From NCBI RefSeq assembly GCF_900108055.1, contig NZ_FNWJ01000002.1, positions 382,382 to 446,381 on the forward strand: DNA of 64,000 nt, given 5' to 3'. The notes beneath the pieces are model-generated. The model was not told the DNA's origin. It did no database searches and was given only the letters and a program-made list of their open reading frames with translations. Below, one piece after another: positions 1 through 64,000 of the stretch. Origin of the DNA: Thermoleophilum album (GTDB lineage Bacteria > Actinomycetota > Thermoleophilia > Solirubrobacterales > Thermoleophilaceae). Position 1 is the stretch's first letter, and each line of letters starts with the position of its first letter. The position numbers were made by a program, and so were the translations under genes.

Positions 1-87
1 TTCCGCGATCCCCTGGCGGGGTTGGCGATTCGCCGAGCGCTCGCCGCCGAGGGGCAGGAATCTCCTGCAAAGCGCGCGATTGTCTAA
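1..87 (+). CDS. 3' end of an upstream gene, possibly pyrF (partial)
   Basis: An open frame enters from the left edge and ends at TAA 85-87, giving a 28-residue tail that starts FRDPLAGLAIRRALAAEGQ. The -F/A-RDP-x-x-G-x-AI- pattern resembles the last helix of orotidine-5'-phosphate decarboxylase. In actinobacteria pyrF commonly lies just before mihF and gmk. The tail is too short to prove the identity, so pyrF is an inference from position. A perfect hairpin (GCAGGA-ATC-TCCTGC, 54-68) lies inside this coding end. Confidence 0.4.
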   Translation, partial: FRDPLAGLAIRRALAAEGQESPAKRAIV

Positions 88-113
88 AGGCAGGAGAAGT
101 AGCTTCAAGCTCA

Positions 114-128
114 ACCTAAGGGTTAGGT
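114..128. promoter_or_regulatory. Perfect 15-bp inverted repeat before mihF
   Basis: ACCTAA-GGG-TTAGGT is a perfect palindrome with 6-bp arms and a 3-bp spacer, between the upstream stop and the GTG start at 153. It has the look of an operator. No regulator can be assigned. A related CCTAA element recurs in a cluster at 59644-59695. Confidence 0.45.
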
Positions 129-152
129 GATTTATCCGCTATTTGCGCTTCG

Positions 153-773
153 GTGGCCAGTCGCAGGCGCCGAGCGAGTGTAAGATCGCCGCCCATGCTC
201 GTCCCCCGGAGAACCCTCGCAGAGCCGCTCTCCGGAGCAGGTACCTCGCAAACCGGCGACCAACCCAAGGACCGCTCGGTGGCCAACGCGGACTGCGGCG
301 GGTCGCTCGACGTGGCCGATGGCGACCCCTGCCCACGGACCTTGGAGGACGTCGGCGACAATCCGGTGCGTGCGACCGCCAGCGGCGGTGTCGGTGATCG
401 GCTAGAGGCTGCGGCCCGCGAAGACCGCCAGGCGCCTGCCGCCGCACAGGATGGGCGGCGTAATGCTGCGGCTCCAGAGCGATCGCTTGCCCAACGGATG
501 GAAGCGCTTCGGCGCGCTAACGAGATCCGCACGCGGCGCGCGCGGCTGAAGCGCGACCTCAAGGCGGGGCGGGTGAGGATCGACGAGCTGTTGCTCGATC
601 CCCCCGACTATGTGCTCACGGCGAAAGTTTTCGACTTGCTCCTCGCCGTCCCGAAGTTCGGCCGTGTCAAGGTCAACCGTGCGCTCACGCACTGCCGCAT
701 CTCGCCGAGCAAGACGATCGGCGGCTTGTCCGAGCGGCAGCGCAACGAGCTCGTCGCCTACCTGCGCCGATAG
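153..773 (+). CDS. mihF: Actinobacterial integration host factor (mIHF) with long N-terminal extension
   Basis: The last ~90 residues (from Met116) are a clear mIHF: an RRANEIRTRRARLKRDLKAG helix, a central KVFDLLLAVPKFGRVKVNRAL segment, and the terminal GLSERQRNELVAYLRR. mIHF is a nucleoid-associated DNA-bending protein of actinobacteria, normally about 100 residues. The GTG start at 153 adds some 115 low-complexity, Arg/Asp/Gly-rich residues. An internal ATG at 498 would give a 91-residue core. The extension keeps G/C at third codon positions, so it may be real disordered coding sequence, but the start is uncertain. The stop TAG overlaps the probable start of gmk. Confidence 0.75.
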   Translation: MASRRRRASVRSPPMLVPRRTLAEPLSGAGTSQTGDQPKDRSVANADCGGSLDVADGDPCPRTLEDVGDNPVRATASGGVGDRLEAAAREDRQAPAAAQDGRRNAAAPERSLAQRMEALRRANEIRTRRARLKRDLKAGRVRIDELLLDPPDYVLTAKVFDLLLAVPKFGRVKVNRALTHCRISPSKTIGGLSERQRNELVAYLRR

Positions 774-1378
774 CCACGCCGCTCGTCGTCATAACTGGGC
801 CTTCGGGTGTCGGCAAGGGGACGCTGATCAAGGCCCTCCGTGAACGCATCCCTGGTATTCACGTCGCCGTCTCGGCGACCACCAGGCCGCCCCGCCCGGG
901 CGAAGTCGACGGGCGCGACTACTTCTTCCTGAGTCCCGAGGAGTTCGAGCGCCGCGTGCGCGCGGGCGAGTTCGCCGAGCACGCCGTGTACGCCGGCCAC
1001 CGCTACGGAACGCTGCTGTCGGAGCTTGAGCGACCGGCTCGACTAATCGTGCTGGAGATCGATGTGCAGGGGGCGCGGCAGATCCGGCAACTCCGCCCCG
1101 ACGCCTTGCAGGTGTTCATCGCGCCGCCGTCGCTCGACGAACTCGAACGGCGGCTGCGAGCGCGCGGAGCGGACGACGAGGAGCAGATCCGTCGGCGCCT
1201 CGAGGTTGCAAAACGGGAGCTCTCCGCGCGCGACGAGTTCGCGAAGGTGATCGTCAACGAACGCCTCGACGACGCCTTGTCGGAGCTGGAGCGTGTGATC
1301 GGTAACATGCTCGCGGGCTCCGGACCGGACGGAGAGCGCGCAGAAACGCACCGGCCCGAGCAGCAGTCGCAAGGATGA
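770..1378 (+). CDS. gmk: Guanylate kinase, probable ATA start
   Basis: ATP-dependent phosphorylation of GMP to GDP. The frame shows the P-loop GPSGVGKG (residues 10-17 counting from ATA), the GMP-binding SATTRPPRPGEVDGRDYFF segment, the core EIDVQGARQIR and the lid helices; 202 residues is normal for the family. There is no ATG, GTG or TTG in frame between about 602 and 956, and the GTG at 956 would delete the P-loop. The best candidate is ATA at 770-772, overlapping the mIHF stop as ATAG and giving M-A-T-P-L-V-V-I-T-G. The 3' end overlaps rpoZ as ATGA. The product is certain; the start codon is inferred. Confidence 0.9.
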   Translation: MATPLVVITGPSGVGKGTLIKALRERIPGIHVAVSATTRPPRPGEVDGRDYFFLSPEEFERRVRAGEFAEHAVYAGHRYGTLLSELERPARLIVLEIDVQGARQIRQLRPDALQVFIAPPSLDELERRLRARGADDEEQIRRRLEVAKRELSARDEFAKVIVNERLDDALSELERVIGNMLAGSGPDGERAETHRPEQQSQG

Positions 1379-1602
1379 TCCGACCGAGACTCGACAAGAT
1401 CCTCGAGCACGTCGATTCGACCTACGCGGCGGTGATCGTCGCGGCGCGCCGTGCGCGGCAGATCAACAGCTACTACCACAACCTCGGCGAGGGAACCTTC
1501 GACGAGTACCCGCCGCCGATGGTCGAGTCCAGCTCGGGCAACTACCTGCAGATCGCGCTCGAGGAGCTCGCCGCCGGCAAGCTCCGGTACCGCTACCGCT
1601 AG
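1375..1602 (+). CDS. rpoZ: DNA-directed RNA polymerase subunit omega
   Basis: 75 residues beginning MIRPRLDKILEHVDSTYAAV, with the conserved RRARQINSYYHNLGEG segment and the C-terminal helix ALEELAAGKLRYRYR. Omega helps beta-prime fold and assemble into RNA polymerase. Its ATG overlaps the gmk TGA (ATGA), so the two are likely translationally coupled. The gmk-rpoZ-coaBC order is standard in actinobacteria. Confidence 0.95.
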   Translation: MIRPRLDKILEHVDSTYAAVIVAARRARQINSYYHNLGEGTFDEYPPPMVESSSGNYLQIALEELAAGKLRYRYR

Positions 1603-1616
1603 CCGCGGCGCTCGCG

Positions 1617-2924
1617 ATGGCGCGCATCCTGCTCGGGGTTTGCGGCGGCATCGCCGCCTACAAGGCCGCTGAGCTGGTGCGGGCAGCGACTGCCCGAGGC
1701 CACTCGGTGCGCGTGATTCAGACCGAGACGAGCTTGCGCTTCGTGGGTCGCGCTACCTTCGAGGCGATCACCGGGGCGCCGGTGCTCGTCGACGAGTTCG
1801 AGCAGGACCCTGCGCGGGGTGCTTTCCCCGGCGAGCCGCCACCGACGCACGCGCCGATCTCGCATCTCGAGTTGGTGGCGCGGTGCGACGCTTACTGCAT
1901 CGCGCCGGCTACGGCCAACACACTGGCGAAGATCGCCGGCGGGCATGCCGACTCGTTGGTAACGACCGCAGCGCTCGCCTGCCGCGCACCGATCGTGGTG
2001 GCGCCAGCGATGAACGAAGCGATGTGGCTGGCCGCGCAGACCCGCGCGAACGTGGCGCGGCTGCGGAAGCTCGGAATCCGGGTCGTGCCGCCTGCGGAGG
2101 GCCGTCTCGCGTCCCCTGGAGAGTGGGGGGTGGGGCGTCTTGCCGAACCCGAACGGATCCTGGCAGTGCTCGAGGAGGTGCTCGAGCACCGCGAGCGGTC
2201 GCGTGTCGCGGATGGAGAGAGCGGCGGGGCGATCGCTGGATCGGTCCGAGACCTCGCGGGCGTGCGCGTGATCGTGACTGCTGGCGGAACCCGCGAGCCG
2301 CTCGACGCCGTGCGCTTCATTGGCAACCGCTCGTCGGGCCGGATGGGTGTCGCGCTCGCCGAGGCGGCGCTGCGACGCGGCGCACAGGTCACCCTGATCG
2401 GCGCGAACCTCGCGGTCGATCCGCCCGCGGGGGTCGATTACGTGCCGGTCGTCACCGTCGAGGATCTTGCCCACGCGCTCGACGAGCGCTTCGCGGCCGC
2501 TGATGTGGTGCTCATGGCGGCGGCGGTCAGCGACTTCCGTCCGGCGCGGGTGTGGGACGACAAGCTCGAGCGGGGCAACTCTCTAGCGGTCGAACTCGAG
2601 CCCACCGAAGACCTCGTAGCGGGCCTCGCGGCGCGGCGCCGCCCGGGGCAACTGGTGATCGGCTTTGCGGCCGAGCACGGGGGCGACTTCGTTGCGCGGG
2701 CGCGCGAAAAGCTGCGACGCAAACGGCTCGATGCGATCGTCGCAAACGACGTCTCTCAACCTGGGATCGGTTTCGAGAGCGCCGATAACGCGGTTGTGAT
2801 GATCTCTCGCGACGGACGCGAACGGAGCGTTGGGCCGACTTCTAAGTTGGAGGTCGCGCGCGCGATTCTCGACGAGGTCGCGCGTTTGCGCGCTAGCGTC
2901 GTGCTGCAGAGCGAGAGCCGGTGA
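1617..2924 (+). CDS. coaBC: Bifunctional phosphopantothenoylcysteine decarboxylase / phosphopantothenate-cysteine ligase
   Basis: Two successive steps of coenzyme A synthesis in one 435-residue protein. The N-terminal flavin-dependent CoaC part starts with the GVCGGIAAYKAAELVRA fold and carries the PAMNEAMW motif near residue 125. The C-terminal CoaB part starts near residue 210 with VIVTAGGTREPLDAVRFIGN followed by RSSGRMG, and later has AAAVSDF and a KLKR-type lysine region. The ATG lies 14 nt after rpoZ. The stop overlaps the GTG of the next gene (GTGA at 2921). Confidence 0.96.
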   Translation: MARILLGVCGGIAAYKAAELVRAATARGHSVRVIQTETSLRFVGRATFEAITGAPVLVDEFEQDPARGAFPGEPPPTHAPISHLELVARCDAYCIAPATANTLAKIAGGHADSLVTTAALACRAPIVVAPAMNEAMWLAAQTRANVARLRKLGIRVVPPAEGRLASPGEWGVGRLAEPERILAVLEEVLEHRERSRVADGESGGAIAGSVRDLAGVRVIVTAGGTREPLDAVRFIGNRSSGRMGVALAEAALRRGAQVTLIGANLAVDPPAGVDYVPVVTVEDLAHALDERFAAADVVLMAAAVSDFRPARVWDDKLERGNSLAVELEPTEDLVAGLAARRRPGQLVIGFAAEHGGDFVARAREKLRRKRLDAIVANDVSQPGIGFESADNAVVMISRDGRERSVGPTSKLEVARAILDEVARLRASVVLQSESR

Positions 2925-3313
2925 CTGGCGAACACTTCGAAACGCCCGAGGAACGAGGAGCCCACGTCTACGACCTGCTCGAGCGCGGTCGCGCGCTTTT
3001 GGCGAGCGGGGACTTCATGGCTGCGCAGGTGCCGCTGGAGCGTGCCAAGCGGCTCGAGCCCGACAAGAGCTCGATCCGCGAGGCGCTCGGCCGTGCCTAC
3101 TTCCGGTCGGGCCGTTTCGAGGAGGCGCGAAGGGAGTTCGCAGCCGTCGTCGAGCGCTACCCAGTGGACGACTACGCCCACTATTGCCTCGGTCGCGCAG
3201 CCGAGAAGACCGGTCGGCGGCTCGAGGCCCAACGGCATGCCGCGCTCGCCGCTTGTATGCGGCCCGACCGCGCCGACTATCGCGCGTTCCTCGAGCGTTT
3301 GCGCGCCGCCTAG
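2921..3313 (+). CDS. Small TPR-repeat protein
   Basis: 130 residues made almost entirely of tetratricopeptide helices: GRALLASGDFMAAQVPLERA, then LGRAYFRSGRFEEARREFAA, then LGRAAEKTGRRLEAQRHAAL. TPRs are protein-interaction scaffolds; nothing here indicates a partner. There is no signal peptide or membrane segment. It is coupled to coaBC by a GTGA overlap. Its TAG stop shares a CTAG tetramer with the stop of the convergent next gene. Confidence 0.85.
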   Translation: MTGEHFETPEERGAHVYDLLERGRALLASGDFMAAQVPLERAKRLEPDKSSIREALGRAYFRSGRFEEARREFAAVVERYPVDDYAHYCLGRAAEKTGRRLEAQRHAALAACMRPDRADYRAFLERLRAA

Positions 3314-3780
3314 TCCCAGCGGCGTTGCGGGCCGTCGGCCCAGGGCGATGGCCAGCGCTCCACGCCTTCCGTGCGCGCACGCAAGAGTTCGCGGATCGCT
3401 GCTGCCGCCTCGACCACGTGCCCGAGCACGCGGTCGAGGGTGCTCGTCTGCAACTGATCGACGGGTAGCTCTGCGTGCACCCAGACCTCGCCGCTCAGCG
3501 AGCAGCCAACGCGCGCTAGGCGCGTCTGACGGTTGAGATGCAAAAGCAGCGGCGCTGGCAACTGCTCGCTCGCGGCAGCCGCGAAAGCGCGGATCGCGAG
3601 CAGCCCGTCCTCGATGCGCACGCTCATCTCGAGCTCGCGGCACCCAGCCACCCCGGGCGGCAGACAAAGACCCCACTCGCCGTATGCGAGCCTGCGCACG
3701 CCGATCCCCAGCGAACCCAGGTAGCGATCGACGGCGCTGGCGGCAGCCCTTGTGTTCTCGGCAGCTTCGGGCACTGGCAC
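3310..3780 (-). CDS. YbjN-domain protein
   Basis: About 156 residues: VDRYLGSLGIGVRRLAYGEWGL, LELSVRIEDG-like strands, LLHLNRQTRLARVGCSLSGEVWVHAELP, and a C-terminal helix HVVEAAAAIRELLRARTEG. This is the YbjN / type III secretion chaperone-like fold, whose role in actinobacteria is not established. The start is GTG 3780 or GTG 3774. The gene is divergent from dtd, with about 28 nt between them, and its stop TAG shares CTAG 3310-3313 with the convergent TPR gene. The final residues (ERWPSPWADGPQRRWD) are Trp-rich. Confidence 0.7.
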   Translation of the reverse strand: MPVPEAAENTRAAASAVDRYLGSLGIGVRRLAYGEWGLCLPPGVAGCRELEMSVRIEDGLLAIRAFAAAASEQLPAPLLLHLNRQTRLARVGCSLSGEVWVHAELPVDQLQTSTLDRVLGHVVEAAAAIRELLRARTEGVERWPSPWADGPQRRWD

Positions 3781-3794
3781 CCCGATTGTGCCGT

Positions 3795-3800
3795 TAGCCT
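3795..3800 (+). promoter_or_regulatory. -10-like TAGCCT before dtd (leaderless)
   Basis: TAGCCT ends 8 nt before the GTG that best fits the Dtd N-terminus. That spacing would start the transcript at or next to the start codon. No convincing -35 is visible. Same layout as dapA, ftsK, dapF and others in the window. Confidence 0.5.
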
Positions 3801-3808
3801 GCCGCCGC

Positions 3809-4243
3809 GTGCTGGCTGTGGTGCAGCGGGTCTCGCGAGCGGCCGTCCGCGTCGATGATGAATTGGTGGCCGCTATCGGCCGCGGTCTGCTCGTGCTCGT
3901 GGGAGTCGCCGATGGCGACGACGAACGTGACTGCGAGCAGCTCGCTCGGCGAATCCGCAATCTGCGCCTATTTCCCAGCGAGCGGCGTCCGCTGGACCTC
4001 GCCCTCGATGACGTCGCCGGCGAGATCCTCTGCGTAAGTCAATTCACGTTGCTCGCCGATACGCGCAAGGGACGCCGCCCGAGCTTCGAGCGCGCAGCGC
4101 CGCCGGATCGCGCCCGGCCACTCTACGAACGGGTGGTCGAGCTCCTCGGTGCACGCTCCGGCCGGTTCGGTGCGCACATGGCGGTGGAGTTGGTGAACGA
4201 TGGGCCGGTGACAGTGATCGTCGACAGCCGCCGAGGACGTTGA
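3809..4243 (+). CDS. dtd: D-aminoacyl-tRNA deacylase
   Basis: Hydrolyses D-aminoacyl-tRNA (and Gly-tRNA-Ala), protecting translation from D-amino acids. The GTG start gives MLAVVQRVSRAAVRVDDELV, the exact family N-terminus, and 144 residues, the usual length. Motifs are SQFTLLADTRKGRRPSFERA (active-site SQFTL) and the Gly-cisPro segment NDGPVTVIVD near the C-terminus. An upstream in-frame ATG at 3752 would add a non-conserved extension lying inside the divergent YbjN gene. Confidence 0.93.
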   Translation: MLAVVQRVSRAAVRVDDELVAAIGRGLLVLVGVADGDDERDCEQLARRIRNLRLFPSERRPLDLALDDVAGEILCVSQFTLLADTRKGRRPSFERAAPPDRARPLYERVVELLGARSGRFGAHMAVELVNDGPVTVIVDSRRGR

Positions 4244-4255
4244 CTCTCGCTTAGC

Positions 4256-4310
4256 GCCCCGCGGGGCGACCTCGTGATGCCCCGCGGGGCGACCTCTTGA
4301 TGCTCCGCGG
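4256..4310. repeat. 23-bp tandem repeat with embedded palindrome
   Basis: Two full copies (4256-4278, 4279-4301), differing at one base, plus a 9-bp partial third copy. Each unit starts with the perfect palindrome GCCCCGCGGGGC followed by GACCTC. It sits right after dtd and could act as a terminator-like structure or be a small dispersed repeat. The rest of the 4244-4463 gap holds a CGGGCG...CGCCCG hairpin (4341-4360) and the ribosome binding site of the next gene. Confidence 0.7.
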
Positions 4311-4463
4311 TAACCCTGACGCTCCGCCTCGGACCACTTGCGGGCGCTGGCGCTCGCCCGTAGCATGACGCCGTCGTCGTTCTTTACTGAACGACCAGTC
4401 AGAGCCCCTGGGGCGAACTGCCCCTAGCCCCCACAAACCCCTGACCAGGGAGGTAACCGAGAT

Positions 4464-5102
4464 ATGTCGTTGCGTCGCTTGTGTGCGGCGGCGTCGGTGC
4501 TCGCCGCTGTCGCCGTCGGAGCACCCGCTGCGTCGGCCCAAGAGGTCAACTTCACGAACTGGACAGTCTCGGGAACGCTCGGGATCCGCAAGCTCAACCA
4601 GTCGATCACGATCCCGGCCGGCGCCGCCTTCAACGGCAGCTGGAACGTCGCCACAGGTTCCCTCACCGGCCACGTCTCGGTGCCGACGATCCGCACGCGG
4701 CTGCGCGTGCTCGGGTTCCCGGTCGACGCCACCCTCGAGCTGCAAGAGGCGCAACCGGTCTCCGGGTCGATCAGCATCGGGGCGGACGGCAACGTCACGG
4801 TCTCGGCGCGCAGTGCAGCGACCATCTACATCCGCCGCCTCGCGTCGCCGTACTTACCGCTCAACCTCGTGCGCAGCGCGACCTGCCGGACGTCGCGACC
4901 GGTGGAGCTGCCGCTCTCCGCGCGGGCGCCCTTCACGGCGCTCGCCCAGGGACTCACCTTCAGCGGTGTCACCACGCTGCCGCCGCTGACCGGCTGCGGT
5001 TTGTCGACGCCGCTCTTGAACTTGCTGATGGCGGGTCCCAACAACCCCTTCGCGATCCGGCTGGCACCCCCGGCTAGCGGGGGCGACTCCCTGCCCTCCT
5101 AG
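4464..5102 (+). CDS. Secreted protein of unknown function
   Basis: 212 residues. A Sec signal peptide (MSLRRLCAAASVLAAVAVGA, cleavage after ...PAASA near residue 25) precedes a beta-rich body with alternating small and hydrophobic residues (SGTLGIRKLNQSITIPAGAA, TGHVSVPTIRTRLRVLGF). Two cysteines, in RSATCRTSR and TGCGLSTP, could form a disulphide. No catalytic motif or sortase signal is seen. The ATG is set by a strong GGAGG 13 nt upstream. I do not recognise the family. It stands alone between dtd and the rimP operon. Confidence 0.8.
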   Translation: MSLRRLCAAASVLAAVAVGAPAASAQEVNFTNWTVSGTLGIRKLNQSITIPAGAAFNGSWNVATGSLTGHVSVPTIRTRLRVLGFPVDATLELQEAQPVSGSISIGADGNVTVSARSAATIYIRRLASPYLPLNLVRSATCRTSRPVELPLSARAPFTALAQGLTFSGVTTLPPLTGCGLSTPLLNLLMAGPNNPFAIRLAPPASGGDSLPS

Positions 5103-5142
5103 CGCTCGCGCAGGAAGCTCCTGCGCGCAGCATTTCCGCGCC

Positions 5143-5179
5143 AACGGGCGTCCCCGGAGCAACTCCGGGGGCGCCCGTT
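5143..5179 (+). terminator. Strong GC-rich hairpin after the secreted-protein gene
   Basis: 5143-5159 pairs with 5163-5179 over 17 bp with one G-U wobble and a 3-nt loop (CAA). There is no T-run after it, as is common for actinobacterial terminators. It follows the stop at 5102 and precedes the rimP promoter. Confidence 0.75.
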
Positions 5180-5207
5180 CGGTTCGGGGCGTGGGTGCGA
5201 CGCGGGC

Positions 5208-5213
5208 TATACT
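5208..5213 (+). promoter_or_regulatory. -10 element TATACT of the rimP-nusA-infB operon
   Basis: TATACT is the best -10 match in the window. It predicts a transcription start near 5220. A weak TTCGGG lies about 19 nt upstream as a possible -35. The start would leave a leader of about 77 nt before rimP. Confidence 0.6.
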
Positions 5214-5219
5214 CGGCCG

Positions 5220-5296
5220 GACAGCTTCAGACTGCGGTTGTTGCCGCGCCTGAGGTGGGCCTCGGCCCACTTTTTTTTCGGAGATACCGTCGTCGA
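5220..5296 (+). promoter_or_regulatory. Putative attenuator leader of rimP-nusA-infB
   Basis: The predicted leader contains a full intrinsic terminator (5255-5278) ending 18 nt before the rimP ATG, so transcripts must read through it to express the operon. A competing hairpin GAGG-TGGG-CCTC (5252-5263) overlaps the terminator's left arm, and a GCGG...CCGC stem lies upstream. RimP leaders with regulatory structure are known in gammaproteobacteria, and NusA controls termination. NusA or ribosome-assembly feedback here is an inference. Confidence 0.55.
5255..5278 (+). terminator. Intrinsic terminator directly upstream of rimP
   Basis: Stem GTGGGC(C)/(G)GCCCAC (5255-5261 with 5264-5270) followed immediately by eight T residues (5271-5278). 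It is the only textbook rho-independent terminator seen in the window, and it lies between the rimP promoter and the rimP start rather than after a gene. Confidence 0.85.
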
Positions 5297-5725
5297 ATGG
5301 CACGCAAGATCGAGGAACTCAGAGCAGAGATCGAGCAACGGCTCGCGGCCGTCGAGCCGGACGTGGAGTTGCTCGCTTGCGAGCCTGCGGGACGCGAGCG
5401 CATCCGACTGGTAATCGATCACCCGCAAGGTGTCGACTTGGCACTGTGCGAACGCGTCACACGGCAGCTTTGGCACCTCGTCGCCGAGGTCGGCCTCGAG
5501 GTTTCGTCACCGGGGCCGCGCCGACCGCTGACTAAGCCCGCGCACTTTCGACGCTTCCTTGGGCGGCGGGCACGCCTCAAGCTGCGGCAGGAGCGCGGCG
5601 GGCGCCGCACCTACACCGGAGAACTGGTCGGCGCCAACGACCAGGAAGTGACCGTCGCGGCCGAAGATGGGTTGGTGTCGATCCCCTACGCCGAGATCAA
5701 CCGCGGGAACCTGCTGGAGGGGTAG
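5297..5725 (+). CDS. rimP: Ribosome maturation factor RimP
   Basis: Needed for 30S subunit assembly. 142 residues: an N-terminal domain with RERIRLVIDHPQGVDLALCERV, the linker EVSSPGPRRPLTKPAHFRRF, and a C-terminal SH3-like domain (YTGELVGANDQEVTVAAEDG). ATG 5297 is chosen because it begins at the family start (MARKIEELRAEIEQRL) after GGAG. A longer frame from 5195 would run through the leader and terminator. First gene of the rimP-nusA-ylxR-infB operon. Confidence 0.95.
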   Translation: MARKIEELRAEIEQRLAAVEPDVELLACEPAGRERIRLVIDHPQGVDLALCERVTRQLWHLVAEVGLEVSSPGPRRPLTKPAHFRRFLGRRARLKLRQERGGRRTYTGELVGANDQEVTVAAEDGLVSIPYAEINRGNLLEG

Positions 5726-5728
5726 CGG

Positions 5729-7033
5729 ATGTCGAGGGAGATAGCGGAAGCGGTACGGGCGCTAGCCAAAGAGAAGGGGATCTCTGCGGACCGCCTGAAG
5801 GCGGCGGTCGAGGACGCTCTCCTCTCCGCCTACAAGAAAACTCCAGGTGCCGCCAAGTACGCGCGCGTCGACTTCGACCTCGAGCAAGGCGAGTTCCGCG
5901 TCTACGAGCTGGTCGTGCCGGAAGACGTCGAGCGCGAGCTGCTCGAACAGATTGAGCGTGAGCGGCCCGAGCCCGAGATCGACCCGGAGACAGGGGAGCG
6001 CCGCGAGCCCGAGCCCGTCGAGATCGATGTCGAGCGGTTGCTCGCCGAGCATGGCGATCGCATCGAGCAGCGCGACGTGACGCCGCGCGACTTCGGCCGG
6101 ATCGCCGCACAGACCGCGAAGCAGGTGATCTTGCAGCGCATCCGCGAGGCGGAGCGCGACATGACCTACGAAGAGTTCCAGGATCGTGTCGGCGAGCTGG
6201 TCACCGGGATCGTCCAGCAGTCGGACAACCGCTACACGCTGGTGCAGCTGCGCGACCGCGTGGAGGCGCTGTTGCCGCGCTCTGAACAAGTCCCCGGTGA
6301 GCGCTACGACCACGGCCAGCGGCTGAAAGCGGTGATCATCGACGTCTCCGCGCAGGCAAAGGGGCCGAGCATCATCCTTTCCCGCCGGAGCCCCGACCTG
6401 ATTCGCAAGCTGTTCGAACTAGAGGTACCGGAGATCGCTGACGGTCTCGTCGAGATCGTGGGCGTCGCCCGTGAGCCGGGTTACCGGTCGAAGATCGCGG
6501 TGGTTTCGCATGCTCCCGGTGTCGACCCGGTGGGCGCATGCGTGGGACCCCGTGGCTCGCGCGTCCGCATGGTGGTCTCGGAGCTCCGCGGCGAAAAGAT
6601 CGACATCATCCCCTACAACGAGGAGCCGGCGCGTTTCATCGCCAAAGCGCTGTCGCCGGCACGCGTCCGGGAAGTCCTGGTCGACGACGAGGCGCGGCAG
6701 GCGACCGTCATCGTGCCCGATGATCAGCTTTCGCTGGCGATCGGAAAAGAAGGGTTGAACGCGCGACTCGCCGCGCGCCTGACCGGTTGGCGTATCGACA
6801 TCCGCTCGGAGAGCGAATTTGCCGAGGAGGAGTCGCAACTCGGGCTCGAGGAGGAGGAGGCCGAGGCGTCGGGTCGCTGTGCTGCGGTTTTGGCAAACGG
6901 TCGTCGTTGTCCCAACGCCGCGCTGCCCGGTTCGCGCTACTGTGGTCTGCCGGCCCATCAGGCGCTCGAGCGGAGCGGCGAGAATGCTGACGAGGCACAG
7001 CAGGTAGCTAACGAAGCCGGCGGCGAGCGATAG
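5729..7033 (+). CDS. nusA: Transcription termination/antitermination factor NusA with Cys/His-rich tail
   Basis: 434 residues: N-terminal RNAP-binding domain (MSREIAEAVRALAKEKGISA), an S1 domain (about 130-200), then KH1 and KH2 ending around ARLTGWRIDIRSESEF (about 350). NusA binds RNAP and nascent RNA, modulating pausing and termination. After an acidic linker a tail carries C384, C394, C405 and H410 (GRCAAVLANGRRC ... GSRYCGLPAH), resembling a small zinc-binding knuckle not found in typical NusA. The last ~25 residues are disordered. The start lies 3 nt after rimP. Confidence 0.95.
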   Translation: MSREIAEAVRALAKEKGISADRLKAAVEDALLSAYKKTPGAAKYARVDFDLEQGEFRVYELVVPEDVERELLEQIERERPEPEIDPETGERREPEPVEIDVERLLAEHGDRIEQRDVTPRDFGRIAAQTAKQVILQRIREAERDMTYEEFQDRVGELVTGIVQQSDNRYTLVQLRDRVEALLPRSEQVPGERYDHGQRLKAVIIDVSAQAKGPSIILSRRSPDLIRKLFELEVPEIADGLVEIVGVAREPGYRSKIAVVSHAPGVDPVGACVGPRGSRVRMVVSELRGEKIDIIPYNEEPARFIAKALSPARVREVLVDDEARQATVIVPDDQLSLAIGKEGLNARLAARLTGWRIDIRSESEFAEEESQLGLEEEEAEASGRCAAVLANGRRCPNAALPGSRYCGLPAHQALERSGENADEAQQVANEAGGER

Positions 7034-7068
7034 CGGCGGCGCGCGATCATCGCCATCGCCCGATCAGG

Positions 7069-7323
7069 ATGTGCGTCGTCTGCGGGCGGCGCGCCTACCA
7101 GGACGAGCTTTTGCGCCTGGCGCGCAGCGCTAGCGGACAGGTCGTTCCCGACCCCGCTCGCAGGATGCCCGGCCGCGGTGCGTACGTCTGTTCAGATCCA
7201 GCGTGTGGCCGCCGACTCGGCGACCAACGGCGCCTGGCTCGGGCCTTTCGCGCGCCGGTTGAGGTCCCAGGTGAAACCGTAGACTTCGTGAACGAGTGGC
7301 AAAGAAGCGCGTCCATCAGATAG
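7069..7323 (+). CDS. ylxR: YlxR family RNA-binding protein
   Basis: 84 residues beginning MCVVCGRRAYQDELLRLARS, with the signature GRGAYVCSDPACGRRL and a C-terminal basic helix. YlxR (DUF448) is always encoded between nusA and infB and has been linked to RNA binding and transcription control. The reading frame overlaps the infB start by 28 nt (GTG 7296). Confidence 0.9.
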   Translation: MCVVCGRRAYQDELLRLARSASGQVVPDPARRMPGRGAYVCSDPACGRRLGDQRRLARAFRAPVEVPGETVDFVNEWQRSASIR

Positions 7324-9755
7324 CGAAAGAGCGCGGCATTCCCAGCAAGGAGGTGATCGCGATCCTCCAGCGTGCCGGGCTCGACGTGAAGGCTGCCGCC
7401 TCCAGCGTCGACGAGGCGGCGGTCGCGCGCGCGTTCGGGGATCCCGATGCGCCGCCGGCACCGGGGGAGGATGGCGCGAGCTCGCGAGAAGGGGGCGCCG
7501 CGCGAGATAACCGAAGCGCCACCCGTGCCGCCGGTGCAACGCGCACCGCCGCAAGCAGCGGGCGCGCAACTGCTCGCGCAGGCGATGGGCAGGCGTCGAG
7601 CAGCGCGCACGGCACAAGCGCGCACGGCACGGCGCGCGAGCCCTCGGACGGCGTTGCGGATCGCACCAGGCGACAAGGTGCGGGAGGCCGTGCCGAGGGC
7701 ACGAGCGGGCGGACCGAGGGCGGTCAAGGGCGAGTCGGTGCCGGATCGCGGCGCGCAGCTCCCAGCGAGCGCAGCGCTCGCCCGCGCAGCCCGCGGCCGG
7801 CCCGGCTCGGCGAGGGCGGGCGCCGCAGACGTGTGGTGATCGATGCGCAAGCGTCGCGCCCGGAGCGACCAGGAGGGCCTGCGGCGCCGCCCGGACAGCG
7901 GCCCCGCCGTCGTAGCCGTCGTCGCTCGCAGCCGTTCCCCGAGCAAGAGCCGGCACCAACCGACACGACTGTTGTGGAGGAGGCGCCCGCCGAGGTCGAG
8001 GAGGCCATTCCGGTTCGCTCCGGGTCGACCGTCAAGGAGGTCGCCGAGGCCCTCGGCGTCTCCGCGCCGGAAGTGATCAAGAAGCTGATGGAGCTCGGCG
8101 AGCTGGCGACGCTCACGCAGACGCTGTCGGACGAGGCGATTGAGGTACTCGCCGACGCCCTCGGCAAGCGTGTCGAAGTGATCGGTGCTGCGGAGGACGA
8201 GACGGCTGAGCCGGAGGTTGAGGACGACAGCGAGCAGCTCGAGCCGCGCCCGCCCGTGGTCACGGTGATGGGACACGTCGACCACGGCAAGACGTCGCTG
8301 CTCGACGCGATCCGCAAAACGGACGTAGCTGCACGTGAAGCCGGCGGCATCACGCAACACATCGGTGCGTACCAGGTGACCGTCGATGGCCACCGTGTCA
8401 CCTTCATCGACACGCCGGGCCACGAGGCTTTCACGGCACTGCGCGCGCGCGGCGCACAGGTCACCGACATAGCGGTGATCGTGGTGGCGGCCGACGACGG
8501 CGTGATGCCGCAGACCTTGGAGGCGATTGACCACGCTCGTGCTGCCGGCGTGCCGATCATCGTGGCGGTCAACAAGATCGATCGCGAGAACGCCGACCCG
8601 CAGCGCGTACGCGCCGAACTGGCGGCGAAAAACCTGACGCCGGTTGAGTGGGGGGGCGACACCGAGTTCGTCGACGTCTCCGCCAAGACCGGGCAAGGCC
8701 TCGACCAGCTACTCGAGACGATCGTCACGCTCGCCGAGCTCAGCGAGCTGCGCGCCAACCCCAACGCGCCGGCTTCCGGCACGGTCATCGAATCGCGCTT
8801 GGACACTGGTCGCGGCCCGGTCGCCACGCTGCTCGTGCAGCGCGGCACGCTGCGACTCGGTGATCCGATCGTCGCGGGCACGCAGGCCGGGCGCGTACGG
8901 GCGATGACCGACTATCGCGGTGAGCGCCTCAAGGAGGCAGGACCGGGAACGCCGGTCGAGGTCCTCGGCTTCGATGGCGTGCCGGAGGCTGGTGACCGCT
9001 TCCGTGTCGTCGAAAGCGAACGGGAGGCGCGGCGACTTGCGCAGGAGCGCGCACAGCGCCTCAAGCAGGAAGCACTGGCCCGTCAGATGCGGCGACGCGT
9101 GTCGCTCGAGGACGTGCTCGCTCGCGCGGAACGCGGTGAGCGCCAGCTCAACCTGATCGTCAAGGCCGACGTGACGGGTTCACTCGAGGCGATCGTCGAC
9201 GAGATTGCGAAGCTCCCGCAAGACGAGGTCACCGTAAACGTCATCCGCGAGGGCGTCGGCGGCATTACCGAGTCCGACGTGATGCTGGCGGCGGCGTCCG
9301 ACGCAGTGATTATCGGTTTCAACGTGCGCCCGGTCGGTGGTGCCGCAGCGGCGGCACAGCGCGAGGGTGTCGAGATCCGCACCTACTCGGTCATCTACCA
9401 GGTGGCCGAGGATCTCAAGGCGGCAATGGAGGGCCTGCTGGAACCCGAGCAGGTCGAGGAAGTGCTCGGCGTCGCCGAGGTGCGCGCGATCTTCAGGGCC
9501 TCGAGGATCGGCACCATCGCCGGCTGCTACGTGCGCGAGGGAACGATCCGCCGCGGCGCCCGCGCCCGCCTGGTGCGCGACGGAACGGTGGTCTACGACG
9601 GACGCATCGCAAGCCTGCGGCGCTTCAAGGACGACGTGCGCGAGGTGCAAGCAGGTCTCGAGTGCGGCCTGACGCTCGAGAACTTCCAAGACGTCAAGGA
9701 GGGGGACGTCATCGAGGCGTACGAGGTACGCGAGGTGGAAAAGAAGCTCGCCTGA
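7296..9755 (+). CDS. infB: Translation initiation factor IF-2
   Basis: GTPase that places fMet-tRNA on the 30S subunit and promotes subunit joining. The GTG start gives [20 protein letters not shown], an IF2_N module. Residues about 60-220 are low-complexity Ala/Arg/Ser/Gly. A second IF2_N follows ([20 protein letters not shown]). The G domain has G1 GHVDHGKT at 326-333, DTPGHEAF, and NKIDRE. Domains II-IV end with [10 protein letters not shown]. The length of 819 residues is ordinary for actinobacteria. The start lies inside ylxR, suggesting coupling. Confidence 0.97.
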
Positions 9756-9824
9756 CGACCGGTAGCTCGCGAGGCCCCCGCGAGCGCGCACCGGGACGTG
9801 AGGGGGCGACGGGAGGGAGGTCCG

Positions 9825-10130
9825 ATGGGCTTCGTCTGCTTCCTGGAGATTCAGGTACACCTGCCGACCAACGGCAGCCTCAAGGGCAAGCGACGGGAGC
9901 TCACGGCCCTCAAGGCGCAGCTCCAGCGCCGCTTCGGGGCGGCCGTAGCGGAGACCGCACATCACGACCTGTGGCAACGGGCGACGCTTTCCGCAGCGCT
10001 TGTGGGGCCTGACCCCGGCCCGGTCCTGGCAGCGGCCGACCGCATTGAGCGCTTCGTTTGCGAGCGCTATCCGGGCACCGTGCGCGTCGAGCGGGGCATC
10101 GCATCGCGAGACGATTTGCTTGGGGGCTAG
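9825..10130 (+). CDS. ylxP: YlxP / DUF503 family protein
   Basis: 101 residues: MGFVCFLEIQVHLPTNGSLK, then GKRRELTALKAQLQRRFGAA and a C-terminal RVERGIASRDDLLGG. This family sits between infB and rbfA in many Gram-positives; its biochemical role is unclear. ATG 9825 follows a strong GGGAGGGAGG (9811-9820) and starts at the family N-terminus; the in-frame codon at 9798 is less likely. Confidence 0.88.
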   Translation: MGFVCFLEIQVHLPTNGSLKGKRRELTALKAQLQRRFGAAVAETAHHDLWQRATLSAALVGPDPGPVLAAADRIERFVCERYPGTVRVERGIASRDDLLGG

Positions 10131-10131
10131 G

Positions 10132-10494
10132 ATGACTACCCCTCGTATGCGCCGCGTCAACGAGGCGGTGCGCGAGGTCCTCTCAACGAGGATCACGGAA
10201 GATCTCAAGGACCCGCGCATAGGATTCGTGACAGTGACCGCCGTCGAAACCAGCCCCGATCTACGGCGAGCGCGCGTCTACGTGAGCGTCCTCGGAGATG
10301 AGGCGGAACGCGAGCGGACGCTTGCCGGCTTGCGCTCGGCGCACGGCTTACTGCAGCGGGCGTTAGCGGAGGAGCTACATCTCAAACGCACACCGACCCT
10401 CGAGTTCGTCTATGACGCCTCGATCGACCGCAGCCTGCGTTTGCAGGGGCTGATCAGCGGTGTGCGGCGAGGAAGAGAGGGCGACGAGCGGTGA
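10132..10494 (+). CDS. rbfA: 30S ribosome-binding factor RbfA
   Basis: Late 16S rRNA/30S maturation factor. 120 residues: MTTPRMRRVNEAVREVLSTR, the KH-like core DPRIGFVTVTAVETSPDLRR, ARVYVSVLGDEAER, and LKRTPTLEFVYDASIDRSLR. The ATG lies 1 nt after the ylxP stop. The gene end overlaps the next start as GTGA. An upstream in-frame GTG at 10000 falls inside ylxP and is not used. Confidence 0.94.
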   Translation: MTTPRMRRVNEAVREVLSTRITEDLKDPRIGFVTVTAVETSPDLRRARVYVSVLGDEAERERTLAGLRSAHGLLQRALAEELHLKRTPTLEFVYDASIDRSLRLQGLISGVRRGREGDER

Positions 10495-11507
10495 CTCGGG
10501 CCGCCGAGGTCGACCTCGCGGCGGCAGAGGCCGCCGTGGTGGAGGAGCTTCGTTCCGCCGACAAGCTGCTGCTGACGACCCACGAGAATCCCGACGGCGA
10601 CGCTCTCGGCTCGCTGCTCGGTATGCACCGCGTGCTGCGCGCGCTCGGCAAGGACGTTGTGATGTACCTCTCGCCGAAGGAGTTTCCGCTGCCCAGCGAG
10701 TACCGCCACCTCGATTTCACCGGCATCCTGGGGGAGCCGCCGGCCGACGTCGACGAGCGGGTGATCGTCTTTCTCGACTGCGGCAACATCGACCGCATGC
10801 CCGTTGCTTTCTTGCGCGACGGCGGTCGGCACATCGTCAACGTCGACCACCATCACGACAACACTCGCTTCGGGGCTTTCAACCTGGTCGACCCGGTGGC
10901 TTCCTCGACCGCCGAGATCGTCTACCGCCTCGCGCGCGCACTAGGGGTGGAGATCACGGCGGAGATCGCCGAGCCGCTTTACACCGGCATCGTCACCGAC
11001 ACTGGTCGCTTCATGTACGAGAACGCCACCCCGTCGGCGCACCGAGTCGCGGCGGACCTGATCGAGGCCGGGGTCGAGCCATACGAGGTCTACCGCAAGG
11101 TTTACGAGAACGTACCGCTGGCGCGCTTGCGGCTACTGGAGCGGGCGATCGCCAACCTCGAGCGCTTCGACGACGGTCTGCTCACGGTCTCGCGACTGAC
11201 TCGTGCCGACTTTGAACGTGCGGGCGCCGGCGAGGCCGACTCCGAGGGCATCGTCGAGAAACTGCGCGCCGTGGAGGGCACGGCAGTGGCCGCGTTAGTG
11301 CGCGAACAACTAACCGACGGTCGCCGGGGCCAGTACAAGGTGAGCCTGCGGGCCGCAACCCGCGACGTCGACGTCTCGGAGATCGCGCGTGCGCTCGGTG
11401 GCGGCGGGCACCGCCAGGCCGCCGGTTTCACCACGGACCTGCCTTACGAGCAGTTGATCGAGCGGGTGCGCAGCGCGGTCGCCGCGCAGCTCTCGCGAGC
11501 GAACTGA
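10491..11507 (+). CDS. nrnA: DHH-family bifunctional oligoribonuclease / PAP phosphatase
   Basis: 338 residues. The DHH domain shows ENPDGDALGSLLGMHRVLRA, FLDCGNIDR and NVDHHHDNTRFG metal ligands; the DHHA1 domain carries ALGGGGHRQAAGF near the C-terminus. NrnA degrades nanoRNA and dephosphorylates pAp. Its place next to rbfA and truB is the classic Gram-positive arrangement. The GTG start overlaps the rbfA stop by 4 nt. Confidence 0.92.
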   Translation: MTRAAEVDLAAAEAAVVEELRSADKLLLTTHENPDGDALGSLLGMHRVLRALGKDVVMYLSPKEFPLPSEYRHLDFTGILGEPPADVDERVIVFLDCGNIDRMPVAFLRDGGRHIVNVDHHHDNTRFGAFNLVDPVASSTAEIVYRLARALGVEITAEIAEPLYTGIVTDTGRFMYENATPSAHRVAADLIEAGVEPYEVYRKVYENVPLARLRLLERAIANLERFDDGLLTVSRLTRADFERAGAGEADSEGIVEKLRAVEGTAVAALVREQLTDGRRGQYKVSLRAATRDVDVSEIARALGGGGHRQAAGFTTDLPYEQLIERVRSAVAAQLSRAN

Positions 11508-11513
11508 GCGGCT

Positions 11514-11519
11514 TACGCT
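11514..11519 (+). promoter_or_regulatory. -10-like TACGCT before truB
   Basis: TACGCT ends 10 nt before the truB ATG, within the 22-nt gap after nrnA. It may be an internal leaderless or near-leaderless promoter. Confidence 0.3.
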
Positions 11520-11529
11520 GCCTAGCGAG

Positions 11530-12387
11530 ATGCGCGCGCAGCGGAGCGTTTTCGACCACCCCTTGGAGCTCCGCGGGCCGCTCCCCGCCAACGGCGGCGT
11601 GGTGCTCTTCCCGAAGCCGCCCGGTCCGACCTCGCACGACGTCGTCGAGGCTGTGCGGCGTGTCTTGCCGGGGAGAACCAGGGTCGGCCACGCCGGCACC
11701 CTCGACCCCTTCGCGGAGGGACTTTTGCTGATCCTGGTTGGTCGCGCTACCCGGGCGCAGCGCTGGTTTATGGAACTTCCCAAGACCTACCGCGCCGTGG
11801 CGCGACTCGGCTGGCGCTCGGACACGGGGGATCCCGAGGGCAGCCTCGAGCGGACCGGCCGCGTGCCGCCGAAACTGGCGCTCCCGACCGGCCGGATCAT
11901 GCAGGTGCCGCCGGCCTACTCGGCGGTGAAGGTCGGCGGCGAACGCGCCTATCGTCTCGCCCGACGCGGCGAGACACCCCGTCTTAAGCCGCGGCCGGTG
12001 GAGGTTTATCGGGCCGAGCTGGTCGACGCCGACGGCGAGCGTGCCGAGTTCGAGATCGTCTGCTCGTCGGGAACCTACGTTCGCCAGCTGGTCGCCTCGC
12101 TCGGTGATGCGTACTGCGAACGTCTGGTGCGCACGGCGATCGGGCCCTTCCGGCTCGAGGATGCCGACCCGGGGCGCGTAGTGCCACTCGAGGAGGCGCT
12201 TTCGTTCCTGCCCGCAGTCCAGCTTTCGCCGATCGAAGCTCGGCGGGTCGAACATGGCGGCGTGGTCAAGCGCGAGCAGCGAACGAGCGGCCCGGTGCGC
12301 CTGCTCGAAGGGGACCGCCTCGTCGCGATCGGCGAGCCACGTGACGCCACCCTGCGACCGGCCGTAGTGTTCCCCCGCGAACGATGA
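11530..12387 (+). CDS. truB: tRNA pseudouridine(55) synthase TruB
   Basis: Isomerises U55 in the tRNA T-loop. 285 residues with KPPGPTSHDVVEAVRR, the catalytic motif GHAGTLDPFAEGLL (Asp59), TYRAVARLGWRSDTGDPEG, and QVPPAYSAVKVGGERAYRLA; a short C-terminal PUA-like part follows. The ATG leaves a slightly longer N-terminus than E. coli TruB. It lies between nrnA and ribF. Confidence 0.95.
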   Translation: MRAQRSVFDHPLELRGPLPANGGVVLFPKPPGPTSHDVVEAVRRVLPGRTRVGHAGTLDPFAEGLLLILVGRATRAQRWFMELPKTYRAVARLGWRSDTGDPEGSLERTGRVPPKLALPTGRIMQVPPAYSAVKVGGERAYRLARRGETPRLKPRPVEVYRAELVDADGERAEFEIVCSSGTYVRQLVASLGDAYCERLVRTAIGPFRLEDADPGRVVPLEEALSFLPAVQLSPIEARRVEHGGVVKREQRTSGPVRLLEGDRLVAIGEPRDATLRPAVVFPRER

Positions 12388-12406
12388 GCGCGCGGAGCAC
12401 AGAGCA

Positions 12407-13327
12407 GTGAAGGTCCGCTGGCTCCAGGAGGTCGAGTCGCGCCCGGGGCGGCGTGTTGCGATCGGCACTTTCGACGGCGTCCACCGTGGACACCAGCGGG
12501 TCATCGAAGGCTGCGACACGGTTCTCACGTTCGAGCCGCATCCGCTCGAGGTATTGCGTCCAGAAGACGCGCCACGCCTTTTGACGCCGCTCTCGGTCAA
12601 GCGCGACCTGATCGCGGCGCTCGGCGTCGACGAGCTAGTCGTAGCGCGCTTCGACCGCGCGCTTGCAGAGACCTCGGCCGAACAGTTCGTCGACGAGGTG
12701 CTGGTCGCGAAGCTGGGGGCGGCGCTGGTGTCGGTCGGCGAGAACTTCCGCTTCGGTCGTGGTGCCTGTGGAACCCCCGCGCTGCTCGCCCAGGACGAGC
12801 GCTTCGAAACACGGGTCGTACCGATCACGCGCGAGGGCGGTGAACCGATCTCTTCGAGCCGCATCCGACGATTGGTCGAGCGTGGCGAGGTGGCGGAGGC
12901 GGCGCGGCTGCTCGGACATCCCTACCTGTTCGAGGGCGAGGTAGTGCACGGCGATCGCCGCGGCCGGGAGCTCGGGTTTCCGACCGCGAACATGGTTCCC
13001 GACCGGCGCCTGTGTATCCCGGCTGCAGGGATCTACGCGGCGCTCGCGGACGGCCAACCAGCGGCCGTGTCGATCGGCGAGCGACCGACCTTCGAGAGCG
13101 ACCGAGGCCTCTTGATCGAGGCCTACTTGATCGACTTCTCCGGCGACCTCTACGGTCGCACGCTGCGCCTCGCCTTCGTTGAGCGGCTGCGCGACGAGCT
13201 GCGCTTTGCTTCCCCGGGAGAGTTGGTCGCCCAGATGCGCATCGACGTCGAGCAGGCACGAGCGGCCTGTGCCCAAGCGGGGGATTGGCTCGCCGCGCTC
13301 GACCGCGCGCTGCTGGTCGCTGGCTGA
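12407..13327 (+). CDS. ribF: Bifunctional riboflavin kinase / FAD synthetase
   Basis: Makes FMN and FAD from riboflavin. 306 residues: N-terminal FMN adenylyltransferase with [13 protein letters not shown] and the [15 protein letters not shown] motif, then the C-terminal flavokinase with [24 protein letters not shown] and an [20 protein letters not shown] helix. GTG start. No FMN riboswitch precedes it. Typical truB-ribF-rpsO order. Confidence 0.95.
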
Positions 13328-13363
13328 TCGCGGCCGTCGGGCTCGGTACGCAAGGGCCCGTGC

Positions 13364-13369
13364 TAGCTT
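13364..13369 (+). promoter_or_regulatory. -10-like TAGCTT before rpsO
   Basis: TAGCTT ends 10 nt before the rpsO ATG, in the 52-nt gap after ribF. No ribosome binding site is visible between it and the ATG, so a short or absent leader is likely. Confidence 0.4.
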
Positions 13370-13379
13370 TCCCGCGGCT

Positions 13380-13649
13380 ATGACGCTGACCGCCGAGCGC
13401 AAGCGGGAGATCATCGAACGTTTCGGGCGAGGGCCCGACGACACCGGCTCGCCCGAGGTGCAGATCGCGCTGCTCACCGAGCGCATCAACCATCTCACCG
13501 ACCACCTGCGGGTCCACCGCAAGGACCATCACTCCCGTCGCGGTCTGCTGATGCTGGTCGGGAAGCGACGGCGCCTGCTCCGCTACCTCGAGGATCGCGA
13601 CGTCGAGCGCTACCGAGCGATCATCAAGGAGCTCGGCCTCCGACGCTGA
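13380..13649 (+). CDS. rpsO: 30S ribosomal protein S15
   Basis: 89 residues, full length: [40 protein letters not shown], the conserved [20 protein letters not shown] and [20 protein letters not shown]. Binds 16S rRNA early in 30S assembly. The internal ATG at 13380 is the family start. Confidence 0.97.
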
Positions 13650-13651
13650 CG

Positions 13652-14116
13652 ATGGCGGTCGCCGCGGGCCAGCCCGCTCCCGAGTTCACGCTCCCGGACC
13701 ACGAGGGTCGGGAAGTTTCGCTTTCCGACCTGCGCGGACGGTGGGTGCTGCTGGTCTTCTACCCGCTCGATTTCAGTCCCGTCTGCACCGACCAGCTCAG
13801 CGTTTACGAAGAGGCCCTGCCCGAGCTGCGGGAACGGGGGGTCGAGGTGTTGGGGATCTCCGTTGACTCGCCGTTTTGCCATCGCGCCTTCCGGGAGCAG
13901 CTCGGCATCTCGACGACGCTGCTCTCCGACTTCCACCCCAAGGGAGCTGTGACCGAGCGCTACGGCTTCTACATCGGTGAGCGCGGTCACGGGGAGCGTG
14001 CGTTGGTGCTGATCGATCCCGATGGGATCGTCCGGTGGAGCTACCGCTCGCCGACGCCGCTTGAGATCCCCGGCATCAACCTCGTCTTCGACGCGCTCGA
14101 GCAAGCTGTCGCGTGA
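13652..14116 (+). CDS. Peroxiredoxin (AhpE/Bcp-like)
   Basis: Thiol peroxidase of 154 residues. The thioredoxin fold begins PAPEFTLPDHEGREVSLSDL, and the peroxidatic Cys45 lies in YPLDFSPVCTDQLSVYEE. A second cysteine (Cys76, ISVDSPFCHRAF) could be resolving. SPVCTDQL is closer to AhpE than to classical Bcp. It starts 2 nt after rpsO, an unusual neighbour, and abuts the DsbA-like gene. Confidence 0.88.
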   Translation: MAVAAGQPAPEFTLPDHEGREVSLSDLRGRWVLLVFYPLDFSPVCTDQLSVYEEALPELRERGVEVLGISVDSPFCHRAFREQLGISTTLLSDFHPKGAVTERYGFYIGERGHGERALVLIDPDGIVRWSYRSPTPLEIPGINLVFDALEQAVA

Positions 14117-14159
14117 GCTGACCAGCGCCGGGCTGCCCGACCTCTCCGCGCACGATCAC

Positions 14160-14615
14160 GTGCGTGGCGAAGGTCAGCGGCTGGCGATCTTCTATGCCGA
14201 CTTCGAATGCCCACACTGCGCGTCACTGCACTTCGCGCTGGCGCAGGTGCCTGACCTGCGCGTCGTGCTTCGGCACTTCCCCGTGCGCGCCAGGCACCCA
14301 CGAGCCTTCCAGCTCGCCTGCGCCGCCGAGGCGGCCGGTCTGCAGGGGGCCTTCTGGGCGTTCGCGGACTCGCTTTTCGGCGATCAGGGGCGGCTCGACC
14401 CGCCTCACCTGTGGGCCCGAGTAGAGCGCTTGGGACTCGACCTCGACCGCTTCGAGCGCGACCGGCGCAGCGCCGCGGTGCGCGAGCGCGTCGAAGCCGA
14501 CCTGACCGGTGGCCTGCGCGCCGGCGTCGCCGGCACACCGACGCTCTTCCTTGACGGCCAGCGCTACACCCGGCCCTGGCCGGAACCGGTCTTGCGCCTG
14601 CTCGGGCAGCACTAA
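14160..14615 (+). CDS. DsbA-family thioredoxin-fold protein, start uncertain
   Basis: At least 151 residues: FYADFECPHCASLHFALAQV holds the CPHC redox centre, and GVAGTPTLFLDGQRY the cis-proline loop. The conserved domain seems to begin upstream of GTG 14160, since the frame reads LPDLSAHDHVRGEGQRLAIF, a typical DsbA-family lead-in. The only earlier ATG (14022) lies deep inside the peroxiredoxin gene; CTG 14118 is a possible alternative. There is no signal peptide, so a cytosolic thiol reductase partnering the adjacent peroxiredoxin is plausible. Confidence 0.78.
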   Translation: MRGEGQRLAIFYADFECPHCASLHFALAQVPDLRVVLRHFPVRARHPRAFQLACAAEAAGLQGAFWAFADSLFGDQGRLDPPHLWARVERLGLDLDRFERDRRSAAVRERVEADLTGGLRAGVAGTPTLFLDGQRYTRPWPEPVLRLLGQH

Positions 14616-14655
14616 CTGGCGCTTGCCGGCGCCTAGCGGGAGGCGAAGTCACTGC

Positions 14656-14661
14656 TAGCAT
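14656..14661 (+). promoter_or_regulatory. -10-like TAGCAT before pnp
   Basis: TAGCAT predicts a transcription start near 14668, leaving about 60 nt of leader with a GAAAGGA ribosome binding site before pnp. This contrasts with the leaderless layout elsewhere. Confidence 0.35.
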
Positions 14662-14729
14662 CGGGCGCGCTCTAGTGAGGATCGAAGCGAGTGTGGCCGC
14701 CGACCGGAGGCGGCAGTGAAAGGATGGAA

Positions 14730-16994
14730 ATGGCTTTAGAGGCAACGCGGGTCTCGATCGAGATCGAGCGTAAGCAGATCACTTTCGAGACCGGCCGTCT
14801 CGCGCGGCAGGCGAACGGTGCCGTGCTGGTCACCGCCGGTGAGACGATGGTGCTCTGCACCGCGACTGCAGGTGCCGATCGCGACGTCGACTTCCTGCCG
14901 CTGACCGTCGACGTCGAGGAGCGGATGTACGCGGCCGGCAAGATCCCGGGCAGCTTCTTCCGTCGCGAGGGGCGCGCCGGCGAGAAGGCGATCCTTGTCG
15001 CGCGCATGATCGACCGTCCGCTGCGGCCGCTCTTCCCGAAGGGCTGGACGCGCGAAACGCAGTTGATCGCGATCCCGATGTCGGTGGACCACAAAAACCC
15101 CTACGACGTGCTCGCGATGAACGGCGCGAGCGCCGCGCTGATGGTCTCCGACATCCCCTTCCCGCAGCCGGTCGGCGCGGTGCGCGTGGGCCTTGACGCC
15201 GAGGGCAACTTCCTCGTCAACCCGGACGAGGACTGGCTCCTTCAGAGCCCGTTGGATCTGGTCGTAGCGGGAACCGAAGAGGCGATCTTGATGGTCGAGG
15301 CTGGCGCCAACGAGGTTCCCGAAGCGGTGATCCTCGACGCGCTCGACATCGCCCACGCCGAGATCAAGCGGATCTGCAAGGCCCAGTGGGAGCTACGGGA
15401 GCGGGTCGGCAAGGAGAAGATCGCGGTCGAGGAGCCCAAGGTCGACCCAGCGATCTACGAGGAGATCCGTGCGCGCTTCGGCGCCGAGCTCGACGCTGCC
15501 ACCCAGGTCGAGGAGAAGCTCGCTCGCCAGGAGGCGACGAAGGCGGTCGAGGAGCGCGTGCTCCAGGCGTTGGCCGGCGAGGAAGCGCTCGCGGGGCTCG
15601 ATCCGGCGGCGGCGCTCGAGCGGCGGAAGGCCGTGCAGCTGGCCTTCGATCAGCTCGAGAAAGACATCATTCGCCGGCGGATCGCGGTCGAAAAGAAGCG
15701 GCCCGACGGGCGCGCGGCCGACGAGATCAGGCCGATCTCGATCGAGGTCGGCGTCGCGCCGCGCACGCACGGCTCCGCGATCTTCACGCGCGGCCAGACG
15801 CAGGCGTTCTCGGTCGCGACGCTCGGCACGACGCGCGACGAAAAGAAGCTCGACGACCTTGGGTTGATCGAGTACAAGCGCTACCTCCACCACTACAACT
15901 TCCCGCCCTTCTGTGTAGGGGAGACCGGTCCCATGCGGGGGCCCAAGCGGCGCGACATCGGTCACGGCGCGCTCGCCGAGCGGGCGCTAGTGCCGGTGAT
16001 CCCGTCCGAGGAGGAGTTCCCGTACACGATTCGGGTGGTCTCCGACATCCTCGAGTCGAACGGCTCCTCTTCGATGGCCTCGGTGTGCGGTTCGATGCTC
16101 GCGCTGATGGACGCCGGCGTGAAGATCAAGCGTCCGGTCGCAGGGATCGCGATGGGTCTCATCAAGGAGGGTGACGACTACATCGTGCTGACCGACATCG
16201 CCGGCGTCGAGGATCACCTCGGCGACATGGACTTCAAGGTCGCCGGCACCGAGCGCGGCGTAACCGCGCTGCAGATGGACATCAAGATCTCCGGCGTCAC
16301 CTTCGACATCCTGCGCGACGCGCTCGCGCAGGCGCGTCGTGCACGGCTCGAGATCCTCGAGCGGATGCGCGCGGTGTTGCCGGAGCCGCGGCCACAGCTC
16401 TCGCCGCATGCGCCACGTATCACTCAGGTGAAGATCGATCCCGAGAAGATCGGTGCCTTGATCGGTAAGGGCGGCGAGACGATCCGCGCGCTCCAGGAGG
16501 AGTACGACGCGGACATCGACGTCGACGAAGACGGCACGGTGCGGATCTACGCGCGCGACGGCGAGCTCGGAGAGCAGCTCGTGCAGCGGATCCGCATGCT
16601 CACCAAGGAGGTCGAGGTCGGCGACGAGTACGTCGGCAAGGTCGTCAAGACGACCACCTTCGGGGCCTTCGTCGAGCTTTCGAAGGGCACCGACGGTTTG
16701 TTGCACATCTCGAACATCGCGCCGGGCCGGCGGCCGAAGACCGTGGAGGAGGTCCTCAAGCGCGGTGACGAGTTGCGCGTGAAGGTCGTCGAGGTCGACC
16801 GCGAGCGTGGTCGAATCGGCTTGCGTCTCGCCGACGATCCGGAGATTCAGGGCAAGAGCCCGGAGGAGCTCGCTCAGATCGGCACCGGCGACCGCGCGCC
16901 GCGCGAGCGCGGTGAAAAGGAGCGATCGCCGCGTGGCCCGGACCATCCGGCGCGGGGAGGCAACGGTCGTCGGCGCGGCGGCGGCCGCGGCTGA
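14730..16994 (+). CDS. pnp: Polyribonucleotide nucleotidyltransferase (PNPase)
   Basis: 3'-to-5' phosphorolytic exoribonuclease; about 754 residues. First RNase PH domain ([20 protein letters not shown]), alpha-helical linker (about 230-310), catalytic second PH domain ([20 protein letters not shown] ... [20 protein letters not shown]), KH ([20 protein letters not shown]) and S1 ([20 protein letters not shown]), then a basic tail. ATG 14730 is best spaced from GAAAGGA (14718-14724); ATG 14724 and GTG 14691 are alternatives. PNPase often follows rpsO; here two redox genes intervene. Confidence 0.96.
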
Positions 16995-16999
16995 GCGCG

Positions 17000-18331
17000 G
17001 TGCCCGCCGCCGTCGGCGCAAATAGCGACGGGCCCTTGATTACGCGGCTCGCGAGCGGCGCGCGCGTCGCCAGCGAGCGCATCGAGGGCGTGCGGTCGGT
17101 AGCTGTCGGCTTCTGGATCCGCTGCGGGTCGCGCGACGAGCCTGAGGATCTCGCAGGGGTCTCGCACTTCCTCGAGCATCTGTTGTTCAAGGGCTCGGCG
17201 CGTTACTCCTCGCGCGAGATCGACGAGATCTTTGATGCGCTCGGCGCCGAGGCGAACGCCGGCACCGGTAAGGAGACGACCTCCGTCTACGCCCGCCTCC
17301 TCGACCGTCACCTCGAGCGGGCCTTCGACGTCATCCAGGACATGGTGCTGCGGCCCGTCTACGCCGAGGTGGACTCGGAGCGCCAAGTGATCCTCGAGGA
17401 GATCGCGATGTACGAGGACGAGCCGCAGGACCGGGTCCACGACCTGCTGGCGCGTGCTTTGTTCGCCGATCATCCGCTGGGACGCCCGATCCTCGGTCGT
17501 GCAGAAGTGATCGCGAACGTGCCGGTCGAGCGGGTCGCGCGCTACCACGATGAGACGTACCGGCCGCGCAACATCGTCGTCGCGGCGGCTGGCTCCGTCG
17601 ATCACGAGCGGCTCGTCGCCCTTTGCGAACAGGCGTTCTCGGACCTCGAGCCCGACAACGGTCCCACCGACCTGCCGGCGGACGCGCCCAGCGACGGGGC
17701 CTCGCGGGTCCGGTTCCAACGCAAGGACACCGAGCAGTTCCACGTTTGCATCGGGGCGCCCGGCTTGGCGCGAGCCGACGAGCGCCGTTTCGCGCTGCGC
17801 ATCCTCGACACGATCCTCGGCGGCAGCTCGTCTTCGCGGCTCTTCCAGGAGGTTCGCGAGAAGCGCGGACTCGCCTACTCCGTGTACTCGTACGCCTCGC
17901 AGTTCGTCGATTCCGGCCAGGTCGCGATCTACGTGGGCACGCGGCCCGATCGCGTCAACGAGTCGCTGGAGGTGATCGGCAGCGAGCTTCGGCGGTTGAT
18001 CGAAGAGGGAGTGACCGCTGAAGAGCTCGAGCGGGCGCGCGAAAACGCCAAGGGGCGCACGGTGCTCGCAATGGAATCGACGCTCGCGCGCATGAACCGG
18101 CTCGGCAGCTCGTTGCTGACGGATGTGCCGCTGCTCTCGCTCGACGAAGTGCTCGAGCGTTACGACGCCGTAAGCGCCGACGAAGTCGTGACCCTCGCGC
18201 GCGAGCTTTGGCGCCCCGAGCGGCTCTGCGCAGCGGCGATCGGCCGCGACGAGGAGACTTGGCGGCGCGGTCTGGGGGCGGTCGCACCGTCGCTCGCGGC
18301 CGCCGCCGAGGCGGCGGAGGCGGCCGCTTGA
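17000..18331 (+). CDS. M16 family zinc metallopeptidase
   Basis: 443 residues, a mitochondrial-processing-peptidase-like protease. The inverted zinc motif HFLEH is at residues 56-60, with the downstream glutamate in VILEEIAMYEDEPQD. The inactive-like C-terminal half has AYSVYSYASQFVDSGQVAIY. No signal peptide, so probably cytosolic. The GTG start lies 5 nt after pnp (pnp-M16 is a common Gram-positive pair); the TGA overlaps the dapB TTG. Confidence 0.92.
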   Translation: MPAAVGANSDGPLITRLASGARVASERIEGVRSVAVGFWIRCGSRDEPEDLAGVSHFLEHLLFKGSARYSSREIDEIFDALGAEANAGTGKETTSVYARLLDRHLERAFDVIQDMVLRPVYAEVDSERQVILEEIAMYEDEPQDRVHDLLARALFADHPLGRPILGRAEVIANVPVERVARYHDETYRPRNIVVAAAGSVDHERLVALCEQAFSDLEPDNGPTDLPADAPSDGASRVRFQRKDTEQFHVCIGAPGLARADERRFALRILDTILGGSSSSRLFQEVREKRGLAYSVYSYASQFVDSGQVAIYVGTRPDRVNESLEVIGSELRRLIEEGVTAEELERARENAKGRTVLAMESTLARMNRLGSSLLTDVPLLSLDEVLERYDAVSADEVVTLARELWRPERLCAAAIGRDEETWRRGLGAVAPSLAAAAEAAEAAA

Positions 18332-18990
18332 TACGCGTCGCCGTCAGCGGTGCCGCGGGGCGGATGGGAGAGACCGTCTGCCGCGCGGTCGACGCGGCGG
18401 AGGACATGGAGCTCGTAGGGAGGGCCGACCCGCGCCTCGGCACGAGCGTCGAGGAGGCGATCGCCAACGCCGACGTGATGGTCGACTTCACGACCCCCGC
18501 GGTCGCCGCGGACAACGCGCGAACGGCGCTGGAGCGCGGCGTGCACGTGGTGATGGGAACGACCGGCGCGGACTTCGAGTCGGTCGCCCGCAGCGGGGGA
18601 GCGAACCTCTTTGTGGCCCCTAACTTCGCGATCGGTGCGGTCCTGATGATGGAGTTTGCGCGCCTCGCTGCACCCCACATGCGGGAGTGCGAGATCGTCG
18701 AACTCCACCACGAAGCCAAGCTCGACGCGCCATCCGGGACCGCCAAGCGCACCGCCGAATTGGTCCGCGCAGCCGGCGGCAACGTTCACGAACCGATCCA
18801 CTCGGTGCGTCTTCCCGGCCTGGTCGCTCATCAGGAGGTGATCTTCGGAGGGCTCGGACAGACCCTCTCGATCCGGCACGACACCACGTCGCGCGAAGCC
18901 TTCATGCCGGGTGTCCTTTTGGCGATCCGCCGCGTCGGTGAGCTCCCGGAGCGGTACGTCGTGGGGCTCGAGCGGCTGCTGTTCGGCTAA
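18328..18990 (+). CDS. dapB: 4-hydroxy-tetrahydrodipicolinate reductase
   Basis: NAD(P)H-dependent step of DAP/lysine synthesis. The TTG start gives MIRVAVSGAAGRMGETVCRA with the Rossmann glycine motif. DFTTPAVAADN, VMGTTGADFE, VAPNFAIGAVLMM and the active-site segment HHEAKLDAPSGTAKRTAE follow. At 220 residues it is on the short side. TTGA overlap with the M16 gene. Its TAA shares 3 nt with the convergent DUF3052 stop. Confidence 0.93.
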   Translation: MIRVAVSGAAGRMGETVCRAVDAAEDMELVGRADPRLGTSVEEAIANADVMVDFTTPAVAADNARTALERGVHVVMGTTGADFESVARSGGANLFVAPNFAIGAVLMMEFARLAAPHMRECEIVELHHEAKLDAPSGTAKRTAELVRAAGGNVHEPIHSVRLPGLVAHQEVIFGGLGQTLSIRHDTTSREAFMPGVLLAIRRVGELPERYVVGLERLLFG

Positions 18991-19415
18991 TCGCCGCCGG
19001 CCTCGCGCGCGCGCAGCGCGCGCGGGATCACGAAGCGAATCGCTGAGCGCTCGGCATCCAGCGAGCAGGTCTTGTTGTCGATCAGCCCCAGCTTGCGGGC
19101 GACCGGCAGGACCCGTAGCTGCTCGAGCTGCCAGCGCCCGCCGCGCTTGGGTGTGACCAGCCAGATACGACCGGTGTCGCGCAGCCGCGGGCGGTATCGC
19201 ACCAGTGCCTCGGCGGCGTCCTTCGCCGTTTCCACAGCGACGACGGCGGCATCGAGCTCGCCCGACCGTACGAAGCCGCGACCGATCGCGGCGCGCAGCT
19301 CCCGGCGTAGATCGGCGCCGATCTCACCGGCTACCTCGACGCGTTCGCCTTCGCCGATGCCCAACCGCCGCGCGAGTTCGCCGACCGCCTTGACGTCCTC
19401 GCCCATCGCGCCCAT
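18987..19415 (-). CDS. DUF3052 family protein
   Basis: About 142 residues starting MGAMGEDVKAVGELARRLGI (ATG 19415; ATG 19406 also possible). It has an AAIGRGFVRSGELDAAVVAV segment, RDTGRIWLVTPKRGG and a C-terminal KLGLIDNKTCSLDAERSAIR. The family is widespread in actinobacteria and has no established function. It reads opposite to dapB and dapA. Confidence 0.75.
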   Translation of the reverse strand: MGAMGEDVKAVGELARRLGIGEGERVEVAGEIGADLRRELRAAIGRGFVRSGELDAAVVAVETAKDAAEALVRYRPRLRDTGRIWLVTPKRGGRWQLEQLRVLPVARKLGLIDNKTCSLDAERSAIRFVIPRALRAREAGGD

Positions 19416-19480
19416 TGTGACATTGGCTGCGGCGGCCTCGGCGCTGTAAGCCGGGGCCCGCCGCTCGCCCCTGGGGGTGC

Positions 19481-19486
19481 GATAAT
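19481..19486 (+). promoter_or_regulatory. -10 GATAAT of a leaderless dapA promoter
   Basis: GATAAT ends 8 nt before the dapA ATG, with no Shine-Dalgarno sequence in the gap. The predicted transcript starts at the ATG itself. Confidence 0.55.
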
Positions 19487-19494
19487 CGCGGTTC

Positions 19495-20349
19495 ATGTCG
19501 TCGTTCGGCGGGATCCTGACGGCGATGGTGACCCCGTTCGACCGCAACGGGGCGCTCGCCGAGGAGCAAGCGGTGCGTCTCATGCACCACCTCCTCGACA
19601 ACGGCTCGGACGGACTGGTCTTGACCGGCACCACCGGGGAGGCGCCAACGCTCAGCGACGACGAGAAGGTCGCGCTCTGGCGTCTCGGGGTCGAGGAGTG
19701 CGGCGACCGCGGACGGATCATCGCCGGTACCGGTAGCAACGACACCAGGCACACGATCGAGTTGACCGAGCGCGCGGCAGCCGCCGGAGTCGACGCTGCG
19801 CTGGTGGTCGCCCCGTACTACAACAAACCCAATCGGCGCGGTTTGCTCGCCCACTTCCGGGCGGTCGCGGCTGCCACCGACCTCCCGATCATCCTCTACA
19901 ACATCCCTTCCCGCTGCGCGGTCGACATGCCGAACGATCTGTTGCGGGAGCTCGCGGAGGTCGAGAACATCGTCGCCGTCAAGCAGGCGCGTTACGAGGA
20001 TCTCGAACCGATCGAGGGACTCGAGCTCCTGGCCGGTAACGACGACATGCTGGCGCGCGTGCTGGACCTCGGCGGCAGCGGCGGTATCACGGTTGCCTCG
20101 CACCTCGTGGGACCGCAGATGCGGCGCATGATCGACGAGCCCGAGCAGCGCCAGCAGATCCACGACTCGCTGCGCGACCTTTTCGAAGCCTTGTTCGTGA
20201 CCACCAGCCCGATCCCGATCAAGGCGGCCTTGAACATGCTCGGTCACGACGTCGGAGGTCTGCGTCTACCGCTGGTCGAAGCGAGCGAAGAGGAGAAGGC
20301 CGTGGTGCGCGCCGCGCTCGAGCGCCACGGCCTGCTCGCGACCGTCTGA
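19495..20349 (+). CDS. dapA: 4-hydroxy-tetrahydrodipicolinate synthase
   Basis: Condenses pyruvate and aspartate semialdehyde; Schiff-base aldolase of 284 residues. TAMVTPFDRNGALAEEQAVR, the TTGEAPTLSDDEK loop, LYNIPSRCAVDMPNDLLREL with the active tyrosine, and Lys163 in NIVAVKQARYEDLE. The lysine context (VKQARYED) is slightly unusual compared with the common IKEA/IKDA form. It lies between the oppositely read DUF3052 gene and rnj. Confidence 0.94.
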   Translation: MSSFGGILTAMVTPFDRNGALAEEQAVRLMHHLLDNGSDGLVLTGTTGEAPTLSDDEKVALWRLGVEECGDRGRIIAGTGSNDTRHTIELTERAAAAGVDAALVVAPYYNKPNRRGLLAHFRAVAAATDLPIILYNIPSRCAVDMPNDLLRELAEVENIVAVKQARYEDLEPIEGLELLAGNDDMLARVLDLGGSGGITVASHLVGPQMRRMIDEPEQRQQIHDSLRDLFEALFVTTSPIPIKAALNMLGHDVGGLRLPLVEASEEEKAVVRAALERHGLLATV

Positions 20350-20354
20350 GCACG

Positions 20355-22031
20355 GTGTCGCGCCTGCTGCGCGTCCTGCCCCTTGGGGGGCTCGGTGAGA
20401 TCGGCAAGAACATGACCGTCGTCGAGTACGACGAGCGCATCCTCGTGGTCGACGCCGGGCTGATGTTCCCCACGCCCGACCAGCTGGGGATCGATCTGGT
20501 CTTGCCGGACTTCGGTTACCTGCGCGAGCGGGCCGACCGAATCGAGGCTTTCGTGCTGACCCACGCGCACGAAGACCACGTGGGGGCGCTTCCCTTCGTT
20601 CTCCGCGACCTCGGCGTCGAGCGCGGGATACCGGTCTACGCGGGACGGTTGACAGCCGCGTTGGTGCGCTCGCGGCTCGACGAACACCGCCTTAAGCGAG
20701 CGATCCAGAGCGTGCAGGAGCTGCGTCCCGGCGAGCGCGTCGCGGTCGGCCCGATGGAGATCGAGCTGATCCGCATGTCGCACTCGATCCCGGACTCCTT
20801 CGCGGTGCTTATCTCATGTCCGCTCGGGCGCGTGCTGATCACCGGCGACTACAAGTTCGACCAGACACCGATCGACGGTCACCCGCCCGACGTCCGGCGA
20901 CTCGCCGAGCTTGGAAGCGAGGGACTGTTGCTGCTGTGCGGGGACTCGACCAACGCCGATCGCCCGGGCATCTCGCCCTCCGAGGCGATCGTCGGCCCGC
21001 AGCTCGAGCGCGTGTTCGCACAGTGCAAAGGCCGCGTGGTGGTTACCTCCTTCGCCTCCAACGTCCACCGGCTTCAGCAGGTCCTCGACGCGGCGGCGGC
21101 GACCGATCGTCGGGTTTCGATCGTCGGGCGCTCGATGCGCAAGGCCTTCAACATCGCGCGCACGCTCGGCTACCTCAACGCCGCCGAGGGAGCGCTCGTG
21201 CCGCCCCACGAGATCGAAGACTTCCCGCCCGAGCGTCTCGTCGTGCTTTCGACGGGCTCCCAGGGGGAGCCCCTCTCGGCGCTGCGACGCATGGCGCACG
21301 GCGAACACCCGCACGTAAGCCTGCGCGCGGGCGACACGGTCGTCTTCTCGGCCACGCCGATACCAGGTAACGAGCGCGCGGTGAACGAGACGATCGATCG
21401 CATCTACCGCATCGGAGCCGACGTGATCACGCCGCGTGACGCCGACGTTCACGCCTCCGGCCACGGCTACGCGGAAGACCTCAAGCTGATGATCAACCTC
21501 ACCCGCCCGCGCTACGTGATGCCGATCCATGGCGACTACCGGCGGCTGCGGTTGCATGCGCGCCTCGCCGAGGCGGTGGGTGTTCCGCCGGAGCGCATCT
21601 TCGTGACCGAGAACGGGCGTCCGCTCGAGCTCGACGAACAGGGAGCGCGCCTCGGCGAGACGGTGGGGGCGGGAGTCATCTTCGTCGACGGCATGGAGGT
21701 CGGCGACATCGAGGACGTAGCTCTGCGCGACCGCCGCATGCTCTCGGCGGACGGCATCTTCATCGTCGTCGCCACGATCTCCGGCCAGGACGGTCGCTCG
21801 GTGGCGCCGCCCGAGGTGCTCTTCCGTGGCGTGCCGTTTCTTACCTCCAGCGAGGACGGGTTCGTGGAGGACCTGCGCCGGGAGGTCGAGCGGTCACTGG
21901 CGCGGGCGGCGGCCGACGAGGTTCGCGAGATCGACCTGCTCCAGGAGCAGCTGCACGACGACGTGGCGGCCTTCGTCTACGAGCGGCTGCGTCGCCGACC
22001 GCTGGTGCTGCCAGTGGTCGTCGAGGTTTGA
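20355..22031 (+). CDS. rnj: Ribonuclease J
   Basis: Metallo-beta-lactamase/beta-CASP exo- and endoribonuclease; 558 residues. Metal ligands THAHEDHVGALPF (His70, His72, Asp74, His75), GDYKFDQTPIDG, the beta-CASP STGSQGEPLSALRRMAHGEH and HASGHGYAEDLKLMINLTRP, and a C-terminal domain. dapA-rnj is a common actinobacterial pair. The last 55 nt overlap the convergent histidine kinase frame. Confidence 0.95.
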   Translation: MSRLLRVLPLGGLGEIGKNMTVVEYDERILVVDAGLMFPTPDQLGIDLVLPDFGYLRERADRIEAFVLTHAHEDHVGALPFVLRDLGVERGIPVYAGRLTAALVRSRLDEHRLKRAIQSVQELRPGERVAVGPMEIELIRMSHSIPDSFAVLISCPLGRVLITGDYKFDQTPIDGHPPDVRRLAELGSEGLLLLCGDSTNADRPGISPSEAIVGPQLERVFAQCKGRVVVTSFASNVHRLQQVLDAAAATDRRVSIVGRSMRKAFNIARTLGYLNAAEGALVPPHEIEDFPPERLVVLSTGSQGEPLSALRRMAHGEHPHVSLRAGDTVVFSATPIPGNERAVNETIDRIYRIGADVITPRDADVHASGHGYAEDLKLMINLTRPRYVMPIHGDYRRLRLHARLAEAVGVPPERIFVTENGRPLELDEQGARLGETVGAGVIFVDGMEVGDIEDVALRDRRMLSADGIFIVVATISGQDGRSVAPPEVLFRGVPFLTSSEDGFVEDLRREVERSLARAAADEVREIDLLQEQLHDDVAAFVYERLRRRPLVLPVVVEV

Positions 22032-23566
22032 GCGCTACCGGCAGCGGCTAGATCGCGCGCCTGCGCGTCGGCGGCGGTCGCCGCAAGCTGCGCAGGCAGC
22101 CTCAGCTCGAAGCGCACGCCGCTCGGCCGCAGCGGCTCGAGCCGCACGGAGCCGCCGTGGCCTTCGGCGACCGCTCTTACGATCGCCAGTCCGAGACCGT
22201 TCCCGGGTGTGCGCGCGCCGCCGCGTACAAAGCGCTCGAAGGCTCTCGCCGCGACGGCCGGAGGAATGCCCGGTCCGTCGTCGGCGACGGTCAGCATCGC
22301 ATCCCCGTCCTCGAGTCGCAGCGCGACTTCGACGTGCGTTCCCGCGGGCGTGTGCACAAGCGCGTTCTCGACCAGGTTGAGTACGGCCCGCAGCAGCTCG
22401 TCGCGATCGCCCGACACCACGGGACCGTTGTCCGGCAAGTCCGTGTGCAGATCGTGTCGCTCTGCCAGCGGCGCGAGCTCCGCCACTGCCTCGCGTACGA
22501 CACTTGCCAAGTCGACCGGTCGGCGCTCGGGTGCGCGGCCGTCTGCGGCCCTGGCGTCAGCACGGGCAAGCGCCAGCAAATCGCCTACAAGACGGCGCAT
22601 GCGGTTCGCGGAGCGGAGCGCGGCACGCGCGATTTCGCGCTGTTCGCCGGCCAGGTCAGGCTCCAGTAGCTCGAGGTTCGCAAGCACGCTGGTGAGCGGT
22701 GTGCGCAGCTCATGCGAGGCGTCAGCCAAGAACCGCCGTTGCACGGTGAGTGCCGCCTCCACCTCGCTGCGGGCGGCGGCCAGCTCGCGCAGCATCCGCT
22801 CGAGCGTCGTCGCGAGCTCGTGAACTTCGTCGTGGGCCTCCGGCTTCGGTAGCGAGACGCGGGGATCGCGGGTATCGGCGACGTGGCGCGCAGCCGCGGT
22901 GAGCCGGGCGATCGGCCGCATCGCCCGCGACGCGACCAGGAAGCCGCCGAGAAAGGCCAGGCCCGTACCGCCCAGCACGCCAAGCGCCAGGAACACGTTG
23001 ATGCGATCGATCGTGCGGTCGACGGCTGCACGAGGGCGCGCGTATTGGACGTAGGCGGTGGGGGTCGCGACCGGCGTCGATAGGGGGTCGAAGGGGTTCG
23101 TGCGCACGCTCTGCACCCCGAGCAAGGGGCGCGCCACCACTCGGTACGGACCGACGTCGACGATGCCCTCGCGGGCGGGCCCGAGATGTGGCGCATCGAG
23201 CGGCGCGATCACGCGCTGGTGGTAGTCGAGGATGCGGATAACCGCGCCACCGCTCGCAGCCGCGCGAATCACCGAGAGGTCCTGCGCGCGCACCTGTAGC
23301 GAACCGTCGAGCGCGCGGTCGACGCGCAGCTGCTCTTGCAGATCGGCGGCGGTGGCGCGCAGCTCATCGTCGAACCCAGCACGCACGCGTCCCCCTGCAA
23401 ACGCACCAACTACCACCGCGAAGAGGCACAGAATCAGGCAGGTCAAAGCGGCGGAGACGATCGCCAGCTTCAGACGCACCGGTACGCGCAAGCGCGCGCG
23501 GACGAACCACTTGACGACCGCCTGCGTCAAGCCGCTGCTAGGTGCGTGCGCGGGCGCTTTCGCCAT
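21977..23566 (-). CDS. Sensor histidine kinase
   Basis: 529 residues: a first transmembrane helix near 33-55 (LKLAIVSAALTCLILCLFAV), a ~120-residue extracellular sensor, a second helix near 190-210, HAMP, HisKA with the phospho-accepting His in FLADASHELRTPLTSVLANL, N-box LVENALVHT, and G-boxes DDGPGIP and GNGLGLAIV. The last ~35 residues are low-complexity and run 55 nt into the 3' end of rnj, because no earlier stop occurs. Co-transcribed with the response regulator (7-nt gap). The signal is unknown. Confidence 0.92.
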   Translation of the reverse strand: MAKAPAHAPSSGLTQAVVKWFVRARLRVPVRLKLAIVSAALTCLILCLFAVVVGAFAGGRVRAGFDDELRATAADLQEQLRVDRALDGSLQVRAQDLSVIRAAASGGAVIRILDYHQRVIAPLDAPHLGPAREGIVDVGPYRVVARPLLGVQSVRTNPFDPLSTPVATPTAYVQYARPRAAVDRTIDRINVFLALGVLGGTGLAFLGGFLVASRAMRPIARLTAAARHVADTRDPRVSLPKPEAHDEVHELATTLERMLRELAAARSEVEAALTVQRRFLADASHELRTPLTSVLANLELLEPDLAGEQREIARAALRSANRMRRLVGDLLALARADARAADGRAPERRPVDLASVVREAVAELAPLAERHDLHTDLPDNGPVVSGDRDELLRAVLNLVENALVHTPAGTHVEVALRLEDGDAMLTVADDGPGIPPAVAARAFERFVRGGARTPGNGLGLAIVRAVAEGHGGSVRLEPLRPSGVRFELRLPAQLAATAADAQARDLAAAGSAQTSTTTGSTSGRRRSRS

Positions 23567-23573
23567 CGCTGCG

Positions 23574-24254
23574 CTAGGCCTCCCGCAGCACGTAGCCAGC
23601 GCCCCGCACGGTGTGCAGGATGCGGGGCTCGCCGCCGGCCTCCAGCTTGCGGCGCAGGTTGGAGATGAACACGTCGACGGTGTTGGTCTCGGTGAACGGG
23701 TCGTAGCCCCAAACCTCGTCGAGCAGCCGCTGGCGGGAGATCACCAGCCGCTCGTTGCGCATCAAGTACTCGAGGAGGTCGAACTCGCGGGCGGTTAGTT
23801 CGATTTGCCGCGAGCCGCGAACGACCTCGCGGGTGTCGGGGTTGAGGCGCAGATCGCCAACCACCAGCGGTGCGCTGCCCTGTGGTGGATGACGACGCAA
23901 CAGCGCCCGCACGCGCGCCGATAGCTCGGCGCGGTCGAACGGCTTCACCAGATAGTCGTCGGCTCCGGAGTCGAGCCCCCGCACGCGGTCGCCGACCGCG
24001 TCGCGGGCGGTGAGCATCAAGATCGGCGTCCGGTAGCGCTGGCGCAGCCGCTTGCAAACGTCGATGCCGTCGAGTCCTGGCAGACCGAGGTCGAGGATGA
24101 TCAGGTCGGGTTGGTAGAAGTCCACTTTTTGCAGCGCGCTCGGACCGTCCTCGGCAATCTCCACGTCGTAGCCCTCGCGACGCAGCGAACGGCGCAGCAC
24201 GCTCGCGATCTCGAGGTCGTCTTCGACCACCAACAACCGCGCTGGACGGTTCAT
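23574..24254 (-). CDS. OmpR/PhoB-family response regulator
   Basis: 226 residues. Receiver domain with acidic pocket E11-D12-D13, phospho-acceptor Asp55 (DLIILDLGLPGLDG), TAR and KPF switch residues; then a winged helix (REFDLLEYLMRNERLVISRQ ... NTVDVFISNLRRKL). First gene of the two-gene reverse operon, divergent from ftsK; the 97-nt gap holds promoters for both. Confidence 0.94.
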   Translation of the reverse strand: MNRPARLLVVEDDLEIASVLRRSLRREGYDVEIAEDGPSALQKVDFYQPDLIILDLGLPGLDGIDVCKRLRQRYRTPILMLTARDAVGDRVRGLDSGADDYLVKPFDRAELSARVRALLRRHPPQGSAPLVVGDLRLNPDTREVVRGSRQIELTAREFDLLEYLMRNERLVISRQRLLDEVWGYDPFTETNTVDVFISNLRRKLEAGGEPRILHTVRGAGYVLREA

Positions 24255-24266
24255 CGCACGCAGCCA

Positions 24267-24272
24267 ATGCTA
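24267..24272 (-). promoter_or_regulatory. -10-like TAGCAT before the two-component operon
   Basis: Read on the minus strand, TAGCAT ends 12 nt before the response-regulator ATG, implying a leader of only a few nucleotides. Confidence 0.4.
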
Positions 24273-24337
24273 GGGATCGCCGATCGCGCTCCTGGCGGCT
24301 GGGGCAGGGACCAACGGGGGGCTGTCGAAGCGGTCTC

Positions 24338-24343
24338 TAGGTT
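24338..24343 (+). promoter_or_regulatory. -10-like TAGGTT of a leaderless ftsK promoter
   Basis: TAGGTT ends 8 nt before the ftsK ATG, with no ribosome binding site in the gap. Confidence 0.45.
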
Positions 24344-24351
24344 CAAACCGT

Positions 24352-26934
24352 ATGCCGCGCGCGCGCCGAGCAAGAGTCGCTGCCTCACGAGGCAGTCGCC
24401 TGCGAGTGCCCGAGCTTAAGCTCGGGCAGCTCGAGCGCGACCTCCTCGGGTTGCTGCTCGCTGCGTTCGGTATCTGGGGTGCACTGGTCGGTTACCTGGG
24501 AAGCGCCGGCGGCGCGCTCGGGCGGGCGCTGGTCGGCGGCTTCGAGCTGGCGCTCGGGGTTACCGCGGCAGCGGTGCCGCCGGCGCTGGTGCTAGGCGGC
24601 TTGGCGCTCGTCGCACGACCGCTGGTGCGCCCCCCGAGGCGGCTGCTTATCGCCGCGCTGCTGGCCTGGCTTGCGATCGCCACGGTCGCCGCTGGCGGTC
24701 TCTTCGGTGTGACGAGCGCTCCCGCGGGAAGCGATCCGCAGCGTCTGTTCGCAGCCGAGCGGCTGCGCTCCGGGGGCGGCGCGGTCGGCGCCGCGATCTA
24801 CGGGCTCGCGGAGGCGCTGGTGCAGCGCACGGGGGTCTACCTACTGGTCCTCTTCACGCTTTTGGCGGCGCTGTTGCTCGCGACCGGGCGGCCGCTTGCC
24901 GAGCTCGTGAGCGCGCTTTGGCAGCGCCTCGCTCCGATGCGGCGGGAAGTTGGCGGGCAGCTCGCCGCCGTCGCACGCACCCGGCGGCTGCCGCTAGCAG
25001 GCAGGCACAGCGCTGATCGTTCGCCGGCCGGCGAGAGCTCTGCGGATCCGGTGTGGTCGGCTAACTTCGTTGACTCGGGCGAAGCGGAAGTGCCCGACCC
25101 GGCCGCCGCGGCAACCATCACCATCGATCCTGCTGATCGCTTTCCCGACCTCTACGAACAGGAAAGCGCTGCGCGGCACACGGAGATTGCGCCGGAAAGC
25201 GCGGACGCGATCGGGCGCTCGGACGCCGAGCGCGAGGAGCAGATCGCGGCGGAGGCCGAGCGCGCAGCTGCAGCCACTCCCGAAGGCGCCGAGCGCGTCT
25301 TCGAAGCTCCTCCGGAAGATGTCGAGTTGCCCACGCCGAGCGAGGTCTCGAGCGCACCGGCGGCGACCGCAGGGCCGACGGCGCGAACCCCGCAAGGCGC
25401 CCTGCGCGGCGGCGTGACCTTCGCCGAAGGTGGGCGCTACGAACTGCCCGCGCCGACGCTCTTGCGTCGCAGCCAAGCAGCGCAGGAGATCGACACCCGC
25501 CAGATCGAGCGCACCGGCCGCCAGCTGGTCGAAGCGCTCGGTCACTTCAACGTCGAGGCGCGCGTGATCGGGACGATCGTCGGTCCCCACGTCACGCGTT
25601 TCGAGCTGCGTCTCGCACCCGGCACGAAGATGGCGAAGATCGCGCAGCTCAAGGACGACCTCGCCTACGCGTTGGCGGCCGAGCACGTCCGCATCCTCGC
25701 GCCGATCCCTGGCAAGCAGGCGGTCGGCGTGGAGGTGCCGAACCGCAGCAGGCGCCTGGTTCACCTCGGCGACGTCTTCCAGGAGCCACCGCGGGGTTGG
25801 TCGCCGCTTACCGTCTGGCTCGGTAAGGACATCGCCGGCAACGCGGTGGCTGCCGACATCGCCAAGCAGCCGCACATCCTGGTGGCCGGCGCGACCGGCT
25901 CCGGTAAGTCCGGCTGCGTGAACGCGATGCTCAGCTCGATCCTGATGCGGGCGAGCCCGAACGAGGTGCGGATGGTGTTGGTCGACCCCAAACGGGTCGA
26001 GCTCAACCACTACGAGCAGGTCCCGCACCTACTTACGCCGGTCGTGACAAGCCCCCGCGCGGCCGCCAACGTGCTCTCGAACCTGGTGCGCGAGATGGAG
26101 GAGCGCTACGGACTGATGAGTCGCGTCAAGGCGCGTTCGCTGCCGGAGCTGAACCGCCAGCGTGCGCGCGCCGGCGAGCCCACGCTTCCGTACATCCTCT
26201 GCGTGATCGACGAGCTCGCGGACCTGATGATGATCGCGCCTGCCGAGGTCGAGGACTCGATCATTCGCCTCGCACAGAAGTCGCGAGCGGTCGGCATCCA
26301 CTTGGTGCTAGCCACCCAGCGCCCCAGCGCCGATGTCATCACCGGCCTGATCAAGGCGAACATCCCGGCGCGCATCGCCTTCGCCGTGTCGTCGCAAACG
26401 GACTCGCGGGTGATTCTCGATCAGAACGGTGCCGAGTCGCTGCTCGGCCAGGGCGACATGCTCTTCCGCCCGGCCGGAGCTTCCCGACTCGCGCGCATCC
26501 AGGGCGCCTTCATTTCGGAGGAGGAGATCGCGCGCCTGACCGCGCACTGGCACGCCCAGGGGGAGCCAGAGCTGCGCGAGGAGTTGTTGGGATCCCCGCC
26601 CGAGGAGAGCGACGAGGAACAGGGTGCGGGCGCCGATGCCGATCATGACCCGCTGCTGGCGGAGGCGATCCGCACGGTAGTCGCATTGGGGACCGCCTCG
26701 ACGTCGATGCTCCAGCGACGGCTGCGTGTCGGCTACACGCGCGCCGGGCGCTTGATCGACATGATGGAGCGGCTTGGTGTGGTCTCCGGCTACGAGGGAT
26801 CGAAGGCCCGGCAGGTGCTGATCGGGGAAGCCGACCTGCCGCGGATTCTCGAGATCGTCGAAAGCGGCGGCAGCGCGCTAGACGACACCGGCGAGCGCGC
26901 GGCCGGTGATTTGGCGCCCGACGCGGTTAGCTGA
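24352..26934 (+). CDS. ftsK: DNA translocase FtsK/SpoIIIE
   Basis: 860 residues. Four hydrophobic segments between about 25 and 180 anchor it in the membrane. A low-complexity acidic linker follows (about 210-360). The motor has a Walker A GATGSGKSG at 513-521, LVDPKRVELNHYEQVPHL, Walker B LCVIDELADLMMIA, and the C-terminal gamma winged helix (ALGTASTSMLQRRLRVGYTR) that reads KOPS-type sites. Moves chromosomal DNA at the septum. Next to the rodZ-like gene. Confidence 0.95.
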   Translation: MPRARRARVAASRGSRLRVPELKLGQLERDLLGLLLAAFGIWGALVGYLGSAGGALGRALVGGFELALGVTAAAVPPALVLGGLALVARPLVRPPRRLLIAALLAWLAIATVAAGGLFGVTSAPAGSDPQRLFAAERLRSGGGAVGAAIYGLAEALVQRTGVYLLVLFTLLAALLLATGRPLAELVSALWQRLAPMRREVGGQLAAVARTRRLPLAGRHSADRSPAGESSADPVWSANFVDSGEAEVPDPAAAATITIDPADRFPDLYEQESAARHTEIAPESADAIGRSDAEREEQIAAEAERAAAATPEGAERVFEAPPEDVELPTPSEVSSAPAATAGPTARTPQGALRGGVTFAEGGRYELPAPTLLRRSQAAQEIDTRQIERTGRQLVEALGHFNVEARVIGTIVGPHVTRFELRLAPGTKMAKIAQLKDDLAYALAAEHVRILAPIPGKQAVGVEVPNRSRRLVHLGDVFQEPPRGWSPLTVWLGKDIAGNAVAADIAKQPHILVAGATGSGKSGCVNAMLSSILMRASPNEVRMVLVDPKRVELNHYEQVPHLLTPVVTSPRAAANVLSNLVREMEERYGLMSRVKARSLPELNRQRARAGEPTLPYILCVIDELADLMMIAPAEVEDSIIRLAQKSRAVGIHLVLATQRPSADVITGLIKANIPARIAFAVSSQTDSRVILDQNGAESLLGQGDMLFRPAGASRLARIQGAFISEEEIARLTAHWHAQGEPELREELLGSPPEESDEEQGAGADADHDPLLAEAIRTVVALGTASTSMLQRRLRVGYTRAGRLIDMMERLGVVSGYEGSKARQVLIGEADLPRILEIVESGGSALDDTGERAAGDLAPDAVS

Positions 26935-26958
26935 GGAGCGTGCGGCAGAATAGCCGCG

Positions 26959-27801
26959 GTGCCCGGCATCGGAGAGACCCTCCGGCAGGCGCGCATGCGG
27001 CGCCGGCTCGACATCGCGGACGTCGAGGAGCGCACGAAGATACGTGCCAAATATCTCCGTGCGCTCGAAAACGAGGAGTTCTCGCTGCTGCCCGGAGCGA
27101 CCTACGCGCGTACCTTCCTGCGCACCTACGCCGAGTTCCTCGGCTTAGATGCCAAGCGCCTGGTCGAGCAGTACCGGGCGGAGTACGAGCGGGAGTCGAC
27201 GGAGGCGGAGCCGCTGGTCGCGATCGCGCCACCGTCGGAGCGCACGCGACGGCTGCCGCGACCGGCGGGTGGTCCGCGACCGTTGGCGATAGCTGGGTTA
27301 GTAGCGGGCTTTTTGCTGCTCGTGCTGTTCGTGCTGGGGCTGACCAGCGGTGGCAACGAGAAGCCAGCGAAGCGGCCGACGGGTGCTGTACGCGCCGATA
27401 CCCGCGCGGTCCCCGGTCAGCGCGCCCAAGTGGAGCGCAAGCGCCGAGCGCAGGCCGCAGCCAGCACCGTGGTCGTCGAGCCGACCGTACCTACCTACGT
27501 ATGCATGGATCGCGGCCCCGGTACGCCGGTCGCCTTCGAGGGCATCCTGCAACGGCCCCTGCGCGCCTCCGGGCCGCGGCTGCGCCTGAACCTCGGAAAG
27601 ACCAGTGTCCGCTTGCTTGTCGACGGGCGCACGGTCGACATCCCGCCCGGGCCCAACCCAGTGGGCTACGACATCGAAAAGGGCCAGGTGCGGCCACTCG
27701 AGCCCGGGCAACGGCCGTGCGTCCAGCGGCCTGTCACGCCCACTACGACGCCGACTACGCCGGCGGCGCCGCCGACGGGCGCGCCGAGCAACGGTCTCTG
27801 A
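26959..27801 (+). CDS. RodZ-like helix-turn-helix membrane protein
   Basis: 280 residues: N-terminal HTH_25 (GIGETLRQARMRRRLDIADV ... YLRALENEEFSLLPG), a YARTFLRTYAEFLGLD segment, one transmembrane helix at about 110-132 (LAIAGLVAGFLLLVLFVLGL), and an outer beta domain like DUF4115 followed by a Thr/Pro-rich tail. RodZ links MreB to cell-wall synthesis; in bacteria without mreB the role is open. GTG start. Confidence 0.82.
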   Translation: MPGIGETLRQARMRRRLDIADVEERTKIRAKYLRALENEEFSLLPGATYARTFLRTYAEFLGLDAKRLVEQYRAEYERESTEAEPLVAIAPPSERTRRLPRPAGGPRPLAIAGLVAGFLLLVLFVLGLTSGGNEKPAKRPTGAVRADTRAVPGQRAQVERKRRAQAAASTVVVEPTVPTYVCMDRGPGTPVAFEGILQRPLRASGPRLRLNLGKTSVRLLVDGRTVDIPPGPNPVGYDIEKGQVRPLEPGQRPCVQRPVTPTTTPTTPAAPPTGAPSNGL

Positions 27802-27802
27802 C

Positions 27803-29098
27803 ATGAGTGCGGTGCGCGCAGGGGTGCTCGTCACCGGCGACGAGGTGCTCGAAGGCTCGACCGTGGACCGCAACGGACCCTGGCTCGCGCAGCGACTGCT
27901 GGACCTTGGTTTCGAGGTGGCCGGGATCGCGATCTGTGGCGATCGGCTCGAGGACATCATCAGCGAACTCGACTACTTCGCGGCGCGCGGTTGCGCGCTA
28001 GTGGTGACGAGCGGCGGACTCGGTCCGACCGACGACGATCGCACCGTCGAGGCAGTCGCGCGTTTCTGCCAGCGGCCCCTGTCGCTGGACAGCGATCTCG
28101 AGCAGAAGATCGCGGAACGACTACGCGCTGCCGCCAAGCGCTGGCGTCGTTTCGACGAAACAGCGCTGCAGCGCTCGAACCGCAAACAAGCGTTAGTCCC
28201 GCAGGGAGCTACGACGCTCGATCCGGTGGGGACCGCGCCCGGCCTTGTGGTCAGTGTTGCTGAGACCGGTCGATCGTCGCCCGTGGTCGTCGTGCTACCG
28301 GGCCCCCCGCGCGAACTCAAGCCGCTGTTCGAACGAGCACTCGAAACCCCCCCGCTGCGCGCTCTGCTCACGCGCACGCGGCCGCTTAGCAGGCGGACGC
28401 TGCGCTTCTTTGGCATCCCCGAGTCGCAGCTGGCGGCCGCCGTGCGGGAGCTCGCCGACGCCATCGACGGCTACCAACAGCTACGCATCGGCAGCTACGT
28501 ACATCGCGGCGAGCTCGACCTCGTGATCCGCTATCCAACGAGCGCCGAGGGGGCTGCGGAAGCGCTCGCGGAGGCACTCGCCGAGCGCTTCCCCCGACAA
28601 CTCTTCTCACGCGACGGAAGGACGCTCGACGAGCTCGTAGCGGAGGCGCTCGCAGGGCGCTCGGTAGCAACCGCCGAGTCTTGTACCGGGGGTCTGGTCG
28701 GTGCGCGGCTGACGGCCCGACCCGGCTCCTCCGCGTACTTTCGGGGAGCGATTGTGGCCTACGACAACGCTGTCAAGGTGCGCGAGCTGGGCGTGTCCGA
28801 AGCGACGCTTGCCGCTCACGGTGCGGTCTCCCAGGAGGTCGCCGAAGCAATGGCGCAGGGAGTCGCCCGCGCCCTGGCGGCTGAGCTCGCGGTCTCGGTC
28901 ACCGGAATTGCGGGACCCGAAGGGGGCACACCGGAGAAGCCCGTAGGGACCGTGTGGATCGGCGGTTGGGACGGCGCCGGTGCGTGCGCGGCCAGACTGT
29001 GGTTGCCTGGTGATCGCGCCGAGGTGCGGGAGCGGGCGACGACCGCGGCGCTGCACTTGCTGCTGGCGCTCGCGCGGGGGGAGGAGCCACCGTTTTGA
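27803..29098 (+). CDS. cinA: CinA-like competence/damage-inducible protein
   Basis: 431 residues. The N-terminal MoaB/MogA-like domain (GVLVTGDEVLEGSTVDRNGP, TSGGLGPTDDDRTVEAVA) fits an ADP-ribose/nucleotide pyrophosphatase, and the C-terminal CinA domain (VATAESCTGGLVGARLTARP, VSVTGIAGPEGGTPEKPVGT) an NMN deamidase. The ATG lies right after the rodZ-like stop. TTGA overlap with thpR. Upstream of recA as in many bacteria. Confidence 0.94.
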   Translation: MSAVRAGVLVTGDEVLEGSTVDRNGPWLAQRLLDLGFEVAGIAICGDRLEDIISELDYFAARGCALVVTSGGLGPTDDDRTVEAVARFCQRPLSLDSDLEQKIAERLRAAAKRWRRFDETALQRSNRKQALVPQGATTLDPVGTAPGLVVSVAETGRSSPVVVVLPGPPRELKPLFERALETPPLRALLTRTRPLSRRTLRFFGIPESQLAAAVRELADAIDGYQQLRIGSYVHRGELDLVIRYPTSAEGAAEALAEALAERFPRQLFSRDGRTLDELVAEALAGRSVATAESCTGGLVGARLTARPGSSAYFRGAIVAYDNAVKVRELGVSEATLAAHGAVSQEVAEAMAQGVARALAAELAVSVTGIAGPEGGTPEKPVGTVWIGGWDGAGACAARLWLPGDRAEVRERATTAALHLLLALARGEEPPF

Positions 29099-29733
29099 GC
29101 AGCGCGGACGCGCCCTCGCCAGAAGCGAGCCGGCGTCTGCGCCTGTTCCTCGCGCTTGAGCTACCGCGACCTGCGCGCTCAGCGCTCGTCGGCTGGCGCG
29201 AGCGGGCGCTCGGCGGACGTGCTGAGCTGCGACTCATACCGCCCGACGCGCTGCACGTAACGATCGTCTTTCTAGGCGGACGCGATCGCGAGCGCCTTGA
29301 CGAGATCACGGAGGTCGCGTTCGCAGCCGCAGCCAGCGCCGTTTCAGCACCGCCCCGGCTCCGTCCGCTCGCCGTGCGCCCGATCCCCGCGCGGCGGCCT
29401 CGGCTCTACGCGCTTGAGCTCGAGGATGAGGGTGGGCGAGCGGCGCTGCTGCAGCGAGCTGTCGGTGGTGCGCTCGCCGAAGCCGGTTTGTGGGAGCCCG
29501 AACGCAGGCCGTTCTGGCCGCACTTGACGATCGCTCGCGTGCGGGCGCGCTCGGCTCGCCGCGGTGCCCGCGAGCGCGCTGGCGAGCCGGCGCTGCCGCC
29601 GCTGCCGAGCGAACCGCCGCCGCAGCTCGCTTTCGAAGCTGCGGAGTTGGTGCTCTACCGTTCCCTGCTCGCGCCCTCCGGCGCTCGCTACGAGCCTTTG
29701 GCGCGCTGCGCAGTCGGCGTCACCAGCAGTTGA
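29095..29733 (+). CDS. thpR: RNA 2',3'-cyclic phosphodiesterase
   Basis: 2H-phosphoesterase of 212 residues. The two HxT motifs are visible: DALHVTIVFLGG and WPHLTIARVR. RLRLFLALELPRPARSALV is the family N-terminus. The TTG start overlaps the cinA TGA. Formerly called 2'-5' RNA ligase. Precedes recA. Confidence 0.9.
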   Translation: MSSADAPSPEASRRLRLFLALELPRPARSALVGWRERALGGRAELRLIPPDALHVTIVFLGGRDRERLDEITEVAFAAAASAVSAPPRLRPLAVRPIPARRPRLYALELEDEGGRAALLQRAVGGALAEAGLWEPERRPFWPHLTIARVRARSARRGARERAGEPALPPLPSEPPPQLAFEAAELVLYRSLLAPSGARYEPLARCAVGVTSS

Positions 29734-29809
29734 GTGCCGGCAGCGGGGCGTCGCGATCCCCGCCTGCAGACGCTACGAGAGGGGCGAAAAGTCCGTCCGA
29801 GCGCACTCC

Positions 29810-29815
29810 TAGCTT
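29810..29815 (+). promoter_or_regulatory. -10-like TAGCTT of recA
   Basis: TAGCTT predicts a start near 29822 and a leader of about 27 nt containing GGAGAGGA (29832-29839). Two overlapping inverted repeats surround it: TCCTA...TAGGA and AGCTTG...CAAGCT (29807-29830). No clear LexA box (GAAC-N4-GTTC type) was found. Confidence 0.45.
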
Positions 29816-29848
29816 GTAGGAAGCAAGCTGCTGGAGAGGACGACGCCG

Positions 29849-30964
29849 ATGGAGAGAGATCGCGACAAGGTCGCCAAGGCGCGGGAGGCCGCGCTCAAGA
29901 ACGCGCTCGTGCAGATCGAGCGGCAGTTCGGTCAAGGCTCGATCATGCGCATGAACGAGGTCGCGAACGTGCGGGTCGAGGCGATCCCTACGGGTGCGCT
30001 TTCGCTCGACATCGCGCTGGGAGTGGGCGGCCTGCCGCGCGGGCGGATCGTCGAGATCTACGGTCCCGAGTCATCGGGAAAGACGACGTTGCTCTACCAC
30101 GTGCTCGCGAACGCTCAGCGTCTCGGGGGTGTCTGCGCCTTCATCGACGCAGAGCACGCGATGGATGCCGCCTACGCGAAGCGGATCGGCGTAAACGTCG
30201 ACGAGCTTTTGGTTTCGCAGCCCGATTACGGTGAGCAGGCGCTGGAGATCGCCGACCTCCTGGTGCGCTCAGGGGCGGTCGACGTGATCGCGATCGACTC
30301 GGTTGCAGCGCTTACGCCGAAGGCCGAGCTCGAGGGTCAGATGGGCGACCAAACGGTCGGCATCCAGGCACGGATGATGAGCCAGGCGATGCGCAAGCTC
30401 GCCGGCAACCTCAACCGGGCCAACACGCTCTGCGTCTTCACCAATCAGCTGCGCGAGAAGGTCGGCGTGATGTTCGGGTCGCCGGAGACCCAACCCGGTG
30501 GCCGTGCGCTCAAGTTCTATGCCTCGCAGCGACTCGACATCCGCCGTGTCGAGACGCTCAAGGAAGGAACCGAGGCCGTCGGCAACCGGGTGCGCGTGAA
30601 GGTCGTGAAAAACAAACTCGCGGCACCGTTCAAACAGGCGGAGTTCGATATCGAGTACGGACGCGGAATTTCGAGCGAGGGGTGCCTCCTCGACCTCGGT
30701 CTGGAGCACGGGTTGATCCAGAAGTCCGGCTCGTTCTTCTCGTACGGCGAGACGCGGATCGGCCAGGGGCGGACCAACGCCAAAGCGTTCCTGCGCGAGC
30801 ACCCCGAGGTGGCACGCGAGCTCGAACAACGGATCATCGAGAAGCTTGGGCTCGTACTGCCTGGGCGCTCCGCTAGCAGCGAGTCCGCGGAGAACTCGGT
30901 AGCGGGAGAGGATCCGGGCGGCGACGCGGCGGCCGTCGCCGGTGCAGGTGCCCGAGCGGCCTAA
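29849..30964 (+). CDS. recA: Recombinase RecA
   Basis: 371 residues. [20 protein letters not shown], Walker A GPESSGKT (72-79), the [20 protein letters not shown] region, [20 protein letters not shown] (Walker B and L1), and [18 protein letters not shown] (L2 area). The C-terminal acidic/Ala-Gly tail is variable. Strand exchange and SOS co-protease. Ordinary ATG with good ribosome binding site. Followed by recX. Confidence 0.98.
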
Positions 30965-31042
30965 GTCGCGCTCGCTGCATCTAGTACCGGCTGCGCCGCG
31001 GTGCTGTCGGCCTGTTTCGCGCGGACCGCGGGGTCGTCGAAG

Positions 31043-31540
31043 ATGTCGGCCGAGGAAGCGCAAAAGCACCACTGCGGCGCCGACGATGCCGAGTCACAGG
31101 CTCGTGCAATCGCCCTCCGTGCGCTCGCCCGGCGCGAACACACGGTCGCTGAACTGCGTGCGCTGCTCGCGCGCCGGCGCTGCGCGCCCTCGGCGATCGA
31201 CGCCGTAATCGGTCAACTCGAGGCCGACGGCTACCTCGACGATGCTGGTTTTGCGCGGCGCTTCGCGGCCGACAAAATCGAGTTCGAAGGGTGGGGGAGG
31301 GATCGGATCGCGTACGCCCTGCGGCAGCGGGGGGTTCCCGAGGAGCACGTGGAGGCTGCGCTCACCGCGCGCGACTACGAGCGCGAGCTGGAGGCCGCGA
31401 TCACCCTGCTCGCGCGGCGCTTCGCAGCGCTAAGCGACGCCCGCGCCCAACGACGGGCGTGGCAGTTTCTCGCACGGCGAGGTTACGCGAGCGAAGTCGC
31501 CTACGACGCCGTTCGCGCTGTCGCCAAACGCCGTGAGTGA
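31043..31540 (+). CDS. recX: Regulatory protein RecX
   Basis: Modulates RecA filaments. 165 residues from ATG 31043 (GTG 31001 would add 14). Three helical repeats: AIALRALARREHTVAELRAL, VIGQLEADGYLDDAGFARRF and ALRQRGVPEEHVEAALTARD, then RRAWQFLARRGYASEVAYDA. Directly after recA. Confidence 0.9.
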   Translation: MSAEEAQKHHCGADDAESQARAIALRALARREHTVAELRALLARRRCAPSAIDAVIGQLEADGYLDDAGFARRFAADKIEFEGWGRDRIAYALRQRGVPEEHVEAALTARDYERELEAAITLLARRFAALSDARAQRRAWQFLARRGYASEVAYDAVRAVAKRRE

Positions 31541-31630
31541 ATCCCGCAGAGCGCGTCCTAACCCCGCCGCGACGGGGGCGGCAAGCTAACAGGCAGCCGG
31601 TCCTCGGCGCCGGGATCGCGGAGGCGTCTC

Positions 31631-31636
31631 TATCCT
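31631..31636 (+). promoter_or_regulatory. -10-like TATCCT before miaB
   Basis: TATCCT ends 11 nt before ATG 31648, the start matching the MiaB N-terminus. A near-leaderless transcript is likely. Confidence 0.4.
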
Positions 31637-31647
31637 CGCCTGCGGCC

Positions 31648-32991
31648 ATGGCGAGGGCGGCACGAACTTTCCATCTGACGACCTTCGGTTGCCAGATGAA
31701 CGAGCACGACTCGGAGCGGATCAAAGGCCTGCTCCGGGCGCTCGGGCTGCGTGAAGCGGCGGCGCGTTCCGACGCCGACGTCATCCTCTTCAACACCTGC
31801 TCGATCCGCGAGTCGGCTGATCAACGCTTCATCGGCCACCTCGGCGAGGCCAAGCGTCTGAAAAGCGAGCGGCCCGAGCGAATCGTCGCGGTCGGCGGCT
31901 GCTGGGCGCAGTCGATGCGCGAGCAGGTCTTCGAGATGTTCCCGTTCGTCGACGTCGCTTTCGGCCCGGGCCAGATCCACAAGCTCGGGGAAGTCCTGGT
32001 GCGCGACTCGTTGGAGGCGCAGGCGGGGTTCTTTGAGTTCGAGGACTTCTCCGCCCACCTGCCCGCCGAGCGCGCCCGCCCGTTCCAGGCCTGGGTTCAG
32101 ATCTCGCAGGGCTGCAATTGCGTCTGCAGCTACTGCATCGTGCCGCAGACGCGCGGCCGCGAGGTGTCGCGACCGCCGCAGGAGATCGTCGCCGAGGTCG
32201 AGCAGCTGGCACGCGAGGGGGTGCGCGAGATCACCCTGCTCGGTCAGAACGTCTGCTCCTACGGTCGCGACCTGCCGCGCGGCCAGCGGATCACCTTCGC
32301 CGAGCTCCTGGCGCGCCTCGATGCGATCGAGGGGATCGAGCGGATCCGTTACACCAGCCCGCACCCGAAGGACATCCGTGAGGATGTCGTGCGCGCGCAC
32401 GCCGAGCTCGCGAGCGTTTGCGAACACATCCACCTGCCGGTGCAGTCGGGCTCGAGCCGGATTCTCAAACGCATGCGGCGCACCTACGACCGCCAGCGCT
32501 ACCTCGATCGGGTAGCGATGATCCGGGGGCTGGTTCCCGACTGTTCGATCACCACGGACATCATCGTCGGCTTTCCCGGCGAGACCGAGGAAGACTTCGA
32601 AGAGACGTTGTCGCTGGTCGAAGAGGTGCGCTTCGACGGTGCCTTCACCTTCATCTTCTCGCCGCGCCGCGGCACCGAGGCGGCCGAAATGCCGGATCAG
32701 GTGCCGCACCCCGTCAAGCGTGAGCGGATGGCGCGCCTGGTGGAGCTCACGCAGCGCGTGGCACGTGAGCGTGCGCAGCGGTTTGTCGGGCGGACGCTCG
32801 AGGTGCTGGTCGAGGGGCCGTCGCGCACCGACCCCGAGCGGCTGCGCGGGCGCACCCGCCACAACAAGACAGTCAACTTCGACGGCGTTGCGCAGGCCGG
32901 CGAGCTCGCGCGCGTTCGAATAGCGTCCGCGACCAGCACGACGTTGTCGGGAGAGGAGGTCTTGATGGCACGTCTAGGGGTCGCTTCGTGA
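31648..32991 (+). CDS. miaB: tRNA-2-methylthio-N6-dimethylallyladenosine synthase MiaB
   Basis: Radical-SAM methylthiotransferase acting on i6A37; 447 residues. N-terminal cluster cysteines in TTFGCQMNEHDS, LFNTCSIRESA and VGGCWAQSM. Radical SAM CxxxCxxC in SQGCNCVCSYCIVPQTRGRE. C-terminal TRAM domain (VEGPSRTDPERLRGRTRHNK). ATG 31648 is the family start; an upstream in-frame GTG at 31537 overlaps recX. The 3' end overlaps the next gene as GTGA. Confidence 0.95.
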   Translation: MARAARTFHLTTFGCQMNEHDSERIKGLLRALGLREAAARSDADVILFNTCSIRESADQRFIGHLGEAKRLKSERPERIVAVGGCWAQSMREQVFEMFPFVDVAFGPGQIHKLGEVLVRDSLEAQAGFFEFEDFSAHLPAERARPFQAWVQISQGCNCVCSYCIVPQTRGREVSRPPQEIVAEVEQLAREGVREITLLGQNVCSYGRDLPRGQRITFAELLARLDAIEGIERIRYTSPHPKDIREDVVRAHAELASVCEHIHLPVQSGSSRILKRMRRTYDRQRYLDRVAMIRGLVPDCSITTDIIVGFPGETEEDFEETLSLVEEVRFDGAFTFIFSPRRGTEAAEMPDQVPHPVKRERMARLVELTQRVARERAQRFVGRTLEVLVEGPSRTDPERLRGRTRHNKTVNFDGVAQAGELARVRIASATSTTLSGEEVLMARLGVAS

Positions 32992-34172
32992 AGGTCGCAA
33001 TGGTCGAGCCGTCGGCGGTAGAGCGGCTGCTCGCTTTCCAGGGAGCGGGCGTGCCGGCGATCTCGCTGTACGCGGAGGTGCCCGCCGATCCCCGCGAGCG
33101 TCAACGCGTAGAAAGCCGTGTCAACAGCCTTCTGTCGGAGGCTCGGCGACTGGCAAAGGACGGCGATCGCCTATCGCACGAGGCACGTATGTCGCTGCGC
33201 GAGGACATCGAGCGGATCGAGGAGTCCGTCGCCCACGAGCTACCCGAGCCGCCCGCCGTGGCCTTCTTTGCTTGCTCGCACGCGGGGCTCTTCGAACGGC
33301 TGCGGCTGCCCGGGCGGGTACGTGACCGCGCCGTCGTCGACGAGTCGCTGTGGCTACGTCCGCTACTTGCCCAGCTCGACGCTTTCCACCGCTACTGCGT
33401 GGTGGTGCTCGATCGCGCACGGGCGGAGATCTGGGAGCTCTTCGGGGACCAGCTGGTGCCCAGCCGCAAACTGACCGGCGACCATCTGCGCAAGCGCGAC
33501 TTCGCGGGGTGGTACGGGCTTGAAGAGCACCGCGTCCGCAACCGCGCGGAGGTGCTTGCGCAGCGCCACTTCCGAGCGTTGGTAGACGAACTCGAGGAAG
33601 TCGTGCGGCTGCGCGACATCGAGCTGTTGATCGTCGGCGGCAACGAAGAGGCGGTGCCGCAGTTTTTGCGCTTCCTGCCACGCAAGCTTCGCGAGCGGGT
33701 GGCGGCGACGTTCGGAGCCGATCTCGACACTCTCGACGCGCGCCAGCTGCACGAGATCGCCACGCGCGCAGCACGCGAGTACGAGGAGCGCGAGGAGCGG
33801 GGGCTCGTGCGCCGTGTGCTGGAGGAGGCAGCCGCCGGCGGGCAAGCGGTAACCGGCCTCGATCCCTGCCTCTGGGCTGGTTCGATCGGAGCTGTCGGAC
33901 TGTTGCTGATCGACGATTACGCGACTGCTCCCGGCGTGCGCTGCGACGGCTGCGGATGGCTCGGCCGTGAGCGTCGAGAGTGCCCGGTTTGCGGGTCGCA
34001 GGTGCGGGAGGTGCCGGACGTGATCGACGACCTCGCCGAGGCGGTGGTCGCTCAACACGGCACGGTCGAACACATCGAGGTCGAAACACCGCTGCGCGAG
34101 CACGTGGTCGCGGCGGAGCTGCGCTTCCCGTTGCCGCCACAGCCGGACGGTGCGGGGCCGAGAGGGGGGTAG
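32988..34172 (+). CDS. baeRF10/Vms1-like eRF1-family protein with zinc ribbon
   Basis: 394 residues. The layout is that of the bacterial archaeo-eukaryotic release-factor relatives: a helical/beta N-domain (SLYAEVPADPRERQRVESRV), a central domain (FHRYCVVVLDRARAEIWELF), and an eRF1-like C-domain (GGQAVTGLDPCLWAGSIGAV) ending in a zinc ribbon (CDGCGWLGRERRECPVCGS). Related Vms1/ANKZF1 proteins cleave peptidyl-tRNA on stalled ribosomes; a rescue role here is inferred. Coupled to miaB (GTGA) and overlapping miaA. The GGQ lies in the C-domain helix, not the eRF1 catalytic loop. Confidence 0.72.
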   Translation: MKVAMVEPSAVERLLAFQGAGVPAISLYAEVPADPRERQRVESRVNSLLSEARRLAKDGDRLSHEARMSLREDIERIEESVAHELPEPPAVAFFACSHAGLFERLRLPGRVRDRAVVDESLWLRPLLAQLDAFHRYCVVVLDRARAEIWELFGDQLVPSRKLTGDHLRKRDFAGWYGLEEHRVRNRAEVLAQRHFRALVDELEEVVRLRDIELLIVGGNEEAVPQFLRFLPRKLRERVAATFGADLDTLDARQLHEIATRAAREYEEREERGLVRRVLEEAAAGGQAVTGLDPCLWAGSIGAVGLLLIDDYATAPGVRCDGCGWLGRERRECPVCGSQVREVPDVIDDLAEAVVAQHGTVEHIEVETPLREHVVAAELRFPLPPQPDGAGPRGG

Positions 34173-35130
34173 GCACTCGGCGAGTTCCGGGCACTCCGTT
34201 GGAGGGCGCCCAACCAGGGTCCTGATCGCGCTGTTCGGCCCTACTGCGATCGGCAAAACGGAGATCGCTGTCGAGCTCGCCGATCTTCTGCGCGCGGAGG
34301 GCGAGGACCCGGTCGCGATCTCCGCTGATGCTCTGCAGGTTTACCGCGGCCTGGAGACGCTCACCGCCGCGCCGACCGCGGATCAGCTAGCGCGACTGCC
34401 GCATCGACTTGTTTCGTTCGTGCCGGTCACCGACACCTTCTCCGTCGGCGAGTACATGCCCATGGCGCACCGCGAGATCGACGCGGCGCTGGCAGCCGGT
34501 CAAACACCGATCGTCGTCGGCGGAACCGGGCTCTATCTGAGGGCGGCGCTCTGCGAGCTGGATCTGCGGCCACCGCCGCCGCCCGGCCTGCGCGAACGGC
34601 TCGAGCGGGAGCTTGCGGTGCGGGGCAGCGAAGCGCTCCATGCCGAGCTTGCGCGGCGCGCTCCAAAGCTTGCCCACCGCATCCCCCCGAACGATCGGAG
34701 CCGGATCGTGCGCGCGCTGGAGCTCCTCGCAATGGGGGCGGACCCGGAGCCGGTTCGTGGAGCGGAGAACCGGCTGTGGACCGAGGAGACACGGATACCG
34801 ACGGTCCTCGTCGGACTGACTATGGAGCGCGCAAAGCTGTACCGCCGTATCGACGAGCGATCCGAGCGGATCTTCGCGGCCGCCCGCGCCGAGGTCTTGC
34901 GGGCCGATGCCGCCGGCGCGTCGCGCACTGCCCGCGAGGCGATCGGGTTCGAGGAGCTGCTGCGTGGCGACCTTGAAGGTATGAAGCGAGCATCGCGGCG
35001 CCTGGCGAAGGCCCAACTCACCTGGATGCGCAAGCTACGAGGAGTGACGGTGATCGACGTTACGTCGCGCTCGCCACGTGAGGTGGCGCAGATCGTCCTC
35101 GACCGCGTCCGCCGCGCCCAGCGCGGGTAG
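34150..35130 (+). CDS. miaA: tRNA dimethylallyltransferase MiaA
   Basis: Adds the isopentenyl group to A37, the substrate later modified by MiaB. 326 residues: P-loop GPTAIGKT (30-37), DALQVYRGLETLTAAPT, VGGTGLYLRAALCELDLRPP, and AREAIGFEELLRGDLEGMKR. GTG 34150 overlaps the previous gene by 23 nt and is the only conventional start before the P-loop. Confidence 0.94.
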   Translation: MRGREGGRHSASSGHSVGGRPTRVLIALFGPTAIGKTEIAVELADLLRAEGEDPVAISADALQVYRGLETLTAAPTADQLARLPHRLVSFVPVTDTFSVGEYMPMAHREIDAALAAGQTPIVVGGTGLYLRAALCELDLRPPPPPGLRERLERELAVRGSEALHAELARRAPKLAHRIPPNDRSRIVRALELLAMGADPEPVRGAENRLWTEETRIPTVLVGLTMERAKLYRRIDERSERIFAAARAEVLRADAAGASRTAREAIGFEELLRGDLEGMKRASRRLAKAQLTWMRKLRGVTVIDVTSRSPREVAQIVLDRVRRAQRG

Positions 35131-35133
35131 AGT
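35128..35133 (+). promoter_or_regulatory. -10-like TAGAGT of dapF, overlapping the miaA stop
   Basis: TAGAGT ends 8 nt before the dapF GTG. Its TAG is the miaA stop codon. Leaderless layout. Confidence 0.45.
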
Positions 35134-35141
35134 GCCCCGCC

Positions 35142-36059
35142 GTGCGACTCGAGAAGTGGCACGCGCTGGGCAACGACTATCTGCTGGTCGAGCGGGAGCG
35201 CTGGCCCTTGCCGCTGACCCCTGCGGTCGTACGGATGCTGTGTGACCGCCACGAAGGTGTCGGCTCGGACGGCATCGTGCTGATCGAAGCGAGTCAGGAG
35301 CCAGGGATCGTCGCTCGCTTGCGCATCTTCAATCCCGACGGATCGGAGGCCGAGCTCTCCGGCAACGGTGTCCGCCAGGCGCTCATCTACCTGCGCCGGC
35401 GCGGCCACGTCACGCACGACTCCTTCTCGGTGGCGACCGGCAAGGGCGAAGTGCGGGCACGCATCACTGGCCCCGATACCTGCGTGATGGACATCGGCCG
35501 CGTACGCCTGGTTAGCGACTCCTTTCCCAACGGTCCGCGCGACGGCCGCGGCGAGGTCGAGGCCGCCGGTCGGCGCTGGCGCTTCCAGTTCGTCGACGTC
35601 GGCAATCCCCAGTGTTCGATCGAGGTCGGGGAAGAGCTGGAAGCACTCGATCTGCAGGCGATCGGGCCGGCGATCGAGCACTCCGAGCTCTTCCCGAAGC
35701 GTACGAACGTCTCCTTCTGGCGCGCACTCGACGAGCGCACGATCCGGGCGCGGATCTGGGAGCGCGGGGTGGGGGAGACGCGCTCCTCGGGCACCGGTGC
35801 GACCGGCGCCGCGGTGGCCGCTGTCCTCCGGGGCATGGAGAGCCCAGTGCGGGTGGTGCTCGACGGTGGCGAGCTGGAGGTCGAGGTCGGCGAGGACATG
35901 CACGTCAACCTGCGTGGTTGGGCGCGGCCGCTGTTCGCAGCGGAGTTGGACGGAGATTTCGTAGAGAGGCTGCGAGCCGCCGCCGACCGCGACCAGGCGG
36001 TAGCGCCGCGCGCCGGCGAGCTCCAGCGCGACCAGCACAAGGAGGTGCCGACGGAATGA
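35142..36059 (+). CDS. dapF: Diaminopimelate epimerase-like protein with both catalytic Cys replaced by Ser
   Basis: 305 residues with the full DapF fold: MRLEKWHALGNDYLLVERER, GVGSDGIVLIEA, IFNPDGSEAELSGNGVRQAL, GNPQCSIEVG and RTNVSFWRAL. DapF interconverts LL- and meso-DAP through two cysteines, in CGNG and in ACGxG. Here the first is Ser73 (SGNG; codon TCC 35358-35360) and the second Ser216 (ETRSSGTGA; codon TCG 35787-35789). Coupled to the DapL-like gene by ATGA, which argues for a DAP role, but canonical two-cysteine chemistry is impossible. It could be a serine-based variant, a protein with another substrate, or an inactive relic; the frame is intact. Confidence 0.85.
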   Translation: MRLEKWHALGNDYLLVERERWPLPLTPAVVRMLCDRHEGVGSDGIVLIEASQEPGIVARLRIFNPDGSEAELSGNGVRQALIYLRRRGHVTHDSFSVATGKGEVRARITGPDTCVMDIGRVRLVSDSFPNGPRDGRGEVEAAGRRWRFQFVDVGNPQCSIEVGEELEALDLQAIGPAIEHSELFPKRTNVSFWRALDERTIRARIWERGVGETRSSGTGATGAAVAAVLRGMESPVRVVLDGGELEVEVGEDMHVNLRGWARPLFAAELDGDFVERLRAAADRDQAVAPRAGELQRDQHKEVPTE

Positions 36060-37219
36060 GAGCGAGCGCCCGGCTCGATCGCCTGCCGCCTTACCTGTTC
36101 GCCGAACTCGAGCGCAAGATCGAGGAGAAACGGCGTGCCGGCGTCGATGTGATCAGCCTCGGTATCGGCGACCCCGACCTACCGACGCCTGCCGCGATCT
36201 GCGATGCGCTGGCGGCAGCGGTTCGCGATCCCAGCACCCACGGGTACCCGACGAACCGTGGGCGTCCGGAGTTTCGACAGGCGGTCGCCGACTTTTACCG
36301 CCGTCGCTTCGGTGTGGAGCTCGATCCCGAGAGCGAGATCATCCCCGCGCTCGGAGCCAAAGAGTGCATCTTCAACCTGAACCTTGCGTTCCTCGACCCT
36401 GACTCCCTCGCCTTGGCAGCGGATCCCGGCTATCCCGTCTACACCGGCGGGCCGGTGCTCGCCGGAGCGAGTGCGCACCCGCTGCCGCTCGAGCCAGAGC
36501 TCGGCTTCGTGCCGGACCTCGCGGCGGTGCCCGGCGAGGTCGCCGCGCGAGCGCGACTGCTCTACCTGAACTATCCGAACAACCCCACCGGGGCGGTCGT
36601 GCCGGACGGTTTCTTCGAACGCGTCGTCGACTTCGCCCGCGAGTACCAGCTGCTCGTGGTGCACGACGCGTCGTACACCGAGCTCTGCTTCGACGGCTAC
36701 GAGGCGCCGAGCTTCCTCGCTACCCCAGGGGCGCGCGACGTCGGCGTCGAGGTTTTCTCGCTCTCCAAGGGCTGGAACATGACCGGTTGGCGGACCGCCG
36801 CGATCGTCGGCAACCGGCAGGCGATCGAGAGCTACTGGAAGCTCAAGACGAACGTCGACTCGGGGATGTTCGAGGCCCTTCAGCTGGCGGCGGCGCACGC
36901 GCTCACCGACCTGGCCGACTTCCCCCGCGAGATGTCCGAGATCTACCGCCGCCGCCGGGACTTGGTATGCGAGGCCTTGGAGCGCATCGGTGTGCGCGTC
37001 CAGCGGCCCCGCGCCACGATCTACGTATGGGCACCCGTACCGGCCGGTTTCGACGACGCAGCAAGTTGGTGCGAACACGTGCTTGAACGTGCCGGCGTCG
37101 TGGTTTCACCAGGCGCCGCCTACGGCGCCGCCGGCGAAGGTTTCTTTCGCATCTCGCTGACCGTCCCCGACGAGCGTCTGCTCGAAGCGGTCGAGCGGAT
37201 GCGATCGAGCCTGGCCTAA
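36056..37219 (+). CDS. dapL: LL-diaminopimelate aminotransferase (DapL-like, PLP class I)
   Basis: 387 residues. RLPPYLFAELERKIEEKRRA, ISLGIGDPDLPTPAAICDAL, YPTNRGRPEFRQAVADFYRR, LNYPNNPTGA, the PLP lysine in SLSKGWNMTGWR, and the C-terminal FFRISLTVP arginine. This subgroup converts tetrahydrodipicolinate to LL-DAP in one step; no dapD or dapE is in the window. A perfect AAGGAGGT (36038-36045) precedes ATG 36056, which overlaps the dapF TGA. Substrate is inferred from subgroup and neighbour; another amino acid is possible. Confidence 0.85.
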   Translation: MRASARLDRLPPYLFAELERKIEEKRRAGVDVISLGIGDPDLPTPAAICDALAAAVRDPSTHGYPTNRGRPEFRQAVADFYRRRFGVELDPESEIIPALGAKECIFNLNLAFLDPDSLALAADPGYPVYTGGPVLAGASAHPLPLEPELGFVPDLAAVPGEVAARARLLYLNYPNNPTGAVVPDGFFERVVDFAREYQLLVVHDASYTELCFDGYEAPSFLATPGARDVGVEVFSLSKGWNMTGWRTAAIVGNRQAIESYWKLKTNVDSGMFEALQLAAAHALTDLADFPREMSEIYRRRRDLVCEALERIGVRVQRPRATIYVWAPVPAGFDDAASWCEHVLERAGVVVSPGAAYGAAGEGFFRISLTVPDERLLEAVERMRSSLA

Positions 37220-37954
37220 GTGGCTGCGCCGCTGATCGCCTGTGGAGTGGTGCCGCTCGGCGGCCTCCTCCAGTTGGCGCTCGTCGAGCAGCGTCGGGGC
37301 GAGCACGCGGGAGCGCTCGACGCGCTCACCTTCGAACCCGGCGAAGCTAGTGCGGTGCGTCGCGAGCTCGCCTCGTTGGCGCCGGTGGCGGTGGTCTGCG
37401 GCTACCGGCTGCCACCCCCTGAGAGCGTGTCGACGGGCGATCCGCAAGCCGCCGAAGGAGCGGCCGCAAACACGGGGGAGCGCACCTGCGACCGGCTGCT
37501 CGCCGAGGCGGGTGTTCGCCCGAACGCCTGGTGTGCCGAGGGCGCCCAAGCCGTCGCCGATCTGCGACGCATCGAGTCCTGCGTCAGTGCTGGCGGCACC
37601 CTCGCCGCGCGCCCGCCGGCCGGTGTGGTCGCGGAAAGCGTTGTCGACGGGATCTTCGGGCGGCTACTCGGGGTGCGCCCGCCAGCGCGGCGCCACCCGT
37701 TCGGCGTGCGTGCCCGCATCGAGGCGCTCGGTCGTGCAGCTGTGCGCTTACGCGGTGGGTCGCCCTGGGACCGGCGTATCGAGGAGATCGAGGCACTGGC
37801 CTGCGCGCTCTGTGCCTTCGAACTTGCGGCGGGCAACTGCCTGTTGGTCGGGGAGCGTGCCGAGGGGATGGTCGTGCTCCCCGGTCGCGAGCCCCTGCGT
37901 CGCTTCGAGACGCGTGGCGCCGTGCCGTTGGTGGAGCGTCTCGCGTTGCCATGA
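37220..37954 (+). CDS. DUF429-like protein
   Basis: 244 residues. The C-terminal HPFGVRARIEALGRAAVRLR and IEEIEALACALCAFELAAGN followed by EGMVVLPGREP fit the DUF429 family, an RNase H-like fold predicted to be a nuclease. Middle: ERTCDRLLAEAGVRPNAWCA. The usual acidic N-terminal motif is weak. The GTG immediately follows the aminotransferase TAA. No function can be stated. Confidence 0.55.
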   Translation: MAAPLIACGVVPLGGLLQLALVEQRRGEHAGALDALTFEPGEASAVRRELASLAPVAVVCGYRLPPPESVSTGDPQAAEGAAANTGERTCDRLLAEAGVRPNAWCAEGAQAVADLRRIESCVSAGGTLAARPPAGVVAESVVDGIFGRLLGVRPPARRHPFGVRARIEALGRAAVRLRGGSPWDRRIEEIEALACALCAFELAAGNCLLVGERAEGMVVLPGREPLRRFETRGAVPLVERLALP

Positions 37955-38000
37955 CTGGCCGGCCGAACAGCGACGCGTCGGCTTCTCGCTAGTGGCAACG

Positions 38001-38006
38001 TAGACT
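38001..38006 (+). promoter_or_regulatory. -10-like TAGACT of a leaderless hflX promoter
   Basis: TAGACT ends 9 nt before the hflX ATG, with no Shine-Dalgarno sequence between. Confidence 0.5.
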
Positions 38007-38015
38007 AAGTCGCGA

Positions 38016-39341
38016 ATGCAGGATCTTCGCGACGATGCGCGCTTCGGTCAGGGACTCCGTAATCCGAGGGCGCGCCAGCGGGCGATCTGCATAGCCGCAG
38101 CACCGCGCGAGCCGGACTTCTCGGAGCTACGGGAGCTTTTGCGCACCGCCGGGGTTGCGGTTGTCGGCGAGCTCTGGCAGCGGCGTGAGCGACCCGATCC
38201 TGACCGCTACTTGGGGCGCGGGAAGCTCGCAGAGCTAGCCGAGCTGGCCGCCGCCGTCGACGCGAACGTAATCGCCTGCGACGACGAGTTGCTCCCGCGC
38301 CAAGAGCGGAACATCGAGGCTGAGCTGAAGCTGCCGGTGGTCGACCGCACCGCGATCATCCTCGACATCTTCGCGCGGCACGCGCGCAGCGCCGAGGGCA
38401 AGCTACAGGTCGAGCTTGCCCAGCTCGAATACAACCTCGCGCGGATGCGCGGCTTGTGGACTCACCTGGAGCGTCTGGGCGGCGGCATCGGTACGCGTGG
38501 TCCCGGCGAAAGCCAGATCGAGACTGATCGCCGTCTCGCTCGCGACCGCATCGCCGAAATCCGTCGCAAGCTCGCGCACACGCGACGCGTCCGCCAGACG
38601 ATGCGGGCCCAGCGGGAACGGGCGGCGCTGCCTTCGGTCGCGCTTGCCGGTTACACGAACGCTGGCAAGTCGACGTTGATGAACGCGCTGACCGGCGCCG
38701 GTGTGAGCGTGCGCTCGCGTCTTTTCCACACGCTCGATCCGACCACGCGGGCCTTCCGCATCGAGGGTCGCACCTACCTACTGACCGACACCGTCGGCTT
38801 CATTCGCAAGCTTCCGCACCAGCTAGTTGAAGCGTTCGCGGCGACCCTCGAAGAGACCGCGCAGGCGGACCTGATTCTGCATGTGCAGGACGCCTCGGTG
38901 GCGGAAGACGAGCTGGGCGCGATGCTCGAAGCGGTCGACCGCACGCTGCGCGAGATCCACGCTGACCAGCGGCCGCGTTTGCTCGTTTTCAACAAGGTCG
39001 ACCGGCTCGACGCCGCCGAGCGGCGGGCCTTGCAGCGGCGTTGGCCGCGCGCAGTGCAAGTGTCGGCCGCCACCGGCGAAGGGCTCGAGCTGCTTCGCCG
39101 CCGCATCGATGCCGAGTTGACGAAGGACCTGCGAGCCGTCGACCTCTTCGTGCCCTATACGGAGGGAGCCAGGCTCGCCGAGCTTTACGAGGTGGCCGGT
39201 CGTGTCCAGCAACAGCACACGGCCGAGGGAGTGCTCGTCCACGCACGCCTTCCGGAGCGCTTGCTGCCACGCTACGAACGCTTCCGCTGCGACCGCCGCG
39301 CCGGTTTGGCGCCCCGGCGGGCCGTAGGGTTCGCGGTGTGA
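38016..39341 (+). CDS. hflX: Ribosome-associated GTPase HflX
   Basis: 441 residues. The N-terminal HflX domain ends in LGGGIGTRGPGESQIETDRR; a coiled linker follows (RIAEIRRKLAHTRRVRQTMR); the G domain has G1 GYTNAGKST at 212-220, TDTVGFIRKLPHQLVEAF and NKVDRL. HflX splits stalled or hibernating 70S ribosomes. The last codons overlap dut. The upstream DUF429-like gene ends 61 nt earlier. Confidence 0.94.
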   Translation: MQDLRDDARFGQGLRNPRARQRAICIAAAPREPDFSELRELLRTAGVAVVGELWQRRERPDPDRYLGRGKLAELAELAAAVDANVIACDDELLPRQERNIEAELKLPVVDRTAIILDIFARHARSAEGKLQVELAQLEYNLARMRGLWTHLERLGGGIGTRGPGESQIETDRRLARDRIAEIRRKLAHTRRVRQTMRAQRERAALPSVALAGYTNAGKSTLMNALTGAGVSVRSRLFHTLDPTTRAFRIEGRTYLLTDTVGFIRKLPHQLVEAFAATLEETAQADLILHVQDASVAEDELGAMLEAVDRTLREIHADQRPRLLVFNKVDRLDAAERRALQRRWPRAVQVSAATGEGLELLRRRIDAELTKDLRAVDLFVPYTEGARLAELYEVAGRVQQQHTAEGVLVHARLPERLLPRYERFRCDRRAGLAPRRAVGFAV

Positions 39342-39826
39342 GCGCTTACCGCGCGATCGAGGGGCCGAGCTACCGGCTGCGCTGCCGGCGCCTGCGCCCC
39401 GAAGCGACGTTGCCGCAGCGTGCCCACGCGAGCGACGCCGGTCTCGACCTCGCGGCCGCCGAGACGGTGACGATCGAGCCTGGCGAACGTGCGGTGATCG
39501 GTTGCGGCATCGCGATCGAGCTGCCCGCAGGGATCGCCGGGCTCGTGGTGCCGCGCTCGGGACTTGCTCTCCACCACGGCGTGACGCTGGTGAACGCCCC
39601 CGGCCTGATCGACCCTGGATACCGCGGCGAGCTGCGGGTGGTGCTCCTCAACACCGATCGCCGGCGGTCGTTCGTGGTGCGCCCTGGGGATCGCATCGCT
39701 CAGCTGTTGTTGGTCCCGTTCGTCGCTGCCGAGCCGCTGGAAGTCGAGGAGCTCGACGCGGGCGAGCGGGGCGAGCGCGGGTTCGGATCGACCGGTGTCC
39801 GCCCCCGCGCACGCACACTGGCTTAG
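39338..39826 (+). CDS. dut: Deoxyuridine 5'-triphosphate nucleotidohydrolase
   Basis: Hydrolyses dUTP to dUMP; 162 residues. All five trimeric-dUTPase motifs are visible: SDAGLDLAAAE, PRSGLALHHGVTLVN, PGLIDPGYRGELRVVLLN, RPGDRIAQLLLVP and RGERGFGSTG. The GTG start (MSAYRAIEGPSYRLRCRRLR) overlaps the hflX stop region by 4 nt. Confidence 0.93.
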   Translation: MSAYRAIEGPSYRLRCRRLRPEATLPQRAHASDAGLDLAAAETVTIEPGERAVIGCGIAIELPAGIAGLVVPRSGLALHHGVTLVNAPGLIDPGYRGELRVVLLNTDRRRSFVVRPGDRIAQLLLVPFVAAEPLEVEELDAGERGERGFGSTGVRPRARTLA

Positions 39827-39891
39827 TCGGCGCGCACCCGGGCGCCCGCCGCGCGTCTTCAGGCGGTAGCTGGCCGGCCGATATCGAGGAC

Positions 39892-41631
39892 GTGGAGGTC
39901 CCAAGCCCCGCCACGCGCGGCCGGCTGCCGCGCGGTCTCTACCCACCCTCAGCAGCTGCGAACCGACCGCGCCGCCTCGGGGAAGCCGTGGTGGCGCTCG
40001 GTTTGGCCGACGAGGCGACGGTTCGTAAATGCGTAGAGCGCGCACAAGCGGAGCGGCGACCGCTCGGGGCGGTGCTGCTCGAGGAGGGGGTGGTCGACGA
40101 GCGTGGTCTCGCCCGGGCGCTCGCCGAACGCAACCGCTTGCCGTACGTCGACTTCAACGAGTTCGACGTCGACTGGGGGGCGGCGAACCTCATCGACGCC
40201 GCTCACGCACGACGGATGCGGGCCGTGCCGATCGCCTTCTGGGATGAAGGGACGCTGTTGGTCGCGGTCGCCGATCCGGCCAATCTGCCGGCGCTCGACG
40301 AGATCGAGCTGACCACCGGTCTGCGGACCAAGCGGGCGATCGCCGCCGCTGGCGAGATCGACGCTTTGCTCGCGCAGCTTTCGAGCGCGGAGAGCGCAGT
40401 CGCGGAGATTGAGAGCGATGAAAGCAGGGATCGCGAAGAGCTGGGCGAGGTCATCGAACTGCGCGACTCGGCGGCCGAGGCGCCGGTGGTGCGGCTGGTC
40501 AACTCCGTGATCACGGACGCGGTCGAGCGAGGAGCGTCCGACGTGCACTTCGAGCCGAGCGGCGGCGACATGCGCGTGCGCCTGCGCATCGATGGGGTCG
40601 TGCGCGACTCCACGACGATCCCGCGAGCGCTTGTGCCGGGTGTGATCTCGCGCTTGAAGATCATGGCGGAACTCGATATCTCCGAACGCCGCCTTCCGCA
40701 AGACGGTCGTATCAGCTTGTCGGTCGGCGGGCGGCAGGTCGACCTGCGCGTCGCCACCTTGCCGGTCGCCCGTGGGGAGGCCGTCGTGCTGCGTGTGCTG
40801 GATCAGCGACGAGCGCTCGTCGAGCTCGATCAGTTGGGGCTAGCCGAGGAAGACCGCGAGAGCCTCGAACGGGCTCTGCGACTGGGACACGGGGCAATCC
40901 TCGCAACCGGGCCGACCGGGTCGGGGAAGACAACCACTCTCTATGCAGCACTCAACTTGCTCAACCAACCGGAGCGGACGATTGTCACGATCGAAGACCC
41001 GGTCGAGTACGAGATCGACGGCATCAAGCAGGTTCCGGTGAACCTCAAGGCCGGCCTCACCTTCGCGCGCGGACTGCGCGCGATTGTGCGCGCGGATCCC
41101 GATGTTGTGATGGTTGGCGAGATTCGCGACCGTGAGACCGCGCACATCGCGATCGAGGCGGCTCTCACCGGCCACTTGGTGCTGTCGACTCTCCACGCCA
41201 ACGATGCTGCGACCGCGGCCGCGCGCTTGATCGAGATGGGGATCGAACCGTTCTTGGTCGCCTCGAGTCTGGAGTGCGTGGTCGCCCAGCGTCTGGTGCG
41301 CCGGCTCTGCGACTGCAAGCAGCCGCTGCGCCTTACGCGCAAGGTGTTGCGGGAAAACGGCTTTGGGCAGGTCGGCCCGATCGACGCCTACGGTCCGGGG
41401 AGTTGTGTTCGCTGCGGCGGGACGGGCTACCGCGGCCGCGTCGGCCTCTTCGAGCTCCTGCGCTTCGACGATGATTTGCGCGCGCTGGTGCTCGAACGAG
41501 CATCCGCCGACCGTCTGCGCCGCGCCGGCCGCGCGCGCGGGATGCGCACGCTCCGCGACGATGCGCTCGCGAAGGTGCGCGACGGAACGACCTCGCTGGA
41601 AGAAGCGTTGCGCGCCCTCGGCAGCGCCTAG
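39892..41631 (+). CDS. Type II secretion / type IV pilus assembly ATPase (GspE/PilB)
   Basis: 580 residues. N-terminal T2SSE_N domain (RRLGEAVVALGLADEATVRK; LPYVDFNEFDVDW), then the ATPase: SDVHFEPSGGDMRVRLRIDG, Walker A GPTGSGKTT, the Asp box, Walker B DPDVVMVGEIRDRETA, His box TGHLVLSTLHANDA, and a tetracysteine zinc motif (LCDCKQ ... SCVRCGGTGY). Powers pilus or pseudopilus assembly. No other pilus gene is in the window. GTG 39892 chosen because it starts the conserved N-terminus just after dut; the first ~25 residues are uncertain. Confidence 0.9.
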   Translation: MEVPSPATRGRLPRGLYPPSAAANRPRRLGEAVVALGLADEATVRKCVERAQAERRPLGAVLLEEGVVDERGLARALAERNRLPYVDFNEFDVDWGAANLIDAAHARRMRAVPIAFWDEGTLLVAVADPANLPALDEIELTTGLRTKRAIAAAGEIDALLAQLSSAESAVAEIESDESRDREELGEVIELRDSAAEAPVVRLVNSVITDAVERGASDVHFEPSGGDMRVRLRIDGVVRDSTTIPRALVPGVISRLKIMAELDISERRLPQDGRISLSVGGRQVDLRVATLPVARGEAVVLRVLDQRRALVELDQLGLAEEDRESLERALRLGHGAILATGPTGSGKTTTLYAALNLLNQPERTIVTIEDPVEYEIDGIKQVPVNLKAGLTFARGLRAIVRADPDVVMVGEIRDRETAHIAIEAALTGHLVLSTLHANDAATAAARLIEMGIEPFLVASSLECVVAQRLVRRLCDCKQPLRLTRKVLRENGFGQVGPIDAYGPGSCVRCGGTGYRGRVGLFELLRFDDDLRALVLERASADRLRRAGRARGMRTLRDDALAKVRDGTTSLEEALRALGSA

Positions 41632-41658
41632 CGCGCGCCTGAGCGGCAGTGCTCGAAC

Positions 41659-42423
41659 TCACGCAAGATCGTCGTAAACGGCCGTGTCGAGCAACGTCGG
41701 GTCGATGCCGGCAGCGCGGATCGCGGATTCGTGCGCGGCTTGTTCGAGGCCATCGTCGAGTGGCTCAAGCGGCCTCCCAAGCGCCCGCTCGATGAGCCAA
41801 TCGGCGAGCCAGACGTTCTTCGGTAGCAGCGGTCCGTGGAGATAGGTGCCGATAACGTTGCCGCGCACCACGCCCTCAGTGCGGTCACGACCGTTGTTGC
41901 CGTGTCCACGCAGGACTCTCCCAAGCGGCTGCTCGTCGGGGTCGAGGTAGGTACGACCGCCGTGATTCTCAAAGCCGGCTAGCAGTCGCAGGCGGCCGCC
42001 GAGCTCGGTTTCGATCACGCAGTTGCCGATCAGGCGCGGGCCTGGCTCGCGCACTGTTTCGAGACCGACGAGCCCGAGTCCCGGCAGCTGCTCGTCACCG
42101 AGCCGATAGCTGCGGCCGAGCAGCTGATAACCGCCGCAAACAGCGAGGATCCCGCAGCCCCGTTCGACCGCCGCGAAGATCGCGTCGCGCTTGCGGGTCA
42201 CCAGGTCCCGTGCGCAAAGTGCCTGATCGCGGTCTTGTCCGCCGCCGATGTAGATGAGGTCAAAGCGTTCCGGCTGCAGACGGTCGTCGAACGACACGCG
42301 CTCTACCGCAAAGCCAATGTCGCGCCATTGGCAGCGCCGCTCGAGCACCAGCAAGTTGCCGCGGTCCGCATAGATGTTCATGAGCTCCGGGTAGAGAGCG
42401 CAGACTCGAAATGTCTCGCTCAC
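41659..42423 (-). CDS. gatD: Lipid II isoglutaminyl synthase glutaminase subunit GatD
   Basis: 254 residues, a CobB/CobQ-type class I glutamine amidotransferase: YPELMNIYADRGNLLVLERR, nucleophile Cys96 in ILAVCGGYQLLG, and a histidine in YLHGPLLPKNVWLADWLIER. Supplies ammonia to MurT for amidating D-Glu in lipid II. GTG start overlapping the methyltransferase stop (GTGA). murT is not adjacent but one gene upstream in the same unit. Confidence 0.92.
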   Translation of the reverse strand: MSETFRVCALYPELMNIYADRGNLLVLERRCQWRDIGFAVERVSFDDRLQPERFDLIYIGGGQDRDQALCARDLVTRKRDAIFAAVERGCGILAVCGGYQLLGRSYRLGDEQLPGLGLVGLETVREPGPRLIGNCVIETELGGRLRLLAGFENHGGRTYLDPDEQPLGRVLRGHGNNGRDRTEGVVRGNVIGTYLHGPLLPKNVWLADWLIERALGRPLEPLDDGLEQAAHESAIRAAGIDPTLLDTAVYDDLA

Positions 42424-43256
42424 GCCCCTGCTCCTTTGGCGGCCCGCTGACCGTCGCGCGACCTCGCCTTGCGCATCACCACGATCGTGGCCGGCGCGCT
42501 TTCCGCGTCTGCGGGCAGAGCGATCCTGCGCGCCGGTTGTAGTCCGAGTTCGCGGCCAAGCCGCTCCAACTGGTGCGCCTCAAGTGTGCTCAGCCGCTCG
42601 CGTAAGTAACGGCGCCAACCACGTTGGCAGGCGTCGGTGCGCTCTACGCGTTGCTCGCGCTCGATGACAAGCTCGCGACCACGTCGGCCAACCGCAACCA
42701 CGCGCGTCGCGACCCGCCAACCGTCAACTTCCATCGATCTCCACGGCAAAGACAGCTCGTGCCAGGAGTTTTGCGCGATCCCGGCCGCACGGAGGTCGCT
42801 GTCGGTGCAAACCGCCAGCGCCAACAAGCCACCCCCGCACAAGTGGCGAACCGCCGCAGCGAGCAGCGGTCGCAGCCGCGCACCGACCAGCTGCACCAGC
42901 TGTTGGGGGGCGATCACCAGGGCAAATTGGAGCTTCGCGGGATAGGCGCGGTAATCGCTTGCGTCGGCGCGCACAACGGCGATCGGCAGGCCGCGCGCGC
43001 GTGCCGCGAGCTCGGCAGCTAGCGACCGATCCTGCTCGAACGCCCACACCTTCCGACCGCTGGCGCGCGCCAGCGTCAGGGTCACGCGGCCGGTGCCGGC
43101 ACCGAGCTCGGCGAGCGGGCCGGCCGGTGCCTGCCTCGCCAGCGCCAGCCACTGATCGATGTCGACTCGGTAGGAGCCGCAAGCGAGGTCGTGGAGCGCG
43201 ACCGTGGCGGCCTGTGGGGGGGCGCAAGTGAGCGGCGTCCCCGCGCCTGCGCTCAC
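42420..43256 (-). CDS. Class I SAM-dependent methyltransferase between murT and gatD
   Basis: 278 residues. The SAM motif I is LAELGAGTGRVTLTLARAS, followed by VWAFEQDRSLAAELAARARG (motif II acidic residue), ADASDYRAYPAKLQFALVIA and HLCGGGLLALAV. The C-terminal ~110 residues are basic (QRGWRRYLRERLSTLEAHQL). The GTG start overlaps the murT stop by 4 nt, and its stop overlaps the gatD start by 4 nt, so it is part of a coupled murT-X-gatD unit. Substrate unknown; a cell-wall precursor is a guess from context. Confidence 0.82.
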   Translation of the reverse strand: MSAGAGTPLTCAPPQAATVALHDLACGSYRVDIDQWLALARQAPAGPLAELGAGTGRVTLTLARASGRKVWAFEQDRSLAAELAARARGLPIAVVRADASDYRAYPAKLQFALVIAPQQLVQLVGARLRPLLAAAVRHLCGGGLLALAVCTDSDLRAAGIAQNSWHELSLPWRSMEVDGWRVATRVVAVGRRGRELVIEREQRVERTDACQRGWRRYLRERLSTLEAHQLERLGRELGLQPARRIALPADAESAPATIVVMRKARSRDGQRAAKGAGA

Positions 43257-44782
43257 CGATCTGCCCAGTGCTTGGCCGCTCCCTTGCGCGCCAGCCAGGT
43301 GCGGAGCTCGAGCAGCGCCGTGTAGGTCGGCAACGCGTAGAGCCGGCCGTCGGTGTGGCGGAGGGCCTGCTCCAGCGACTTCGCAACTTCCCGGTTCACG
43401 GCAAGCGGTGCTTCGACCCCCGCGTACTTGAGGCGCAGCGCCATCTCGGGGGCGCGAGTGCCACTGCACGACGCAAAGCGCACGCGACCGCGCAGCAACT
43501 CAAACTCGGCGTCCCAAATCCAGGAGACGTCGCGACCATCGGCAATTCCGTCGTTGAGCGCGATCCACAGGCACAGCTGCTGATCCTCGAGGACCAGGGT
43601 GCGCAGCACCTCGTTCGCGCCAACGGGATTCTTGATCAACATCAGCACGAGCTCGCGTCCCTCGAGCGTCACCACCTCGACGCGCCCGAAGGCGGCTTGC
43701 ACGTCGGCCAGCGCCGTCGCGGCGTCGCGCAGACCGAACCCAAGAGCGATCGCAGCGGCGCACGCGGCGAGCGCGTTGTAAGCGTTGTAGACGCCGGGCA
43801 GCGGCAGCTCGATGCGCGCGCGCTGCTCGTTGTGCTCGATCTCGACGAGGGAACCACGCATCCCGCGCAGCTCGACCCGCCGGGCGGCGACCGTCGGCTC
43901 GGGACGCCCATGCCCGCACGCCGGGCAGCAGTAGCGCCCAAGATGACCGAGCCACGAAACCGTGTACTCGTACGGCGCGCCACAGCGCCGGCAGTGCGTG
44001 GCATCGGCGGCGTGGTCGCGATGGGGGAGGGCACGTGCATCGTCCTCGAGCCCGAAGTAGAGGGCAGCTTGCGGCGTCGGTGCGACGTCGGCAACTAGCG
44101 GGTCGTCGGCACACAGCACCAGTTTGGTGCCCCACTCGACCAGCTCGTGGGCGAGTGCGGCCCACTCGTCGGCGAGCCGTTCCAGTTCGCCGTAGCGATC
44201 GAGCTGATCGCGGAAGAGATTCGCGAGCACCACGATGCGTGGGCGCAGCGCTCTGGCGACCGCACCGAGCCACGCTTCGTCGACCTCGAACAAGCCGACT
44301 TGGCCATCCCCCGGCCGAGCGTCGAGGAGAGCGGTTGCGACCCCCCACGCGAGGTTCGAGCCCGCTTGGTTGTGAACCACGGGGCGTCCTTGCGCGCGCA
44401 GGATCTGGGCGATCATCGCGGTCGTCGTGGTCTTGCCGTTGGTCGCCGAGACCAGTACGGCGCCGCCATCGAGGCGTCGACCGAGCGCTTCGAGGGCGTC
44501 CGGACGTAGCGCGAGCAGCACCCGCCCCGGCAGCGTCGTGCCGCCGCCGCGGGCGATCGCTCGGCTGGCTCGCCGGGCGATGCGCGCGCACGCTGTCGCG
44601 ACCGCGAGGGGGACGCCGAGGCGGCGGCGCGGCCATGGTCGTCCAGGACGACGCTGTGGCGGGCGGCTGGCGTTGGCGGGTGCGGAGGCACGCGCGGGGG
44701 AGGGGCGTTCCCCCTGCCCTTCACGTGTGGCTGCGCCCGCAGCGCCTGCGCGCGCACTTCTGCGCTCGGTCTCTAGGTCCAT
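43253..44782 (-). CDS. murT: Lipid II isoglutaminyl synthase subunit MurT
   Basis: 509 residues. Mur-ligase ATP site SATNGKTTTTAMIAQIL, QAGSNLAWGVATALLDARPG, EVDEAWLGAVARALRPRIVV, NLFRDQLDRYGE, and an inserted zinc ribbon (CRRCGAPYEYTVSWLGHLGR ... CCPACGHG). Then the C-terminal DUF1727 part (IKNPVGANEVLR). Amidates lipid II D-glutamate with GatD. ATG 44782 is 13 nt after the diacylglycerol-kinase-like gene; the first ~60 residues are low-complexity. Confidence 0.93.
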   Translation of the reverse strand: MDLETERRSARAGAAGAATREGQGERPSPARASAPANASRPPQRRPGRPWPRRRLGVPLAVATACARIARRASRAIARGGGTTLPGRVLLALRPDALEALGRRLDGGAVLVSATNGKTTTTAMIAQILRAQGRPVVHNQAGSNLAWGVATALLDARPGDGQVGLFEVDEAWLGAVARALRPRIVVLANLFRDQLDRYGELERLADEWAALAHELVEWGTKLVLCADDPLVADVAPTPQAALYFGLEDDARALPHRDHAADATHCRRCGAPYEYTVSWLGHLGRYCCPACGHGRPEPTVAARRVELRGMRGSLVEIEHNEQRARIELPLPGVYNAYNALAACAAAIALGFGLRDAATALADVQAAFGRVEVVTLEGRELVLMLIKNPVGANEVLRTLVLEDQQLCLWIALNDGIADGRDVSWIWDAEFELLRGRVRFASCSGTRAPEMALRLKYAGVEAPLAVNREVAKSLEQALRHTDGRLYALPTYTALLELRTWLARKGAAKHWADR

Positions 44783-44795
44783 CGTTGTGGCCAGC

Positions 44796-45755
44796 TCACC
44801 GGCCAGGCGTCCGAACCACCGATCCTGTCCGCTCGCTCTCGGCGGGCACAAGCACGGTGGCTTCGGCACGATCGGCAGCGACCACGACTCTGAGTGAGCC
44901 CCTCTCGACGGTAACGGTGCACGGTGATCGAGACACCGGATCGCCGTCGGCGTAGACGTCGAATGAGCGGTCGCTAATCACCGTCACCGTTCGGCCGCGG
45001 TCGGTGATGACCTCGGGCAGGGCGAGGTGGGTGCCAGCGAAGACACGGGGCAAGTTGCGGAGCAGGCGCAGGCGTGACGCGTGCGCCGTTGCCACGACGT
45101 CGAGGTAACCGTCGAACAGCGAGGCGTGTGGCGCAAGCCACATACCGCCGCCGTAGCACCCGGAGTTGGCAACCGCGACTGCGTAGCCGTGTAGCTCGAA
45201 CTCGCGACCGTCGACCACGACCTCGAACCGCGCCGGACGCCACTGGGCGAGCGCGCGAAGCGCGCCCAGCGCGTATACGAGCTGGCCGCGCACCACCCGC
45301 ACCTTGTTGGCGATCTCGTTGGCCAGGGAGTCGAAGCCGAGACTTGCGATCCCCAAAAACGGCTTGCCGTCGACCCTGCCGAGGTCCACGGTGCGTTCGC
45401 GGCCCTCCAGAGCGATCGCGATCGCCGCCGCCGGCTCACGGGGGATGCCGAGTACCCGCGCGAAGTCGTTCCCGCGTCCGGCCGGACAGATCGCGAGCGG
45501 CGTGCCGCTTCCCGCCAGCTCCCCCGCAACAAGCCGCAACAGGCCGTCGCCGCCGACGGCCACTACGCGCAGCTGGCGACCGGCGAGAGCAGCCGCCTGC
45601 CGGCGCACGTCGTCGGGGTCGTCAGCGACGATCGCGCGGTGGGCGACACCCCGACGCGCAAGCTCCGCCACGCAGCAGTCGAGCGCCAGCTTCGCTCGTC
45701 CTCCGCCCGCCGCTGGATTGGCGAGCAGCACGATCTCAGCGTGCCCTCGACTCAT
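44796..45755 (-). CDS. Diacylglycerol kinase-like lipid kinase, divergent active site
   Basis: 319 residues. VLLANPAAGGGRAKLALDCC and VVAVGGDGLLRLVAGELAGS mark the catalytic-domain family; CPAGRGNDFARVLGIPREPA and GIASLGFDSLANEIANKVRV follow, then a C-terminal beta domain. The usual GGDGT-x-N/x-E is GGDGLLRLVAGE (residues 68-79), losing the threonine and the typical following Asn/Glu, so activity or substrate may differ. Overlaps the amidotransferase gene as ATGA. Confidence 0.85.
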   Translation of the reverse strand: MSRGHAEIVLLANPAAGGGRAKLALDCCVAELARRGVAHRAIVADDPDDVRRQAAALAGRQLRVVAVGGDGLLRLVAGELAGSGTPLAICPAGRGNDFARVLGIPREPAAAIAIALEGRERTVDLGRVDGKPFLGIASLGFDSLANEIANKVRVVRGQLVYALGALRALAQWRPARFEVVVDGREFELHGYAVAVANSGCYGGGMWLAPHASLFDGYLDVVATAHASRLRLLRNLPRVFAGTHLALPEVITDRGRTVTVISDRSFDVYADGDPVSRSPCTVTVERGSLRVVVAADRAEATVLVPAESERTGSVVRTPGR

Positions 45756-46567
45756 CCTGCGGTAGCCGCCGCGAGACCCTGGGCACGCTGCGCGGCGGCG
45801 ACGCCCCGAGCTTCACCGGAAAGCGCGGGGTCGGGCTCTAGGCGCTCGATTCGGGCGCGCTCCACGAGGGCGTCACCGAGTACCCGCGCGACCGCCGGCT
45901 CGGTGGGATCGCTGGGGTCGGCGATCAGCAGAACGTCCTGCTGAACGGAGCGCCAATGCTCCTCGGTGAGACGCTCAGATGCCAGAAGGAGCCGTTCACC
46001 GTCCGACCACCAGTGCAGTTCGAAGACGCCGAGCCGGTAGGCGTACAGGCGCTCGCCGTCGCAGAGTAGGAAGTTGAGCGCGGAGAACGCTGTTTCGTCG
46101 ATCAGCGGCGCCAACGCGCGCTGCAGCGAGCGAACGGGTTGTGCTGCGTCGAAGTGCGCGAGCACGCGCACGAAGAGGCGTTCCGAGTCGGTGTCGCCGC
46201 GCACCTCGGGGGCATCCTTCGGCAGGCGCGGATAGCGCGCGAGCGTGCCGTTGTGACTGAAGGTGAACACACCGAACGCGAAAGGGTGCGTGTTCTCGAG
46301 GCGCAGGCCGCCGACGGTGGCGCGCCGCACGTGCGCGTTGAAGATCTGACCACGCAGCCCCGCGAGAGCTCGCAAACCCTCCTTCGCGGACCCCGCCTGG
46401 GGAAACCTGACGAGTCCCGGGTCGGATCCGTCGGGGCGCCGGTAGACCGCGATGCCGAAGCCGGAGTCGTGGCTTTCCGCCTGACGAATCAGGGGATTCG
46501 GCGCTTCCAGGAGCTCGTAGCCGAGCGAGATCGGCGCGCGGGCGACGGCTCCGAGCAGACGACACAT
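45752..46567 (-). CDS. Class II glutamine amidotransferase (YafJ/EgtC-like)
   Basis: 271 residues. It begins MCRLLGAVARAPISLGYELL, so Cys2 becomes the N-terminal nucleophile after Met removal. HDSGFGIAVYRRPDG, IFNAHVRRATVGGLRLENTH-type loops and FTFSHNGTLARY complete the Ntn glutaminase fold. Acceptor unknown. The hercynine-linked EgtC role would need the egt genes, which are absent here. Confidence 0.88.
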   Translation of the reverse strand: MCRLLGAVARAPISLGYELLEAPNPLIRQAESHDSGFGIAVYRRPDGSDPGLVRFPQAGSAKEGLRALAGLRGQIFNAHVRRATVGGLRLENTHPFAFGVFTFSHNGTLARYPRLPKDAPEVRGDTDSERLFVRVLAHFDAAQPVRSLQRALAPLIDETAFSALNFLLCDGERLYAYRLGVFELHWWSDGERLLLASERLTEEHWRSVQQDVLLIADPSDPTEPAVARVLGDALVERARIERLEPDPALSGEARGVAAAQRAQGLAAATAG

Positions 46568-46575
46568 CGCCGGGA

Positions 46576-46581
46576 AGTCTA
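46576..46581 (-). promoter_or_regulatory. -10-like TAGACT of a leaderless amidotransferase promoter
   Basis: On the minus strand TAGACT ends 8 nt before ATG 46567. Its TAG is the stop codon of the upstream HAD gene. Confidence 0.45.
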
Positions 46582-47463
46582 GGTGCCGTCGCTGCCCGCC
46601 CCGATCGCGCTATCCACGAGTTCCGCCAGCGACGCGGCAACCGCCACCGGTTGCGCCTCGTGACGCCATTGAGCCAGCTCGCGCTCGCTCGTCGAACCGC
46701 TCAGCACGAGCGCAGCCGGCAGCCCAGCGCGGTGCGCGCCGAGTACGTCCGCGTCCAGGCGGTCTCCGATCGCGAGTACCGAAGTGACCGGTCCTAGCCG
46801 CTCCCGGGCCATCTCGAAGATCAGCGGTTCAGGCTTCCCAACGATCGTCGCGCGCCGACCGCTGGCGTATTCGAGCAGCGCCACGAAGGCGCCGCTGCCG
46901 GGCATCGGGCCGCTCGGATGTGGATAAGTGGGATCACGCCCGGTGCCGATCATCGCTGCGCCGTTGTGGAGCGCGACGGTCGCACGCCGCAGGTGCTCGA
47001 ACGTCACCTCCGATCCGCCACCGACGATGACTACGTCGATGCGCCGCTCGTCGACGTCGGGCGCGAGCGGCGAGATCGGCACCAGTCCCGCCGCCGCTGC
47101 GTGGCGAGCGAGCTGCTCGGCGCCGACCACGAGCGCTGTACGCCAACGCTCGCCGGCTGCGAGACGGTCGCTTAGGTAGCGCTCCAGCGCAAGACCTACC
47201 GTGACGACGTCGTCGGCCGATACGCGCACCCCGGCGCGCCAGAGGCGGTGCACGTAACTTTCGACCGATCCACGCGGGTCGTTAGTCGCAAACACCACCC
47301 GCTTGCCTGCAGCCCGCAGGCGTTCTAGAGCTTCGGCAGCGCCGGCGATCGGCTGCGGCCCGATCCAAACGCAGCCGTCGAGGTCCACGATCACGCCCTC
47401 GTATTGGTGCAGCGGTGGCACCCCCGACGGACGCTCCGGAGTGCGGCGCTCTTCCTGAGCCAT
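46579..47463 (-). CDS. HAD-IIA family phosphatase (NagD-like)
   Basis: 294 residues. Motif I IVDLDGCVWIG (Asp27, Asp29), motif II FATNDPRGS, the IIA cap (about 95-190), lysine motif IVGKPEPLIFEMARERLG, and motif IV IGDRLDADVLGAHRAG. Substrate cannot be read from sequence; NagD-type enzymes act on small phosphates such as UMP, glycolate phosphate or aryl phosphates. First gene of the reverse cluster, divergent from the thioredoxin-TPR gene by 24 nt. Confidence 0.9.
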   Translation of the reverse strand: MAQEERRTPERPSGVPPLHQYEGVIVDLDGCVWIGPQPIAGAAEALERLRAAGKRVVFATNDPRGSVESYVHRLWRAGVRVSADDVVTVGLALERYLSDRLAAGERWRTALVVGAEQLARHAAAAGLVPISPLAPDVDERRIDVVIVGGGSEVTFEHLRRATVALHNGAAMIGTGRDPTYPHPSGPMPGSGAFVALLEYASGRRATIVGKPEPLIFEMARERLGPVTSVLAIGDRLDADVLGAHRAGLPAALVLSGSTSERELAQWRHEAQPVAVAASLAELVDSAIGAGSDGT

Positions 47464-47473
47464 GCGCCCTGTC

Positions 47474-47479
47474 TACCAT
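47474..47479 (+). promoter_or_regulatory. -10-like TACCAT of a leaderless thioredoxin-TPR promoter
   Basis: TACCAT ends 8 nt before ATG 47488, in the short divergent gap. Confidence 0.45.
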
Positions 47480-47487
47480 TGGCGGCT

Positions 47488-48333
47488 ATGGCGGGGGAAA
47501 CTGAGCACAGCAGCACTGCCACGCGTCTTGCGTCCGCGGCGCCCGAGCACGACGCCCGCCCCCCGATCGTCGATGTCGACGCGGCCACTTTCGAACGCGT
47601 GGTCGTCGAGGGTTCGAAGGAGCGACCGGTGGTCGTCGACTTCTGGGCTGACTGGTGCGCTCCCTGTCGGATGCTCGCGCCGGTGCTCGAGCGGGCGGTG
47701 CTGGAACGCGGCGGGCGGGTGTTGCTGGCAAAGGTCGACGTCGACCGCAACCCGACGCTCGCCGCGCGCTACGGCGTGCGCGGGATCCCCGCGGTAAAGG
47801 CGTTTCGCGACGGTCGGGTGGTGGCGGAGTTCACCGGGGCGCAGCCACCTGCGCAAGTGGCGGCGTTTCTCGACTCGCTGTTGCCTTCTGAGGCCGATGA
47901 GCTGGCGGCGATTGCGGCCCGCGAGCGCGACGAAGCGAAGTTGGAGCGCGCACTTGAACTCGACCCCCGCAATCCTGTTGCGCGTCGCGAGCTCGCGCGC
48001 TTGAGGATCGAGCAGGGTCGGCTTGAAGAAGCGGCGGCCCTGCTGCGAGAGGTCAGCGGGGACTTCGTGGCCGACGGTCTCGCCGCCCGTGTCGAGTTGC
48101 TGCAAGCCGGCGATCAACAGCTCGTCAAGCGCCTTCGCTCGGCGCTCTCGCTGCTCGCCGAGGGGCGTACCCGCGAGGCGCTCGAAGCGCTCGAGGCGTT
48201 GCTGCGAGATACTGCCGACCCGGTTGCGCGCGATCGTCTCCGGCGCGTGATCGTGGGCGTTTTCAACGAGCTCGGGCAAACGCATCCCTTGGCCACCGAG
48301 TTCCGTCGGCGGCTGGCCAGCTTGCTCAGCTAG
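47488..48333 (+). CDS. Thioredoxin-TPR protein (YbbN/CnoX-like)
   Basis: 281 residues. Thioredoxin domain with intact WCAPC (Cys57, Cys60; VVVDFWADWCAPCRMLAPVL) and cis-Pro GIPAVKAF, followed by TPR-like helices (ELARLRIEQGRLEEAAALLR, ALSLLAEGRTREALEALEAL). CnoX/YbbN proteins guard proteins from oxidation and hand them to chaperones; that role is inferred from architecture. Its TAG stop shares CTAG 48330-48333 with the convergent gene. Confidence 0.9.
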   Translation: MAGETEHSSTATRLASAAPEHDARPPIVDVDAATFERVVVEGSKERPVVVDFWADWCAPCRMLAPVLERAVLERGGRVLLAKVDVDRNPTLAARYGVRGIPAVKAFRDGRVVAEFTGAQPPAQVAAFLDSLLPSEADELAAIAARERDEAKLERALELDPRNPVARRELARLRIEQGRLEEAAALLREVSGDFVADGLAARVELLQAGDQQLVKRLRSALSLLAEGRTREALEALEALLRDTADPVARDRLRRVIVGVFNELGQTHPLATEFRRRLASLLS

Positions 48334-48965
48334 GGACGCGCCCGTTCGCGCAGCTCGTTCAAGCGCTCGCGCTGCCGCTCACGCAACCGCCCCTGGCGGC
48401 GTCGCCCCATGAGCGCCAGCACGGCGATCACCGCGACAACGATCAGTCCTCCGAGTAGCACCGACCCGAAGAACCCGACGCCGCCAAAGGGCAGGGCGGC
48501 TAGTTGCGCGATGCCCGCACCGACTGCCAGTAACAGCACGACGATCAGAGCGAGGAGCAGGAAGGCGCGCGCGCGCACCGCGAGGCTCGAGCCCGGCGGT
48601 GGCGCGATCAGCCCCACCAGTCGCAACACCATCAACTGGCGACGGCTCGGCGGCTCCTGACCGAGCTTCTGCACTGCCTCGGCGAGCTCGTCGGGGCGCC
48701 GCTCGGCGAGCGCCAGGGAGGCCTTCATCATCTGGCGAAGGGCGGGGCGCTCGTGCGGATGCGCGCCGGCCAGCGCCTCGTTGAAGTAGCGGCGGGCGGT
48801 CTTCGCGTCGTAGCGCTCGGCTGCACGCGCACCGAGGATCGCCCGCGCGGCAACTCGGTGTCGCTGTTCGCGCAGCAGCTCCTCGTCCGAGCGGGATTCC
48901 AGCTCGGGGATCGCCTGCAGGGCGCCGACGCGCATTTGACGCTTGACCTGACGCTGCTTCGCCAT
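48330..48965 (-). CDS. Two-helix membrane protein of unknown function
   Basis: 211 residues. A basic N-terminus (MAKQRQVKRQMRVGALQAIP) and helical, TPR-like region (about 25-110) precede two transmembrane helices (ARAFLLLALIVVLLLAVGAG and GFFGSVLLGGLIVVAVIAVL), then a very basic C-terminal tail (RRRQGRLRERQRERLNELRE). I do not recognise a named family. Confidence 0.75.
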   Translation of the reverse strand: MAKQRQVKRQMRVGALQAIPELESRSDEELLREQRHRVAARAILGARAAERYDAKTARRYFNEALAGAHPHERPALRQMMKASLALAERRPDELAEAVQKLGQEPPSRRQLMVLRLVGLIAPPPGSSLAVRARAFLLLALIVVLLLAVGAGIAQLAALPFGGVGFFGSVLLGGLIVVAVIAVLALMGRRRQGRLRERQRERLNELRERARP

Positions 48966-49000
48966 CGCCGCTCCGAGTGTGCCAGAGGCCGCGCCCGCCG

Positions 49001-49429
49001 TCAGCGCTCGAGCGCCGCGTCGAGCGTGATCTCGACCGCTTGGAGCGCCTGCGAAAGCGGGCAGTTGTTCTTTGCCTGCTCGGCCACCTCGGCGAAGCGG
49101 GCCTCGTCGATGCCGGGCACGCGCGCCCGTGCGGTGAGGTCGATGCGCGTGATCTTGAACCCCTCACCGATGCGCTCTAGTCGCGCCCGGGCTTGTGCCT
49201 CGACCCGCTCAGGCGCGAACCCGGCACGCTCGAGAGCCGCGCTCAGGGCCATCGCGAAACAGCCGGCGTGGGCGGCCGCCAAAAGCTCTTCGGGATTGGT
49301 GCCGGACCCCTCCTCGAAGCGCGACTCGAACGAGTAAGACCCTTCGAAGGCGCCGCTGCCGAGCGCGACCGTACCCTTGCCCTCCCTGAGGGACCCTTCC
49401 CAACGCGCCTTGGCAGATCGAAGCGGCAT
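49001..49429 (-). CDS. OsmC/Ohr family hydroperoxide reductase
   Basis: 142 residues. Two catalytic cysteines at Cys57 (AAAHAGCFAMALSAAL) and Cys123 (NNCPLSQAL), and the N-terminal beta part GTVALGSGAFEGSYSFESRF. The AHAGCFAMALS form is the OsmC subfamily. Reduces organic and fatty-acid hydroperoxides. A GGAGG lies upstream of its ATG. Divergent from the P450 gene. Confidence 0.92.
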   Translation of the reverse strand: MPLRSAKARWEGSLREGKGTVALGSGAFEGSYSFESRFEEGSGTNPEELLAAAHAGCFAMALSAALERAGFAPERVEAQARARLERIGEGFKITRIDLTARARVPGIDEARFAEVAEQAKNNCPLSQALQAVEITLDAALER

Positions 49430-49486
49430 CTGTGACCTCCGTTATCGGTCGAGGACGAGCTTCCAGCGGGCCGCTAAAGCTACCGT

Positions 49487-50848
49487 GTGAGCGTGCCGGT
49501 AAACGGTTTCCAGTTGCCCCCGGGGCCGCGTACGCCGGCGACGGGCCAGTTCTTGGAGTGGGTGATGCGGCCGTGGGCCGTTCTGGATCGCTGCTTCGCC
49601 CGCTACGGCGATGTTTTCACGCTGCGCTTGGCGCGGGTCGGGACGTTCGTCGTGGTGTCCGATCCGGCGCTCATCGAGTCAGTGTTTCGCGGCGACCCGC
49701 GGGTCTTCCATGCCGGCGAGGGCAATCGGGTGCTGCGTCCTTTGCTTGGGCCCCGGTCGCTGCTGCTGCTCGACGAGGACGAGCATCTGCGCGAGCGCAA
49801 GCTGCTGCTACCACCGTTCCACGGTCGCGCGCTAGCGGCGCTCGAATCCTTGATTCGGGACGTTTGCGAGCGGCACCTCGCGCACTGGCCGGTGGGGCAG
49901 CGTGTGCGGATCCGCCCGCTTGCGCAGGCTCTGACGCTGGAGGTGATCGCACGCGCGGTGTTCGGTCTGAGCGGGCGTCAAGCGGTCGACGACGCCTGTG
50001 TGCTGCTCCGGCGCGCGCTCGCCTGGGCGGCCGAGCGGCGCCGTCTGTTCACGTTCGCACTGCTAGGGCCGCAGCGCGTGGAGCGCAGCGGCATCTTGCG
50101 GGGTGCCTTGGCGCCGGTGGAAGCTTTGATCCGCGAGGAGGTGCGCCGGGCGCGTGCCGACACGCGGCTCGAGCAGCGCGAAGACGTGCTGGCAATGCTC
50201 GTGCGCGCACGGCGCGAAGACGGCAGCGCGCTGAGCGACGAGGAGCTCCGCGACGAGCTCGTGACCTTGTTGGTAGCGGGCCACGAGACCACCGCGACGG
50301 CGCTTGCCTGGGGTCTCGAGCGGCTCGCCCGACACCCGGAAGTTGTCGAGCGGTTGCGGCGCGAGGTCGCGAGCGGGGGGCACGCCTACCGTGATGCGAC
50401 GGTGCAGGAGATTCTCCGTCTGCGGCCGGTGATTCCGCTGGTCGTGCGGCTGCTCAAGCAGCCGGTCGCGCTGGGACCATGGTCGCTGCCGGCAGGCGTC
50501 GTCGTAGCGCCGGCGATCTACCTTGTGCATAAGCGACCCGACGTCTATCCGGAGCCGATGCGCTTCCGTCCGGAGCGGTTCCTCGAGCGGCCGCCTGGCA
50601 CTTACACCTGGCTGCCGTTCGGCGGTGGTGTGCGGCGTTGTATCGGCGCCAGTTTGGCGCAGCTCGAGCTCGCGCTGGCGTTGGCGGGCATCGTGCAGCG
50701 ATTTGACATAACCCCGGGGCGGCCGGGCGACGAGGCCCGGGTTCGCCGCGCCGTCACCTGGGCGCCGGCAGCAGACGGCGAGGTCGTGTTGGCAGCGCGG
50801 AGCAGCCCGGCCAGTACTGCCGCTCCTAGCGTCGCAGCAACAGGTTGA
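49487..50848 (+). CDS. Cytochrome P450
   Basis: 453 residues, soluble bacterial P450. I-helix oxygen-binding motif LVAGHETTATALAWGLERLA, K-helix ExxR in VQEILRLRPVIPL, PERF meander, and heme loop FGGGVRRCIGASLAQLELAL with Cys385. The N-terminus GFQLPPGPRTPATGQFLEWV resembles the CYP family with class-IV-like entries. No ferredoxin or reductase is adjacent; substrate unknown. GTG 49487 or 49493 (the latter 6 nt after TACCGT). The last 23 nt overlap the convergent DUF2905 gene. Confidence 0.93.
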   Translation: MSVPVNGFQLPPGPRTPATGQFLEWVMRPWAVLDRCFARYGDVFTLRLARVGTFVVVSDPALIESVFRGDPRVFHAGEGNRVLRPLLGPRSLLLLDEDEHLRERKLLLPPFHGRALAALESLIRDVCERHLAHWPVGQRVRIRPLAQALTLEVIARAVFGLSGRQAVDDACVLLRRALAWAAERRRLFTFALLGPQRVERSGILRGALAPVEALIREEVRRARADTRLEQREDVLAMLVRARREDGSALSDEELRDELVTLLVAGHETTATALAWGLERLARHPEVVERLRREVASGGHAYRDATVQEILRLRPVIPLVVRLLKQPVALGPWSLPAGVVVAPAIYLVHKRPDVYPEPMRFRPERFLERPPGTYTWLPFGGGVRRCIGASLAQLELALALAGIVQRFDITPGRPGDEARVRRAVTWAPAADGEVVLAARSSPASTAAPSVAATG

Positions 50849-51038
50849 GCAGCAGCGTCAACAGTGCGCTGAGGAGCAGCATCGTGGTGATCGGCAAATA
50901 GAGCGCGAAGTCGTCGCGCTTGATCACGATGTCGCCCGGCAGCCGGCCGAGCCCGAACTTTCCGGCCACCATCAGCACTAGGCCGACCAGCGCCAAGGTG
51001 GCGCCGGCTAGGAGGAGCAGCTTTCCGGTGCTTTCCAC
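50826..51038 (-). CDS. DUF2905 family small membrane protein
   Basis: 70 residues with two transmembrane helices: GKLLLLAGATLALVGLVLMV and LPITTMLLLSALLTLLLNLL, separated by KFGLGRLPGDIVIKRDDFAL, the family signature. Function unknown. Ends inside the P450 3' end. Confidence 0.85.
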   Translation of the reverse strand: MESTGKLLLLAGATLALVGLVLMVAGKFGLGRLPGDIVIKRDDFALYLPITTMLLLSALLTLLLNLLLRR

Positions 51039-51110
51039 GACCGTTCTCGCTGGCGCTCCGCGCTCGTGGCTGGTTCGGCGGCGGTGGTCACTTCGTTCTG
51101 CGAGCGACTT

Positions 51111-51170
51111 GGCTTGCGGAGGCAGAGTACCCGTGGGAGCGGCTTGCGGAGGCAGAGTGCCCGTGGGAGC
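51111..51170. repeat. 30-bp tandem direct repeat, two copies
   Basis: Units 51111-51140 and 51141-51170 start GGCTTGCGGAGGCAGAGT and differ at one base (A at 51129, G at 51159). They lie upstream of the DUF2905 gene and close to an AGTGT-N6-ACACT inverted repeat (51173-51188). The rest of the long gene gap 51039-51504 shows an A/T-richer patch (51188-51220) and a TCGCT...AGCGA hairpin (51365-51380) but no credible gene. Confidence 0.8.
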
Positions 51171-51172
51171 TT

Positions 51173-51188
51173 AGTGTTCGCGCACACT
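51173..51188. promoter_or_regulatory. Inverted repeat AGTGT-N6-ACACT
   Basis: Perfect 5-bp arms with a TTCGCG-type spacer, immediately after the 30-bp tandem repeat. Operator-like, no regulator assigned. Confidence 0.3.
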
Positions 51189-51504
51189 ATGCACGCTAAT
51201 GCGGATTATGTAAAGCTACCGCGACCGATCTGAGCTTTCGAATCTGTTCCCGGCCGCGCCGCCTCGGTAGGTCGCCTTGCGCTGACGCCACTGCTGCCGT
51301 AGGGTGGTCGTCCCCCTGGACCCTCACTTCCGTTCGAGCTCGGGGGGCGAATCTCCGCGGTTCGTCGCTTAGAGCAGCGAACGGAATGCGACTGGAGCGG
51401 TGCTCCCGCGGTGCGCCAGCGTTCGGCGCGGCGTGCGCCGGTGATCACTCGGCTTCGGCGCAGCCGGCGACACAGCTTCACGGATGGTCAAAAGGAGCGC
51501 GAAC

Positions 51505-54500
51505 TTGGCGAAGACGTGGTTGCTCGGGCGAGCCTGCCGTGGGCGGCGATCGGCCGGGAGCGAAAGGTGTCGTCGGCGACGTTGGCGAGGGCTTACCGCT
51601 GTTGCTGCGGTCGCGTTGCTGGGACTCGCGTTTTGCGGCGCGGCAGATGCCGGCACCTACGTCGTCTACCAGTGCGAGAACGGCAGCGGCGACGCCGGCC
51701 AGCCGATAAACGGCATCGGCGCCGCAGCGACGCTGTACGCCTCGTGCCCAGCGCCGCGCGACAACTTCCAGGGCATCGTCGCTGGCGTGGCGCGCAGTAC
51801 GCTGACATTCGGCAACGGAGCGCACGCCTTCTACCACTTTCAGGCGCCCGGCCCGAACCGCCTTCGCTGGGTCTTTCTGCACGCCTCGATGATGTGCGGC
51901 GGAAAGGGCTGGTACAGCGGGCTTTTCGACGGCGGCTTCGGCTGGTTTTGGGGCTACGACGCTGGCCAGCTGGGGGCTGAGAAAGCCTGCCTCAGCGACT
52001 GGGTGCCCGACGGTCAGCGTCCCTATGTCGCTGTCAGTGCCGGCATGCGGGCGGCGGTCAGGTGGGGCATTCTCTGCCGCGCTGTCGCCTGCCCGGCCGA
52101 CACCGGCGACCCGTCTTATCGCTTCCGCGCTGGCGCTTCGTCACTGATTTTCACGGTCGAGGACCCTGCCGGCGCGCAGGTGCGCTTGACGGGTGGCGGC
52201 CTTGCCAGTGGTCGCTGGGTGTCCGGCGTGCAGGACCTCACCTACGACGCCGTCGACGACGCCGGCGTTCGCCGGGTAGCCCTCGTAATCGACCAGCAAT
52301 CGCCGCGCTTCCAGGACTTCGACTGCCGGGACGCGACCTTCCCGGCGCTCAAGAACCCCTACTACGGAACCGGCGACGGTTGGCAGCAAGAGTGGGAAGC
52401 AGCGAAGGCGCGCCCGACCTACGCGAGTTTCCAGCCGTGCCCGAGCGTGTATGGCGGTCGCTACACGGTTAACACCGGGGAGCTCGCTGACGGGGAGCAT
52501 CAGGTGCGGTTGGCCGCGGTCGATGCGGCTGCCAACTTCTCGGTGGACCCAAACGCCTACGTCGTGCGCGTCGACAACACCGCACCTCCCGAGGTGACCG
52601 TCGAGGTCGACCCCTCCCCTCGCTCGCTGAATCCTCAAGATCCCTCCGCGTGGCGGCGGGAGAACAGGTTCACGGTGCGGTGGCGCAACCCCGACCGGCT
52701 CGGTGGCTCCCCCTACGGCACGGTCGAGTGGGAGCTATGTCGGCTCGACGGTCAGCGCTGCAGCATTCACTCGCGGCTCGTAGATGGCGAGGGAGGTGCG
52801 CGCAACGCCATCACAACTCAAGTCCCGGAGATCGGTGAGTGGCAGCTGCGGCTGCGGCTCCGTGACGACGCGGGTCACGCGGGACCTTGGTCAGCCGCCC
52901 GCATCCTGCGCTTCGACGACCGAACGCCGCCGCCGTCCTCTCCAGCGCACGCCAACGGCTGGTTGAACGATCGCGAGGCCGCTGATTATGCGCAGCGGAT
53001 CACGTTGGACCCGTACGTCCTCCGGAACCTGAGTGCTGTGATTCCGCCCTCTGCTATCGCCGGTTATTCCGTGGCCTTCGATCGCGATCCCGACGACACG
53101 CTCGACGTACCGGCGAACGGCGATCGCGCAGGCCTCTTCCCGGCTATTTGGCAGCTCCACGATCTGCCGGAGGGCGAACACGAGGTACGCGCCAAAGCGA
53201 TCACCGGGTCGGGAGTCGCCCACCCGGCAGTACAGCGAGCAACGCTGCACGTCGATCGCACACCGCCGGTTGCGTTCACCAACGCTGGCCCTCCCGGTCG
53301 CTGGCACACCCAGCCGGTGACGGTCACTGTTACTGCCCGCGACCAACAGCGGCTATCGGGCATGCAGCGCGACGAGACGCAAGAAGACCCCGGCGGTTAC
53401 GTGCGCATTCAGGGACCGGACGGCGACCAGCTGTGCGCCGGCGAGACCCACGAAGAGGCGAGCTGCACGGTCACGCTGCGCCGCGATGGCCGCCACCAGA
53501 TCGTTTACGAGGCGGTTGACGTCGCCGGCAACAGCAGCGGCGAGCGATCGATCGTGGTGCTCGTCGATGCGACGGCGCCAAGTGGCTGGATCGACACGCC
53601 GCCGGCCGACGACCCCGCGCGTGTCATTGGGCGGGTGACAGACGGCGTCTCCGGGGTGGCGGGCGCGCGCTTCGAACTGCGGGCCCCTGGCGGTGACTGG
53701 CGGGCGCTGCCCACGGAGAAGCTTGCTGCTGACTTATTCGCCGCGCAGCTTCCCGATGACCGGCTCGCGCCGGGACCCTACGAGGTGCGGCTGCTTGCCA
53801 AGGACAACGCGGGGAACGTCGCTGAGATCGAGCAGCTCCGTGACCCCGCCGGTCACCTGGTCCCTGCGCGGTTCAACTTTCCCCTACGCCTGCGTCCTCG
53901 TTTCGAGCTGGCGCAGCGGCGCGCCGGGGCGCACCGGCGGAGCCCGCAGCTCGTCGCCATCGCCCTGCTTCGAGGGCGCACGGTGCGCGTGTTCGGACGC
54001 GTCGAGCCGCGCGGGCAAGGCCGCGTTCGGCTTGTCGTACGGGCCGGCTCGACGCGCCGCGTGATCGAGTGCCGTTTGCGGTCCGGACGGTTTTCGGCCA
54101 GTACAAGCCTGCGAAGAGTGGCCCGGCGCGTCGGTGTGACGCTTCTCTATTCCGGCAGCGCCGAGCTTGCGCCAGCGCGCCTCAGCTTCGTGGCGAAACG
54201 GAGCGGTGGCGAGGGACTGCGGGGAGTGGCACGCCTCGACCTCGACGTGGTACCCGAAGCCTTGCCCTTCGGTAGCGGCACTGCGATCGAGGGGCGGCTG
54301 ATGGCGCCGGACGGGCGGCCCCTCGGAGGTACCCGCATCACGGTCGCACGGCAGCCGCTTGGTGACTGGGGAGTGGAGTCGCTGGGCGCGGTAGTTACCG
54401 AGCCGGACGGCCGGTTCGCGTTGCAGGTGCCGGCTGGACCGAGCGCCCAGCTCGCGTTCACGTACTCGGGAAGCTCGACGCTGCTTCCGCTCGTTGCCAC

Positions 54501-54849
54501 GATCCCTGTGCGGGTCTCGGGTCGCGTGACCCTTCGCCTTTCGAGGCGTGCACTCCGCAACGGCCAGACGCTGCGCTTGTCGGGCCGCGTGTTCGGGGGG
54601 TACGTCCCGCGGCCGGGCCTGGTGGTCGCCTTGCAGGCGCTGGCGGCAGATACGTGGCGCACCTTTCAAACCGTCCGCACCGACGGCGCCGGCCGCTTCA
54701 CCTCGACTTACACGTTCCGGGCCACGCTGGTGAAGAGCCGCTACCGCCTGCGAGCGCTCGTGCTGCGCGACCAGGACTGGCCATATGAGCCGGCGGCTAG
54801 TCCGATCGCTCGGGTGACGGTGACCCCGAGCAGCAGGGGGCACCGGTGA
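51505..54849 (+). CDS. Giant secreted Ig-like repeat protein
   Basis: About 1114 residues. A long basic N-region and hydrophobic core (LTAVAAVALLGLAFCGAADA) form a signal peptide. An N-terminal Cys/Trp/Gly-rich domain follows (GTYVVYQCENGSGDAGQPIN; WVFLHASMMCGGKGWYSGLF), then at least five Ig/cadherin-like beta modules recognisable by VDxTAP/VDRTPP boundaries (VRVDNTAPPEVTVEV, LHVDRTPPVAF, VLVDATAPSGW), and a C-terminal pair of carboxypeptidase-regulatory-like modules (RLSGRVFGGYVPRPGLVVAL). No anchor or sortase motif. A TTG at 51505 is best spaced from AAAAGGAG (51490-51497); ATG 51484 is the alternative. GTGA overlap with the subtilase. Confidence 0.85.
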   Translation: MAKTWLLGRACRGRRSAGSERCRRRRWRGLTAVAAVALLGLAFCGAADAGTYVVYQCENGSGDAGQPINGIGAAATLYASCPAPRDNFQGIVAGVARSTLTFGNGAHAFYHFQAPGPNRLRWVFLHASMMCGGKGWYSGLFDGGFGWFWGYDAGQLGAEKACLSDWVPDGQRPYVAVSAGMRAAVRWGILCRAVACPADTGDPSYRFRAGASSLIFTVEDPAGAQVRLTGGGLASGRWVSGVQDLTYDAVDDAGVRRVALVIDQQSPRFQDFDCRDATFPALKNPYYGTGDGWQQEWEAAKARPTYASFQPCPSVYGGRYTVNTGELADGEHQVRLAAVDAAANFSVDPNAYVVRVDNTAPPEVTVEVDPSPRSLNPQDPSAWRRENRFTVRWRNPDRLGGSPYGTVEWELCRLDGQRCSIHSRLVDGEGGARNAITTQVPEIGEWQLRLRLRDDAGHAGPWSAARILRFDDRTPPPSSPAHANGWLNDREAADYAQRITLDPYVLRNLSAVIPPSAIAGYSVAFDRDPDDTLDVPANGDRAGLFPAIWQLHDLPEGEHEVRAKAITGSGVAHPAVQRATLHVDRTPPVAFTNAGPPGRWHTQPVTVTVTARDQQRLSGMQRDETQEDPGGYVRIQGPDGDQLCAGETHEEASCTVTLRRDGRHQIVYEAVDVAGNSSGERSIVVLVDATAPSGWIDTPPADDPARVIGRVTDGVSGVAGARFELRAPGGDWRALPTEKLAADLFAAQLPDDRLAPGPYEVRLLAKDNAGNVAEIEQLRDPAGHLVPARFNFPLRLRPRFELAQRRAGAHRRSPQLVAIALLRGRTVRVFGRVEPRGQGRVRLVVRAGSTRRVIECRLRSGRFSASTSLRRVARRVGVTLLYSGSAELAPARLSFVAKRSGGEGLRGVARLDLDVVPEALPFGSGTAIEGRLMAPDGRPLGGTRITVARQPLGDWGVESLGAVVTEPDGRFALQVPAGPSAQLAFTYSGSSTLLPLVATIPVRVSGRVTLRLSRRALRNGQTLRLSGRVFGGYVPRPGLVVALQALAADTWRTFQTVRTDGAGRFTSTYTFRATLVKSRYRLRALVLRDQDWPYEPAASPIARVTVTPSSRGHR

Positions 54850-57731
54850 ACACGAGGTGTTGGTGCGGAGGGCGGTTGCAAGTCCAACCCTCGTGCCTGG
54901 CAGTGGCCGCCGGCCTCTTGCTAGCCCTTGCAGTCGCGCCATCCGCCCCCGGGTTCACACGGGCGCCGCAGGGCGGCGCCGCCTCGGTGCGCGTCGGGAA
55001 CCTCGCGCGTCCCGCGCTTGTCACCGCACCCCGCGGCCTCGACCCACGCCTGCGCGACGCGCGCGGGGCGGTACGCGTAGTAATCCTCGCTCGCGGCGCG
55101 CGCTTACTTGAGCCGGCGTTCAAGGCGGCCCTCGAGGTAGCGCGTGCAAGCGCGGTGTCGCCGGCGAGCGCGCGGCGGATCACTCGCGATCGCGGGTTCG
55201 CAAGGCGCCTCGCCCTGCGCGAGGAACGCGAGCGCGAACGAGGGATCGCGCTGCTCCGCCGCAAGGCGCTGCCGGCCGGCGAGCTACTGGTGCGGCTCGC
55301 GCGCCGGGTAGCCCTACTGGGCGGGACCACGGTCGAAGCGCATCCCTTGTCAATGACGCTGACCGCGGTCGTCCCCGCTCGCTCGCTGCCCAAGTTGGCG
55401 CGCGAGCCGCTGGTGTTCTCGATTCAGCCGGCCCGAACGGAGCGCCCGGCGGTGTGGGCAGGGAGCGAGGCGGTCGGTGCGCCCACCTGGTGGGGGCAAG
55501 GGCTCTTCGGTCAGCTCGCAACCGGGGCCCCCGCCGATGCGAACGGCAGCGGCCCCGACCTTTACGTTGTGGGAGACCTGATCGACGCCGAACACCCCGC
55601 CTACCGCCGCCTGCTGGAAGCGGGGCGGTTCCTGGTTCCCCCCGGGCAGAGGCCTACCTGCCCCGCCGGGGTCTCGGGCGGCGGCGATCCTTGCAAGCAC
55701 GGAACGATGATTGTTGCCATGGCCGTCGGCCAGGGCTGCCCCAGCGAGCACGGCGCAATCTGTGAGCTGACCAGTGACCGGCGGCAATTGGGAATTGCCC
55801 CCGGTCTCGACAAGCTGCTGATGAGCGGCGACGATCCACCGGGCGGGTTCAACGATCAGCTGTTTTGCGGTGGTCGCGGATTGCCTCCGTTCAGCGCCGC
55901 ATCTTGGGCGCTCGGTGAGGCGGTGCCCTTCGAGAGCAACTGCGGCTCGGGCGTCTGGCCGATCGCCGCCGATCCGGCCGAGAACGCCTCGGTGAGTTAC
56001 GGCGGCGACGCGCAGGTGACCGATCCCGACGACGACGCCTTCGATCAAGCCCGCGACATTGGGCTCTGGTCCTTGTCTCTCTTCTCGGCGGCGGCGGCCG
56101 GCAACTTGGGTGCAAGCTACGACCGTGGAAGTCGCGCCAAGTGCATGGGCTTCAACGAGTTCTGCGTCGGCTCGTTCACTCCCGGAGCGAACCTCACCGA
56201 CCGAAGCGACGACAGGGTGTCCGACTTCTCAGCGCGAGGGCCTACCCCCGGTGGCCGCAAGAAGCCCGACATCGTCGCCGTCGGTCAGGGGTTCGGAGGC
56301 TTTCCAAACCCCTTCTGGCGCAGCTCCGGCCAGCCCCTGTACACAGGTGGAGAGACCGGCACCTCCTTTTCGGCTCCGCAAGCGGCCGGTGCAGCGGTAC
56401 TGCTGCACAGCGTCGGTGTCACCGACCCGCTAGCCCGCAAGGCGCTTTTGATCAACTCCGCATACAAGCCGCCCACCCTCGGCTGCCCCCAGGACGCCGG
56501 CGCAGGGCGCGACGCGGCCGGGTTCAGCCCGACCTGGGGGTTCTGGGACCCGTGCTGGGGCTGGGGCGCGCTCGATCTCGACCGGGCCTGGCGAGAGCGG
56601 GCGAACTGGGCGTCCGGTTGGGCGCGGCCAGGCAAACCGGCTTTCTACCGCGTACGCCTCGAAGGCTCCGACGACCGTGCAACCGTTGCTTGGTACCGCC
56701 GCGGCACCTTCCGCCCGCTGCCTTACCTCGGGGGCGAGCTAATCCTCTACACGCTCACCGATCTTGACCTCGAGCAGATAACCCCGACCGGTGCACGCGA
56801 ACAACTATCTGGATCGCGCATCGACAACGTCGAGCAGGTGCGTGGCGGGCAAGGCCCATACCCGCGCAGCGCGATCTACAAGGTGGTCGCGCGCTCGACC
56901 GTCGAAGGTCAGCGCGAGGAGCGCTTCGCGATCGCAGCCACCAGGCCGCTCACGCCGCTTGTCGCACCGGTGCCGGAGATCAGTGCCTCGCGCGGTCGCG
57001 GGGGCGCGACCACGATCGGGGACGGCGACACGCTCAGCGTCACGGTCCGGAACCCGTCCGACGAGCTCCAAGCGAGCGGCGTTAACGTCGAAGTCGTTCT
57101 CCCCCGCCACCTCGTTACCAGCGACTCGACGCGACTTCAGCTCGGCAACCTCGCTCCCGGCGAGCAAGTCACTTTCGAGCTTGCCTTCCGCGCCGTGCAG
57201 GAAGGGAGCGACCCGATCAGGGTCTACAGTCGCGCCTCCGCGCTTGGCGAGGAGTTGAGCGACGAGCGCGCGGTGCAGGCGACCGGCCAAGCGCCGTCCC
57301 CCGTGCCCCCGCCGCCCTCAAACTCAAGCGACCAGCCTGGGCGCGGCTCGAGCGGTACCGCCCATGTTGAGACACCGACGCCTCCCCCACTCCCGTCGCC
57401 GACTGGGCCGACGCCACGCACCCGGCGCCTCAACCCGCTTCTCGGCACACCTGCTGCGCGGTTGCGTGGGCGCACCGTCAGCGTCGCCTTCACTGCCCGG
57501 ACGGCGCGGGGATGGCGGGCGCACCTCAGCTACCGAATTGGGCGACGCACAGTTCGCCGGGTGATGCGTCTGCGCTGTCGCCGAGTCCGCCGCGGCCGCG
57601 TTTCGTGCCGCGGCAGAATGCGCCTCGGCGATCCTGTGCCCGTGCGCGCACGGCTCACGGTCAAGGTCACGCGGCCCGGCGATCGCTCGTACCTGCCCTT
57701 CGCACGAATAATCCGGATCGCGGCCCGCTAG
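54846..57731 (+). CDS. Secreted S8 (subtilisin-like) serine protease
   Basis: 961 residues. Signal peptide (LAVAAGLLLALAVAPSAPGF), pro-region (about 50-205), then catalytic domain with Asp244 (VVGDLIDAEHPAY), His285 (DPCKHGTMIVAMAVGQ), oxyanion Asn in AAAAGNLG, and Ser507 (GETGTSFSAPQAAGAAVLLH). The Asp motif DLIDAEHP is one residue shorter than usual DTGI-x-x-x-HP. C-terminal Ig-like and CARDB-type modules, a Pro/Ser linker (about 815-860) and a basic Arg-rich end. Its GTG overlaps the Ig-protein stop, so both are made together; processing of the partner is a natural hypothesis. Confidence 0.9.
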   Translation: MNTRCWCGGRLQVQPSCLAVAAGLLLALAVAPSAPGFTRAPQGGAASVRVGNLARPALVTAPRGLDPRLRDARGAVRVVILARGARLLEPAFKAALEVARASAVSPASARRITRDRGFARRLALREERERERGIALLRRKALPAGELLVRLARRVALLGGTTVEAHPLSMTLTAVVPARSLPKLAREPLVFSIQPARTERPAVWAGSEAVGAPTWWGQGLFGQLATGAPADANGSGPDLYVVGDLIDAEHPAYRRLLEAGRFLVPPGQRPTCPAGVSGGGDPCKHGTMIVAMAVGQGCPSEHGAICELTSDRRQLGIAPGLDKLLMSGDDPPGGFNDQLFCGGRGLPPFSAASWALGEAVPFESNCGSGVWPIAADPAENASVSYGGDAQVTDPDDDAFDQARDIGLWSLSLFSAAAAGNLGASYDRGSRAKCMGFNEFCVGSFTPGANLTDRSDDRVSDFSARGPTPGGRKKPDIVAVGQGFGGFPNPFWRSSGQPLYTGGETGTSFSAPQAAGAAVLLHSVGVTDPLARKALLINSAYKPPTLGCPQDAGAGRDAAGFSPTWGFWDPCWGWGALDLDRAWRERANWASGWARPGKPAFYRVRLEGSDDRATVAWYRRGTFRPLPYLGGELILYTLTDLDLEQITPTGAREQLSGSRIDNVEQVRGGQGPYPRSAIYKVVARSTVEGQREERFAIAATRPLTPLVAPVPEISASRGRGGATTIGDGDTLSVTVRNPSDELQASGVNVEVVLPRHLVTSDSTRLQLGNLAPGEQVTFELAFRAVQEGSDPIRVYSRASALGEELSDERAVQATGQAPSPVPPPPSNSSDQPGRGSSGTAHVETPTPPPLPSPTGPTPRTRRLNPLLGTPAARLRGRTVSVAFTARTARGWRAHLSYRIGRRTVRRVMRLRCRRVRRGRVSCRGRMRLGDPVPVRARLTVKVTRPGDRSYLPFARIIRIAAR

Positions 57732-57752
57732 CTCACGCTGCGTCGCGCTCCC

Positions 57753-57793
57753 AGGCTGTGGTTCCTAGCTGTCGGTGACGAGCCTCACAGCCT
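57753..57793 (+). terminator. Long-looped inverted repeat after the protease gene
   Basis: AGGCTGTG (57753-57760) is perfectly complementary to CACAGCCT (57786-57793) across a 25-nt loop. It lies 22 nt after the stop and has no T-run. It could be a terminator or a regulatory hairpin ahead of the SDR gene. Confidence 0.35.
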
Positions 57794-57863
57794 TGTGCTT
57801 GTTGGCGACCACCCGCGTTGGCGCGGCCAGCGGGCTGCTCGCGATAACCCGTACGGCGCCTGC

Positions 57864-57869
57864 ATAGCC
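57864..57869 (+). promoter_or_regulatory. -10-like TAGCCT of a leaderless SDR promoter
   Basis: TAGCCT ends 8 nt before ATG 57878; no ribosome binding site in the gap. Confidence 0.45.
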
Positions 57870-57877
57870 TTGCGCCC

Positions 57878-58663
57878 ATGGCGATCCCTTCACCAACCGA
57901 AACATCCACCGCTCTGATAACCGGTGCCTCGAGCGGCATCGGCCGCGAGTTCGCGCGCCAGCTCGCCGAGCGGGGCCACCACGTCACGCTGGTGGCCCGC
58001 GACGAGCAGCGCTTGCGCGAGCTTCAGCAGGAGCTCGGCGGAGAGAGCCGCGCGCATGTGATCACCTGCGACCTCGCCGACGCCAAGCAGCGCGAGCGGA
58101 TGGCGCAGGCCGTCGAGCGCACCGTCGAGGTGCTTGTCAACAACGCGGGCTTTGGGATCTACAAGCCCTTCGTCGAGAGCGACCGCGAACAGGAGCTGCG
58201 GCAGGTGCGGGTGCTCGTCGAGGCGGTCGTCGACCTCACCGCGCGCTGGCTGCCGGCCATGGTCGAACGGCGGCGCGGCTGCGTCATCAACGTGTCGTCG
58301 GTCTCCGCCTTTCAGCCCCTACCGGGGAACGCTGGCTACGCCGCGGCGAAAGCTCACGTTCTGCTCTTCAGCGAGGCGCTGCACGCCGAGGTCAAACCGA
58401 GCGGCGTGACCGTGACCGCCGTCTGCCCCGGTCCCGTACGCACCGAATTCCAGAAGCGCAACGAGGCTTACTTCGCCGAGCGGCTGCCGGATTTCGTCTG
58501 GCTGGGCCCCGACCGGGTGGCGCGCGACGCAATCGCAGCGGCGGAGGCGGGGAAGCGGGTGGTCATTCCCGGAGGACCGCACGTCCGCGCGGCGTTTGCT
58601 CCCAACCGTTACGTGCCCACATCGCTCTCCCTGCCGGTCGCTGCGCGGCTGATGCGAGCCTGA
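57878..58663 (+). CDS. Short-chain dehydrogenase/reductase (DltE-like classical SDR)
   Basis: 261 residues. Cofactor motif TALITGASSGIGREFARQLA, Asp in TCDLADAKQ, VLVNNAGFGIYKPF, Ser in INVSSVSAFQPLPG, and catalytic YAAAK (NAGYAAAKAHVLLFSEALHA). VTAVCPGPVRTEF completes the classical pattern. Basic residues after strand 2 (VARDEQR) favour NADP. Substrate unknown. Confidence 0.9.
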   Translation: MAIPSPTETSTALITGASSGIGREFARQLAERGHHVTLVARDEQRLRELQQELGGESRAHVITCDLADAKQRERMAQAVERTVEVLVNNAGFGIYKPFVESDREQELRQVRVLVEAVVDLTARWLPAMVERRRGCVINVSSVSAFQPLPGNAGYAAAKAHVLLFSEALHAEVKPSGVTVTAVCPGPVRTEFQKRNEAYFAERLPDFVWLGPDRVARDAIAAAEAGKRVVIPGGPHVRAAFAPNRYVPTSLSLPVAARLMRA

Positions 58664-58699
58664 CGCGCCCCCAAATACGGTCCTCAAGATTTCGAACAG

Positions 58700-59630
58700 T
58701 CAGCTGGCAGGCCCGTCAGCTCGCCCGCGGACCTGCGCGCCGAACTGATAAGCCGCCACACCGTCGAGCGCGCGCAGCGGCACGCGCTCGCCGCTGCGGT
58801 CGAAGAAAGCGACCTGCGCCTGCGCAAGCGAACAGTGCGCGACGGCGCGACCATTCAGCGCTCCGCCATCACCACCTTCGCCCGCTTCGCGCCGCGTGTC
58901 GGCGTACCACCAGCTCGAGCCAGCCGCTGGGCGGGGCGCCGCTTACCTCCCCCTCTGCCTCCCCGCGCTCCTCCTGCAGGGGAACGTAGGTCCAAGCCCA
59001 AATCGGCGCATGCTCGCTCCCCCAGTTGTGACCGAGCATCGTCGGCCATTCACGGAGCTCGAGCGGTGGCTCGTCGCCGATCGACACCGTGCCGGACATG
59101 CTTCCCCAGGGCACCGGAGTCTCCGTCTTCGCGCGCGGGAACGGGGTGCGATAAAGGAAACTCGGCGAAAGCGGGCGAGCGGGACTCTCCAGCGGCCGCA
59201 CTGCAAGCTGCCAGCGAACGATCGAGGACGCGTCGCGCGAGGCGCCTTGCCGGCGCTCGTTCAAGTTCCCGGCGGCGCGATCGACGAAACCCTCTGGCTG
59301 GGCAGCGGCCTCCTCGGCGGTCAAACGGGGACAACGACCCTCGAGTTGCAGCGTCCCCTCTTTCTCCCACAACCGAGCTTCGGCCGCGACCACCAAACCC
59401 GGCCGGAGCTGCGCCACCGGTTGCGTATCGCGGGCCTGCAGCACCTGGCTACGTTCACCGTCGAACCAGGTCAGCCAGGCGCTGCCGAGTGGCTCGCCAC
59501 GCGCTCGCCACAGGAACGTCTGCCGCAGCCACAGGGCACGACGACCAGCGGGATCGAAGGCGCGCACAAAGAAACTTTCGTAGCCCGCCCACGACGCGCC
59601 GCAGCAGCTTCCCCGCGGCTCCACGCGCAC
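58700..59630 (-). pseudogene. AttH/CrtC-like (lipocalin-fold) gene, frameshifted and internally shortened
   Basis: From GTG 59630 the frame reads YESFFVRAFDPAGRRALWLR, LGSAWLTWFDGERSQV and TMLGHNWGSEHAPIWAWTYV, the hallmarks of AttH/tocopherol-cyclase-like proteins, and stops at 58869. The expected C-terminal block appears in another minus frame: WWYADTRREAGEGGDGG, then AVAHCSLAQAQVAFF and DGVAAYQFGAQVRG, ending at TGA 58700-58702. About 100 residues of the family's second half are missing between the two. The gene therefore looks broken by a frameshift plus deletion near 58925-58980. Confidence 0.65.
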
Positions 59631-59643
59631 ACGCCAAGCGTAG

Positions 59644-59695
59644 CCCTAAGGCGTAGTTCGAATAGTCCTAAGGGCGCCGCCCTAATCGCCCTAAT
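59644..59695. promoter_or_regulatory. Cluster of CCTAA elements upstream of the AttH-like gene
   Basis: Four CCTAA cores in 52 bp: CCCTAAGG (59644-59651), CCTAAGGG (59667-59674) and a tandem 9-bp repeat CGCCCTAAT (59678-59686, 59687-59695). A minus-strand -10-like TACGCT (59637-59642) ends 6 nt before the AttH-like GTG, so the cluster occupies the promoter region. It looks like a multi-site operator. Confidence 0.45.
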
Positions 59696-59727
59696 GCGTG
59701 GCTCTAGCCCCGAGGTAATTACGCGAC

Positions 59728-60249
59728 TTAACTCAGCCGCGTCTCCAGGGCGATCGGATTGGTGATGCAGTAGACGCCCGGGCAGCGTTCGTCACTCAAA
59801 CGCTTGATTCGCTCGAGCTCTTCGCGCGGCGCTTCAGCGCTGGCGTCGAGCTCCCACACGATGCGTTCGACCGGCGGGTCGTCAGCCACACCGAGAGCGC
59901 GCGCCTGGTCGACCGTCGCAGCTACCCGAGCACGCAAGGCGCGCAGACGGATACCTGCGCGCGAAGCCTCCAACGCATAGGTCATCGCGTAACAGGCGAC
60001 CCCGCCCCACAGGCAGTAAACGAGGGGGTTAGGCGCGCTGCCTGTGCCCCCGAGGGGCGGCGGGAAGTCCGCTTCCAGACGAACCGTCGAACCGTTCGCA
60101 AGTGGAACCTCACCGACGAACTGCGGTCCTTCGCCGAGGTTCCATTCCCCCTCGAGACTCACCGACATGCGCCCCGCCTGACGGTTCGCCGACACCGCTT
60201 GCGCGGTCGCACTGACGGCGTCGACCGCCACGTTGTTGATGCGGCTCAT
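59728..60249 (-). CDS. OsmC-like protein
   Basis: 173 residues. OsmC fold with cysteines Cys79 and Cys86 (APNPLVYCLWGGVACYAMTY) and Cys156/Cys161 (SDERCPGVYCITNPI). A glutamate-free first motif and extra cysteine separate it from the OsmC at 49001-49429. Strong AAGGAGGAG before the ATG. Second gene of a unit with the MMPL transporter, 39 nt downstream of it. A thiol peroxidase role is inferred from the family. Confidence 0.85.
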   Translation of the reverse strand: MSRINNVAVDAVSATAQAVSANRQAGRMSVSLEGEWNLGEGPQFVGEVPLANGSTVRLEADFPPPLGGTGSAPNPLVYCLWGGVACYAMTYALEASRAGIRLRALRARVAATVDQARALGVADDPPVERIVWELDASAEAPREELERIKRLSDERCPGVYCITNPIALETRLS

Positions 60250-60263
60250 GGTTGCTCCTCCTT

Positions 60264-60295
60264 CCTTCGTCGCTAGGAACCTTCGTCGCTAGGAA
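60264..60295. repeat. 16-bp tandem duplication at the MMPL stop
   Basis: CCTTCGTCGCTAGGAA occurs twice without a gap (60264-60279, 60280-60295). The MMPL stop codon (CTA 60289-60291 on the plus strand) is in the second copy, and the first copy falls in the MMPL-OsmC spacer. It looks like a recent slippage duplication. Confidence 0.8.
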
Positions 60296-62535
60296 CCGAC
60301 ACGCGCGACCGCGGGCTCTGGCGTGGGCGCGAGGCGGCTCTGGCCGTGACCGAAGTGCACGTGTGGCAGCAAACGGTCGAGCCAGCCGGGCACCCGCCAA
60401 GCGCGCTCACCGAGGAGTCGCAAGGCGACCGGAACCAGCAGCAAGCGCACCAGCAGTACGTCGAGCAGGACCGCGGTGCCGAGAATCACGCCCATCTCCT
60501 TGGGCGGTAGCGGACCGGAGAGAGCGAAGGTGAAGAACACCGCGACCATCACCGCGCCGGCCGCCAAAACGACACGCCCGGAGTGGGCGATTCCGCCGAT
60601 CATCGCCTCGCGCGCCGACTCGCCGCGGTCGCGATGCTCACGCGCCGAGCTCAGCAGGAAGACCGAGTAGTCCATCGAGATAGCGAACACCATCGCGAAG
60701 AAGAACACCGGTGCCCACGCGTCGAGGAAGCCCTGCGACTCGAACCCCAGCAGGTTCGAAAGGTGCCCGTCCTGGAAGATCAACTTCGCCACACCGAAAG
60801 CGGCGCCGGTAGCGAACAGGTTCGTGACCACCCCGACGAGTGCGACCAACGGTGCCCGCAGCGCTACCAACAGGAGCAGAAAGCCGAGCCCGAGCACGAG
60901 CAGCACGACTGGCACGGTGCGCGCCGCCAGCGCCGCCTCGAGATCCCGGTACTCGGCAGCAGCACCACCTACCTGCGCCCCTCGCGGGAGCCGCTCGCGC
61001 AGTCGATCGATCGTGCGCTTCGCTGCGGCACTCGACGGGTCAGCGGTCGGGATGACCTGCGCCAGAGCAAGGTCGCCAGAAGTCGCCCGTAGCGGCGGAG
61101 TGACAGCCGCCACGCCCGGCACCGTGCGTGCGACGCGCACCACCTCGTCGGCCCGTGCGGCCGGTGCGACCACCTGTAGCGCGCCGGGTGCACCTTCGCC
61201 GAAGGCCCGCTGAATGGCTGCGTAGCCGAGGCGCGAGCCGCCGTCCTTAGGGACGACCTTGATCGAGGGCATACCAGTCTCCACTTTCGCCAGCGGCACG
61301 CAGAGCGCAGCCAACGCGAGCAGCGCCGGCAGACCCCACGCGATCGGTCGCGCCCACAAGCGTCGCCCCCATGCCGCGAACAGCGGCGACCGGTGGCGTC
61401 CGGCCGTCACCCAAGGCAACGCAAAGCGGTCGACGCGGTCACCCAGGGCGGCCAGCACAGCGGGCAGCAGCGTCAGCGAAGCGGCCAGCACGAAGACCAC
61501 CGAGAGCATGATTCCCAGGGCCATCGAGCGGAACGCGGGGCTCGGCACCAACAGCACCGCGCTCAACGACACGAGCACCGTGAGGCCGCTGAAAAGCACG
61601 GCCTTGCCGGCGGTATCCATCGTCTCGCGGAGCGCCGCGAGGACTTCGCCACCGGCTCGCTCCAAGGCGCCGCGGAACCGGTAGACGATGAACAGTGCAT
61701 AGTCGATACCGAGCGCCAGCGAGAACATCAGCGCGAAGTTCATCGCCCAGATCGAGACGTCGAAGGCGAGGGTCGTGAGGTAGAGCAAGCCGGCGGCGGC
61801 GACCAGGCCAGCGATCGTGAGCATCAACGGCAAGCCCGCCGCTACCAGCGACCCGAAAGCCACGAGCAGGATCGCCAAGGTCACCGGCCAAGAGCGAAGC
61901 TCCGACTGCAGCATCGCCGACTTGTTGGCCTCGTTGAAGTCCGACCACATCGCCGAACTGCCGGTCAGGTAGGCAGTGACACCAGCCGGCCGCTCGAGCT
62001 GCGCGATCTTCTTCTTGAGCGCGCCCGCAGCGCGCACCATTTCGTCTGGTGGCGCTGCTGCAAAGGCCTGCACGACCGCCGTGCGCCGATCCTGAGCGAT
62101 CGTCGCGCCTGGCTGCGGCAGGCGCACGGAACGCACACGGCGATCGCTCAACAGCGTGCGCCGAAGCTCCCTCAGGAAGCCCACCACACGCGGGTCGTCG
62201 ACGTTCGCGCGGCTGCTGGTGACGATCACCTGGAGAGCACTCGAAGACGCCCCGCCGAAGTGCTTGTCGGCGGCGTTACGAACCGCCACCGACTCGGACC
62301 CTGAGGCTTCCCAGCCGGCGCCGGAGAGTGCATGCTCGGCCCGTGGTGCGAGAACGCCGAGCCCGAGCACCAACACCGCCCAGCCCGCGGCGACCAGCTT
62401 GCGGCGGCGACCTGCGAGCACGCCGAGTCGACCGATCGGCCCGGCCGAATCGCGCCAGCGCTGATCGGACCCTGCCGGGGAATCCGCATGCTGACCCTGA
62501 GCTATGGGCGACTGATGATCGGGCGCTCCTGACAT
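60289..62535 (-). CDS. MMPL family RND transporter
   Basis: 748 residues, 11-12 transmembrane helices in two MMPL halves. First helix RRKLVAAGWAVLVLGLGVLA; porter loop to about residue 205; signature ALMFSLALGIDYALFIVYRF in half one and MVFAISMDYSVFLLSSAREH in half two, each holding the proton-relay Asp-Tyr. The linker DALERAGG-type and GGIAHSGRVVLAAGAVMVAV are typical. Exports lipids or amphipathic compounds; cargo unknown. Good GAGGTGAG ribosome binding site. Divergent from an SDR. Confidence 0.92.
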   Translation of the reverse strand: MSGAPDHQSPIAQGQHADSPAGSDQRWRDSAGPIGRLGVLAGRRRKLVAAGWAVLVLGLGVLAPRAEHALSGAGWEASGSESVAVRNAADKHFGGASSSALQVIVTSSRANVDDPRVVGFLRELRRTLLSDRRVRSVRLPQPGATIAQDRRTAVVQAFAAAPPDEMVRAAGALKKKIAQLERPAGVTAYLTGSSAMWSDFNEANKSAMLQSELRSWPVTLAILLVAFGSLVAAGLPLMLTIAGLVAAAGLLYLTTLAFDVSIWAMNFALMFSLALGIDYALFIVYRFRGALERAGGEVLAALRETMDTAGKAVLFSGLTVLVSLSAVLLVPSPAFRSMALGIMLSVVFVLAASLTLLPAVLAALGDRVDRFALPWVTAGRHRSPLFAAWGRRLWARPIAWGLPALLALAALCVPLAKVETGMPSIKVVPKDGGSRLGYAAIQRAFGEGAPGALQVVAPAARADEVVRVARTVPGVAAVTPPLRATSGDLALAQVIPTADPSSAAAKRTIDRLRERLPRGAQVGGAAAEYRDLEAALAARTVPVVLLVLGLGFLLLLVALRAPLVALVGVVTNLFATGAAFGVAKLIFQDGHLSNLLGFESQGFLDAWAPVFFFAMVFAISMDYSVFLLSSAREHRDRGESAREAMIGGIAHSGRVVLAAGAVMVAVFFTFALSGPLPPKEMGVILGTAVLLDVLLVRLLLVPVALRLLGERAWRVPGWLDRLLPHVHFGHGQSRLAPTPEPAVARVGS

Positions 62536-62627
62536 CTGCTCACCTCTCAGTTGGGGCTCGCTCTCCCTTCAGTTCGCTGGGCGGCGCACTCGGCGAAGTG
62601 CTACCGCCCATCGAAGGGACGACTATA

Positions 62628-62641
62628 CAACTGGACAGTTG
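62628..62641. promoter_or_regulatory. Perfect palindrome CAACTGGACAGTTG between MMPL and SDR genes
   Basis: 6-bp arms CAACTG/CAGTTG around GA, 32 nt upstream of the SDR -10-like TATGCT. The position suits an operator controlling the divergent pair, for example for a TetR-type repressor, but no regulator gene is nearby. Confidence 0.5.
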
Positions 62642-62672
62642 GAAAGCGACAGGCGGTTTGAGAGGTCTCTCC

Positions 62673-62678
62673 TATGCT
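62673..62678 (+). promoter_or_regulatory. -10-like TATGCT of a leaderless SDR promoter
   Basis: TATGCT ends 8 nt before ATG 62687, the start matching the SDR N-terminus. Confidence 0.5.
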
Positions 62679-62686
62679 GTGCCTTG

Positions 62687-63409
62687 ATGGCAGCCGTCTC
62701 AAGTGACCCGCCAAATGGCGACGGCAAGCGCACGCTCGTGATCACGGGCGCCTCGAGCGGCATCGGCGCAGCCACCGCGCGCGCCGCTCGGCAAGCTGGC
62801 TGGCGGGTGATCTTGAGCGCCCGCAGCGGAGATCGCTTGGAGCGTCTGGCCGACGAGCTTGGCGGTCCGGAGGTGGCGCTACCGGTGGTGTGCGACGTGA
62901 CCGACTTCGATCAGCAGCAACGGCTCGTCGAGCGCACATTGGAGCACTTCGGGCGTCTCGACGCGTTCTTCGCGAACGCCGGGTTCGGGGCTCGCCGCGG
63001 TTTTCTCGAGGAAACGCCCGAACACTGGCGGGCGATGGTCGAGACCAACGTCCTCGGTGTCGCCTACTCGATCCGCGCCGCCCTGCCCTACTTCCTAAAA
63101 CAGGGTCGCGGGCACTTTCTGGTTACGAGCTCGGTGGCGGGCCGCCGGGCCTTGCCCGGCTCGCTCTACTCGGCGACCAAGTTCGCCGTGACGGCCATCG
63201 GCGAGGCGCTGCGGCAAGAAGTTGCGGAGACCGACATCAAGGTCACCCTGATCGAGCCGGGAATGGTCGACACACCGTTTTTTGACGAGCGACCGACGGG
63301 GGCGCTCGAGGCCGACGACGTCGCGCGCTGCGTCGTCTTCGCCCTCGAGCAGCCGCCCCACGTCGATCTCAACGAGATTCTCCTGCGGCCGATTCGCCAG
63401 AAGCTCTAG
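62687..63409 (+). CDS. Short-chain dehydrogenase/reductase
   Basis: 240 residues. TLVITGASSGIGAATARAAR, Asp in VCDVTDFDQQQRL, FFANAGFGARRG (in place of NNAG), Ser in LVTSSVAGRRALPGS, and YSATKFAVTAIGEALRQE. Ends with a PGMVDTPFFDERPTG loop and HVDLNEILLRPIRQKL, typical of YdfG-like SDRs. Coenzyme likely NADP (SARSGDR after strand 2). An in-frame ATG-like codon at 62639 lies in the promoter and is not used. Confidence 0.9.
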   Translation: MAAVSSDPPNGDGKRTLVITGASSGIGAATARAARQAGWRVILSARSGDRLERLADELGGPEVALPVVCDVTDFDQQQRLVERTLEHFGRLDAFFANAGFGARRGFLEETPEHWRAMVETNVLGVAYSIRAALPYFLKQGRGHFLVTSSVAGRRALPGSLYSATKFAVTAIGEALRQEVAETDIKVTLIEPGMVDTPFFDERPTGALEADDVARCVVFALEQPPHVDLNEILLRPIRQKL

Positions 63410-63420
63410 CGCTAGCCGGC

Positions 63421-64000
63421 TCAGTAGGCGACCCAGACGACACCGGTCGACCCGAAACCGAGTCGCTGCTTGAGGCCGGCAGTGAGGTCCCATTCGCGGC
63501 CCCCGACGTACGGGCCACGGTCGACCACGCGGGCGACCACCGTGCGACCACCGAACCGGAAAACCACCCGCGTGCCGCAGGGAAGCCAGCGGTGCGCGAC
63601 GCCCACCGTCGCAGGTGTCAGACGCCCACCGCAGGCGAGCCCGCCGCCGTAGAGCCCCGGTCCGTACCACGAGGCGTACGACGGTCGGTAGACGAACACT
63701 CGACCAAGCAGGCGGCTCGCGCCCCGCTCGAGGCCGCGCGCGAGCGGTTGCGCAACGATCCGTACACGCCAGACACCAGGGCCGCTCAAGCGCCCAAGCA
63801 AGCGCACCCGACCACTGCGCATCACGCGTCGGCGCCCGATCGTCGACCAACGGCCGTTGCGCGGGCGCACCTGCAGTTTCAGGGTAAGCGCGCCGGGGGT
63901 CCCGAGGCGCGCTCGTACAGCGAGTGTTCCACCACCTAGGAGATGCCGGCGACCGAGTGCCGCACGCAGTCGCACCGCGACCCGCAGTCGCTGGGGCTTC
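63421..64000 (-). CDS. RlpA-like double-psi beta-barrel protein (5' end outside the window)
   Basis: The frame is open to the right edge, so the N-terminus, and probably a signal peptide, is missing. The visible part has a basic Ig-like beta module (TLAVRARLGTPGALTLKLQV; SGPGVWRVRIVAQPLA), then the C-terminal RlpA/3D barrel: YASWYGPGLYGGGLACGGRL, TVGVAHRWLPCGTRVVFRFG, and VVDRGPYVGGREWDLTAGLK with the conserved Asp. Such domains bind or cleave peptidoglycan. GTG 63975 is a possible but unlikely internal start. Confidence 0.8.
   Translation of the reverse strand, partial: KPQRLRVAVRLRAALGRRHLLGGGTLAVRARLGTPGALTLKLQVRPRNGRWSTIGRRRVMRSGRVRLLGRLSGPGVWRVRIVAQPLARGLERGASRLLGRVFVYRPSYASWYGPGLYGGGLACGGRLTPATVGVAHRWLPCGTRVVFRFGGRTVVARVVDRGPYVGGREWDLTAGLKQRLGFGSTGVVWVAY

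What the first reader, a model, noticed from the sequence alone, without database searches (positions are those of the whole stretch)
35142..36059. DapF-like protein with both catalytic cysteines changed to serine, coupled to DapL
The frame is intact and shows all other DapF signatures, but the two racemisation cysteines are Ser73 (TCC 35358-35360) and Ser216 (TCG 35787-35789), at family-equivalent positions. DapF uses a two-cysteine acid/base pair, and serine substitutions in well-studied DapF enzymes abolish epimerisation. Because the next gene makes LL-DAP and overlaps as ATGA, either a serine-based epimerase exists, or the substrate differs, or another enzyme makes meso-DAP.
Basis: partly seen in the sequence, partly recalled or inferred. 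Interest (0 to 1): 0.75.

Follow-up and report, generated by a model that had tools for sequence, protein, structure and literature searches.

The report
Cell-wall enzyme with serines, not cysteines
An essential bacterial enzyme that textbooks say needs two cysteines to flip an amino acid for the cell wall has serines at both places here, in the whole order of bacteria this genome belongs to, and separately in several other bacterial phyla, and it is their only copy; so either serines can do this chemistry or an unknown enzyme has taken over.

Summary
ORF 35142-36059 is an intact DapF homologue with Ser73 and Ser216 where DapF has its two catalytic cysteines, and it overlaps dapL as ATGA. It is not a local oddity or an inactive paralogue. 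Every sequence read from the order (114 rows) has Ser/Ser/Gln. It is the order's only DapF homologue, in the same miaA-dapF-dapL locus as Cys/Cys relatives. Ddh is in 2/111 genomes and LysA, which needs meso-DAP, in 103/111. The literature reports meso-DAP walls for this order. All ten residues known to hold DAP are kept. Ser/Ser DapF is also the sole copy in two other Thermoleophilia families, in Hydrogenothermaceae (Aquificota; LysA 18/18, Ddh 0/18) and in genomes of six further phyla. Trees need about five switches between Ser/Ser and Cys/Cys (at least three on well-supported branches), and no mixed enzyme was seen. Best reading: Ser/Ser DapF is the working LL-DAP epimerase, with Ser73/Ser216 as the acid/base pair. 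That chemistry is inferred; no activity has been measured. Novelty: a new variant of a known kind.

The parts
35142..36059 (+). Ser/Ser DapF homologue, 305 aa (GTG start; stop included)
   Evidence: TIGR00652 DapF 197 bits vs cut-off 114.65; AlphaFold model pLDDT 95.5, top fold matches all DapF; only PF01678 protein in the genome
35358..35360 (+). Ser73 codon TCC, equivalent to catalytic Cys73 of E. coli/H. influenzae DapF
   Evidence: model puts it at the N-end of helix 74-86
35787..35789 (+). Ser216 codon TCG, equivalent to catalytic Cys217
   Evidence: N-end of helix 217-229
35610..35612 (+). Gln157 codon CAG, replacing the His159 that is invariant in Cys/Cys DapF rows
   Evidence: 114/114 Gln in the order vs 38/38 His in Cys/Cys rows
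35178..35180 (+). Tyr13 codon: Tyr in every Ser/Ser row read; Cys/Cys rows have Tyr, Phe or His (lead only)
34150..35130 (+). miaA, upstream neighbour; conserved next to dapF in the order
   Evidence: TIGR00174 150.3 vs 148.65 bits; upstream in 101 of 103 rows with room
36056..37219 (+). dapL-type LL-DAP aminotransferase, start overlaps dapF stop (ATGA)
   Evidence: PRK09276 529.5 vs 507 bits; directly downstream in 84 of 108 rows with room
38016..39341 (+). hflX GTPase, further neighbour of the conserved locus
   Evidence: TIGR03156 426 bits

Best explanation
The protein is the organism's working diaminopimelate epimerase. It converts LL-DAP, made by the DapL encoded next to it, into meso-DAP for lysine (LysA) and peptidoglycan (MurE). 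It holds DAP with the usual DapF residues, but Ser73 and Ser216, each at the N-terminus of a central helix, replace the thiolate/thiol pair as the two-sided base and acid. Shown here: the substitutions, their strict and repeated paired conservation, single copy, the orthologous locus, retention of DAP-binding residues, the predicted DapF fold, and near-absence of Ddh with LysA present. Inferred: that it epimerises DAP, and that the serines themselves carry the protons. A desolvated, helix-dipole-stabilised alkoxide is the most likely form of the base. The Gln157 change and the fixed Tyr13 may be part of the re-tuning.
For: Single DapF homologue in own genome and order (109/111 genomes positive, nearly all with just the two half-domains of one protein). 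Ser/Ser invariant in 114 rows while only 54 of 274 core columns are invariant. Both TCN and AGY serine codons occur at each site in the order, so Ser is kept by selection. dN about 0.21 vs dS about 1.0 to the nearest relative. N11, N64, G74, N75, N157, N190, E208, R209, G218 and S/T219 all retained; their CgDapF counterparts (N15, N74, N85, N159, N194, E212, R213, T223) are the residues mutated to probe substrate binding in PMC5296763. Same miaA-dapF-dapL locus as Cys/Cys relatives. LysA over cut-off in 103/111 order genomes and 26/26 other Ser/Ser genomes; Ddh in 2/111 and 1/26. meso-DAP is stated as the wall diamino acid of all Solirubrobacterales and of Conexibacter woesei (PMC3035278) and found in Solirubrobacter (PMC10722151). 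In Aquificota 18 of 61 genomes have the Ser/Ser form alone; members of that family are described as chemolithoautotrophs (PMC9933696, PMC3635849), so they must make their own meso-DAP. At least 3, most likely 5, Ser/Ser-Cys/Cys switches with no mixed state. Precedent for serine in this fold: 4-hydroxyproline 2-epimerase with a Ser/Cys pair (PMC4113996).
Against: Cys-to-Ser mutants of Cys/Cys relatives are nearly dead: under 0.1% in PddB (PMC8225329), greatly reduced in HisR (PMC11602996). The free pKa gap (thiol about 10, hydroxyl about 16 as quoted) makes a serine base chemically demanding. No natural Ser/Ser epimerase with measured activity was found. No enzyme assay exists, and the sequences alone cannot show that the serines, rather than another group, move the protons.
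Confidence: 0.68

Rival explanations
1. The protein is a working DAP epimerase, but another group does the proton transfer (for example an active-site Tyr, Glu or a bound water), and the serines only orient it.
For: Tyr13 is Tyr in every Ser/Ser row read; Glu207, Asp43 and Asp66 are invariant; the DapF-fold relative PhzF, which also appears among the fold matches, uses a Glu rather than the Cys pair (own knowledge).
Against: Tyr13 is also present in many Cys/Cys rows. No residue that differs between Cys/Cys and all Ser/Ser groups is an obvious base. Both serines are strictly kept through codon-class changes.
Confidence: 0.15
2. The Ser/Ser protein has lost epimerase activity, and a non-homologous enzyme makes meso-DAP in these bacteria.
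For: Engineered Cys-to-Ser mutants are nearly inactive. A non-homologous replacement would not be seen by the homology searches used.
Against: The gene stays single-copy, conserved and in the dapL locus. DAP-binding residues are all kept. The same loss and replacement would be needed several times in separate phyla. Ddh is absent from nearly all of these genomes.
Confidence: 0.1
3. The protein acts on another substrate or does another reaction (dehydration, isomerisation), as Ser/Thr members of the proline racemase superfamily do.
For: In the proline racemase superfamily a Ser/Thr pair gives a dehydratase (PMC4113996), and DapF-like HisR turned out to be a histidine racemase (PMC11602996).
Against: All residues that bind the distal DAP centre are kept, the locus holds dapL, and no other DapF is present in the genome while LysA is.
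Confidence: 0.05
4. Sequencing error, pseudogene or contamination.
For: None.
Against: Same residues in 114 rows from independent assemblies, including a named isolate, Solirubrobacter taibaiensis; open frame and purifying selection.
Confidence: 0.01

Closest known systems
Diaminopimelate epimerase DapF (TIGR00652, PF01678; H. influenzae 1BWZ, E. coli 4IJZ, C. glutamicum 5M47)
   Same: Fold (TM about 0.73-0.82 by query length), two-domain architecture, all substrate-binding residues, locus with dapL, single copy
   Different: Both catalytic cysteines are serine; the conserved His159 is Gln in the window's order
Engineered H. influenzae DapF C73S (2Q9H) and C217S (2Q9J)
   Same: Serine at one or the other of the same two positions, same fold
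   Different: Laboratory single mutants of a Cys/Cys enzyme; here both changes are natural and fixed across an order
Ser/Cys 4-hydroxyproline 2-epimerase and Ser/Thr 3-hydroxyproline dehydratase of the proline racemase superfamily (PMC4113996)
   Same: Same fold family; [quoted passage not shown]
   Different: Only one side is serine in the epimerase; different substrates
HisR of Fusobacterium nucleatum and PddB (DapF-like racemases)
   Same: DapF fold, cofactor-independent
   Different: Cys/Cys; cysteine-to-serine mutants nearly inactive

Membership tests
DapF (diaminopimelate epimerase) | Sequence family model TIGR00652 above its curated cut-off | tested here: met
   197.2 vs 114.65 bits
DapF (diaminopimelate epimerase) | DapF fold with catalytic residues at the N-ends of two central helices | tested here: met
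   AlphaFold pLDDT 95.5; helices 74-86 and 217-229 follow Ser73 and Ser216; best PDB matches are DapFs
DapF (diaminopimelate epimerase) | DAP-binding residues N11, N64, G74, N75, N157, N190, E208, R209, G218, S/T219 | tested here: met
   all present, in all Ser/Ser rows of the main alignment
DapF (diaminopimelate epimerase) | Two catalytic cysteines (73 and 217) | tested here: not met
   Ser/Ser
DapF (diaminopimelate epimerase) | Active-site His159 (invariant in the Cys/Cys rows) | tested here: not met
   Gln in 114/114 of the order; His is kept in the other Ser/Ser groups except one Acidobacteriota row (Asn)
DapF (diaminopimelate epimerase) | LL-DAP to meso-DAP activity | not testable with these tools
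   needs enzyme assay or complementation; indirect support from LysA presence, Ddh absence and published meso-DAP walls
DapF (diaminopimelate epimerase) | Sole DapF homologue, in the lysine/wall pathway context | tested here: met
meso-DAP dehydrogenase pathway (Ddh) | DAPDH_C domain present as alternative source of meso-DAP | tested here: not met
   absent from own genome and 109 of 111 order genomes, 297 of 299 class genomes
Proline racemase superfamily Ser/Cys epimerases | Ser on one face, Cys on the other | tested here: not met
   serine on both sides; no mixed pair in any row read

The most novel reading that the evidence does not exclude
Two-base amino-acid epimerisation without thiols: a Ser/Ser acid-base pair replaces the Cys/Cys pair of an essential enzyme, and this double switch has happened several times in bacteria, so the cysteines are not a chemical requirement of the DapF reaction.
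Probability: 0.6. Interest if true: 0.85.

Novelty: new variant of a known kind. Interest (0 to 1): 0.76.

Why it matters
DapF is the standard example of thiol/thiolate epimerisation and a target for antibacterial inhibitors that attack its cysteines. A natural, repeatedly evolved Ser/Ser form would show that thiols are not needed to remove an unactivated amino-acid alpha-proton. It would also provide natural enzymes expected to resist oxidation or alkylation, and would mean that automatic annotation hides a mechanistic split, since these proteins pass the DapF model. If instead the protein proves inactive, an unknown DAP epimerase must exist in several phyla. Either outcome is directly testable with one purified protein.

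Tried and rejected
Second, normal DapF in the genome or order: not found. Ddh as bypass: absent apart from two order genomes and one Atribacterota genome. Sequencing error: rejected. Single origin of all Ser/Ser forms: AU test p 0.024 and 0.014 against one clade. One origin for the window's order plus family f11 is not rejected (p 0.42). The order plus f11 plus the multi-phylum group as one clade is not rejected either (p 0.161), so the exact number of switches is open. Literature searches for a natural Ser/Ser DapF gave nothing, but most subscription papers are not in that library. A search for residues that changed along with Ser/Ser in every group gave only the two sites themselves; Tyr13 is fixed in Ser/Ser but not exclusive. 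Redox protection as the cause (CgDapF forms a catalytic disulfide and is H2O2-sensitive, PMC5296763) is plausible, but the presence of Ser/Ser in Atribacterota, which I recall as anaerobes, argues against it as a general cause.

Full report
OBSERVATION. The frame at 35142-36059 (+) is open and encodes 305 aa. It passes the curated DapF model TIGR00652 with 197 bits against a cut-off of 114.65. Aligned with E. coli DapF, its residues 73 and 216 stand at Cys73 and Cys217 and are both serine: TCC at 35358-35360 and TCG at 35787-35789. The GNPH motif reads GNPQ, so the His159 that is invariant in all 38 Cys/Cys rows of my alignment is Gln157. The downstream gene is a dapL-type LL-DAP aminotransferase (PRK09276, 529.5 vs 507 bits; below the stricter TIGR03540 cut-off) and overlaps as ATGA; upstream lies miaA.

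IS IT LOCAL? No. A search of 299 genomes of the class found one homologue in nearly every genome. All aligned sequences from the window's order (114 rows; some genomes appear in two collections) have Ser, Gln and Ser at the three sites. Names from the public collection place them in Solirubrobacterales, Thermoleophilaceae and Solirubrobacteraceae, including a named isolate, Solirubrobacter taibaiensis KCTC 29222, and a Conexibacter MAG. Only 54 of 274 core columns are invariant in these rows, and both serines are among them. Both serine codon classes occur: at site 73, 110 TCN and 3 AGC; at site 217, 93 TCN and 20 AGY. Moving between these classes by single steps passes through another residue (often Cys or Thr), so serine itself is being selected.

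IS IT A PARALOGUE? No. PF01678 finds one protein (two half-domains) in the window's genome and in nearly all 111 order genomes, with all 78 good-quality genomes positive; two genomes, G307 and G272, show extra half-domain matches that I could not follow. miaA lies upstream in 101 of 103 and dapL downstream in 84 of 108 order rows with enough sequence. The same arrangement is found around Cys/Cys DapF of related families (for example L058 and L061) and of family f11, so this is the orthologous locus.

DO THESE BACTERIA NEED AN EPIMERASE? Yes. LysA, which decarboxylates the D-centre of meso-DAP (established knowledge), is over its cut-off in 103 of 111 order genomes including the window's. The bypass enzyme Ddh is found in 2 of 111 and 2 of 299 class genomes. 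MurE of the own genome carries the DNPR motif, which points to DAP but does not by itself tell LL from meso. The Conexibacter woesei genome paper states that meso-DAP is the diagnostic diamino acid of all members of Solirubrobacterales (PMC3035278), and meso-DAP is reported for Solirubrobacter (PMC10722151).

BEYOND THE ORDER. Two more families of the same class have Ser/Ser with His kept: f11 and f7 (13 of 13 read). Families f5, f6, f8, f9, f10 and f12 are Cys/Cys in the rows read. In other phyla, Ser/Ser DapF with a different C-terminal motif (ASG-S/T-S) was found in Methylomirabilota, Verrucomicrobiota, Chloroflexota, Bacillota, Atribacterota and Hydrogenothermaceae, and a divergent one in Acidobacteriota; each genome has one homologue. 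In Aquificota 18 of 61 genomes carry the Ser/Ser form and 43 a distant form. The 12 distant ones I read are Cys/Cys. No genome appears to have both. All 18 Ser/Ser Aquificota have LysA and none has Ddh. Hydrogenothermaceae members are described as chemolithoautotrophs (PMC9933696, PMC3635849), so external lysine or DAP is not a likely explanation.

HOW OFTEN? In a 63-row tree with the trait columns removed, Ser/Ser and Cys/Cys need five changes, at least three on well-supported branches. One clade of all Ser/Ser rows is rejected at p 0.014 (0.024 in the smaller set). Site 73 is AGY in all 24 rows of the multi-phylum group but TCN in 110 of 113 rows of the window's order, which fits separate origins. 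Smaller unions are not rejected, so the count is uncertain. No mixed Cys/Ser sequence was seen in about 200 rows; the two sites move together.

SUBSTRATE AND FOLD. All residues known to hold DAP (N11, N64, G74, N75, N157, N190, E208, R209, G218, S/T219) are kept in every Ser/Ser group of the main alignment. The AlphaFold model has mean pLDDT 95.5, with Ser73 and Ser216 directly before helices 74-86 and 217-229. Its best structural matches are DapFs, including the engineered C73S and C217S mutants of H. influenzae.

MECHANISM. The simplest account is a two-base epimerase in which the serines take the roles of the thiolate and the thiol. This is inference. Engineered single Cys-to-Ser mutants of Cys/Cys relatives keep under 0.1% (PddB) or greatly reduced activity (HisR), so the Ser/Ser enzymes must be tuned elsewhere. 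Precedent exists in the same fold: a 4-hydroxyproline 2-epimerase with Ser on one face and Cys on the other, and a Ser/Thr dehydratase (PMC4113996). Tyr13 is Tyr in all Ser/Ser rows read but also in many Cys/Cys rows, so it is only a lead. A possible advantage is freedom from the oxidative disulfide that inactivates CgDapF (PMC5296763).

VERDICT. It belongs with DapF by homology, locus, fold and substrate residues. It fails the defining two-cysteine feature, so it is best called a Ser/Ser variant of DapF rather than an ordinary DapF. I found no published natural Ser/Ser DapF, but the library lacks most subscription papers, so novelty in the literature is likely rather than proven.

Noticed in passing
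genomes G016, G028, G064 (class family f8), G089 (f5), G110 (f7): Genomes of 92-97% completeness with no DapF match by two different queries and no Ddh in the class search; either assembly gaps or another source of meso-DAP.
   Followed up: partly
genomes G254 and G325 (order), G031 (class family f5), G334 (Atribacterota): The few genomes here with a Ddh domain; G254 and G334 also keep a Ser/Ser-group DapF.
   Followed up: no
genomes G307 and G272: Four and three PF01678 half-domain matches instead of two: a possible second DapF or contamination.
   Followed up: no
L160:4001-4855 (Acidobacteriota): Lone Ser/Ser DapF with Asn in place of His159, on a long branch near Cys/Cys rows; possibly another independent switch.
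   Followed up: partly
window 32988-34172 (+): Protein weakly similar to the Rv2629-type ribosome hibernation factors and aRF1/eRF1, below family cut-offs.
   Followed up: no
window 37220-37954 (+): 244-aa ORF between dapL and hflX with no NCBIfam match.
   Followed up: no

Follow-up and report, generated by a model that had tools for sequence, protein, structure and literature searches.

A methyltransferase gene conserved between murT and gatD in Solirubrobacterales and retained independently of both

What is a methyltransferase gene doing between the two genes of a single enzyme? The genes murT and gatD are co-transcribed, according to PMC3267633, and the operon they form is described as universally present in Actinobacteria in PMC6085368. 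In the window (the whole stretch of 64,000 nucleotides of Thermoleophilum album DNA that was analyzed) the same two flanking genes appear in the same order and direction, and with the same style of short overlaps, as in that operon, but the window differs by having a third gene between the two, for a SAM-dependent methyltransferase (hereafter MT). Moreover, three Solirubrobacterales genomes are without murT and gatD, within the reach of our searches.

The features of the locus are collected in Table 1. On re-reading the sequence, the coordinates given in the original prediction, the murT-MT-gatD order and both GTGA overlaps all proved to be correct. The order of transcription on the minus strand is HAD hydrolase, GATase_4, DAGK, murT, MT, and gatD, at which point the block meets convergent genes. 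An alternative GTG start is possible for murT at 44869. The lipid kinase gene (DAGK) is a conserved neighbor upstream, and synteny places it directly against MT wherever murT has been lost or moved. The outermost plus-strand gene, which putatively encodes an HflX-like protein, served as a tblastn query only.

Table 1. Genes and gene overlaps of the murT-MT-gatD block and its flanks in the window.
Feature	Position	Strand	Remarks
HflX-like GTPase (putative), conserved block flank	38016-39341	+	overlaps dUTPase by 4 bases
dUTPase, convergent, conserved flank of block	39338-39826	+	dUTPase 2.5e-31
gatD, glutaminase subunit of lipid II isoglutaminyl synthase (homolog)	41659-42423	-	254 aa; GATase_3 5.2e-37
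GTGA overlap, MT stop TGA / gatD start GTG	42420-42423	-	
MT, class I SAM-dependent methyltransferase	42420-43256	-	278 aa; Methyltransf_25 4.8e-08
GTGA overlap, murT stop TGA / MT start GTG	43253-43256	-	
murT, Mur-ligase subunit of lipid II isoglutaminyl synthase (homolog)	43253-44782	-	509 aa from ATG
DAGK, YegS-type diacylglycerol/lipid kinase	44796-45755	-	YegS_C 2.6e-46, DAGK_cat 3.6e-24
GATase_4, class II glutamine amidotransferase	45752-46567	-	overlaps DAGK by 4 bases
HAD-type hydrolase	46579-47463	-	Hydrolase_6 1.2e-21

Are the two flanking genes what they appear to be? MurT has the MurT_C domain (102.3 bits for a cut-off of 25, E-value 1.9e-29) together with the Mur ligase middle domain (Mur_ligase_M, 1.1e-21), and GatD has GATase_3 (127.8 bits for a cut-off of 27), all above the Pfam cut-offs, which is the domain composition of a MurT-GatD synthase. 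MT itself scores 34 bits with Methyltransf_25, for which the cut-off is 27. The MurT and GatD models are also the top-scoring NCBIfam models for both proteins; nonetheless, the MurT models reach 236-248 bits for an equivalog cut-off of 800, and the GatD models 175-176 bits for cut-offs of 400-450. Therefore, judging from these scores, we treat both proteins as homologs of the lipid II isoglutaminyl synthase subunits, without claiming that they are proven equivalogs.

The next question is whether the arrangement is an accident of one genome. A search of 41 close genomes with the window MT reports a relative in 32 of them, the window's own included, which is a lower bound that misses divergent members (genomes G029 and G035 do have an MT). 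When a profile of 62 MT rows (A1) is searched in a sample of 399 genomes of the class, 157 of the 176 genomes of the order Solirubrobacterales show a strong match (E-value ≤1e-39; our hand count from the listing). The remaining 19 divide into 16 with a weak match and 3 with none, and because they include cases where the locus is cut by the end of a contig (G388, G390), we claim losses only at loci that we have read. Using MT alone to locate the loci (30 from the close-genome search and 17 of the class from the wider search, for a total of 39 distinct genomes), gatD is found directly behind MT in 37 of the 39 genomes; the two misses are G037, which is without gatD, and G010, where the locus is split at a contig end.

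The same order is found in another family of the class, f5, with a related MT between murT and gatD in all 8 loci fetched. Of the 42 f5 genomes listed, 40 match A1 at E-value ≤1e-39, a count that is partly circular given that A1 includes f5 rows. When the profile is built solely on 20 Solirubrobacterales proteins, the f5 MTs are still detected within their loci with E-values from 2e-21 to 1.3e-36 (the row for locus L064, which was without a start, was dropped). Outside the class, neither murT nor gatD lies beside the MT match in any of the 13 loci fetched. When GatD is the starting point, murT and gatD are in most cases immediate neighbors at the loci of other Thermoleophilia, of Chloroflexota and of others. 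We found no paper on the murT-MT-gatD gene order in the open-licence literature. The recurrence seen in the close-genome search, in the class profile and in the loci themselves rules out an accident of one genome: the original prediction had proposed looking for the order across relatives, and had named an insertion confined to this genome as the result that would count against it, which is not what we observe. We are looking at a real, conserved variant of a known operon, with an enzyme of a predicted known fold.

How much can be read from the overlaps? The original prediction took the four shared bases on each side of MT as a sign of a tie to MurT-GatD. In non-redundant loci, a start codon that gives an overlap of 4 is available at 44 of 79 murT-MT junctions and at 38 of 79 MT-gatD junctions, and also at 22 of 35 murT-gatD junctions without an MT, where in all three counts the junction script prefers the overlap-of-4 start wherever one exists. 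Within the window there are further overlaps of the same length, at hflX/dUTPase (39338-39341) and at GATase_4/DAGK (45752-45755). G037 has lost murT, and there an identical GTGA overlap links MT to DAGK; an overlap that joins MT to a lipid kinase is therefore no pointer to MurT. Thus, four-base overlaps are the normal style of such operons, about as common at the murT-gatD junctions that have no MT. That the arrangement is more than chance follows from the recurrence of the gene order in relatives.

As for what kind of enzyme MT is, we turned to its predicted structure. An AlphaFold2 model using a 42-row alignment has a mean pLDDT of 91.7 and a pTM of 0.89. It displays the Rossmann-like fold of class I SAM methyltransferases, with the GxGxG motif I (G52, G54, G56, and R57 are kept), and after the Rossmann core an antiparallel strand cap as in the CypM/TylM1 fold group, which the model matches over nearly the whole chain. 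The best solved matches found by Foldseek and VIA-align are CcbJ, CypM, YunM, CalS10, TylM1, DesVI, and KedS8 (Z 22-23.5, rmsd 2.4-3.2 Å, 15-21% identity), mostly titled N-methyltransferases, of peptides or aminosugars. The PDB hits of the MT profile include CcbJ, CypM, TylM1, and PCZA361.24, the last one titled glycopeptide N-methyltransferase MtfA. On the other hand, the C-methyltransferases PsmD, SeMT, and SgMT match the model at similar Z, and therefore the fold does not settle N-methylation.

The peptide N-terminal methyltransferases CypM and YunM, together with CcbJ, match nearly the whole chain of the MT model (Z 22-23.3) and the MT profile (E-values 6e-19 to 1e-21), but they are only 15-21% identical to MT, and among the MT neighbors that we read no RiPP or natural-product genes were recognized. 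The aminosugar N-methyltransferases TylM1, DesVI, CalS10, and KedS8 have a fold like that of the model (Z 22.4-23.5, rmsd 2.5-3.2 Å), but their identity to MT is 15-19%, and no nucleotide-sugar genes were recognized among those same neighbors. The best NCBIfam match of MT (48.8 bits, residues 27-252) is to the daptide methyltransferase MpaM (NF041820), an enzyme that carries out N,N-dimethylation according to PMC10036551. This score is far below the curated 175 bits, and for that reason we do not file MT as a daptide methyltransferase; no daptide genes were recognized nearby. The scores for the KsgA/Erm group also stay below their cut-offs, with 22.4 of 24 bits for RrnaAD, 30.7 of 212 for Erm, and 24.1 of 171 for ksgA. 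In summary, the predicted fold of MT is that of small-molecule and peptide N-methyltransferases, and going by the model an amine acceptor is likely.

Does MT depend on the enzyme between whose genes it sits? In G037 and G383 (genus g25) and in G100 (g28), MT lies directly behind DAGK at a locus without murT or gatD. These genomes are 96, 72, and 94% complete, respectively. In the three of them, MurT matches are only weak and of the general Mur-ligase kind (best E-value 2.9e-7), the MurT_C domain, present in 7 of 7 comparison genomes, is not found, and GatD is not found at E-value ≤0.001, using the same query that finds GatD in 337 of the 399 genomes of the class. Their MTs depart from the family at 2, 1, and 4 of 38 conserved columns, so few that these proteins look constrained. 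A milder version of the same separation occurs in all four g8 genomes (G009, G020, G382, and G388), where murT is on another contig (E-value ≤1e-158) and DAGK, MT, and gatD stay together in the four loci read (L010, L021, L032, and L034). The opposite situation, in which MT is gone and murT-gatD are kept, is found in G001, family f4, G319, G393, and L071. The sister genome G001 is the window's closest relative: its gatD is 81% identical to that of the window, the gap between murT and gatD is 46 bases, and no MT is found anywhere in the genome. MT is kept without murT or gatD, and murT-gatD are kept without MT; therefore, MT needs neither MurT nor GatD, and MurT-GatD do not need MT.

We also looked at whether residues of MurT or GatD change when MT is lost. 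Only 1 of 206 columns is changed in at least 3 of the 5 MT-less rows, and the three rows that share it are neighbors in the MurT+GatD tree. This is a comparison in which the conserved columns were defined on the control rows themselves, a choice that favors finding changes in the MT-less rows, and in which the reference rows left out L001, L149, and L074. One column in related rows is no convincing co-change, and we set aside the idea of MT-contact residues in MurT or GatD.

With these results, the possible substrates can be weighed together. The original prediction contemplated the amidotransferase itself as the target of methylation, and stoichiometric production of MT with MurT-GatD. What suggests an MT that methylates MurT or GatD, or that is a third stoichiometric subunit of the amidotransferase, is that its gene overlaps both neighbors tightly, in the window as in many relatives. 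This is now very improbable, and largely refuted by the losses on either side: three genomes that have neither murT nor gatD retain an MT with its conserved residues, the five cases above retain murT-gatD but no MT, and murT can move away by itself. Even less credible is a phosphatidylethanolamine N-methyltransferase that acts with the neighboring lipid kinase. DAGK adjoins MT wherever murT is gone, but that adjacency is automatic once murT is deleted, there is no DAGK near MT at the f5 loci, and DAGK is kept without MT in G001, L071, L133, and L134, all of which led us to reject DAGK as a true partner. In addition, just 2 of the 40 genomes tested are found to have phosphatidylserine decarboxylase (PF02666), and for the MT-bearing ones the count is 2 of 28. 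The usual source of phosphatidylethanolamine would thus be missing, which makes it an unlikely acceptor.

Two other alternatives deserve more attention. MT could methylate lipid II or a peptidoglycan precursor (for instance, at the diaminopimelate amine or at an unmasked glucosamine), at the same step as MurT-GatD, to produce a methylated peptidoglycan. The place of MT in the amidation operon is constant, its predicted fold is shared with methyltransferases that act on the N-termini of peptides (CypM), on glycopeptides (MtfA) and on aminosugars (TylM1), and losing murT-gatD while MT stays is what parallel decorations of a precursor would allow. However, we found no wall analysis with a methyl mark in these bacteria in the open-licence literature, and the loss of MT leaves no convincing co-change in MurT or GatD, so that we regard this proposal as possible but doubtful. 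Its most specific form, a dedicated peptidoglycan-precursor N-methyltransferase of the Solirubrobacterales that lays an undescribed methyl mark on the wall from within the amidation operon and independently of amidation, we consider quite unlikely. Alternatively, the substrate may have nothing to do with the envelope, the gene being in an envelope operon for expression only. There is a precedent in mraW, a putative 16S rRNA methyltransferase gene that sits in the dcw cluster (PMC7775120): the substrate of a methyltransferase may be unrelated to the wall even though its gene lies in a wall cluster. The full independence of MT from MurT, from GatD and, in f5, from DAGK agrees with this possibility, as do its weak RrnaAD and Erm matches, except that both fall below cut-off, the top ranks of the fold search go to small-molecule and peptide enzymes and not to rRNA enzymes, and repeated loss would be unusual for a core rRNA modification. 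We find this alternative somewhat unlikely.

The reading that we prefer, with a rough probability of 0.45, is that MT is an accessory SAM methyltransferase lodged in the Solirubrobacterales murT-gatD operon, an enzyme of its own, whose acceptor is most likely a small amine or envelope precursor. Such an MT is probably transcribed with the operon and translationally coupled to it, yet would act as a separate enzyme. SAM would be bound at the GxGxGR loop, and the antiparallel-strand cap with the N-terminal helix (conserved E/Y/D/W in relatives) would close over a small acceptor. The methyl would then pass from SAM to the acceptor, probably an amine to judge by the predicted fold. The acceptor would be an envelope precursor or another small amine that is present whether or not lipid II is amidated, where the envelope part is a guess from the place of MT in the operon. 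An MT that is beside gatD in almost every genome could still share a substrate with MurT-GatD.

The window happens to carry a poor representative of a good family. Among 55 Solirubrobacterales rows, 38 columns are conserved in 90% or more of the sequences; the window MT departs at 12 of these columns, where the median of the rows is 1. The changed columns include E25 (present in all 55), W21, M118, D173, and R202; the motif I glycines and D98 are kept. The mean identity of the window proteins to 13 relatives is 68.3 vs. 80.2 for GatD, 60.4 vs. 71.4 for MurT, and 37.4 vs. 57.6 for MT. It is lower for all three, so we set aside overall divergence as a sign of decay and rely instead on the conserved-column test with GatD and MurT as controls. 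In a BLAST-based alignment (35 of the 55 MT rows after a coverage filter, 54 GatD rows, and 48 MurT rows), the window departs at 10 of 38 columns in MT vs. 4 of 101 in GatD and 8 of 158 in MurT. By this comparison of sequences the window copy has drifted. Considering also that no MT is found in the sister genome, we think it most likely that MT in the window's genus is under relaxed constraint, is decaying or has changed its substrate. In this lineage MT is probably losing or changing its function.

How many times did MT enter the operon? A tree of 77 MT rows has branches that set apart the 27 Solirubrobacterales MTs (support 100/100), the 14 f5 MTs (100/98), and the 36 generic relatives (98/89), each group from all other rows. 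Were the tree rooted among the generic enzymes, the two groups found in the operon would be sisters and one insertion would be enough. This is not proven, as the tree has no outgroup and is compatible with one insertion or two. The MurT+GatD tree (108 rows, the distinct loci with MurT and GatD hits long enough) unites the Solirubrobacterales in a single clade (100), in which 59 rows bear MT and 9 do not. The presence of MT in the order takes 6 changes on this tree, at least 4 of them forced by well-supported branches. The history in the order, as reconstructed from the tree, is one gain and about five losses, and losses fall on G001, on family f4, and on the group formed by L133, L134, and L071.

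The usual view of the murT-gatD operon is that of a compact unit of two genes, and here we see an order-wide third gene in the middle of it, for an uncharacterized, perhaps envelope-linked, methyltransferase that is kept even where both enzyme genes have been lost. The locus is a caution against inferring shared function from four-base overlaps. The natural deletions on both sides provide ready comparisons among bacteria that have MT alone, MurT-GatD alone, or the two together. And if it were the case that MT is a dedicated enzyme of peptidoglycan precursors, lineages like G037 would have traded amidated for methylated muropeptides.

Three Solirubrobacterales genomes (G037, G383 and G100; loci L128, L129 and L130) have neither murT nor gatD within the reach of the searches, an absence to be set against the universal presence of the murT-gatD operon in Actinobacteria stated in one source (PMC6085368). 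By locus synteny, neither the lipid kinase gene (DAGK) nor the methyltransferase gene is near murT-gatD at three loci of Solirubrobacterales family f4 (L124, L125 and L127), which retain the GATase_4 gene despite missing both.

Genome G178 has two strong matches to the methyltransferase profile (loci L131 and L132), one flanked by murT and gatD and the other at a different site. And in genus g2, a gamma-glutamylcyclotransferase-like gene separates murT from the methyltransferase gene; at locus L044, an open frame in the same gap resembles it by eye.

On the other side of gatD, the presumed ATPase gene is not at this place in most relatives whose loci were read. Synteny places it in the gatD/dUTPase interval in the window, sister genome G001, and loci L037 and L044, and it adjoins gatD at L002 and L016.

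Coordinates of the two neighboring genes
Gene	Location	Strand	Basis
GspE/PilB-type ATPase (presumed)	window 39502-41631, between gatD and dUTPase		name assigned from sequence
gamma-glutamylcyclotransferase-like	L035:4692-5261	+	GGACT, 27.1 bits (cut-off 22.8)
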